From the NCBI GenBank assembly GCA_947454735.1, contig CANGLK010000010.1, positions 1 through 42,196 on the forward strand: 42,196 bases of DNA. Direction: 5' to 3'. Numbering within the stretch: position 1 is the first letter of the stretch; each line of letters starts with the position of its first letter. Both the position numbers and the translations under genes were made by a program. Below the pieces are notes generated by a model. It was not told where the DNA came from. It saw nothing but the letters and a program-made list of their open reading frames with translations, and did not search any database. The stretch comes from Candidatus Nanopelagicaceae bacterium. GTDB lineage: Bacteria > Actinomycetota > Actinomycetes > Nanopelagicales > Nanopelagicaceae. Positions 1-42,196 of the stretch are shown here, one piece after another.

Positions 1-84
1 AATGCAATCTTGGTAGGCGAGACACTTGTGAAATCTGGTAATCCGCGAACGGCTATTGAGCAACTTCTAGGTCGCACGAGATAG
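1..84 (+). CDS. trpC: indole-3-glycerol phosphate synthase, C-terminal fragment
   Basis: Only the last 27 codons are in the window; frame 1 is open from base 1 to a TAG at 82-84. The readable peptide contains ILVGETLVKSGNPRTAIEQL, which fits the last strand and helix of the IGPS barrel (family pattern A-x-L-V-G-E-x-L-V-x-S-x-D-P). The enzyme closes the indole ring in tryptophan synthesis. It is followed after 23 bases by trpB and trpA, which supports the call. No catalytic residue is visible in this fragment, so the assignment rests on the tail motif and the context. Confidence 0.8.
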   Translation, partial: NAILVGETLVKSGNPRTAIEQLLGRTR

Positions 85-107
85 CACTGTAAAGGTAGCC
101 TTCCTCC

Positions 108-1319
108 ATGACGCTGATTGAGAGCTCCGAGATTCTCGGACATTTTGGTCCTTATGGAGGCCGCTTCGTTCCCGAGGCCCTTATTGCAGCCCTCGAAGAG
201 CTCGATGCAGCTCATCAATCTGCAATCAACGACGCTGCATTTCAAAGTGAGTTAGCAGAGCTTCATCGCACTTACACGGGTCGACCATCGATTCTTACAG
301 AGGCGAAACGCTTTGCAGAACATGCGGGTGGTGCACGAATTCTTCTCAAGCGCGAAGATCTCAATCACACAGGTAGCCACAAGATTAATAACGTTCTTGG
401 TCAAGCGCTTCTGACAAAGAAGATGGGCAAGAAGCGAATTATCGCAGAGACGGGTGCGGGTCAACATGGAGTTGCATCGGCAACTGCCGCCGCGCTGATG
501 GGCCTTGATTGCGTCGTGTATATGGGCGAGGAAGATACAAAGCGCCAAGCGCTCAACGTTGCGCGCATGAAGCTACTTGGCGCCGAAGTTATTCCGGTGA
601 CATCAGGATCGCGCACACTCAAAGATGCAATTAACGAAGCGATGCGCGATTGGGTGACCAACGTCGAAGATACACATTACCTTCTCGGTACTGTTGCAGG
701 ACCTCATCCATTTCCAACGATGGTCCGTGACTTCCACAAGATCATCGGTGAAGAGGCTCGCGAACAAGTTCTTGCCCTCGTCGGTCGCCTTCCCGATGCA
801 GTTCTTGCATGTGTTGGCGGCGGCTCCAATGCAATTGGAATCTTCCACCGCTTCATCTCTGATGAAGGCGTTCGCCTTATCGGTCTTGAAGCAGGCGGTG
901 ATGGAGTAGAGACCGGCCGCCATGCAGCGACTATTACCGGTGGATCTCCTGGAGTTCTCCACGGAACTCGCTCATATGTTCTTCAAGATGAGAACGGGCA
1001 GACCGTCGAGTCACATTCAATCTCAGCGGGACTTGATTATCCGGGCGTTGGGCCAGAGCATGCATATCTTCATGACATCGGTCGCGCCGAATATCGTGCA
1101 ATTACAGATAAAGAAGCGATGGAAGCTTTCTCGCTCCTGAGTAAAACTGAGGGCATCATTCCCGCAATTGAAACTGCACATGCGCTAGCTGGTGCGATGA
1201 AGGTCGGTAAGGAACTCGGTCCCGATGCAATCCTTCTTATCAACCTCTCTGGTCGCGGAGATAAAGATGTGCAGACAGCTGCGCAGTACTTTGGCATTCC
1301 ACTCGGTGATGAAAAATGA
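108..1319 (+). CDS. trpB: tryptophan synthase beta chain
   Basis: This PLP enzyme joins indole and L-serine to make tryptophan, working as an alpha2-beta2 complex with TrpA. The 403-residue length is normal for the family. The PLP lysine is K92 in the HTGSHKIN motif, the catalytic glutamate is E114 in AETGAGQHG, and the phosphate-binding GGGSN loop is at 237-241. The ATG at 108 lies just upstream of the conserved [10 protein letters not shown] stretch. The gene overlaps trpA by four bases (ATGA), so the two are probably translationally coupled in a trpC-trpB-trpA operon. Confidence 0.97.
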
Positions 1320-2116
1320 GCACACCGCTAGAACAACTATTCGAGAAGACTCGTAGCGAAAAGCGCGCAGCTCTCATCGCCTATATCCCTGCCGGCTTTC
1401 CAACAATTGAAGGCTCTCATCGCATCATCGAGGCCTTTGTTGAAGGGGGAGTAGATGCGATTGAGATCGGCTTTCCTTATAGCGATCCCGTGATGGATGG
1501 CCCAACAATTCAAGAAGCTGCTGTTACTGCCCTCAATAATGGAACATCTGCAACCGATGTTTTAGATGCACTTGAAGTCGCAGTAAAGACGGGCACGCCT
1601 TCAGTAGTCATGACGTACTGGAATCCCATCGAAAAGTTTGGCGTTGAGAAGTTTGCTCAAGCAATTTCTGATCGAGGAGGCTCAGGTGTAATTCACCCAG
1701 ATATCACCATTGAAGAATCGGCGCCGTGGCTTCGCGCAACTCAGCTCTCTGCAATCAATCCCATCTATGTTGTTGCACTCAGTACCTCTGATGAAAGATT
1801 GGCAAAGGTAACTTCTGCCTGTAGTGGCTTCGTCTACGCTGCAAGCATCATGGGAGTGACCGGCGCCCGCGCCTCTGTCTCTTCAGGGGCAGAAGGGCTC
1901 GTGGCTCGAATCCGCAAGACGACAGATCTGCCAGTAGCAGTTGGCCTTGGAGTTTCAACGCGCGAACAAGCCCGTGGCGTTGCCGCCTATGCCGATGGAG
2001 TCATCGTGGGATCGGCTTTTGTGAAGGCTATTCTCGATGCGCCAAGCTTTGAAGATGGGCTAAAGGCAATCACATCCTTGGCGCGCGAGCTATCTCTCGG
2101 TGTTCGAGGACAGTAA
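1316..2116 (+). CDS. trpA: tryptophan synthase alpha chain
   Basis: This TIM-barrel lyase splits indole-3-glycerol phosphate to indole and glyceraldehyde 3-phosphate and channels indole to TrpB. The 266-residue protein carries the family signature around residues 46-63 ([18 protein letters not shown]). E50 and D61 match the two catalytic acids known as Glu49 and Asp60 in Salmonella TrpA. It starts inside the trpB stop region. It appears to be the last trp gene here, because the next gene begins 42 bases later behind a possible promoter (TATATT near 2121). Confidence 0.97.
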
Positions 2117-2158
2117 CCCATATATTAACCCCGTAATCCGATTGAAAGTGAGCACGTA

Positions 2159-2833
2159 ATGTCCGAGAAGAAGCCAGGTAAAGATAACTTCACTCGTTAT
2201 CTCGTCATTGGAGTAGTTGTAGCCGTGGTTGCAATTATGGTCGTGCCAACGGTCATCTCTAAGACCAAGTCTGTCTCACAGGAAATTCCTTCAACGGTTA
2301 CCTCCGAAAACGGTTATGCAATCGCATTTAATACTGAGCTCACGGGAGTTCCCGTAGTCGATATCTATGAAGATTTCCAATGCCCAATCTGTCAGCAATT
2401 TGAAGGCCTCAATGGAAAGTACATCAATTCATTGGTGACAGATAAGAAGGCGACAGTAAAGTTCCACTCACTCTCATTTATCGGACCCGAATCGGTTCGA
2501 GCTGCTAATGCTGGCGCTTGTGCAAATGATGAAGGAAAGTTTGTCGCTATGCACCTTTCCCTCTATGCAAATCAATCTAGCTCTGAGAATTCTGGAGCAT
2601 GGACCAACGATCGCCTCATCGAAATTGCAAAGGCAGCAGGAATATCGAGTTCCAAATTTAGCGACTGCGTGAAGAGTGGAAAGTATCAAGGGTGGGTCGG
2701 AAAAGTTGCAGATGCCGCCTCTAAGGCAGGCGTAAGCTCAACTCCAACAGTATTTGTCGATGGCAAAGAGATTGATCGAAACTCTGAGTACTTCAGCGCT
2801 GATAAATTCAAGGCAGCGATAGAGCGCGGTTAA
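2159..2833 (+). CDS. membrane-anchored DsbA-like thiol-disulfide protein
   Basis: This 224-residue protein has a short basic N-terminus, one membrane helix at about residues 14-33, and an extracytoplasmic thioredoxin-fold domain. The active site is C75-P-I-C78, preceded by DFQ as in DsbA-like proteins. The cis-proline loop is STPTVFVDG at about residues 194-202. The long insert between them fits the helical domain of the DsbA family. It probably oxidises or isomerises disulfides in exported proteins; the substrate is unknown. It lies one base from lgt, so the two envelope genes are likely co-transcribed. The ATG at 2159 follows a GTGAG ribosome site. Confidence 0.87.
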   Translation: MSEKKPGKDNFTRYLVIGVVVAVVAIMVVPTVISKTKSVSQEIPSTVTSENGYAIAFNTELTGVPVVDIYEDFQCPICQQFEGLNGKYINSLVTDKKATVKFHSLSFIGPESVRAANAGACANDEGKFVAMHLSLYANQSSSENSGAWTNDRLIEIAKAAGISSSKFSDCVKSGKYQGWVGKVADAASKAGVSSTPTVFVDGKEIDRNSEYFSADKFKAAIERG

Positions 2834-2834
2834 T

Positions 2835-3641
2835 ATGCTTCAATCAATTCCAACGCCGAGTATCTCGGTTGTTGAAATTGGACCCTTTACAATCCATGCC
2901 TATGCGCTCTGCATTATTACCGGAGTCGCAGTTGCAATCTGGTTGAGCAATAGACGTTTCGTTGCAGCTTTTCCTGATGTTCGCGGCGTCGTGGGAGATG
3001 TAGCGATCATTGCAGTACCTGCAGGCGTTCTCGGGGGGCGCCTCTATCACGTCATCACAACGCCAGAGCGATTTTTTGGCAGGAATGGCCACCCAGAAGA
3101 TATTCTGAAAATCTGGGAGGGCGGACTCGGAATCTGGGGCGCCATTGCCCTCGGCGGGGCGGGTGCCTTTGTTGGGTATCTCTATCTCGGCCGCACTCGA
3201 ACGCTGCCACAATTTCGCTACTTTGCCGATGCAGTAGCTCCAGGCGTTATCTTTGCTCAAGCAATTGGTCGTTGGGGAAATTGGTTTAATGGCGAACTTT
3301 TCGGTCGTCCAACCAATCTGCCATGGGCGCTAGAGATTCCACGATGGGCACGGCCATCTGGCTATGAAGAATTCTCCACTTTTCACCCCACCTTTCTCTA
3401 TGAATCACTCTGGTGCGCGCTCGTTGGTTTCATCCTCCTTCGCTTGGGTTCACGATTGAAGGGTGGGCAATTATTCGCTCTATATGTCGCGGCATACTGT
3501 CTAGGGCGACTAGGTTTTGAATTACTTCGCATCGATAGCGCCCATCACATTGCCGGAATCCGAATCAATGTCCTCGTTGCAATAGTGGTAGGTCTCATCT
3601 CTCTCGCGTTATTCCGACGTTTTTCCCGTAACCCGCGATAA
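2835..3641 (+). CDS. lgt: prolipoprotein diacylglyceryl transferase
   Basis: This integral membrane enzyme moves diacylglycerol from phosphatidylglycerol to the lipobox cysteine of prolipoproteins. The 268-residue protein has about seven hydrophobic segments and the Lgt signature GRWGNWFNGELFG at 145-157, with the key arginine R146. The segment WEGGLGIWG at about 94-102 aligns with the E. coli loop that holds an essential histidine (H103). Here a tryptophan stands in that place, which I recall as typical of actinobacterial Lgt. It starts one base after the DsbA-like gene, so it is probably translationally coupled. Confidence 0.95.
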   Translation: MLQSIPTPSISVVEIGPFTIHAYALCIITGVAVAIWLSNRRFVAAFPDVRGVVGDVAIIAVPAGVLGGRLYHVITTPERFFGRNGHPEDILKIWEGGLGIWGAIALGGAGAFVGYLYLGRTRTLPQFRYFADAVAPGVIFAQAIGRWGNWFNGELFGRPTNLPWALEIPRWARPSGYEEFSTFHPTFLYESLWCALVGFILLRLGSRLKGGQLFALYVAAYCLGRLGFELLRIDSAHHIAGIRINVLVAIVVGLISLALFRRFSRNPR

Positions 3642-3650
3642 GGTAGAAAT

Positions 3651-4373
3651 ATGGGTATCGAAGAAGTTCGCATTCGCAATCTTGAACATAAGGGACATCG
3701 CTCTGGATGGCTCCGTGCCGCTGTTCTTGGAGTCAATGATGGCCTCGTCGCAACAGCTTCTTTAATGGTCGGTGTTGCAGCTGCGAGTGCCTCACTCTCA
3801 AATGCCAAATCAATTCTTATCTCAACAGGTGTTGCAGGAATTTCAGCGGGCGCTCTCTCAATGGCAGTTGGCGAATACATTTCAGTCCGATCTCAAACAG
3901 ATATTGAAAACTCAGATCGATTACTAGAGATTGCACATCTTGCAGCAGACCCAGAAGGCGAACTCGAAGAGCTCGTTGAGATTTATAAGGAGCGCGGTCT
4001 CGATGATGGCCTGGCTCGACAAGTTGCTCAGCAACTCACCGAGAAGGATGCGCTCAATACCCACCTTCGAGATGAATTGGGGCATCACCCTCACTCAAAG
4101 GCTCGTCCAGTTCAGGCTTCAATCGCCTCTGCAATTGCCTTCACTCTCGGCGGCCTCATTCCCTTCGTTGGCGTATTTGCTCCCACCTTTTCAAAGATCT
4201 CTTACTCCATCATCACCTTCGCGATTGTGGGCCTCATTGCAGCAGGAGTGATTGGCGCAAAGATTTCAGGTTCCAAGGTGCTCCTTCCCACCCTTCGCGT
4301 GGTCATCGGCGGCTGCCTTGGTATGGCAATCACCGCTGGACTCGGTCAGCTCTTCCACGCTTCAGTCGCATAA
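3651..4373 (+). CDS. VIT1/CCC1-family metal transporter
   Basis: This 240-residue membrane protein belongs to the VIT family of iron and manganese transporters. Evidence is the first helix motif LGVNDGLVATASLMVGVAAA (about 26-45) and the second helix ISAGALSMAVGEYISVRSQ (about 64-82). An acidic cytoplasmic segment at about 90-145, rich in glutamate, matches the metal-binding domain of the family. Three more hydrophobic helices follow. It likely exports or detoxifies Fe(II) or Mn(II); the substrate cannot be read from sequence. It lies nine bases after lgt on the same strand. Confidence 0.85.
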   Translation: MGIEEVRIRNLEHKGHRSGWLRAAVLGVNDGLVATASLMVGVAAASASLSNAKSILISTGVAGISAGALSMAVGEYISVRSQTDIENSDRLLEIAHLAADPEGELEELVEIYKERGLDDGLARQVAQQLTEKDALNTHLRDELGHHPHSKARPVQASIASAIAFTLGGLIPFVGVFAPTFSKISYSIITFAIVGLIAAGVIGAKISGSKVLLPTLRVVIGGCLGMAITAGLGQLFHASVA

Positions 4374-4400
4374 AGTTGCTCTAGAAGCAGGGCATTTGGG

Positions 4401-4430
4401 TAGTCATTGCGCCCTTGTGGTTGCTACCCT
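4401..4430 (+). promoter_or_regulatory. candidate promoter for gltBD
   Basis: A TGC-TACCCT extended -10 (TACCCT at 4425-4430) lies 18 bases after a weak -35 candidate, TAGTCA at 4401-4406. The predicted transcript start near 4437 gives a leader of about 64 bases. The same TACCCT hexamer is found before livK. This is a pattern match only. Confidence 0.45.
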
Positions 4431-4452
4431 TTGCCTCACTTAAGACGGGCCA

Positions 4453-4498
4453 TCGTTGTCCCCGCCTCGATTAATTAGAGCGTAAAGAAGGACAACGA
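4453..4498 (+). promoter_or_regulatory. gltB leader hairpin covering the ribosome site
   Basis: TCGTTGTCC at 4453-4461 is perfectly complementary to GGACAACGA at 4490-4498, giving a 9-bp stem with a 28-base loop. The gltB ribosome site AAGGA lies at 4488-4492, so three of its bases fall in the stem. Both arms lie inside the predicted leader. This could be translational control of glutamate synthase; no known riboswitch consensus was recognised. Confidence 0.45.
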
Positions 4499-4500
4499 GC

Positions 4501-7500
4501 ATGGCGCTTCAATCCAATTACCCAAGCCCACAGGGTCTCTACGATCCTGCCCTCGAGCATGATGCATGCGGCGTTGCGATGGTGGCAACTCTCAACAAAG
4601 TTGCAACACATGAAATCGTCGCAAAGGCTCTTACCGCACTTCGCAATCTCGAGCACCGTGGGGCATCAGGTGCTGAACCAGATTCCGGTGATGGTGCAGG
4701 AATTCTTATTCGCGTTCCAGATGCTTTCTATCGCGCAGAAGTAAAGTTCACACTTCCTGCAGAAGGTTCCTATGCAACTGGTATTGCATTTATGGCTCAA
4801 GGAAAAGATCTCAAAGGCGAGATTGAAAAGTTAGCTACAGAAGAAGGTCTCACCATTCTTGGATGGCGCGAACTTCCCATTAACTCTGCTTCACTCGGCA
4901 AGACAGCGCTCTCTGTCATGCCAGATTTCCAGCAAGTATTTATCTCAGGCAATAATGGCGAAAGCGGTATTTCGCTCGATCGTAAAGTCTTCTGTCTTCG
5001 CAAGCGTGCTGAGCATGCGTTAGATCTCTACTTCCCATCACTTTCATCGCAGACAATCGTCTATAAGGGCATGCTTACAACAGGTCAGCTTGAAGAGTTC
5101 TTCCCTGATCTCAGCGATGAGCGAGTTGTTTCACCGCTTGCACTAGTTCACTCACGTTTTTCTACAAATACATTCCCATCGTGGCCACTTGCTCACCCTT
5201 ATCGATATATCGCACATAATGGTGAAATCAACACAGTTAAGGGAAACCGTAACTGGATGCGCGCCCGTGAATCACTACTTAAGAGCGAATACTTTGGTGA
5301 GGACCTCGATCGCATCTTCCCAATCGTTGAAATGTCTGGCTCAGACTCTGCATCATTCGATGAAGTTCTTGAGCTTCTCTACCTCGGTGGGCGCTCACTT
5401 CCACATTCAATTTTGATGATGATTCCGGAAGCGTGGGAGAACCATGCGACGATGTCGCAGAAGCGCCGCGATTTCTACGCATTCCATGCATCGATGATGG
5501 AGCCATGGGATGGTCCAGCGTGTGTGACATTTACCAATGGTCATCAGGTTGGCGCAGTTCTCGATCGTAATGGTCTTCGTCCTTCACGTTACTGGGTAAC
5601 AGATGGCGGTCTCGTTGTGCTTGCATCTGAGGTAGGAGTTCTTGATTTCCCTGCAGAGAAGATCGTCCGCAAGGGTCGCCTGCAGCCAGGAAAGATGTTC
5701 CTTGTCGATATCGAATCAGGTCGCATTATTGAAGATGATGAGATCAAGGATTCATTGGCAGATGCCGCGCCATATGGTCAGTGGCTCGCAGATGGAATGG
5801 TGAAGCTCTCTGAACTTCCTGCTCGTGAACACATCATCTATCCACATAAATCTGTTGTTCGTCGCCAGAAAGCATTTGGATATACAGAGGAAGAGCTCAA
5901 GATCATCGTCGCTCCGATGGCAAAGTCCGGGGGAGAAGCTCTTGGTTCGATGGGAACAGATTCTCCAATTGCAGCACTTTCTAATAAGCCACGTTTGCTC
6001 TTTGATTACTTCACACAGCTCTTTGCTCAGGTGACAAATCCACCACTCGATGCAATTCGTGAAGAATTGGTGACAAGCCTTGGTGGTTCTATTGGACCAG
6101 AGCACAACTTGCTCGATCCAGGACCTGATTCATGTAAGCAGATTTCACTCGCATTCCCGGTGATTGATAATGATGAGCTTGCAAAGATCATTAACATCAA
6201 TGTTGATGATGAGTATCCAGAGCTTGCTGCACATGTAGTGCGTGGACTATTCCCAGTAACCGGCGATGGCAACACACTTCGCAATCGCCTAGAAGAGATC
6301 AAGCTCGAAGTTTCTCAGGCGATTAAAGATGGCGCACATGTCATCGTTCTCTCAGATCGTGATGGCGATGCAGAGGATTGCCCAATTCCTTCACTCTTGC
6401 TCACAGCTGCAGTGCACCACCACTTAATCCGCGAGAAGACTCGTACCCAAGTTGGGCTCATCGTTGAAGCTGGCGATGTTCGCGAAGTTCACCATGTTGC
6501 ACTTCTTGTTGGATATGGCGCAGCAGCGGTAAATCCATACCTTGTTATGGAATCTGCAGAGGATCTCGTTCGACAGGGAGTCATCACTGGCATCTCTCCA
6601 GAGAAGGCTGTCCGCAACACAATTAAGGCGCTCGGTAAAGGCGTACTTAAGGTGATGTCAAAGATGGGAATCTCAACAATCTCCTCTTACACAGGTGCAC
6701 AAGTATTTGAAGCAATTGGTCTTGCGCAGAATGTTGTCGATGAGTTCTTCGTTGGCACAACTTCTCGCCTAGGTGGTGTCGATCTCGACGTTATCGCCGA
6801 GGAGACAATTAAGCGTCACTTCTTGGCCTATCCAGTAGGCGGCGAAATTCCAGGTGCTAAGAAGCTCCCAGTGGGTGGCGAGTACCAGTGGCGTCGCGAT
6901 GGCGAGCCACACTTGTTCAATCCAGAGACTGTCTTTGCGCTACAGCACTCAACTCGCAATAAGCGTTATGACATCTTTAAGCGCTACACCACAGGGGTTA
7001 ATGACCAGAGCACGGCGTTGATGACCCTTCGCGGACTCTTCGAATTTAAAGAACGTACTCCAATTTCAATCGATGAGGTTGAACCAATCTCAGAGATTGT
7101 GAAGCGATTCTCAACAGGTGCAATGTCCTACGGATCTGTATCTCAGGAAGTGCATGAGACTCTTGCTATCGCAATGAACCGCCTTGGTGCAAAATCCAAT
7201 ACAGGTGAGGGTGGAGAGGATCCAATTCGCTTTATTCCACTTGAAAATGGAGATTCAAAGCGCTCTGCAATTAAGCAGGTTGCATCTGGTCGATTCGGCG
7301 TGACTAGTAATTACCTGGTCAATGCAGATGATATTCAGATCAAGATTGCACAGGGCGCAAAGCCTGGTGAAGGTGGTCAGCTTCCCGGTAACAAGGTATA
7401 TCCATGGGTTGCAAAGGCTCGTTACTCAACTCCTGGAGTCGGACTTATTTCACCTCCGCCTCACCACGATATCTATTCCATTGAAGATCTTGCACAGTTG

Positions 7501-9012
7501 ATTCACGATCTTAAGAATGCAAATAAGAATGCGCGTGTTCACGTCAAGCTTGTTGCAGAGGTCGGTGTAGGAACAGTTGCAGCAGGTGTATCTAAGGCAC
7601 ATGCAGATGTTGTTTTGATCTCAGGCCACGATGGTGGAACAGGTGCATCACCTTTGACATCACTCAAGCATGCTGGCGCACCATGGGAGCTAGGTCTTGC
7701 TGAGACACAGCAGACCCTTCTTCTCAATGGATTACGTGATCGCATCGTTGTTCAGACCGATGGACAGCTCAAGACAGGTCGCGATGTTGTTATTGCAGCC
7801 CTGCTTGGCGCAGAAGAGTTTGGTTTTGCAACAGCTCCGCTCGTTGTATCTGGCTGCATCATGATGCGCGTCTGCCATTTGGATACATGTCCAGTTGGTG
7901 TTGCAACTCAGAATCCAGAGCTTCGTGCACGATTTACCGGAAAGCCTGAATTCGTCGAAACATTCTTCGAATACATTGCAGAAGAGGTTCGCGAGATCCT
8001 GGCATCACTTGGCTTCCGCACATTGCTCGAGGCAATCGGACATGTTGAATACCTTGAGACAAAGAAGGCGGTAGATCACTGGAAGGCTGCGGGGCTCGAT
8101 CTCTCACCACTTCTTGTACGCCCAGATGTTGATTCATCTCTCTACTGCACAACAAAGCAAGACCATGGTCTTGCCGCAGCACTTGATAACACCCTCATTG
8201 AAAAGTCAGCACCAGCCCTTAACAAGGGGGAGAAGGTTTCCATCGACCTTCCAGTGCGCAATGTAAACCGCACAGTGGGAACAATGTTAGGCGCAGAGAT
8301 CACTCGTAAATACGGTGCGGAAGGTCTACCAACTGGCACCATCGATATCACGCTGCGCGGATCTGCAGGTCAATCTCTTGGTGCATTTACACCTCGCGGA
8401 ATGGTGATTCGCCTCTTCGGTGACTCCAACGATTATGTTGGAAAGGGAATCTCTGGCGGTCGCGTTGTCGTTCGTCCAGATGAGAAGGCAACTTTCCCTT
8501 CACAGGAAAATGTGATCGCAGGAAATGTCATTGGTTACGGAGCAACTGCTGGCGAGATCTATATTCGCGGCCTCGTAGGAGAGCGCTTCTGCGTTCGTAA
8601 CTCAGGTGCAACTGCTGTTGTTGAAGGCGTGGGAGATCACGCACTCGAGTACATGACAGGCGGAACAGTTGTCATCCTCGGTCGTACCGGTCGCAACATT
8701 GCAGCAGGTATGTCTGGTGGTCGTGCATTTGTTCTCGATCTCAATGCGGCTCTCGTCAATGGAGATATGGTCGATGTGCTTGCCGTTCCTACAGATGAGC
8801 GCGAGCGACTTCATGCAGCTGTCACAGATTTTGCAGCGGAGACAGGTTCAGAGGTTGCAAAGGCACTGCTTGCTGATTGGGATGCATCACTGAATCGCTT
8901 CTCACTGATCATGCCTCGTGACTATGCGCGAGTTCTTGCTTCGATGAAACGTGCAGTTGATGAAGGAAAACCTGAAGATACCTATGTAATGGAGGTTGCA
9001 GCAAATGGCTGA
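4501..9012 (+). CDS. gltB: glutamate synthase (NADPH) large subunit
   Basis: This subunit takes the amide of glutamine and adds it to 2-oxoglutarate, giving two glutamates; it works with GltD. The 1503-residue length is usual. The class II amidotransferase domain occupies about 1-410. Its catalytic cysteine is C23 (DACGVAMVA), so a 22-residue propeptide should be cleaved. The FMN-binding synthase domain covers about 800-1190, with a 3Fe-4S site at C1119, C1125 and C1130 (C-x5-C-x4-C). The GXGXG structural domain follows at about 1240-1480. AAGGA at 4488-4492 is the ribosome site. The stop overlaps gltD. Confidence 0.97.
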
Positions 9013-10459
9013 TCCAAAGGGATTTATGACAACCCCACGAGAGACACCTAAGCGTCGCCCCGTTGATGTGCGCATCCAAGATTGGCGCGAAGTCTACGAA
9101 CCACAGAGCTTCGAACACTTGCAGAAGCAAGCTGGTCGTTGCATGGATTGCGGTATTCCTTTCTGTCATAACGGATGCCCACTCGGCAATCTCATTCCTG
9201 AGTGGAATGACCTCATGTGGCGTGGATATAAATCAGATGCGCTCGATCGTTTGCATGCAACCAATAACTTTCCAGAGTTCACTGGTCGCCTCTGCCCAGC
9301 TCCATGCGAAACTGCATGCGTGGTTGGAATCAATCGCGATGCAGTCACAATCAAGCAGGTTGAACTTCGTACCATTGAAGAGGCCTTTGGATTTGGCGCA
9401 GTTAAGCCGATGATTCCAGATCGACTCACTGGTAAGACTGTCGCTGTCATCGGTTCAGGACCAGCAGGTCTTGCAGCTGCGCAGCAACTTACTCGCGCAG
9501 GTCACACCGTCGCAGTCTTTGAACGTGCAGATAAAATTGGCGGGCTACTTCGCTACGGAATTCCTGAATTTAAGATGGAGAAGAACATTCTCGATCGCCG
9601 CCTCGCCCAGATGGAGCAAGAGGGAACACGTTTTCGTCCTGGAGTTGCTGCAGGTAGCGACATCACAGGACAGGCGCTCCGTACTCGTTATGACGCAGTG
9701 CTTGTCGCAATCGGTGCAACACAGTGGCGCGACCTCAACGTTAAGGGCCGTGATCTCAAGGGGATCTACCAAGCGATGGAGTTCTTGCCATGGGGAAATA
9801 AGCAAGCCCTTGGTGAAGTTGAGACACCACCAATCAACGTTGCAGGTAAGCATGTTGTGATTCTCGGTGGCGGAGATACCGGTGCAGATTGCCTCGGTAC
9901 TTCAATTCGTCAGGGCGCAGCAAGCATTACTCAACTCGAGATCATGCCGCAGCCATCAGAGGATCGACCAGCAGGTCAGCCTTGGCCTACATATCCAATG
10001 ATCTTCCGCATCTCTAGCGCACATGAAGAGCTTGATAATCGAATCTTCGGTGTATCAACAGAGGAGTTCCTCGGAGATGAGAACGGAAATCTTCGCGCAC
10101 TCAAGATTGTTGAAACTCAGTTCGTGAATGGAAAGTTTGAATCTATTCCCGGAACAGAGCGCGAACTCAAAGCAGACTTTGCATTCTTGGCAATGGGCTT
10201 CACTGGTCCAGAGAAGTCTGTACTTCTCGATCAACTTGAGATCGAACTCGATGATCGTGGAAATATCGCACGTAATGGCGAGTTCCAAACAAATCAAGAG
10301 GACGTCTTCGTTGCAGGTGATGCTGGCCGTGGACAATCACTCATTGTCTGGGCAATCGCAGAGGGTCGTTCTGCAGCAGCAGCGCTCGATAGATATTTGA
10401 TGGGGGAGACTCAACTTCCTTCTCCCATCGAGCCAACGACTCGTCAGATGTTGGTCTAA
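9005..10459 (+). CDS. gltD: glutamate synthase (NADPH) small subunit
   Basis: This subunit takes electrons from NADPH through FAD and iron-sulfur clusters to the large subunit. I start it at ATG 9005 because GGAGG at 8991-8995 lies nine bases upstream; a TTG at 8996 in the same frame would touch the ribosome site. This gives 484 residues, overlapping gltB by eight bases. N-terminal cluster cysteines are C46, C49, C54, C58 and C97, C101, C105. The FAD dinucleotide fold is [10 protein letters not shown] at 150-159, and the NADPH fold is GGGDTG at 288-293. Confidence 0.96.
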
Positions 10460-10482
10460 AGCCATATAAATCACAGGTGAAA

Positions 10483-10502
10483 ACTGGCCAGTACTGGCCG
10501 GT
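10483..10502. promoter_or_regulatory. near-perfect palindrome at the pyk promoter
   Basis: ACTGGCCAGTACTGGCCGGT is a 20-bp dyad with one mismatched pair (T10485 with G10500). It has almost no loop, so it looks like a protein-binding operator and not an RNA hairpin. It ends four bases before a possible -10 (TTTATT, 10507-10512) and would cover the -35 region of pyk. A closely similar dyad lies before gap at 34609-34633. Confidence 0.5.
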
Positions 10503-10530
10503 CACATTTATTAATAGATAAGGTACGAAC

Positions 10531-11970
10531 ATGCGCCGCGCGAAAATTGTATGCACGATGGGTCCAGCCGTTGAATCTCCAGAGAAGGTGCGAGAACTCA
10601 TCGCAGCTGGAATGAATATGGCCCGCCTCAACCTCTCACATGGTTCCTACGAAGAGCACCAGGGACGCCTAGATCGCGTCCGTGAGGCTGCAAAGGAGTC
10701 GGGAAAGGCAGTTGCAATCCTCGTCGACCTTCAGGGTCCAAAGATTCGTTTAGCACGCTTTGAGAATGGTCCACATGAGCTCTTCCGTGGAGATATCTTC
10801 ACAATCACCACCGATGATGTTCCAGGCACTAAAGAGCGCGTAGGAACTACCTATAAAGGTCTTCCAGGAGATTGCAAGCCTGGCGATTTCATCATGATCG
10901 ATGATGGCAAGGTCACTGTTGAGGTCATCGAAGTTAAAGGCAACGACGTTATTACTAAGTGCATCTACCCTGGCATGGTCAGCAACAACAAGGGACTGAA
11001 CCTCCCAGGCGTTGCGGTCTCAGTGCCAGCGATGTCTGAGAAAGATGGAGATGATCTTCGTTGGGGCCTTCGTGCTGGCGCTGATTTCATCGCTCTCTCA
11101 TTTGTACGTAATGCTGCAGATATTAAAGATGTCCATGCAATCATGGATGAGGTTGGAATTCGCGTTCCAGTAATCGCAAAGATTGAAAAGCCACAAGCTG
11201 TTGCAAACTTGCAGGAGATTGTCGATGCATTTGATGGCATCATGGTCGCTCGTGGCGATCTCGGCGTTGAGATGCCAATTGAAGATGTTCCGATGGTTCA
11301 GAAGCGTTGCGTTGAACTCGCACGCGATGCAGCTAAGCCGGTCATCGTTGCTACTCAGATGCTCGATTCAATGATTACAAATTCTCGTCCAACTCGCGCA
11401 GAGGCAACTGACTGTGCCAATGCTGTGCTTGATGGCGCAGATGCTTTGATGCTTTCAGGCGAAACATCTGTCGGTGACTTTGCAATTGAAGCAGTCCAGA
11501 CGATGGCTCGCATTATCGAAAAGACTGAACAAGAGGGTCTTGATCGCATTCGTCCTTTGTCACATGCTCCTCGCACAAAGGGTGGCGCTGTAACAAAGGC
11601 TGCTGCTGAAGTAGGCGAAGTTCTCGGTGCGAAGTACCTCGTAACATTTACTCAATCTGGTGACTCTGCTCGCCGTATCTCACGACTGCGCTCTGCAATT
11701 CCAATTCTTGCAATCACTCCAGAGACTGGTACATATAACCGTCTTGCTCTCTCTTGGGGAATCGAGCCAATGATCTCTCCCATGGTCAAGCACACAGATG
11801 ACATGGTTCTTCAGGCAGATCGCATCTTGATCGAGACTAAGCGCGCTGCAATCGGCGAGCAGGTCATGATCGTCGCTGGTGCACCTCCAGGAATTCCAGG
11901 CTCTACCAACGCTATGCGTGTCCACACAGTGGGCGATGCAGTTAATGGCGTCGTTCCTGCCTACAAGTAA
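10531..11970 (+). CDS. pyk: pyruvate kinase
   Basis: This enzyme turns phosphoenolpyruvate and ADP into pyruvate and ATP, the last step of glycolysis. The 479-residue protein begins with the conserved MRRAKIVCTMGP stretch; R32, N34 and S36 (ARLNLSHG) match the K+/ATP site. Later come the active-site lysine region AKIEKPQAV and the MARGDLGVE metal site. The C-terminal allosteric domain is present. ATG 10531 follows AAGG at 10520-10523. The last eight codons are repeated in degraded form just after the stop. Confidence 0.97.
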   Translation: MRRAKIVCTMGPAVESPEKVRELIAAGMNMARLNLSHGSYEEHQGRLDRVREAAKESGKAVAILVDLQGPKIRLARFENGPHELFRGDIFTITTDDVPGTKERVGTTYKGLPGDCKPGDFIMIDDGKVTVEVIEVKGNDVITKCIYPGMVSNNKGLNLPGVAVSVPAMSEKDGDDLRWGLRAGADFIALSFVRNAADIKDVHAIMDEVGIRVPVIAKIEKPQAVANLQEIVDAFDGIMVARGDLGVEMPIEDVPMVQKRCVELARDAAKPVIVATQMLDSMITNSRPTRAEATDCANAVLDGADALMLSGETSVGDFAIEAVQTMARIIEKTEQEGLDRIRPLSHAPRTKGGAVTKAAAEVGEVLGAKYLVTFTQSGDSARRISRLRSAIPILAITPETGTYNRLALSWGIEPMISPMVKHTDDMVLQADRILIETKRAAIGEQVMIVAGAPPGIPGSTNAMRVHTVGDAVNGVVPAYK

Positions 11971-12003
11971 TTCAGGAGATGGCGTCGTTCCAGCCTAGAA
12001 ATA
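11945..12003 (+). repeat. direct repeat of the pyk 3' end
   Basis: Two 25-base copies, 11945-11969 and 11979-12003, match at 22 of 25 positions, the first 13 exactly (ATGGCGTCGTTCC), with a 34-base period. The first copy encodes the C-terminal residues of pyruvate kinase. The second lies after the stop, is out of frame with it, and carries a TAG. It looks like a decayed tandem duplication next to the tRNA. Confidence 0.8.
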
Positions 12004-12026
12004 GTCCGGTACGATTACCGCCATTA

Positions 12027-12099
12027 GCCTCGGTACTCCAACGGTAGAGAGGGCAGTCTCAAACACTGCATAGTGTCGGTTCGAATCCGACTCGGGGCA
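12027..12099 (+). tRNA. tRNA with CAA anticodon and short variable loop (nominal Leu)
   Basis: A 73-base cloverleaf can be folded by eye. The acceptor pairs 12027-12033 with 12092-12098, including two G-U pairs. The D stem is CTC/GAG. The anticodon stem GCAGT/ACTGC encloses the loop CTCAAAC, placing CAA at positions 34-36 (12060-12062). The variable region is only five bases (12070-12074). The T arm is GTCGG-TTCGAAT-CCGAC. The discriminator base is A and no CCA is encoded. CAA reads UUG (leucine), but bacterial tRNA-Leu normally has a long variable arm, so the identity is uncertain. A T-run at 12106-12110 may end transcription. Confidence 0.82.
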
Positions 12100-12137
12100 C
12101 TCTAGTTTTTCCACGGTCGCGAGAGGATGATTCAGAT

Positions 12138-12713
12138 ATGAGCGTCCGAATTCTCGTTGCAGAAGATGAAGCGTTAATCCGCATGGATCTCATCGAGATG
12201 CTTCAAGAGGCGGGATATACCGTCTGCGCTGAGGCAACCAATGGCGAAGAGGCGATTGCACTCGCCCATGAACATAAGCCTGATCTCTGTATTCTCGATG
12301 TGAAGATGCCTGTACTCGATGGAATTTCTGCAGCAGAGAAAATCATCTCTATCGCGCCAGTCCTGATGTTGACCGCCTTTAGCCAGCGCGAGCTGGTCGA
12401 GCGGGCGCGCGATGCTGGAGTCATGGCCTATGTTGTTAAGCCATTTTCGATCAGCGATTTAATACCTGCCATCGAGATTGCTATGAGCCGCCACATTCAG
12501 ATGAAGTCGCTCGCAGATGAAGTCGCCGATCTCCATGAACGACTTGAGACTCGCAAGATTATTGATCGCGCTAAGGGAATTTTGATGAAGGCGCTTAACC
12601 TCTCAGAACCTGAGGCCTTTACCTGGATTCAGCGCGCTGCGATGGATAGACGTCTGACTATGAAGGAAGTAGCTCAAGCGGTCATCTCTCCAGAGGCTGC
12701 ACTCGACCGCTAA
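12138..12713 (+). CDS. pdtaR: ANTAR-domain response regulator (PdtaR-like)
   Basis: This 191-residue protein has an N-terminal receiver domain (about 1-120) with acidic residues E9 and D10, phospho-acceptor D54 (ILDVKMP), T79 and K101. A C-terminal ANTAR RNA-binding domain (about 125-185) contains RKIIDRAKGILM and the later A-F-x-W-I-Q-R-A-A pattern. ANTAR proteins bind paired hexaloop hairpins in mRNA leaders and prevent termination when phosphorylated by a partner histidine kinase. No kinase gene is in the window. Its place beside pyk matches the mycobacterial Rv1626 neighbourhood as I recall it. Confidence 0.92.
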   Translation: MSVRILVAEDEALIRMDLIEMLQEAGYTVCAEATNGEEAIALAHEHKPDLCILDVKMPVLDGISAAEKIISIAPVLMLTAFSQRELVERARDAGVMAYVVKPFSISDLIPAIEIAMSRHIQMKSLADEVADLHERLETRKIIDRAKGILMKALNLSEPEAFTWIQRAAMDRRLTMKEVAQAVISPEAALDR

Positions 12714-12806
12714 TACGCCTAACTTTGAGCGTCTCATTTATTGAGAAGACCATCTCGTTCGTAACCAAAAAGTAATCACATAAGCGGGCAATTTACGCCA
12801 TTTACC

Positions 12807-12836
12807 TTGTCTGGCCTCACCCTGCGCCACTACCCT
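12807..12836 (+). promoter_or_regulatory. promoter for livK
   Basis: TTGTCT at 12807-12812 and TACCCT at 12831-12836 are 18 bases apart, a good fit to a housekeeping promoter. The predicted leader is about 36 bases. It holds a small hairpin, CCTGT (12846-12850) with ACAGG (12863-12867), whose 3' arm enters the ribosome site AGGAAAGG (12865-12872). Confidence 0.55.
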
Positions 12837-12878
12837 TCAACCCTCCCTGTCCCGGGATAAAAACAGGAAAGGCTCCAC

Positions 12879-14006
12879 ATGAAGAAGACACGTCTAGTCT
12901 CACTCGTTGCAGCTCTCGGTCTTGCGACAGCGTCAGTTGTTGCAGTTGCACCAGCTGCAAACGCAGCTTGCTCAGGCAAGTTGAAGATTGCATACCAGGG
13001 TCCACTAACAGGTGGCGAGGCAGCACTCGGCATTAACGAACTTAACGGCGTTAAGTTCGCACTCAAGAAGTTCCTTGCAGCAAACCCAAAGGCAAACGTT
13101 GATCCAGTTGTCTACGAAGTAGATGACCAGGGCGACCCAGCAGTTGCTGCTCCAATCGCTCCAAAGGTTGCAGCTGAAGAGTGCGTAGTTGCACTCGTTG
13201 GTCCTGCTTACTCAGGCGCATCAAAGGTTTCACTTCCTGTGTACCTTTCAGCAGGCCTCGCAGTAATCACACCATCTGCTACAAACCCAACACTTCCAAC
13301 ATTCGGTAAGGGAATCTTCCACCGCGCAGTGTTGACAGATGATTACCAGGGTCCAGCAGCTGCACGTTTGATCGTTCAGAACAACAAGAAGGCAACAGTC
13401 TTCCTTGTTAACGATGCATCAGACTACGCAGTAGGACTTCAGAAGACTGTTGATATCACACTTGCTGGCCGCGTTGTCGGTAAGGATGTAACACCAACAG
13501 GTACAACTGATTTCTCTGCAACAATTGCAAAGATCAAGAAGTCAAAGGCAACAGCTGTCTTCTACTCAGGTTACTTCTCACAGGCTGCAGTATTCGTAAA
13601 GCAGCTCCGTGACTCAGGTTCAAAGATTGTCTTCGCTTCAGGCGACGGAACACTCGATAACCAGTTCGTAAAGCTTGCTCGTAAGGCTGCAGAAGGTGCA
13701 CTTCTTACAGCTCCAGCAATCCCATTCGAGACAGCATCACCTGCTCTCGCGAAGGAGATGGTTGCAGCTGGTTGGACACCTGGTGTTTACACAACTGAGG
13801 CATTCGATTCAGCTAACTTCTTCCTTGAGGCAATCAAGGCAGGAAACACAGATCGTGCTTCAATCAACAAGTACGTATCTACAAAGTCATCAAAGGGTCT
13901 TTCAAAGACACTTAAGTTTGACGCTGACGGAGAAGTTTCTGGCGCAGATGTCAATGGCTTCGTAGTCAAGAACGGCAAGATCGTACTTCTTGGAGCTATC
14001 AAGTAA
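12879..14006 (+). CDS. livK: branched-chain amino acid ABC transporter, substrate-binding protein
   Basis: This 375-residue exported protein captures substrate for the LivHMGF complex. A Sec signal peptide covers about residues 1-29 and ends ANA-A. The mature part begins SGKLKIAYQGPLTGG, typical of the Leu/Ile/Val-binding (type I periplasmic) fold. Cysteine 31 follows N-A-A, which lacks the usual lipobox leucine, so anchoring as a lipoprotein is doubtful. Codons are strongly skewed to GCA, ACA, TCA and CCA, suggesting high expression. A strong hairpin separates it from livH. The exact substrate cannot be told from sequence. Confidence 0.93.
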   Translation: MKKTRLVSLVAALGLATASVVAVAPAANAACSGKLKIAYQGPLTGGEAALGINELNGVKFALKKFLAANPKANVDPVVYEVDDQGDPAVAAPIAPKVAAEECVVALVGPAYSGASKVSLPVYLSAGLAVITPSATNPTLPTFGKGIFHRAVLTDDYQGPAAARLIVQNNKKATVFLVNDASDYAVGLQKTVDITLAGRVVGKDVTPTGTTDFSATIAKIKKSKATAVFYSGYFSQAAVFVKQLRDSGSKIVFASGDGTLDNQFVKLARKAAEGALLTAPAIPFETASPALAKEMVAAGWTPGVYTTEAFDSANFFLEAIKAGNTDRASINKYVSTKSSKGLSKTLKFDADGEVSGADVNGFVVKNGKIVLLGAIK

Positions 14007-14061
14007 TCTTTGATTACAAGTTAGAATCAAGTAAGTAAGAAAAGCAGTTCATCATTAAAAC

Positions 14062-14095
14062 GGAGGGAGACGGTGTTAAGGCACCGTCTCCCTCC
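14062..14095 (+). terminator. strong hairpin between livK and livH
   Basis: A perfect 14-bp GC-rich stem pairs 14062-14075 with 14082-14095 around the 6-base loop TTAAGG. No T-run follows. It is either a U-tract-free terminator or a stabiliser of the livK mRNA 3' end, and would give more livK than livHMGF transcript. livH starts 24 bases downstream with no clear promoter of its own. Confidence 0.8.
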
Positions 14096-14118
14096 CTTAT
14101 GAAATATCGAGGTGTCTT

Positions 14119-15072
14119 GTGGATTTTGCACTCTTAAGAGATGCATTTTGGGGGCTGACCTTTGATGGTCTCGCCCTTGGCGCGATTTACGCGTTGATTT
14201 CTTTGGGATATACGTTGGTCTACGGCGTTCTTCGCCTCATCAACTTTGCCCACTCTGAAGTATTTATGATTGGAACATTTGGCGCGCTCGTCGCAGCCTC
14301 AGGAATCATGGGTGTCAAGGTCGAAGATGACCCACGCACAGGTGGTTCAATGATCCTTACCCTTGTTGTCTGTCTTATTGCTGCGATGTTAGCTTCAGCT
14401 TTCACTGCAGTAGCAGTTGAGTTCGTTGCCTACCGCAGATTGCGTAAGCGCGGCGCTACCAAGCTCGCAACTCTCATCTCTGCAATTGGCGTATCAATCT
14501 CACTCGTAGAGTTCTTCCGAATTATTACTCACTCCCTTCCTCGCGAATTTCCGCGCATCATGGAAAAGTCCTTCCTCTTTCACTTTGCTGGCGCAGATAT
14601 TCGCAACGACAAAGTCATCGTTATCGTTGCTGCAGGTTTGATGATGGTTGCCCTCGATCAATTCATCTCAAAATCTCGCCTCGGTAAGGGAATTCGTGCA
14701 GTCTCTATGGACGAAAATACAGCGACTCTTATGGGCGTCAATATCAACCGCGTCATTACAGTGACATTCTTCGCTGGCGGATTGATGGCCGGTGCTGCTG
14801 CCTTCTTCTACATCCTTACATACGAGAACACCTCATTTAAGGTTGGCTTCTTCCTTGGAATCAGCGCATTTACAGCAGCGGTCCTTGGTGGCATCGGAAA
14901 CCTTCGTGGAGCTCTCTTCGGAGGTTTCGTTCTCGGACTTATGGAGACTTACACCTCTGCTGTATTCGGTACAGCGTGGAAGGCAGTTATCTCCTTCATC
15001 ATCTTGGTTCTAGTTCTTCTGATCAAGCCAACTGGCCTGTTCGGTGAATCAATCACGCAGGCGAGGGTCTAA
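14119..15072 (+). CDS. livH: branched-chain amino acid ABC transporter permease
   Basis: This 317-residue integral membrane protein forms half of the channel with LivM. It shows the family start GLALGAIYALISLGYTLVYGVLRLINFAHSEVFMIG at about residues 16-51 and the late GGIGNLRGALFGGFVLGL loop that contacts the ATPases. It starts with GTG at 14119, supported by GAGGTG at 14109-14114. Its TAA overlaps the livM ATG by one base, implying coupled translation. It depends on readthrough of the hairpin after livK or on a promoter I cannot see. Confidence 0.93.
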   Translation: MDFALLRDAFWGLTFDGLALGAIYALISLGYTLVYGVLRLINFAHSEVFMIGTFGALVAASGIMGVKVEDDPRTGGSMILTLVVCLIAAMLASAFTAVAVEFVAYRRLRKRGATKLATLISAIGVSISLVEFFRIITHSLPREFPRIMEKSFLFHFAGADIRNDKVIVIVAAGLMMVALDQFISKSRLGKGIRAVSMDENTATLMGVNINRVITVTFFAGGLMAGAAAFFYILTYENTSFKVGFFLGISAFTAAVLGGIGNLRGALFGGFVLGLMETYTSAVFGTAWKAVISFIILVLVLLIKPTGLFGESITQARV

Positions 15073-16130
15073 TGTCAAAAGTAACTTTTAATCTCCGCGA
15101 CAAGGGTGCACAGTTCTGGGATAAATCTCCTCGCTGGCGCCGAGTCCTTCTCTCTGTAATCTTTATTGCAATCTGCTACGCGCTTCCATTCCTCAATAAC
15201 CCGATACTCAATACGCCAGGTTCTGACTTCCAGTCAGTTCTCTTCTATCCAGTGGGTATGTATGTGATGATGGCGATTGGCCTCAATATTGTGGTCGGTA
15301 AATCAGGTCTTCTCGATCTTGGTTATGTAGCCTTCTTTGCAATTGGCGCCTACACAATGGCCGTTCTTGGTACGAAGACTTCACTCAATTTCTGGGAGAT
15401 CCTTCCTATCGGAGTCGGACTTGCAATGCTTTCTGGTGTTCTTCTTGGAACGCCAACACTTCGTCTCCGTGGTGATTACCTCGCGATTGTGACGATGGGC
15501 TTCGGTGAGATTGTTCGAATCGTTGCAGTAAATACAAGTGCAATCGGTGGTTCCCGCGGTATCGCTGGCATCCCAACTCCACCACCTGCATTTAAGGCGA
15601 AGTTCACAATCTTGGATCCAAAGCCTTATTACTGGCTTCTGCTGACATTTACATTGCTCATCATCTGGATGGTGCGCCGCCTTGCAGCGCGTCGCCCAGG
15701 TCGTGCATGGGATGCAATCCGTCAGGATGACGATGTTGCTCAGTTGATGGGTATCAATACCCGCCGCTCTAAAGTCTGGGCATTCGTCCTTGGCGCAGCA
15801 GTTGCAGGAGTCGGTGGAGTTATCTACGCATCGCAGATTCTCTCAATCGTTCCAGATCAGTTTAATCTCAACGTGTCAATTTTGATTCTCGCATGTGTAG
15901 TGTTCGGCGGAATCGGAAACCTTTGGGGAGTCATCGTAGGTGCGGTAATTCTCGCATTCACTCCAGAGCGCATCCGCTTCTTGAGCCAGCCACGCATCTT
16001 GGTTTTCGGAATGGCTCTTGTCATCATGATGAATCTTCGCCCTGATGGTATGTTGCCAAAGAAGAAGCGCGAGCATCTTGAGGCTGATTGGGATCATGTT
16101 GAAGAGTCCGGAGAAGGGGAGATCAAGTAA
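15072..16130 (+). CDS. livM: branched-chain amino acid ABC transporter permease
   Basis: This 352-residue membrane protein is the second permease of the LIV system. Diagnostic stretches are MMAIGLNIVVGKSGLLDLGYVAFFAIGAY in the middle of the first half, TLRLRGDYLAIVTMGFGEIVRI for the conserved cytoplasmic loop, and VVFGGIGNLWGVIVGAVIL near the C-terminus. The tail after about residue 325 is hydrophilic and acidic. Start and stop both use TAATG overlaps with livH and livG. Confidence 0.94.
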   Translation: MSKVTFNLRDKGAQFWDKSPRWRRVLLSVIFIAICYALPFLNNPILNTPGSDFQSVLFYPVGMYVMMAIGLNIVVGKSGLLDLGYVAFFAIGAYTMAVLGTKTSLNFWEILPIGVGLAMLSGVLLGTPTLRLRGDYLAIVTMGFGEIVRIVAVNTSAIGGSRGIAGIPTPPPAFKAKFTILDPKPYYWLLLTFTLLIIWMVRRLAARRPGRAWDAIRQDDDVAQLMGINTRRSKVWAFVLGAAVAGVGGVIYASQILSIVPDQFNLNVSILILACVVFGGIGNLWGVIVGAVILAFTPERIRFLSQPRILVFGMALVIMMNLRPDGMLPKKKREHLEADWDHVEESGEGEIK

Positions 16131-16906
16131 TGAGCGAAGTACTTCTCGAATTAAAAAATGTCACGATGAAGTTTGGTGGCGTCACAGCTCTCAACGAGGT
16201 AAACGTTCAGGTCAAGAAGGGTGAGATTCTCGCTCTTATCGGACCAAACGGTGCTGGAAAGACGACAATCTTCAACGTCATTACCGGTGTTTATAAGCCA
16301 ACGTCAGGTGAGATTAACTTCAATGGAAAATCTCTCATTGGCAAGAAGCGCCATCAAGTAACAAAGATGGGCATCGCCCGTACCTTCCAGAACATTCGCC
16401 TCTTCGGTGAGTCAACAGCTCTCGAAAATGTAGTTACAGGCGCCGATATACACTCAAAGTCAGGTGTCATTGGCGCAATCTTTGGAACTCCACGTTCACG
16501 CCGCGAAGAGAAGGCTGCGCTAGATCGCGGTCTTGAACTTCTCGAATTTATGGGTCTGCGTAAGCGCGCTGGTCAACTTGGAAAGAATCTTCCATATGGC
16601 GATCAGCGACGTCTTGAGATTGCTCGTGCACTTGCAACTAACCCACAACTCGTCCTCTTGGATGAGCCAGCTGCAGGATTTAACCCTGCAGAGAAGGTTG
16701 CACTAGCTGAGACAATCAAGCGCATTCGCGACGCTGGCTATACCGTTCTGCTCATCGAGCACGATATGTCACTCATCATGGGAATCTCAGATCGCGTAGT
16801 CGTAATCGACTTCGGTACAAAGATTGCTGATGACCTTCCATCCGTTGTTCAAAATGACCCTCGCGTAATCGAGGCTTACCTAGGAGCACCTGCAGATGCG
16901 TCTTGA
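16130..16906 (+). CDS. livG: branched-chain amino acid ABC transporter ATPase
   Basis: This 258-residue ATPase powers the LivHM permeases. Walker A is GPNGAGKTT at 38-46, the signature helix is LPYGDQRRLEIARAL, and Walker B is LVLLDEPAAGFNP. The YGxQRRLEIARA signature and the AAGxNP extension distinguish LivG from LivF. The gene overlaps livM by one base and livF by 11 bases. Confidence 0.95.
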   Translation: MSEVLLELKNVTMKFGGVTALNEVNVQVKKGEILALIGPNGAGKTTIFNVITGVYKPTSGEINFNGKSLIGKKRHQVTKMGIARTFQNIRLFGESTALENVVTGADIHSKSGVIGAIFGTPRSRREEKAALDRGLELLEFMGLRKRAGQLGKNLPYGDQRRLEIARALATNPQLVLLDEPAAGFNPAEKVALAETIKRIRDAGYTVLLIEHDMSLIMGISDRVVVIDFGTKIADDLPSVVQNDPRVIEAYLGAPADAS

Positions 16907-17615
16907 AATTAAGGATCTCCACGTTCACTACGGCAAGATTGAGGCAATTAAAGGCGTTTCAGTTGTTGTCAACGAAGGTGAAATCGTCACATTGATCGGC
17001 GCCAATGGCGCAGGTAAGACAACAATGTTGAAGACCATCTCAGGTCTTCGCCCTGTAACCAGTGGTCAGATTCTCTTCGACGGTAAGGATATCTCGAAGA
17101 TGCCTGCTCACGAGCGAGTAAATCTCGGTCTCTCACAAGCTCCTGAAGGTCGCGGAATCTTTCCTGGAATGACTGTTCTTGAAAACCTTGAGATGGGTAA
17201 GTACCACCGCAAGGATCGCAAATCTGAGATGAAGGAAGATCTAGAGAAGGTCTACCACTTGTTCCCACGTCTTCTTGAGCGTATCAATCAGGCCGGCGGA
17301 ACACTTTCAGGTGGAGAACAGCAGATGCTTGCAATCGGTCGTGCACTCATGGCGCGTCCAAAGGTTCTTCTTCTCGATGAGCCTTCAATGGGCCTTGCAC
17401 CTTTGATGATTGCAAATATCTTCCGCATCATTACTGAGATTAATAATCTTGGAACAACAATCCTTCTCGTAGAGCAGAATGCGCAGCAGGCACTTCAGCG
17501 TGCACACCGTGCATATGTTCTTGAGACAGGAAATGTGGTCAAGGAAGCTAAGGCTTCAGATCTCCTTAACGATCCAGCAGTTCGCGCTGCATATCTCGGA
17601 GTAGGAGCTCACTAA
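16896..17615 (+). CDS. livF: branched-chain amino acid ABC transporter ATPase
   Basis: This 239-residue protein is the second ATPase of the LIV complex. Walker A is GANGAGKTT at 35-43, the signature is LSGGEQQMLAIGRALM, and Walker B is VLLLDEPSMGLAP, as in LivF. It begins inside the end of livG. Its TAA (17613-17615) overlaps the stop of the opposing thioesterase gene, leaving no space for a terminator between them. Confidence 0.95.
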   Translation: MRLEIKDLHVHYGKIEAIKGVSVVVNEGEIVTLIGANGAGKTTMLKTISGLRPVTSGQILFDGKDISKMPAHERVNLGLSQAPEGRGIFPGMTVLENLEMGKYHRKDRKSEMKEDLEKVYHLFPRLLERINQAGGTLSGGEQQMLAIGRALMARPKVLLLDEPSMGLAPLMIANIFRIITEINNLGTTILLVEQNAQQALQRAHRAYVLETGNVVKEAKASDLLNDPAVRAAYLGVGAH

Positions 17616-18022
17616 CGCTGAGCAAGAATTAAGCAGGTGATACGGGCAGTGCATGTGCGCTGCCCGTCTTCATTTTCTATCTCAATTTGATAGCTGCACA
17701 TCGTCTTGCCGAGGCTAATCGCTGTGGCAGTTCCAATAACAAATCCAGAACGCGCTGATTTATGATGAGTAGCGTTAATGTCAACGCCAACGATCATCCG
17801 GTCCGGTCCAGCGTGAAGAGCGGTTCCAATTGATCCCAGTGATTCTGCAAGAACAACATTTGCACCACCATGAAGAAGTCCGAGCGGCTGCGTATTACCT
17901 TCAACTGGCATACGAGCGACGAGGCGCTGAGGTGATGCTTCAAGGAGTTCGATCCCCATCTTCTGATCGAGAAGTCCAGAGCCACGTTCTTTCAGAATCG
18001 CCATGTAATCGGGTTGCGTCAT
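17612..18022 (-). CDS. PaaI-like hotdog thioesterase
   Basis: I start this gene at ATG 18022 (MTQPDYMAIL), giving 136 residues, which is the normal size for the family. A longer open frame to 18103 would run into polA. The motif LHGGANVVLAESLGSIG at 50-66 gives H51 and E60 as the likely catalytic pair of PaaI-type acyl-CoA thioesterases. The substrate is unknown. It diverges from polA across 37 bases and converges on livF with a four-base overlap. Confidence 0.85.
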   Translation of the reverse strand: MTQPDYMAILKERGSGLLDQKMGIELLEASPQRLVARMPVEGNTQPLGLLHGGANVVLAESLGSIGTALHAGPDRMIVGVDINATHHKSARSGFVIGTATAISLGKTMCSYQIEIENEDGQRTCTARITCLILAQR

Positions 18023-18059
18023 AGTTCGAAATCTTAACTTGTTACATAGGATGTCCGCC

Positions 18060-20678
18060 ATGAGCACGCCTAAGAAACTCCTCTTAATCGATGGCCATTC
18101 CATGGCATATCGAGCTTTCTATGCGTTGCCAGCAGAGAACTTCACCACTGCGATGGGCCAGCACACCAACGCAATCTATGGCTTTGCAACGATGCTGATC
18201 TCTCTCATTAAGGAAGAGAAGCCAACGCACGTAGCGGTCGCCTTCGATGTTTCCCGTAAGACATTCCGCTCTGAAATCTTCCCGGACTATAAAGCCAATC
18301 GCGCATCTACTCCTGATGAATTTAGATCGCAGATGTCATACCTCCACGAATTTATTGATGGATGCGGAATTGAACACTTCCAGCTTGAAGGCTACGAAGC
18401 CGATGATCTTATTGCGACAATCTCTAAGAAGGCAGAGAAGGATGGTTTTGAGATCCTGATCTGTACCGGCGACCGCGATAGCTTCCAATTGGTCAATGAG
18501 AAGACGACTGTTCTCTATCCCAAGCGCGGGGTAAGTGAGATGGCGCGCATGACGCCGGATGCAGTCTTTGAAAAGTATGGAATGACTCCGGCGCAGTATC
18601 CAGATTTTGCCGCGCTTCGAGGAGACCCCAGCGATAACTTGCCATCGATTCCAGGAGTAGGCGAGAAGACTGCAGCGAAGTGGGTAGTCGAGTACGGCTC
18701 ACTTAAAGACTTACTCTCTGAGGTAGATAAGGTTGGCGGAAAAGTCGGACAAGCTCTTCGTGACAATATCGATAACGTCATTCGCAACCGCGAGCTGACA
18801 CAACTCGTCCATGATGCACCGATTACCTTCGCACTCGATGCGATGGAGTGGAAGGGCGTAGATCTCGAGAAGATTGATCCACTCCTGATGACTCTTGAAT
18901 TTAAGACTCTTAAGGATCGCTTTAAGCCGATTGCGGCAGCGGGCTCTTCTCCTACCAAAGGAAAAAAGTCTGCTAACAATGAGCTTCAAGGAGATCTCTT
19001 CGGTGCGCCAATCAAGGCGGAATTTATTTCGGCGGCAGAGCTTTCAAAGAAGATTGCCGGACACAATGGCGAGATATCGCTTGCCTTTGAATTAAGCGGT
19101 GACTCGGTAGATGAGAAACTTGTTCGTTATGCAGTGGCACTTAACCCAACTGATGTCTTTCTTGTCGAAGGTGCGACTTTGGGGGAGTGGGCTAACGACA
19201 CCGCCATTGGGAAGATTGTCTATGACGGTAAAGCTCTTGCGCGCATTAATTCGCTCGTAGGTTTTACCTTCGATATCGATATCGCTGCCTATCTCGTTAA
19301 TCCAGGCACTCGCGCCTCTTCCTTCGGCGATATTGCAGATAAATGGGGAAGCTCGCTCGATACTTCATCGCCAGAGAACCACTTAGCTTCTCAAGCCGTT
19401 GCATCCTTTGAGATAAAGAAGAACCTTGAGGGCGACTTGGCTGAACGAGGGCTCTCTGATCTCTTTACCAAGTTAGAGCTTCCTATCGCTGAACTTCTCG
19501 CAATTATGGAGAGCCGTGGCGTTGCCGTTGATACAAAAGAGCTTCAACGACTCTTAGCTCTCTTTGAGGCAGAGGTAGCAGATGAAACAGCGAAAGCGCA
19601 TGCCTCTGTCGGGCATGAATTCAATGTTGCATCGCCAAAGCAGTTGCAGGTGGTTCTCTTTGAAGAGCTGGGACTTCCAAAGACAAAGAAGATTAAGACA
19701 GGATTTACAACAGATGCCGATTCTTTGAATTGGCTCTTTGAGAAAACTTCACACCCAGTACTTGCCTCGCTCTTACGTATTCGCGAAGTAAAGAAGTTGG
19801 CAACCACTATCGACGGATTGGTTGCTGAAGTCGCGGGGGATAAGCGAATTCACACCCACTTCGCCCAGACCGTTGCCGCAACTGGTCGACTCTCATCGGT
19901 CGGTCCAAACTTGCAGAACATTCCAGTGCGCACCGAAGATGGTCGCAAGATTCGCGCTACCTTCATTGCCGGCAAGGGATATGACGCACTACTGACTGCT
20001 GACTACAGCCAGATTGAGATGCGCATCATGGCTCACCTCTCACACGATGCAAACCTGATTAAAGCATTTGAATCAGGTGAAGATCTTCACGCTTCCATCG
20101 CCGGTGAAGTCTTTGGCGTGAAGCCAGGAGATGTCGATCCGGAGATGCGCCGCCAGATTAAGGCGATGTCGTATGGCCTTGCATATGGTTTGAGCTCTTA
20201 TGGACTTGCTACACAACTCGATCTTTCACCACCGGCGGCACAGGATTTAATGGACCGTTACTTCGAACGTTTCGGCGGAATTCGCGACTACTTGAAGACC
20301 ATAGTTGAAGAAGCACGCAAAGTTGGCTACACAGAGACCGTAATGGGACGTCGCCGTTACCTGCCTGATTTGATGAGCGATAACCGCCAACGCAGAGAAG
20401 TCGCAGAACGTATGGCACTTAATGCGCCAATCCAAGGATCTGCCGCGGACATCATTAAACTCGCGATGCTCAACGTTCAGAAGGCTTTAGTTGAAGGTGG
20501 CTTTACGTCGCGCCTGCTCTTGCAAGTCCATGATGAATTGATACTCGAGATAGTCTCCAAAGAAGAAGAAGCAGTTACAGAACTTGTTCGTCGCGAGATG
20601 GGTAACGCATTCCCGCTAAAGGCACCGCTCAACGTTGGAATTGGAGTCGGCAAGAATTGGAATATCGCCGCTCACTGA
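18060..20678 (+). CDS. polA: DNA polymerase I
   Basis: This enzyme fills gaps and removes RNA primers. I choose ATG 18060 because AGG at 18048-18050 is nine bases upstream; ATG 18051 abuts it. The 872 residues hold a 5' nuclease domain (about 1-290), a degenerate 3'-5' exonuclease domain (about 295-480) where the usual DxE metal motif is not seen (LAFELSG instead), and the polymerase domain. Motif A is DYSQIEMRI from D648, motif B has Y705 in KAMSYGLAYG, and motif C is HDE with D825. The missing proofreading site and the motif B tyrosine agree with what is known of actinobacterial Pol I. Confidence 0.96.
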   Translation: MSTPKKLLLIDGHSMAYRAFYALPAENFTTAMGQHTNAIYGFATMLISLIKEEKPTHVAVAFDVSRKTFRSEIFPDYKANRASTPDEFRSQMSYLHEFIDGCGIEHFQLEGYEADDLIATISKKAEKDGFEILICTGDRDSFQLVNEKTTVLYPKRGVSEMARMTPDAVFEKYGMTPAQYPDFAALRGDPSDNLPSIPGVGEKTAAKWVVEYGSLKDLLSEVDKVGGKVGQALRDNIDNVIRNRELTQLVHDAPITFALDAMEWKGVDLEKIDPLLMTLEFKTLKDRFKPIAAAGSSPTKGKKSANNELQGDLFGAPIKAEFISAAELSKKIAGHNGEISLAFELSGDSVDEKLVRYAVALNPTDVFLVEGATLGEWANDTAIGKIVYDGKALARINSLVGFTFDIDIAAYLVNPGTRASSFGDIADKWGSSLDTSSPENHLASQAVASFEIKKNLEGDLAERGLSDLFTKLELPIAELLAIMESRGVAVDTKELQRLLALFEAEVADETAKAHASVGHEFNVASPKQLQVVLFEELGLPKTKKIKTGFTTDADSLNWLFEKTSHPVLASLLRIREVKKLATTIDGLVAEVAGDKRIHTHFAQTVAATGRLSSVGPNLQNIPVRTEDGRKIRATFIAGKGYDALLTADYSQIEMRIMAHLSHDANLIKAFESGEDLHASIAGEVFGVKPGDVDPEMRRQIKAMSYGLAYGLSSYGLATQLDLSPPAAQDLMDRYFERFGGIRDYLKTIVEEARKVGYTETVMGRRRYLPDLMSDNRQRREVAERMALNAPIQGSAADIIKLAMLNVQKALVEGGFTSRLLLQVHDELILEIVSKEEEAVTELVRREMGNAFPLKAPLNVGIGVGKNWNIAAH

Positions 20679-20703
20679 TTGCCTGTGGCGTGAAATCCTC
20701 GAT

Positions 20704-21090
20704 TTAGCCAAACGTATTTTTAAATCCAAGAATAATCAAAATTAGAAATACACTGAAGGAAGTTAGGGAGACCAAGAATCCAGAGAAGAAAGAACCGTTA
20801 CTAAGTAAATAGGTCTTCTCGGATAGACAATTGGGGCAGTTGTTAGCTTGATTGAAGTTATATTTCCATCCACAATCAAGACATCTAACATTTGACTCTT
20901 TGGATACCGATTTGACTTCAGATAAAGGAAGACGAGTTTTTTTCACATGTGCCTTCACTAGAAGAATATTGATCTGATGACGAAACGGGGTGAGGTAAAT
21001 TCTCGATTTTTTATAAGAGTTCAAATTTGAGGTCGATGAACCTTCGCCAGGTCTCGAGATACTAGTAATGAAAACGTTGATGATGCCCAT
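20704..21090 (-). CDS. hypothetical zinc-ribbon protein with C-terminal membrane helix
   Basis: I do not recognise this family. The open frame encodes up to 128 residues. C70-x2-C73 and C85-x2-C88 form a likely zinc ribbon (CLDCGW and CPNC). One hydrophobic helix occupies about 101-122, with a very short tail after it. ATG 21090 has no clear ribosome site, and a GTG start nearer residue 46-49 is possible, so the N-terminus is uncertain. The layout of a zinc ribbon before a terminal helix suggests a tail-anchored protein. It follows the small exported gene by 33 bases in an AT-rich islet. Confidence 0.55.
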   Translation of the reverse strand: MGIINVFITSISRPGEGSSTSNLNSYKKSRIYLTPFRHQINILLVKAHVKKTRLPLSEVKSVSKESNVRCLDCGWKYNFNQANNCPNCLSEKTYLLSNGSFFSGFLVSLTSFSVFLILIILGFKNTFG

Positions 21091-21123
21091 TTTAGGGGCC
21101 AGATCGCTTAAGGATAGGTACTA

Positions 21124-21360
21124 TCAATTTGGAGACCAGCTCCAAAAGATAAATGGATTTCCGCCGGTGGTAATTGCAAAAGTCCATCTAATTCCTGGCA
21201 GATTTGCGCCCTCTCCTCCTCCACCGCCAGTATCGAGAAGAATTTGTTGCGTAGAGGCCTTTACTCCACCAAAGGAGGCTGCATTTGAAGGCGTTGCAAA
21301 TATTGTGTTGAGTAATAGAACTAAGGAAGTGATCTCAAAGGTTCTTTTGAGATTTTTCAT
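21124..21360 (-). CDS. small exported glycine-rich hypothetical protein
   Basis: This 78-residue protein has a convincing Sec signal: basic start MKNLKR, hydrophobic core to about residue 21, and a likely cut after PSNA at residue 27. The mature part of about 51 residues contains a G5-E-G run and an aromatic tail (FIFWSWSPN). GGAAAG about nine bases before the ATG supports this start. The overlapping plus-strand frame (21068-21421) lacks such features and is probably a shadow. Function is unknown. Confidence 0.6.
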   Translation of the reverse strand: MKNLKRTFEITSLVLLLNTIFATPSNAASFGGVKASTQQILLDTGGGGGEGANLPGIRWTFAITTGGNPFIFWSWSPN

Positions 21361-21447
21361 CTGGATAGTCTTTCCAAAGAAATCACTCTACGTAAATAAG
21401 CCTTCCCCTAGTAATTTCTGAAAGATTGATGAAGCCAAATCGGGTGC

Positions 21448-22671
21448 TCACTGATTTGTAGTGGCGTTATCCTTCATTGCAGCGAGATCCTCTTCATCGG
21501 TTGGCAATTTATTTGCAGCAGATAGCCTGCCTCGTCCAATTGTAAGAATTGTGAATCCAACACCGATGCAGATTGTTGTGATACCTAGCGCAAGGCTGGG
21601 GGAGTAGCTCTCTGATATCCATCCACCAGATGCTGAACCAATAGACATCAAGGTTCCTTCAATAGTCCAGAGCCACCCCATCATTCCCGAAGGTGAACCT
21701 TGCGGACGAACAGCCTCCATGACTTCCCAGTAGAAGACTTGAATCGCGCCACCTACGAGTCCAAGCAAGGCGCCGCCAATAGCCATCGACCAATCTGGGT
21801 ATGTAAATGCGATGGGAATCGAAACGATAAACCAGATGAAATAGGTTTTACGAAGCGCTCCAAGAGGTGTGGTTTTCTTCGAAACTAAGCCACCCAATAA
21901 ACCACCTACGATATTTGCAATGCCCATTGCAGTAAAGATCCATGCTGTTCGCTGAGGAACGCCTTCAAGTTTTGCAAAAGCTGGAACTGCTACATCAAAG
22001 ACGCCCCAACCGAATCCGATAAAACATCCTTCAATAACAAGGAGTTGAAGTGGCTTATGGCGCCACATTGCAACCTTCTTCTCGGGCTGCTTCTCTGGTA
22101 TCCAACCTCGTGCAATCTTGGTCATCGCAAGTGAGCCACCACCGGTTAACATAAAGATTGCAGATGTGATCAACGCACTTCCGGGATGAGATGAGAGCGC
22201 AAGGGTTGTAGCAACTACCGGACCAATAACTCCAGCCGCGGACATGACAGCGGTATCGACTGCGTAGGCGGTTCGCAACCAATCATCAGATACGGCATCT
22301 CGCCAAAGTGGACGAACAGAAAGATTGATAGGCGGAGCGCTGAGTCCCATGAAGAAGGCAAGGATTAACATCGTTGTTCGATCATGGCTCATATTGAGAG
22401 CAATCATCATCGCTGCATATCCTGGAACGAGAATGCGAAGTGGCCACTTCATTCCGTACTTATCCATCAGCGATCCACGGATGCCTGCAGTGAAAGATCC
22501 GGCAGCGGCATTTAATCCGATTGCCAAACCTGCGATCGCAATCGATTGGGTTGATGAGACCTTAAAGAAGATAGCGAGCCCGACCATGCCATAGGCGACT
22601 CGGGCTGGGAAGGCGCTCAGAACCAAGACCCAGACATTGGGAAAACGGAAGAGTTCGATGTAGCGCTTCAT
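21448..22671 (-). CDS. major facilitator superfamily transporter
   Basis: This 407-residue protein has about 11-12 hydrophobic segments in two halves joined by a basic loop (about 192-206, WIPEKQPEKKVAMWRHK). RGSLMDKYGMKWPLRI near 65-80 resembles the MFS loop between helices 2 and 3. It is probably a proton-driven efflux or uptake carrier; the substrate cannot be inferred. The C-terminal tail is hydrophilic and acidic (PTDEEDLAAMKD). It diverges from rpsA across 132 bases. Confidence 0.85.
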   Translation of the reverse strand: MKRYIELFRFPNVWVLVLSAFPARVAYGMVGLAIFFKVSSTQSIAIAGLAIGLNAAAGSFTAGIRGSLMDKYGMKWPLRILVPGYAAMMIALNMSHDRTTMLILAFFMGLSAPPINLSVRPLWRDAVSDDWLRTAYAVDTAVMSAAGVIGPVVATTLALSSHPGSALITSAIFMLTGGGSLAMTKIARGWIPEKQPEKKVAMWRHKPLQLLVIEGCFIGFGWGVFDVAVPAFAKLEGVPQRTAWIFTAMGIANIVGGLLGGLVSKKTTPLGALRKTYFIWFIVSIPIAFTYPDWSMAIGGALLGLVGGAIQVFYWEVMEAVRPQGSPSGMMGWLWTIEGTLMSIGSASGGWISESYSPSLALGITTICIGVGFTILTIGRGRLSAANKLPTDEEDLAAMKDNATTNQ

Positions 22672-22715
22672 ATCTCGGCGATTCTACGCTCAAGTGGGCT
22701 GAGAATTAGGCGGAT

Positions 22716-22745
22716 TTGCCCCTGCCTCTCGCCCCCACGTAAAAT
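22716..22745 (+). promoter_or_regulatory. promoter for rpsA
   Basis: TTGCCC at 22716-22721 and TAAAAT at 22740-22745 are separated by 18 bases. The leader of about 50 bases is pyrimidine-rich (22766-22792) and ends with GGAG at 22796-22799. This is a pattern match, supported by the divergent gene on one side and rpsA on the other. Confidence 0.55.
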
Positions 22746-22803
22746 CGCGGCCTACAACTTAATACAGTCCTATTCCTACTACTTTCTATCCCTACGGAGC
22801 ATC

Positions 22804-24135
22804 TTGACTACACAAATCGCAATTAACGACATTGGTTCAGCAGAAGATTTTCTTGCAGCAATCGAAGGCACAATCCGAAACTTTTCAGACGGCGACCTCG
22901 TAACAGGTACAGTCGTTCAGGTAGACCGCGAAGAAGTTCTTCTTGACGTCGGCTACAAGACTGAAGGCGTAATCCCTTCACGTGAACTCTCAATTCGCCA
23001 CGATGCAGATCCAAATGACATTGTTAAGGTCGGCGATAAGGTCGAAGCTCTTGTTCTTCAGAAGGAAGATAAAGAAGGACGTCTCATCCTCTCTAAGAAG
23101 CGTGCTCAGTACGAGCGTGCATGGGGCGAGATCGAAGGCAAGAAGGAGCGCGACGAAGTTGTCGTCGGTACAGTTATTGAAGTTGTTAAGGGTGGTCTCA
23201 TCGTAGACATCGGACTTCGTGGCTTCCTTCCAGCATCACTCGTTGAAATGCGTCGCGTACGCGATCTCACTCCTTACATTGGTAAGCAGGTTGAGGCTCG
23301 CATCATCGAGCTCGATAAGAACCGCAACAACGTTGTTCTCTCACGTCGTGCATTCCTCGAGCAGACACAGTCACAGTCACGCACTGAATTTCTTAACCAG
23401 CTCCAAAAGGGCCAGGTTCGCACAGGTGTCGTTTCATCTATCGTTAACTTCGGTGCATTCGTTGACCTTGGTGGCGTAGATGGTCTCGTACACGTTTCAG
23501 AGCTTTCATGGAAGCACATCGATCATCCAAACGAAGTTGTTGAAGTGGGCGATGAAGTAACTGTTGAAGTTCTTGAAGTTGATTTCGAGCGTGAGCGTGT
23601 ATCACTCTCACTCAAGGCAACACAGGAAGATCCATGGCAGGCATTTGCTCGCACACACACAATTAATACAGTTGTTCCAGGTGTTGTGACAAAGCTTGTT
23701 CCATTCGGTGCATTCATCCGTGTTCACGAAGGAATTGAAGGACTTGTTCACATCTCAGAGCTCGCAGAGCGCCACGTTGAGATCCCAGAGCAGGTTGTTG
23801 CAGTAGATGACGAGCTCTTCGTCAAGATCATCGATATCGATCTTGAGCGTCGCCGTATCTCACTCTCATTGAAGCAGGCTAATGAAGGACAAGATGTTGA
23901 GGTCGAAGCATTCGATCCAACACAGTACGGAATGGCTGCTCGCTACGATGCAGAAGGAAACTTCATCTACCCAGAAGGCTTTGATCCTGATTCACAGGAA
24001 TGGAAGCCAGGCTTTGAAGCACAGCGCGAAGAGTGGGAGCGTCAGTACGCTGAAGCTCAGACTCGCTTCCTTGCTCACAAGAAGCAGAAGGCTGAAGCAC
24101 AAGCAGCAGAGGCTGCAGCAACTCCAGCTGAATAA
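22804..24135 (+). CDS. rpsA: 30S ribosomal protein S1
   Basis: S1 helps mRNA bind to the small ribosomal subunit. The 443-residue protein has four S1 RNA-binding repeats beginning near residues 30, 118, 203 and 288, the usual actinobacterial number, then an acidic, alanine- and glutamate-rich tail. I take TTG 22804 as the start: the next residues (TTQIAINDIGSAEDFLAAI) match the family N-terminus, there is no ATG before the repeats, and GGAG lies four bases upstream. Codon use is skewed to the same A-ending codons as livK and gap. A strong terminator follows. Confidence 0.95.
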   Translation: MTTQIAINDIGSAEDFLAAIEGTIRNFSDGDLVTGTVVQVDREEVLLDVGYKTEGVIPSRELSIRHDADPNDIVKVGDKVEALVLQKEDKEGRLILSKKRAQYERAWGEIEGKKERDEVVVGTVIEVVKGGLIVDIGLRGFLPASLVEMRRVRDLTPYIGKQVEARIIELDKNRNNVVLSRRAFLEQTQSQSRTEFLNQLQKGQVRTGVVSSIVNFGAFVDLGGVDGLVHVSELSWKHIDHPNEVVEVGDEVTVEVLEVDFERERVSLSLKATQEDPWQAFARTHTINTVVPGVVTKLVPFGAFIRVHEGIEGLVHISELAERHVEIPEQVVAVDDELFVKIIDIDLERRRISLSLKQANEGQDVEVEAFDPTQYGMAARYDAEGNFIYPEGFDPDSQEWKPGFEAQREEWERQYAEAQTRFLAHKKQKAEAQAAEAAATPAE

Positions 24136-24143
24136 TCTTCACC

Positions 24144-24179
24144 AGAAAAGCCCCTCGATTAACTTCGGGGGGCTTTTCT
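24144..24179 (+). terminator. rpsA terminator
   Basis: A 15-bp stem pairs 24144-24158 with 24165-24179 around a 6-base loop. It contains one G-T pair and no bulge, with a run of four T in the 3' arm. It lies eight bases after the rpsA stop and is the clearest intrinsic terminator in the window. Confidence 0.88.
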
Positions 24180-24188
24180 CATTCCCTA

Positions 24189-24292
24189 AGAAGATTGAAA
24201 AGGTGAGTTACGGCGACGTGCGGACAGATTGCCAACTTATGCAGTGCACCGATTCTTAACATCGCCTTTCAACTCACACTTTTCAATCTTCT
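24189..24292. repeat. 104-bp inverted-repeat element before coaE
   Basis: 24189-24209 pairs with 24271-24292 as a 21-bp stem with a single bulged A (24278). Inside, GGCGA (24212-24216) pairs with TCGCC (24262-24266) and GTGC (24218-24221) with GCAC (24246-24249), so the element can fold as one long rod. It sits between the rpsA terminator and the coaE ribosome site AGGTAAGG (24293-24300). It could be a structured leader, a small RNA, or a miniature inverted-repeat element. I recognise no RNA family. Confidence 0.65.
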
Positions 24293-24307
24293 AGGTAAGG
24301 TAAGCCC

Positions 24308-24901
24308 ATGCTAATCGTGGGGCTTACTGGTGGAATCGGGGCTGGGAAGTCGACCGTGGCCAATATGTTTGCTCAGCTCGGGGCTCTTGTTGTTGATGCT
24401 GATCAACTCGCACGTCAGGCAATCGAGCCTGGATCCATTGGCTTCGATGAAGTTGTTGCCGAGTTCTCATTCAAGGTAGTCAAGAATGGCGATATCGATC
24501 GTCAAAAATTGGGTTCGATAGTTTTTAAGGATTCTGAGAAGCGCAAGAACCTTGAAGCAATCATCCACCCAAAGGTGCAAGAGATGCTCGCCGAGAAGAT
24601 TAATCGACTCGACCCAGGCGACATCCTCGTCTATGAAATTCCTCTACTCGTTGAAACCGGCGCTGCGCCAAAATTTGATTACATCATTACAGTGGAAGCA
24701 GATATCGAGAACCGACTTGACCGCCTCTTTGAACGCGGCATGGATGAAGATGAGGCTGAGCGTCGAATCGCAGCTCAAGCATCACAAACAGAACGTGAAG
24801 CGATCGCCAATCGAGTAATCATTAATGATGGAGATCGTGCAGATCTCTTTGCAGAATGTGCACGAATCTGGGAGAGCGAGCTCAATGCGCCCCGTCAGTG
24901 A
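24308..24901 (+). CDS. coaE: dephospho-CoA kinase
   Basis: This enzyme phosphorylates dephospho-CoA, the last step of coenzyme A synthesis. The 197-residue protein starts [15 protein letters not shown] with the P-loop at 8-15, followed by DADQLAR (the acceptor-binding region) and the lid segment with RIAAQ. Family length is 195-210. ATG 24308 follows AGGTAAGG. It overlaps uvrB by 17 bases and heads the long plus-strand run. Confidence 0.96.
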
Positions 24902-26954
24902 GGTGCAGCGCAAAGTTGCGCCATTTCAGGTAATTAGCGAGTACGTTCCTGCAGGCGATCAGCCGGCAGCGATCGAAGAGATTGCGCGTCGGATCAATGC
25001 AGGTGAGCAAGATGTAGTTCTTCTAGGTGCCACTGGTACAGGTAAATCTGCAACAACTGCATGGTTAGTGGAGAAGCTCCAGCGGCCAACACTCGTGCTT
25101 GCCCCTAATAAGACTCTTGCCGCGCAGTTAGCAAATGAATTCCGTGAGTTACTTCCAAACAATGCTGTCGAGTACTTCGTTTCGTATTACGACTACTACC
25201 AACCGGAAGCTTATGTTCCACAGACCGATACATTCATTGAAAAGGATTCCAGCGTCAATGATGAAGTAGAGCGTCTACGTCACTCAGCAACTAACTCATT
25301 GCTCACCCGTCGAGATGTCATTGTTGTGGCAACTGTTTCATGTATCTATGGACTGGGAACGCCACAGGAGTACATCGACCGGATGATCCATCTCAAGGTG
25401 GGGGATGAGATCGAACGTAATGCACTCTTACGTCGCTTCGTTGATGTTCAATATAAGCGCAACGATGTTGCATTCGAGCGCGGGACCTTCCGGGTACGTG
25501 GAGATACCGTTGAGATTATTCCAATGTATGAAGAGCTAGCTATTCGCATCGAAATGTTCGGTGATGAGATCGAAAAGATCACGACCCTCAATCCTTTAAC
25601 TGGTGAGATTGTTCGCGATGAAGAGGAGATGTATATCTTCCCTGCTACACACTACGCCGCAGGGCCTGAGACGATGAAGCGCGCGATGAGTGATATTCAA
25701 GATGAGCTTCAGATTCAACTCAATACATTTAAGAAGCAGAATAAGTTGCTGGAAGAGCAGCGCCTTCGGATGCGCACAACCTTTGATCTCGAGATGATGG
25801 AACAGCTTGGTTTCTGTTCCGGTATTGAAAACTACTCACGACACCTCGATGGACGTGATCCTGGAACAGCTCCAAATTGTCTCCTTGATTACTTTCCAGA
25901 AGATTTCCTCCTTGTCATCGATGAGAGCCACGTGACAGTCCCTCAGATTGGCGCGATGTATGAAGGCGATGCATCACGAAAGCGCACCCTTGTCGAACAT
26001 GGATTCCGCCTACCGAGTGCGCTCGATAACCGTCCGCTTAAATGGCCAGAGTTTCAAGAGCGCGTTGGCCAAACGGTCTATCTCTCTGCAACCCCTGGAA
26101 AGTACGAGATGGAGAAGGTCAAGGGTGACGTTGTTGAGCAGGTAATTCGCCCAACCGGTCTTATCGATCCAAAGATTGTGATCAAGCCAATCAAGGGGCA
26201 GATCGATGATCTGCTTGAAGAGATAAACGTTCGCGCTGCACGAAATGAACGCGTTCTCGTCACAACCTTAACGAAGAAGATGTCCGAAGATTTGACTGAC
26301 TATCTACAGGAACGTGGCGTTCGTGTTCGTTACCTACACTCTGAGGTCGACACTCTTCGTCGCGTTGAACTCTTACGAGAACTCCGTTCCGGTGATTATG
26401 ACGTTCTCATCGGTATCAATTTGCTCCGCGAAGGTCTCGATCTTCCCGAGGTATCTCTCGTTGCGATTCTCGATGCCGATAAGGAAGGCTTCCTACGTTC
26501 GGCTACCTCTTTGATTCAGACTATTGGTCGTGCTGCTCGAAATGTCTCTGGCGAAGTACATATGTACGCAGACAATATGACTGCATCGATGGAGAAAGCG
26601 ATTGATGAGACAAATCGTCGCCGCGCAAAACAGGTCGCCTATAACCTTGAAAGAGGGGTAGATCCGCAACCGCTGCGTAAGAAGATTGCGGATATCACCG
26701 ACATGATTGCTCGCGAGAGCGATGACACCGATGAACTCATCGCTGGAATCAAGGGGGCAAAGGGTGCAGCGCCATTTGTCGAGCGCGGAAAGGGATCCTT
26801 GGCGCGCCAAGAACTCGCCTCGTTGATAGGCTCCCTCACCGAGCAGATGCGTAGCGCTGCCGATGAGCTCGCATTTGAACTCGCAGGTCGCCTGCGTGAT
26901 GAGATTAAAGAGCTTAAGCGTGAACTTCGATCTATGGATGAGGCGGGACATTAA
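24885..26954 (+). CDS. uvrB: UvrABC excinuclease subunit B
   Basis: UvrB takes the damage site from UvrA, checks it and loads UvrC. I start at ATG 24885 ([10 protein letters not shown]), behind GGAG at 24871-24874, giving 689 residues; a longer frame from 24825 would lie deep inside coaE. Walker A is GATGTGKS at 48-55. The damage-probing beta hairpin is [20 protein letters not shown] at 346-349 is the helicase box. The C-terminal UVR motif that contacts UvrC lies in the last 45 residues. The gene is followed by uvrA after two bases. Confidence 0.96.
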
Positions 26955-26956
26955 GA

Positions 26957-29863
26957 GTGAGCATTGAGAAACTAGTTGTACGCGGTGCTCGCGAGCATAA
27001 CCTGAAAGATGTTTCACTAGAGCTTCCACGCGATGCCCTCATCGTCTTCACCGGACTTTCAGGTTCAGGAAAATCTTCACTCGCCTTCGACACGATTTTT
27101 GCTGAAGGTCAGCGCCGTTATGTTGAGTCTCTCTCTGCCTATGCTCGTCAATTCTTGGGCCAGATGGATAAGCCCGATGTTGATTTCATCGAAGGGCTAT
27201 CGCCTGCAGTTTCAATCGATCAGAAATCAACTAACCGAAATCCACGTTCGACAGTTGGAACAATTACAGAGGTCTATGACTACCTACGTCTCCTCTTCGC
27301 TCGTGCCGGCCGGCCGCATTGCCCAAGTTGCGGCAAGGCTGTTTCGCGTCAATCTCCACAGCAGATTGTCGATCAAATTCTTACTATGCCGGCAACAACG
27401 AAGTTTCAGGTTCTCGCGCCAGTTGTGCGCGAACGCAAGGGTGAGTTTGTAGACCTCTTTACCGATCTTGTAACTCAGGGTTATTCACGTGCCCGTGTTG
27501 ATGGCGAGACAATCCAACTCTCTGAGCCACCTAAGCTGAAGAAGCAAGAGAAGCACACCATTGAAGTAGTTGTAGATCGCCTCACCGCTAAAGCTGAAAG
27601 CAAATCTCGTCTGACAGATTCGATTGAAACAGCGCTGAAGCTAGCAAGCGGTCTCGTTATTCTCGACTTTGTTGATGCAAAGGGCGATGATAAAGAACGG
27701 ACCTATAGCGAGCACCTTGCCTGTCATGATTGCAATCTCTCCTTTGAAGAGCTCGAACCTCGCTCATTTTCATTTAACTCACCATTTGGCGCCTGTCCAG
27801 ATTGTTCTGGAATCGGAACAAAGCTTGAGGTAGATGAAGAGCTGATCATTCCTGATGATTCAATCTCTATCGATGAAGGTGCAATTGCGCCATGGGCGGG
27901 TGGCCATTCATCTGAATACTTCCTTCGCCTCCTTGAAGCACTCGCTTTGGAATTAAAGTTCAAGCTTGATACGCCGTGGAAGAAGTTATCGGTCAAGGCT
28001 AAAGAAGCGATTATCAATGGCTTCGATTATGAAGTACATGTGAAGTACAAGAACCGTTACGGTCGCGTTCGCAACTACTCAACGGGTTTTGAAGGCGTGA
28101 TTCCATTTATTCATCGCCGCCACTCAGAGACGGATAGTGAATTTAGCCGCGAGAAGTACGAGGCGTATATGCGTGAGACGCCATGTCCTGCATGTAAGGG
28201 TGCACGCCTTAAGCCTGAAGTTCTTGCAGTAACAATTGGTGGAAAATCCATCGCTGAAGTTTGTATTCTCTCTATCGACGATTGTGCAACTTTCCTTAAG
28301 GGAATTGAACTTAATGCTCGTGAAGCGCAGATTGCAGAGCGCGTCATGAAAGAAGTACACGCACGTCTTGGCTTCCTTCTCGATGTAGGACTTGATTACC
28401 TTTCACTCGACCGCCCTGCAGCAACGCTTTCAGGTGGAGAGGCGCAGCGAATTCGACTTGCAACACAGATCGGTTCCGGACTCGTTGGAGTTCTCTATGT
28501 ACTCGATGAGCCAAGTATTGGACTCCATCAACGCGATAACCGTCGCCTCATCGATACGCTGACTCGACTTCGCAACCTTGGAAACACTCTCATTGTTGTA
28601 GAGCACGATGAAGAGACTATTCGCACCGCCGACTGGGTTGTCGATATTGGACCTGGAGCAGGCGAACACGGGGGACACGTTGTTGTCTCTGGTTCTTATG
28701 AAGATCTCATCAATTCAAAGGAATCAATCACCGGCGCATATCTCTCTGGCCGTAAATCAATTGAGATTCCATCTGAGCGTCGTCCGGTCGATCCAAAGCG
28801 AACACTGGTTGTAAAGGGCGCAAAGGAGAATAACCTCAAGGATATTGAGGTCTCAATTCCATTAGGTCTCTTCGTCTCTGTTACCGGCGTATCAGGTTCC
28901 GGTAAATCAACTCTCGTTAATGACATTCTCTACACAACCCTTGCAAATAAGCTCAATGGTGCTCGACTTGTCCCTGGCCGTCACCGCACAGTTACAGGCA
29001 TCGATCAGTTAGATAAGGTTGTTCATGTCGACCAATCTCCAATTGGCCGAACACCGCGTTCTAATCCAGCCACCTACACAGGTGTCTTCGATAAGGTCCG
29101 CGCGCTCTTCGCAGAGACAACTGAAGCAAAGGTGCGCGGATACCAGCAAGGCCGCTTCTCCTTTAACGTAAAGGGCGGCCGTTGCGAGAACTGTTCTGGC
29201 GACGGAACCATCACTATCGAGATGAACTTCTTGCCTGACGTTTATGTTCCATGTGAAGTCTGCCATGGTGCTCGATATAACCGTGAAACCCTTGAAGTTC
29301 ATTACAAGGGTAAGACAATTGCTCAAGTACTCGATATGCCAATTGAAATTGCGCACGAGTTCTTTGAATCAGTTCCAACAATTGCCCGATACCTCAAGAC
29401 GCTGTGTGATGTTGGCCTTGGCTACGTTCGTCTCGGTCAATCTGCACCAACTCTCTCAGGTGGCGAAGCTCAGCGCGTCAAGCTCGCCACAGAGCTACAA
29501 CGTCGTTCAACAGGTCGCACGATTTATGTACTTGATGAACCAACGACGGGTCTTCACTTTGAAGATGTTAATAAGTTATTAGGCGTACTCAGGCGTCTTG
29601 TTGAGACAGGAAATACCGTTGTTGTGATTGAACATAACCTCGATGTCATTAAATCATCTGACTGGGTCATTGATATGGGACCTGAAGGTGGATATCGCGG
29701 CGGAACTGTCGTTGCAGAGGGAACTCCAGAGGAAGTTGCAAAGGTAAAGGCGAGTTACACCGGCCAGTTCCTTGCAGAAATTCTCGCCTCTAATCGCGCA
29801 ACAGCTGCCCCAGTCAAGAAGGTAGCTCCTGCGAAGAAGAGCCCACCAGCTAAGAAGAAGTAA
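26957..29863 (+). CDS. uvrA: UvrABC excinuclease subunit A
   Basis: UvrA is the damage sensor of nucleotide excision repair. The 968-residue protein has two ABC ATPase halves: Walker A GLSGSGKS at 33-40, a second GVSGSGKS in the C-terminal half, and two LSGGEAQR signatures. Zinc sites include CPSCG, CHDC...CPDC and CENC...CEVC. It begins with GTG 26957 after GGCGGG. The last 20 residues form a lysine-alanine-proline tail ([15 protein letters not shown]), outside the conserved fold. Confidence 0.97.
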
Positions 29864-29865
29864 CG

Positions 29866-31782
29866 ATGGCAGATCCAGCGAGCTATCGACCAACGGATAT
29901 CCCAGAAGAGCCGGGGGTTTATCGCTTCTATAACAAGAGCGATAAGGTCATTTATGTCGGCAAAGCTAAGAATCTTAAGAACCGTCTCAGCTCATACTTT
30001 GGATCTAACCTTGCACAGAAGACCTATCGCATGGTCCATGAGGCGGTCCGAGTTGATTGGACCATTGTTAATACCGAGCTTGAAGCGCTTGCACTCGAAT
30101 TCGCTTGGATCAAGCAGTACCACCCGACCTATAACGTTCAATTTAAGGATGACAAGTCCTATCCATATTTAGCCATCTCTCTCGAAGATGAATTCCCTCG
30201 CATCTTTATCACTCGCAAAGAGAAGCGTTCAGGGTTGAAGTATTTCGGACCATACACAAATGCTTGGGCTCTACGTAATACCTATGAGGTCTTACTCAAA
30301 GTCTTTCCAGTTCGTTCCTGTAGCGCGGGAAATTTTCAACGCGCACAACGCTCGAAGCGTCAATGCCTCTTAGGCGATATTGGAAAATGTGCCGCACCCT
30401 GTGTCGGTTGGGTAACTCCTGAGGAACATAAGGCAATCGCCTACAAACTCGATGCCTTTATGGAGGCGGGTATGGAAGATCTCGTTCCCACGATGCGAAC
30501 AGAGATGGAGCTCGCATCACAACGAGAAGAGTTTGAACGAGCTGCCAGAATTCGTGATCAGATTGAATCATTTGAGAAGGCACAAAGATCTACACAAGGA
30601 AATCTCTCAGATGATCTTGATGGAGATTTCATCGCCATTCACGAAGAGGGCCTCCATGCTGCTGGGTCTATCTTCATTATCCGCAGAGGTTCTATCAAAG
30701 GATCTCGTTCATGGATTGTGGATCAAGAGCGCACTCTCGAAGGCGATGACCAATACGGTTCACTGCTCTTCTCCATTTATGGTGATGGCACAACTGAGAT
30801 TCCTTCGCTGATTCATATCAACGGTGAACCTTCTGATCGAGAAGCGTTAGGGGAGTGGTTGACCTCAATCGCCGGACATAAGGTGACTATCAAGGTTCCG
30901 CAACGTGGCGAGAAGGTTGAATTACTTGAAACTGTAGAGCGAAATGCACATTACGCCCTCGTTCAATTTATGAGTAAACGGGCTACGGATGCTGCTGTTT
31001 CAGGAAAGGCGCTCATAGAACTGGAAGAGCAACTAGAACTCCCACGCACCCCACTACGTATCGAGTGTTATGACATCTCGAATATCTCTGGCACATCCGT
31101 AGTTGCCTCTATGGTCGTCTTTGAAGATGGATTAGCAAAGAAGAGCGAGTACCGACGATTTGCGATTGATACAACGACGGCAACTGACGACACACGTGCA
31201 ATGCATCAAGTTATTACTCGCCGAATGAAGCGCTTGATTGCCGATCGCCAAGTCAATCACAGCGAGGTGGCAGAGACAGGCGGAAAGCTTTCAAAGTTTG
31301 CTTATCCGCCTCAACTCATTGTGGTCGATGGCGGAGCGCCTCAGGTAGCGGCGGCGCAGAGAGCTTTAGATGAACTCGGCATTACAGATGTCGCTCTCGT
31401 CGGCTTGGCAAAGCGCCTTGAAGAAGTCTGGCTACCAAATTCTTCAGATCCGCTGATTCTTCCTCGCACGAGTGAGGGTATGTATCTCTTACAGCGAGTA
31501 CGCGATGAAGCCCACCGATTCGCAATCACCTTCCACCGTTCGAAGAGATCTAAGGTCATGCTTGAATCACTTCTCGATGAGATTCCGCAACTAGGTGAAT
31601 CCAGACGTGCAGCGCTCCTTGAACGTTTCGGTTCCGTCACTGCAATTCGCAAGGCAACTCTCGCCGAGCTTGAGACGACACCGGGAATCGGCTCAACTAT
31701 CGCCGGCATCATATATTCACATCTAGAAAAGCTGAGCACGCCAGCAATTGATATGGAGACGGGCGAGATAGTCGGTTCTTGA
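29866..31782 (+). CDS. uvrC: UvrABC excinuclease subunit C
   Basis: UvrC makes both cuts around the lesion. The 638-residue protein has a GIY-YIG domain at the N-terminus (GVYRFYNKSDKVIYVGKAKN, about 17-36), a UVR motif (about 205-235, EFERAARIRDQIES), the RNase H-like nuclease core (ECYDISNISGT and VVDGGAPQV), and a C-terminal helix-hairpin-helix pair ending PGIGSTIAGIIYSHL. ATG 29866 lies two bases after the uvrA stop. All three uvr genes are contiguous here in the order B-A-C. Confidence 0.97.
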   Translation: MADPASYRPTDIPEEPGVYRFYNKSDKVIYVGKAKNLKNRLSSYFGSNLAQKTYRMVHEAVRVDWTIVNTELEALALEFAWIKQYHPTYNVQFKDDKSYPYLAISLEDEFPRIFITRKEKRSGLKYFGPYTNAWALRNTYEVLLKVFPVRSCSAGNFQRAQRSKRQCLLGDIGKCAAPCVGWVTPEEHKAIAYKLDAFMEAGMEDLVPTMRTEMELASQREEFERAARIRDQIESFEKAQRSTQGNLSDDLDGDFIAIHEEGLHAAGSIFIIRRGSIKGSRSWIVDQERTLEGDDQYGSLLFSIYGDGTTEIPSLIHINGEPSDREALGEWLTSIAGHKVTIKVPQRGEKVELLETVERNAHYALVQFMSKRATDAAVSGKALIELEEQLELPRTPLRIECYDISNISGTSVVASMVVFEDGLAKKSEYRRFAIDTTTATDDTRAMHQVITRRMKRLIADRQVNHSEVAETGGKLSKFAYPPQLIVVDGGAPQVAAAQRALDELGITDVALVGLAKRLEEVWLPNSSDPLILPRTSEGMYLLQRVRDEAHRFAITFHRSKRSKVMLESLLDEIPQLGESRRAALLERFGSVTAIRKATLAELETTPGIGSTIAGIIYSHLEKLSTPAIDMETGEIVGS

Positions 31783-31785
31783 CGG

Positions 31786-32670
31786 ATGGTGCAGAATGAG
31801 GCCATGAGTAATCGAGAGCTCTTAATTTTGACGGGTATGTCAGGTGCCGGAAGATCTACCGTGGCTCACGCCCTCGAAGATCTCGGTTGGCATGTGGTCG
31901 ACAATCTTCCGCCAGCGCTTCTTCCAGAGCTGGCAATCGAGATGGAGAAGACAGAGTCGTATGTTGCAGTTGTCGTCGATGTCCGTGGCGGCAAGTTCTT
32001 CGATGCTCTCGCTAGCGCACTTGCTGCTCTCGGAAAGAGCGATATCAAGTATCGTCTCCTCTTCCTCGATGCCAGTGATCAAGCGCTCGTTCAACGTTTT
32101 GAGTCAACCCGTCGGCCGCACCCACTGCAATCAACTGATCGCATAGTCGACGGAATTGAACGTGAGCGATCCAAACTAGAAGATCTCCGCGCACAGGCTG
32201 ATGTCGTCATTGATACCTCTAACCTCAATGTTCATCAATTAGAGAAGAGAACTGCCGAGATATTTGCAGCAGGTATGGCAAAGGCGCTTCGCATCAACGT
32301 CCTCTCCTTTGGATATAAATATGGAATCCCAGTCGATGCCGATCTCGTACTCGACTGCCGCTTTATCCCAAATCCACATTGGGTTCCTGAGCTCCGCCCA
32401 CTCTCGGGTCTCGACGATGCCGTCTTCTCTCATGTACTCGCAAGTGATGGTGTCGCCGATTTTGTTCAGTCGTATGTTGCAGTAGTCGAAAAGATGATTC
32501 CCGGATATCTCCATGAGGGGAAGAAGTACGTGACGATTGCTATTGGCTGCACGGGCGGTAAACATCGCTCTGTCTCTATTGCGCGCGAAATTGCATCACA
32601 ACTCAATCGCGAACATGGCGACTTCGCCGTATCTGCACATGCAACACATCGCGATGTAGGTCGTGAATGA
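31786..32670 (+). CDS. rapZ: RapZ-family nucleotide-binding protein
   Basis: RapZ-type proteins have an N-terminal P-loop domain and a C-terminal domain that binds RNA or sugar-phosphate ligands. In E. coli the protein controls glmS through small RNA decay; the role in Actinobacteria is less clear. The 294 residues show P-loop GMSGAGRS at 17-24 and GCTGGKHRSV near 252-261. Two starts are possible, ATG 31786 and ATG 31804; neither has a well-placed ribosome site. I keep the first because it lies four bases after the uvrC stop. It overlaps yvcK by four bases. Confidence 0.92.
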   Translation: MVQNEAMSNRELLILTGMSGAGRSTVAHALEDLGWHVVDNLPPALLPELAIEMEKTESYVAVVVDVRGGKFFDALASALAALGKSDIKYRLLFLDASDQALVQRFESTRRPHPLQSTDRIVDGIERERSKLEDLRAQADVVIDTSNLNVHQLEKRTAEIFAAGMAKALRINVLSFGYKYGIPVDADLVLDCRFIPNPHWVPELRPLSGLDDAVFSHVLASDGVADFVQSYVAVVEKMIPGYLHEGKKYVTIAIGCTGGKHRSVSIAREIASQLNREHGDFAVSAHATHRDVGRE

Positions 32671-33617
32671 TTGTAGATCCAAAGGTTGTTGCATTAGGCG
32701 GAGGCCATGGCCTTGCGGCAACGTTGACGGCACTTCGCTCTATCACAAGCAACATCACAGCAGTTGTTACCGTTGCAGATAATGGTGGATCAAGTGGACG
32801 ACTCCGCGAAGAGTTTCCGATCATGCCACCGGGAGATTTGCGCATGGCACTTGCTGCGCTCTGCGGTGATGATGCATGGGGTCGCGACTGGGCTGACATC
32901 ATGCAATATAGATTCACAAGCGATGGTCCTCTTGATGGTCACGCTTTAGGAAATCTACTTCTAGCAGCGCTCTGGGATCGCGACGAAGATGTTGTTGTAG
33001 GACTAGATCGAGTGGGTGCACTTCTCAAAGTTGTTGGTCGAGTCCTGCCTATGACGGCCGAACCGCTCACAATTGAGGCAACCTTTGAAAGCGCCGGCAA
33101 AGAGATTGATGCACTCGGTCAAGTTGCTGTTGCAACAACGCCAGGAAGGCTTCAAGAACTTCGGATGAAGCCATCGAATCCAACAACGCGCCCAGAAGTT
33201 TTAGCCGCTCTGCGCGAAGCAGATTGGATCATGATGGGGCCAGGTTCTTGGTTTTCCAGCGTTCTTCCTCACCTTCTTGTTCCATCTCTTCGGGATGCGA
33301 TAGTTGCATCACCGGCGAAGAAGATTCTCTTGCTCAATCTCGACTCCAATAAAGAGCAATCCAGCGCAGGGGAATATGCCGGATATTCACCTCGCGAGCA
33401 TTGCGAGATTCTGAGTGAGTATGCACCTGAGTTGAGATTCGACCTCGTCGTCGCAGACTCACACCTCTCTGGCAGGGAAGAGCTGGCTGAATATTTAGCA
33501 GAGCGTGGAAGCGCCTATCTAGAGGCTGATTTACGCGATAGCGAGATGACCATTCACCACGATGGGCGAAAATTAGCCTCTACTTTCGCTCACATAGCAC
33601 GAGAAATGCTGGTTTGA
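32667..33617 (+). CDS. yvcK: YvcK/CuvA-type gluconeogenesis factor (CofD-like fold)
   Basis: This 316-residue protein begins with [18 protein letters not shown] and [13 protein letters not shown], the nucleotide-sugar binding motifs of the YvcK family. YvcK binds UDP-sugars and is needed in other bacteria for growth on gluconeogenic carbon and for peptidoglycan precursor supply. It resembles CofD, but the gene order rapZ-yvcK-whiA fixes the assignment. ATGA overlap with rapZ suggests coupling; whiA follows after seven bases. Confidence 0.94.
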
Positions 33618-33624
33618 TAGCCCC

Positions 33625-34605
33625 ATGGCAATGACAGCTGCAGTCAAAGATGAACTCAGCCGACTCACGATCACCAAACCGTGCTGTCGCAAGGCTGAGG
33701 TTTCGTCACTGCTCCGTTTTGCAGGTGGGCTCCATATTGCCTCTGGCAAAGTCGTCATTGAGGTCGAGCTCGATACTTCACAATCTGCTCGACGTTTGAA
33801 GAAAGATATCGCCGATATTTACGGACACGACTCAGATCTCGCAGTGCTCTCATCCAGCGGACTCCGCAAGGGATCTCGTTACGTAGTTCGCGTCATCGAA
33901 TCAGGTGAGGCCCTTGCTCGCCAGACTGGTTTAATTGATGCAAATGGTCGTCCCATTCGCGGACTTCCCCCACAAGTTGTTGCAGCAAATGTCTGTGATG
34001 CAGAGGCAGCATGGCGTGGAGCATTTATCGCTCACGGTTCACTGACCGAACCTGGTCGCTCTTCATCTCTTGAAATTACTTGTCCAGGACCTGAGGCAGC
34101 TCTCGCTCTTGTGGGAGCAGCACGTCGACTCAATATCGCTGCGAAGGCCCGTGAAGTTCGCGGGGTAGATCGCGTCGTAATTCGCGATGGCGATGCAATT
34201 GGATCTCTCCTTACTCGTCTCGGCGCACATGAGAGCGTCCTTGCCTGGGAAGAACGCCGCATGCGTCGTGAAGTTCGAGCGACAGCGAACCGACTAGCAA
34301 ATTTCGATGATGCAAATCTTCGTCGTTCAGCGCGCGCAGCAGTTGCAGCCGCAGCCCGCGTTCAGCGAGCTATGGAAATTCTCGGACCAACTATTCCCGA
34401 TCATCTCAAAGAGGCGGGGGAGCTTCGCATCGCACATGGCCAGGCGTCTCTCGAAGAGCTTGGTTCGCTCGCATCACCTCCTATGACTAAGGATGCAATT
34501 GCTGGACGTATCCGCAGACTTCTCGCCATGGCCGATAAGCGCGCTGGCGAGCTCGGAATTCCAGATACCGAGGCAGGACTTTCTCCAGATCTTCTCGGCG
34601 AGTAG
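33625..34605 (+). CDS. whiA: DNA-binding protein WhiA
   Basis: WhiA links a LAGLIDADG-derived domain to a C-terminal helix-turn-helix and controls cell division genes in sporulating Actinobacteria, often with WhiB. The 326 residues match the family closely, with [18 protein letters not shown] near the start, [25 protein letters not shown] in the middle, and [25 protein letters not shown] for the helix-turn-helix. ATG 33625 and 33631 are both possible; neither has a strong ribosome site. WhiA also occurs in non-sporulating actinobacteria, so no sporulation is implied. Confidence 0.96.
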
Positions 34606-35733
<1,128 letters not shown>

Positions 35734-35737
35734 TTCA

Positions 35738-36925
35738 ATGACTACTTTGGCCGACCTAGATGTAAACGGTAAGCGCGTATTCCTTCGCTGTGATCTAAAT
35801 GTTCCTTTGAAAGAAGGAATGATCACAGATGATGGACGTATCCGCGCTTCACTGCCAACTATTAACGCGCTCCTTGAAAAGGGAGCATCGTTGGTAATCG
35901 CAGCGCATCTAGGTCGCCCAAAGGGTGAGGCAAAGCCAGAGCTCTCACTCGCTCCAATTGCAGTGCGACTCTCAGAGCTTCTCGGTAAGCCAGTGAAATT
36001 CGCTGGTGCAATCACAGGTGGAGATGTCACAGCTCAAGCAGAAGCACTGGTTGGTGGTGAAGTGCTCCTACTAGAAAATATTCGTTTTAGCGCAGCAGAG
36101 ACATCTAAGGAAGAGTCAGAGCGCGCAGCCTTTGCCGCAGAACTTGCTCAACTTGCAGATATCTATGTTGGCGATGGTTTCGGCGCAGTGCACCGTAAGC
36201 ACGCATCAGTATTTGATCTTCCAAAGCTCCTCCCACATGCTGCGGGCACACTTGTCGCGGCCGAGGTTGAGGTATTGAAGAAGCTCACAACAGAGCCAGC
36301 TCGCCCATATGGCGTTGTGTTGGGCGGAGCAAAGGTTTCCGACAAGCTTGGAGTTATCTCCAATTTGCTCGGCAAGGTAGATGTCATGGCGATCGGTGGG
36401 GGAATGGTCTTTACCTTCCTTGCAGCGCAAGGCCACGAGATTGGCAAGTCACTCGTTGAGGCAGAGATGCTCGACACTGTTCGCGGACTTATTCAGGAAG
36501 CAACAGATAAGGGAGTTCGACTAGTTCTCCCAACAGATATCGTCGTAGCTCCTGCATTTGCAGCAGATTCACCAGCAACAATCGTGGCAGCTGATGCAAT
36601 TCCTGCAGATCAGATGGGCCTTGATATTGGACCAGATTCAGCAGCTGCATTTGCAACTGCGATTGGCGAATGCAAGACAGTATTTTGGAATGGCCCAATG
36701 GGCGTCTTTGAATTCGCAGCATTCTCTAATGGAACAAAGGTTGTCGCTCAGGCGCTGACTGAAGTTTCAGGAATCTCAGTTGTTGGCGGCGGTGATTCAG
36801 CTGCAGCTGTTCGCGCGCTTGGTTTTAAGGATGACCAATTCGGTTACATCTCAACCGGCGGTGGCGCATCTCTTGAATACCTAGAAGGCAAGGAACTTCC
36901 TGGCCTTAAGGCACTTGATCTCTAA
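35738..36925 (+). CDS. pgk: phosphoglycerate kinase
   Basis: This kinase makes ATP from 1,3-bisphosphoglycerate. The 395-residue protein has the N-domain motif [16 protein letters not shown], the [11 protein letters not shown] hinge region and the nucleotide-binding GGGDSAAAV near the C-terminus. It starts four bases after the gap stop with no separate promoter visible, so it should share the gap transcript. Confidence 0.98.
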
Positions 36926-36971
36926 TCTCTTTTTACACTCGATAACTGAAACAGAACTGAAGGAGTAATAA

Positions 36972-37748
36972 ATGCGTAAGCCACTCATGGCCGGTAACTG
37001 GAAGATGAACCTCAACCACCTCGAGGCCATCGCAGTTGCTCAGAAGCTTGTCTACTCACTATCAGATGCAGATTATGATGCTGTTGATGTCGCAGTAATC
37101 CCACCATTTACAGATATTCGTTCTATTCAGACTATGGTCGATGGAGATCGTCTTCGCCTTCAGTACGGCGCACAAGATCTCTCTCCAGAGGCATCAGGTG
37201 CATTCACCGGTGATATCTCTGGTTCAATGCTTGCAAAGCTAGGTTGCACATTTGTTGTTATCGGACATTCAGAGCGTCGCGCAATCCATCACGAAGATGA
37301 TGCCCTCGTTAATCGTAAGATCAAGGCGGCTCTTGCTAATGAACTCACACCAATCTTCTGTGTAGGCGAAGAGCTTCCTATCCGTGAATCAGGCACACAT
37401 GTTTCTCATGTAATCCGTCAGGTTCGCGCCGGACTAGAAGGTTTCACAAAGCCAGAACTTAAGAAGATTGTGATTGCATACGAGCCTGTCTGGGCAATCG
37501 GTACCGGGAAGACTGCAACGCCTGAGGATGCTCAGGAAGTCTGTGCAGCTATCCGTGAAGAGATCGAACAGATTGGCTCAGGGGAGATCGCATCCAATAT
37601 GCGTATCCTCTACGGAGGCTCAGTAAAGTCATCAAATATCGTCGAAATCATGAAGCAGGACGATGTTGATGGAGCACTTATCGGCGGCGCGAGCCTTGAT
37701 CCTGAAGAATTGGCGAAAATTGCCAAGTTCTACGCAGTGGCCGAGTAA
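36972..37748 (+). CDS. tpiA: triosephosphate isomerase
   Basis: This TIM-barrel enzyme interconverts dihydroxyacetone phosphate and glyceraldehyde 3-phosphate. The 258 residues carry the catalytic K11 (NWKMN), H99 (IGHSERR), E171 ([12 protein letters not shown]) and the phosphate-binding YGGSV loop. GAAGGAG lies just before ATG 36972. A T-rich stretch after pgk (36928-36935) is too weak to call a terminator. Confidence 0.98.
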
Positions 37749-37817
37749 GCCCACCCCACCTTTATTCGCTATCCTTACCCATCTGTTCAGTAGTACCGCC
37801 TCACTAAGGAGTTATCC

Positions 37818-38048
37818 GTGGCTTTAGCATTATCAATCTTTCTCGTGATCACCAGCGTGCTGATGATTCTTCTCGTCCTCCTTCACAAGGGAAAGGGTTC
37901 AGGACTCTCTGACCTCTTCGGCGGTGGAATCTCATCGAACTACGGCGGATCATCTGTTGTAGAGCGTAACCTCGACCGCATCACAATCGTGATCGGTGGA
38001 CTCTGGTTCGCAGGCGTAGTCGGCCTCTCACTCGTTTTGAAGGGTTAA
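37818..38048 (+). CDS. secG: preprotein translocase subunit SecG
   Basis: SecG assists the SecYEG channel. The 76-residue protein has two membrane helices (about 3-23 and 54-73) joined by a glycine-rich loop (GKGSGLSDLFGGG), the standard SecG layout. It starts with GTG 37818 behind AAGGAG. A possible -10, TATCCT at 37770-37775, lacks a good -35. RbpA follows after three bases. Its place after tpiA is conserved in many bacteria. Confidence 0.94.
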   Translation: MALALSIFLVITSVLMILLVLLHKGKGSGLSDLFGGGISSNYGGSSVVERNLDRITIVIGGLWFAGVVGLSLVLKG

Positions 38049-38051
38049 TCC

Positions 38052-38393
38052 ATGGCAAGTGCAATTCGCGGTAGCCGTGTCGGCGCTGGCCCAATGGGCG
38101 AGGCAGAGCGTGGCGATCAGATTGAGCGCGCAACAGTCTCTTACTGGTGCGCTAATGGCCATGAAGTTCGTCCATCATTTGCCGTTGAAGAGACGGTAGA
38201 GATTCCAGCTCAATGGGATTGTCCAAAGTGCGGACTTCCAGCTGGACGCGATCGCAATAATCCACCTAGCGCAGTTGTCAACGTTCCTTACAAGACACAC
38301 CTTGCCTACGTTAAAGAGCGTCGCTCTGATACAGAGGGTGCAAAGATTCTCGAAGATGCACTTCGCAAGCTTCGCGGAGACGATATCGAGTAG
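38052..38393 (+). CDS. rbpA: RNA polymerase-binding protein RbpA
   Basis: RbpA is an actinobacterial factor that binds the principal sigma factor and stabilises the open promoter complex. The 113 residues show the core zinc-binding set C33, H37, C57 and C60 (YWCANGHEVRPSFA and WDCPKCGLPAG) and a C-terminal sigma-interacting helix (THLAYVKERRS onward). Its stop TAG is followed directly by the stop codon of the opposing pgi gene, with no base between. Confidence 0.95.
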   Translation: MASAIRGSRVGAGPMGEAERGDQIERATVSYWCANGHEVRPSFAVEETVEIPAQWDCPKCGLPAGRDRNNPPSAVVNVPYKTHLAYVKERRSDTEGAKILEDALRKLRGDDIE

Positions 38394-39947
38394 TTAGAGA
38401 GCTCGAGCTGCTCTAAGAATTTCCTCAATGCCCGCACTGCGGTTCTTCAGATGAAGACGAAGGAGCGGGTATTGTCGTTTTGCGAGAGCTTTTCCATCAC
38501 CGAGACCTTGAGCTGCAACGAGCGTTGCAAATGAGAAGTCACGACCTGGAATTTCAAAATCGCAATTAACTTCTCCGGTGATCTGAATAAATGTTCCGTT
38601 AGGTTGGCCAGCCTTATGGAATTGACCGGTGGAGTGCATAAAGCGCGGACCCCACCCGAATGTCGTGGGCTTGCCTGATGCAGATGAGATGAGCACACGA
38701 AGCTCCTCAAGTGCAACATCATCTCTGCGATCGAGGTAGGCCATAATCGCGATATATCCGCCATCTTCTACATCGGCAATTATTGCGCGTAGTGAATCGC
38801 TGATGGATGAGCCTTCACCAAAGATTTCAACATCGCCTTCACTTGCATCTGGCGCCATCGCGGGAACAGTCGTTGCGCCACTGCTCTTCCATTCAGAGAG
38901 GAGAGCAAGAGTTTGTTCCTTTGCCTCCGTCACATTGGGTTGATTAAAGGGATCGATCTCAAGTGCTGCGCCGAGAATTGCAGTTACCCATTCCCAGAAG
39001 ATGAAATGTGCTCCTAGGGGAGCGATGACATTGAGATCGGCACCAGCATCTGCGAATGCAATCGTAAATGGGTTTCCCACTTCAGCAGCCGCTACTGATT
39101 CTGCAACTACAGGAAGTCTTCCCTTGCCATCTTTTCCTGTCGACTCTGCAATTAATTGTTCAATCCAATCTGAGATTCCAGGAACATCAGAGCCGTGATC
39201 TGTAAAGCCGATATATTGGCCAGCTATTTCACTTAAGAGGTATGCCACATCGAGAATTACCTCATCAAATGTGAGGAAATGTCCCTTTGCAATAGCGGCA
39301 TCATCCAACACTTTCCAGATATCGATTCCAGAAAGCACTGCTGGAACAACGCCAAATGCGCTGAGTGCGCTAAAACGTCCTCCGACATTGGGATCTGCAT
39401 TGATCACTGTAAAACCATTGCCACGTGTCTCAAGGTCGAGAGGTGATCCCGGATCTGTCACAAAGATGAAGTGGTCAATTGGATTGAGCCCTGCTTCAAC
39501 AACCTTCGCTTCAAAGAGTGCGCGTTGAGATGATGTCTCGATTGTTGATCCTGATTTAGAGCTGACGACAAAGACCGTTGACAAGAGATCGCCGTTGAGT
39601 GCGTGGGCAATGTAGTTGGGGTCTGTTGAATCCACGATGATGATCTCGCGCTTGTAACTCTTTGAGAGAACCTCTGGCGCCAGGGAAGAGCCGCCCATTC
39701 CGCAGAGAACGACGCGATTCTTATCGGAGAAACGTGTAGCAATAGCCGTGACTTCTTCGCGAAGCGACATCGAACTCGTTGGGAGATCTACCCAATTGAG
39801 TCGAATAGCCGCCTCAGCCGTTGCCTCTGGACCCCACGTGCTGGAATCTTTCGCAGCAATCTTCTGGTGCACTTCTCGGAGAAGGGCATATCGTGCTGAT
39901 GTGCGATCGACTCGAGCCAGTGAGGCTCCTGAGACTTTAATAGTCAC
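38394..39947 (-). CDS. pgi: glucose-6-phosphate isomerase (Tal-Pgi-type)
   Basis: This enzyme interconverts glucose 6-phosphate and fructose 6-phosphate. The 517 residues contain two sugar isomerase (SIS) folds, with VVLCGMGGSSLAPEV and VVSSKSGSTIETSSQ in the first. The sequence resembles the isomerase half of fused transaldolase-isomerase proteins, but no transaldolase half is present. It starts with GTG 39947; AAGGAG nearby overlaps the tkt stop region, and only 11 bases separate the genes, so it is probably translated from the tkt transcript. Confidence 0.86.
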   Translation of the reverse strand: MTIKVSGASLARVDRTSARYALLREVHQKIAAKDSSTWGPEATAEAAIRLNWVDLPTSSMSLREEVTAIATRFSDKNRVVLCGMGGSSLAPEVLSKSYKREIIIVDSTDPNYIAHALNGDLLSTVFVVSSKSGSTIETSSQRALFEAKVVEAGLNPIDHFIFVTDPGSPLDLETRGNGFTVINADPNVGGRFSALSAFGVVPAVLSGIDIWKVLDDAAIAKGHFLTFDEVILDVAYLLSEIAGQYIGFTDHGSDVPGISDWIEQLIAESTGKDGKGRLPVVAESVAAAEVGNPFTIAFADAGADLNVIAPLGAHFIFWEWVTAILGAALEIDPFNQPNVTEAKEQTLALLSEWKSSGATTVPAMAPDASEGDVEIFGEGSSISDSLRAIIADVEDGGYIAIMAYLDRRDDVALEELRVLISSASGKPTTFGWGPRFMHSTGQFHKAGQPNGTFIQITGEVNCDFEIPGRDFSFATLVAAQGLGDGKALAKRQYPLLRLHLKNRSAGIEEILRAARAL

Positions 39948-39958
39948 GGTACTTCTCC

Positions 39959-42010
39959 TTACTTAAGTGCTGATTCGATATCGCCAACGATGCGATCGAC
40001 TGTGAAGCCAAACTCTGTGAAGAGCTTAGATGCACCAGCTGATGCACCGAAGTGATCGATGGAGATGATGATTCCTGAATCACCAACATAGTCGCGCCAT
40101 CCTTGAGAGATTCCCGCTTCAACGCTGACGCGAAGCTTTGCGCTCTTCGGAAGTACTGATTCACGGTAGGAGAGTGGCTGCTCGTTAAACCACTCAAGAC
40201 ATGGAGCGCTGACAACTCGTGTCGAGATGCCCTTTGCCTCTAACGCAATCTGTGAATCAAGTGCGAGGGCAACTTCAGATCCTGTAGCAATGATGACGAC
40301 ATCAGCGGTACCTGAAGCATCCTTGAGGATGTATGCGCCCTTGGCTACTTCAGAAGCTGCGCCATGAGTAGAACGATCGACGGTACGAAGATTCTGACGT
40401 GAGAGGAAGAGGCCAGCAGGCTTTTTGCGGATAAGTACTGACTTCCATGCTTCACGCACTTCATTTCCATCAGCTGGACGGATCACCGCGAAGTTAGGGA
40501 TAGCTCGCATAGCAGCCAAGTGTTCGATTGGTTGGTGGGTAGGACCATCTTCGCCAAGACCAATTGAATCGTGTGTCCATACAAATGTCGTTGCAATATC
40601 CATCAACGCTGCAAGACGTGCAGAAGGGCGCATGTAATCGCTGAAGACAGCAAATGTTCCACCGAATGTGCGAGTTAAACCGTGGAGTGTGATTCCGTTG
40701 AGAATAGAACCCATTGCATGTTCACGAATACCGAAGTGGATGATGCGACCATATGGATCTGCATCCTTCATCTCACTCGAAGCAGGAAGAAATGACCTTC
40801 CACCCTCGATAGTTGTGTTATTCGACTCTGCAAGGTCTGCAGAACCTCCCCAGAACTCAGGAAGCGCCTTTGCGATGGCATTGATGACATGGCCAGATGC
40901 AGCGCGAGTTGCAACATCCTTACCGACTTCAAACTCTGGAAGTTCCTTATCCCAGCCTGCAGGAAGTTCGCGCTTCACAAGTCGTTCAAGGAGAGCCGCC
41001 TTCTCAGCATGAGCTGACTTCCATGCATCAAACTTCTTATTCCATTCAGCATGAGCAGCAGCACCGCGATCTTTGACAGAGCGAACGTGGGCAAATACAT
41101 CTGCCGGCATTGCAAACTTCTCATCAGGGTTGAGTCCGAGTTCGACCTTGGTAGCAGCAATCTCTTCATCGCCAAGTGCGGAACCGTGTGACTTTGCAGT
41201 TCCGCGAAGCTTTGGTGCAGGCCATGCAATCACTGAGTGCATACGAATCAATGATGGCTTAGAACGCTCTGCCTTTGCAGCAATCATCGCAGCATCAAGT
41301 GCAACGAGATCGATATTGCCATCTTCAAGTGCAGCAATCTCTTGAACATGCCAACCATATGCACGGTAGCGCGCAGCAACATCTTCAGTAAATGAAACAT
41401 GCGTATCGCCCTCAATTGAGATGCGGTTATCGTCATAGATCATGTTGAGATTTCCGAGAGCCTGTGTTCCGGCAAGTGAAGAAGCTTCGGCGCTCACACC
41501 TTCTTGAAGATCCCCATCAGAACAGAGAACCCAAATATCGTGATCAAAGATTGATGCTCCTTCAGCAGCAGCTGGATCTAGCAATCCACGCTCATAACGA
41601 GCTGCCATAGCCATTCCTACAGCTGTAGCTACGCCTGCACCGAGTGGCCCAGTTGTTGTTTCGACTCCCGCTGTGTGGCCAAACTCTGGGTGTCCCGGAG
41701 TTAGTGATCCCCAGGTACGGAAGGCTTGCATATCTTCCATCTCAAGGCCGTAACCACTAAAGAAGAGTTGTGTATAGAGAGTCAACGATGAATGTCCACA
41801 TGAGAGAACAAAGCGATCGCGACCGAGCCACTGTGGATCGGCTGGATCATGCTTGAGGTGGCGCTGGAAAAGGTTATAGGCAACTGGTGCGAGTGACATT
41901 GCAGTACCTGGATGGCCATTGCCAACCTTCTGCACTGCATCCATTGCAAGTGCGCGAGCATATGCAACTGCGCGATCGTCGAGCTCTGTCCATCCGGTCA
42001 TTGTTGTCAT
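39959..42010 (-). CDS. tkt: transketolase
   Basis: This thiamine diphosphate enzyme moves two-carbon units between sugar phosphates in the pentose phosphate pathway. The 683-residue length is normal. GNGHPGTAMSLAP at about 32-44 and CSDGDLQEGVSAEA for the cofactor and metal site identify it, with the middle domain FGIREHAMGSILNGI and TFVWTHDSIGLGEDGPTHQPIEHLA. ATG 42010 follows AAGGGAAG; a second ATG three codons on is less well placed. It lies 36 bases after the ctaA stop and 11 before pgi. Confidence 0.97.
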   Translation of the reverse strand: MTTMTGWTELDDRAVAYARALAMDAVQKVGNGHPGTAMSLAPVAYNLFQRHLKHDPADPQWLGRDRFVLSCGHSSLTLYTQLFFSGYGLEMEDMQAFRTWGSLTPGHPEFGHTAGVETTTGPLGAGVATAVGMAMAARYERGLLDPAAAEGASIFDHDIWVLCSDGDLQEGVSAEASSLAGTQALGNLNMIYDDNRISIEGDTHVSFTEDVAARYRAYGWHVQEIAALEDGNIDLVALDAAMIAAKAERSKPSLIRMHSVIAWPAPKLRGTAKSHGSALGDEEIAATKVELGLNPDEKFAMPADVFAHVRSVKDRGAAAHAEWNKKFDAWKSAHAEKAALLERLVKRELPAGWDKELPEFEVGKDVATRAASGHVINAIAKALPEFWGGSADLAESNNTTIEGGRSFLPASSEMKDADPYGRIIHFGIREHAMGSILNGITLHGLTRTFGGTFAVFSDYMRPSARLAALMDIATTFVWTHDSIGLGEDGPTHQPIEHLAAMRAIPNFAVIRPADGNEVREAWKSVLIRKKPAGLFLSRQNLRTVDRSTHGAASEVAKGAYILKDASGTADVVIIATGSEVALALDSQIALEAKGISTRVVSAPCLEWFNEQPLSYRESVLPKSAKLRVSVEAGISQGWRDYVGDSGIIISIDHFGASAGASKLFTEFGFTVDRIVGDIESALK

Positions 42011-42046
42011 ATTTCTCTTCCCTTGTCTCTTCTTATTTTGCTCAAA

Positions 42047-42196
42047 TTATGAAGCGTTTGTAAATGAATAGAACTGTGTAAGGCGGATGCGCCACGCTGC
42101 GATCCATAAAATTGAAGAGCCCAACAAGTGAGCCGCGACGAGTCCCTCTGGAACTCCGAGTAGATATTGCACATAACCAATCGCACCTTGTGCGAG
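42047..42196 (-). CDS. ctaA: heme A synthase, C-terminal fragment
   Basis: The last 49 codons run from the window edge to a TAA at 42049-42047. The peptide starts LAQGAIGYVQYLLGVPEGLV and continues AAHLLGSSILWIAAWR, matching the last helices of the CtaA/Cox15 family (pattern Q-G-x-I-G-Y-x-Q-Y, then a helix with the conserved heme histidine H-x-L-G). CtaA oxidises heme O to heme A for cytochrome oxidase. In relatives ctaA and ctaB lie near tkt, which supports the call. ctaB is not between ctaA and tkt here. Confidence 0.8.
   Translation of the reverse strand, partial: LAQGAIGYVQYLLGVPEGLVAAHLLGSSILWIAAWRIRLTQFYSFTNAS

Follow-up and report, generated by a model that had tools for sequence, protein, structure and literature searches.

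The gene at positions 12027..12099 on the forward strand of the window (the whole 42,196-nt stretch of DNA analysed here) is almost certainly a genuine tRNALeu(CAA), the single one for UUG, and is most likely charged by the ordinary LeuRS. The encoded tRNA has no long variable arm and thereby departs from the textbook rule for bacterial tRNALeu, as the preliminary description of this DNA had pointed out.

As a single gene it is ordinary within its lineage; the interest lies in the pattern. Short-armed tRNALeu are common across actinobacteria, in place of the long-armed kind. We consider it likely that in much of Actinomycetota the UUR-reading tRNALeu abandoned the arm at least twice independently, with short and long forms replacing each other at a single conserved locus, also inside one genus, and hence that LeuRS of this phylum derives leucine identity solely from A73 and the core, which contradicts the rule that confines short tRNALeu to animal mitochondria. 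On the main reading, this phylum has dispensed with the long arm of the UUR-reading tRNALeu, and an ordinary bacterial LeuRS most likely adds leucine by reading A73 together with the L-shape core (A14, A15-U48, G18G19, A20a).

Fold, anticodon and leucine identity

ARAGORN calls the gene as tRNA-Leu at 12027-12100, with CAA at position 34 (12060..12062, in the loop CUCAAAC). The Rfam tRNA model RF00005 matches 12027-12099 over its full length (model positions 1-71) with 52.1 bits, well over the gathering score of 29 (E 1.7e-8). Both agree with the 73-base class I tRNA of the preliminary description, and neither offers another anticodon through a better fold, the result that had been named there as telling against it. 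The acceptor, anticodon and T stems have 7, 5 and 5 bp; the D arm has a 3-bp stem followed by a C.A mismatch at 13-22, and both D-arm features are common to class II tRNALeu. No CCA is encoded. A scan for promoters and terminators gave no useful signal, with no consensus promoter found upstream of the gene.

The variable region, AUAGU (12070..12074), is 5 nt long, compared with 11-15 nt in class II tRNALeu and short of the arm of at least 10 nt that defines that class; its last base, U48, pairs with A15 in our numbering script. The discriminator base (12099) is A73, a major leucine determinant, and the combination of A73 with a short arm separates the molecule from tRNASer and tRNASec, which have G73 and a long arm. 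The 7/5 arrangement of acceptor and T stems, paired throughout 85 distinct short CAA homologues, likewise differs from the 8/4 or 9/3 of Allo-tRNAs. Across this set, pairing holds in 99.3% of stem cells, and many pairs show compensatory changes.

Leucine identity in Escherichia coli is carried by A73, the A15-U48 pair, G18G19, A20a and contacts between the D and T loops, and E. coli tRNALeu variants without the long arm are still active, so the arm is not a determinant (PMC9976931). The numbering script finds all the E. coli leucine determinants in the window tRNA (A73, A14, A15-U48, G18G19 and A20a). Among the distinct homologues A14, G18G19 and A73 are present in 85 of 85, A20a in 77 and A15-U48 in 83, the remaining two having G15-C48. 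Such a covarying replacement of A15-U48 by G15-C48 is seen in the short tRNALeu(CAA) of two genomes of genus g19 (L292 and L293) and bears on whether leucylation needs A15-U48. SerRS reads G73 plus the long arm (PMC7609411); loss of the arm should therefore not cause confusion with tRNASer. Exactly one protein scores over the LeuRS family cut-off in each of eight genomes, and we infer that this enzyme charges the window tRNA.

The preliminary description also raised the prospect that the tRNA carries another amino acid, so that UUG would be reassigned or ambiguously decoded. The class I shape fits such a reading, as does a feature of the complete genome G013, from the same genus, where the six determinants are complete in all four tRNALeu and, among the other tRNAs, only in tRNAAla(UGC). 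Pair 3-70, however, is C-G in 83 of the 85 distinct short CAA sequences, unlike the G3-U70 of tRNAAla, and the tRNA alternates with a long tRNALeu(CAA) at one locus, even inside a genus. The codon itself also reads as leucine: for 84 UUG codons and modest counts against a single outgroup, E. coli, the commonest aligned residue was leucine (34), followed by methionine (8) and isoleucine (6), a spectrum similar to that at CUN codons. On this comparison code reassignment of UUG was rejected, and with every leucine determinant in place we regard charging with another amino acid as very improbable. UUG and UUA together make up 128 of the 844 leucine codons in 16 genes of the window.

Leucine tRNA set and genomic setting

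The draft genome that contains the window is 89% complete; its tRNALeu set consists of class II GAG and UAG (the latter seen on two contig ends) and class I UAA and CAA. The absence of a class II CAA copy rests on G013, whose sequence is complete in one contig and which belongs, like the window, to the genus of Ca. Planktophila (Ca. Planktophila versatilis included), and on the named complete Planktophila genomes; no class II tRNALeu(CAA) is found in any of them. G013 has long GAG, long UAG, short UAA and short CAA tRNALeu and no others, so that class II is represented by the CUN readers alone (GAG and UAG) and the UUR codons are served solely by short-armed tRNAs. The suggestion that the window gene is a second leucine tRNA of odd shape thus holds for the shape and fails for 'second', since it is the sole CAA tRNA. 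Most genomes of the genus have a nearly identical tRNA, and some drafts lack it.

Upstream lies pyk, encoding pyruvate kinase (10531..11970, forward strand; Pfam PK and PK_C), a neighbour at many related loci. Downstream lies a gene for a pdtaR-like response regulator with an ANTAR RNA-binding domain (12138..12713, forward strand; Pfam Response_reg and ANTAR), next to the tRNA class-wide. In the window genus pyk, the tRNA and pdtaR follow one another on one strand; most other genera have the tRNA and pdtaR in divergent orientation.

The linkage of tRNA and pdtaR, kept through most of the class, is what could be expected of a tRNA-like regulatory RNA, for example a partner of the adjoining ANTAR regulator, rather than a decoder. 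Yet the ordinary long tRNALeu(CAA) is linked to pdtaR in the same way, so that the linkage points to no special role for the short form, and removal of the gene would leave no dedicated UUG reader, although wobble would let the UAA tRNA read UUG. Conservation, the maintained structure and the alternation with the long form all speak against the non-canonical tRNA-like RNA that had been proposed, and we give a regulatory function in place of decoding very little credence.

The duplicated pyk end beside the tRNA, noticed earlier, is real: a 34-bp tandem direct repeat (11936..12003, forward strand) lies between pyk and the tRNA, with copies at 11936-11969 and 11970-12003 that are 79% identical. 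It had been taken as a possible mark of horizontal arrival. That the gene is an extra tRNA brought in by a phage or an island would accord with the 18 viral contigs that carry a short tRNALeu(CAA), several of them with large tRNA arrays. But the tRNA occupies one locus throughout the genus and the class, and the repeat is private to this strain, being absent from all 12 relatives inspected; arrival as an extra tRNA is accordingly most unlikely, while ancient exchange of tRNALeu(CAA) between lineages is possible.

Two further records are worth mentioning. The viral contig L369 (IMGVR_UViG_3300037851_000590), with ∼29 tRNA genes, encodes tRNALeu with short arms for the anticodons CAA, UAA, CAG and GAG, of 76-77 nt. 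ARAGORN also calls three tRNASer on it that are unusually short (UGA, CGA and GGA; 72-74 nt, with G73), next to an ordinary long tRNASer(GCU); the regions concerned are 5906-6133 and 10187-10599. A class I-like tRNASer would be odder than a short tRNALeu. The other record (CAMCYA010000004.1, locus L133), which has Bifidobacterium breve in its title, contains a pyk of Planktophila type with 80% identity to that of the window, along with an identical tRNA, and is probably mislabelled.

Distribution and origin of the short arm

Recognisable homologues of the short CAA tRNA occur in other families of the class, and other classes of the phylum also have short CAA or UAA tRNALeu. A pattern scan of named genomes gave at least 80 loci; the matches listed are, by their record titles, all from actinobacteria, among them Streptomyces, Micromonospora, Salinispora, Frankia, Nocardioides, Cellulomonas, Actinoplanes and Planktophila. 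With a pattern accepting both forms, whose matched strings were sorted by hand on length and sequence, we found a short tRNALeu(CAA) in 64 of 109 genomes of the class, a long one in 36, neither in nine and both in none. Independent occurrence would predict both forms in ∼21 genomes, a descriptive expectation that ignores the relatedness of the 109.

In the other genera the long CAA form sits at the same site, adjoining pdtaR and often pyk, so that the short and long forms appear as alternative occupants of one locus. Genus g19 (family f19), which appears to be Streptomyces judging from its bldA-like UAA tRNA among other signs, contains both short-CAA and long-CAA genomes. The tRNALeu(UAA) is likewise either short or long, and each of the four possible pairings of a short or long CAA with a short or long UAA occurs.

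A tree of 106 tRNALeu cores (65 columns, with arm and anticodon removed) places nearly all short CAA and UAA tRNAs in one group and gathers the long ones in a second; the division has starred support (98/93), and support within the groups is weak. The short CAA tRNAs of family f20 (L284, L285 and L286) are distinct in sequence and fall with the long-armed group, which implies a second, separate loss. From the core sequences we infer that the short arm probably arose by at least two arm losses. A long-armed tRNALeu(UAA) of genome G442 (L343) is oddly placed within the short group, at the end of a long branch; regain of the arm is possible, or the placement is an artefact of the tree. Our guess is that tRNAs of different groups came to occupy one locus through gene conversion or recombinational replacement.

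Least probable of all is that the window gene is what remains of a class II tRNALeu copy, decayed or still degenerating: other genera do have a long-armed CAA tRNA at this locus, as the preliminary description had foreseen for such a case, and the arm loss in f20 is nested with long forms, but the near-identity within the genus, the paired and compensated stems of the 85 homologues and the lack of any other CAA tRNA are not those of a remnant. A tRNA pseudogene would have broken pairs, poor conservation and a redundant function, none of which describes 12027..12099.

Comparison with known leucine tRNAs

A 2023 review allows short tRNALeu in animal mitochondria only (PMC9976931). Against this rule the phylum-wide pattern stands as an exception that has drawn little notice: in the open-access literature we found no paper describing the trait, of which subscription journals or databases may hold notice. 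The long-arm rule is broken in a large part of a bacterial phylum, antibiotic producers and abundant freshwater bacteria among them, and annotators should not take short-armed tRNALeu genes for errors or code changes. Near relatives that differ in the arm make natural pairs, in which the purpose of the long arm becomes directly testable; candidate roles are SerRS exclusion, stability, editing, and interaction with tRNA-targeting toxins or modifying enzymes.

Bacterial class II tRNALeu, for example E. coli leuZ, a tRNALeu(UAA), have A73, A14, A15-U48, G18G19, A20a and the 13-22 mismatch in common with the window tRNA. They also share with it the GGNAGA motif of the D loop and a leucine codon, and the long CAA form of sister genera shares its genomic locus. 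Besides the variable region, the two kinds differ in the D arm, with C12-G23 and C13.A22 here versus G12-C23 and G13.A22 in class II tRNALeu.

Short or apparently short forms have surfaced before in the phylum. A mycobacterial cluster tRNALeu(UAG) (PMC6582537), also actinobacterial, has a short variable loop, but it is a supernumerary copy that accompanies a normal long UAG tRNA and not a sole reader. In Mycobacterium tuberculosis long loops are reported especially in tRNALeu-2, 3 and 5 (PMC11541572), which implies that the remaining tRNALeu are short; the short forms are not discussed there. The bldA tRNALeu(UAA) of Streptomyces is another UUR reader of the phylum; the putative bldA-type genes of g19 are long-armed, and in several genomes a short CAA tRNA accompanies them. 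The closest parallel in form is animal mitochondrial tRNALeu(UUR), which likewise lacks the long arm and draws its identity from A73 and A14 (PMC9976931); here, in contrast, the gene lies on a bacterial chromosome, the cloverleaf is fully paired and the CUN isoacceptors of the genus still have long arms.
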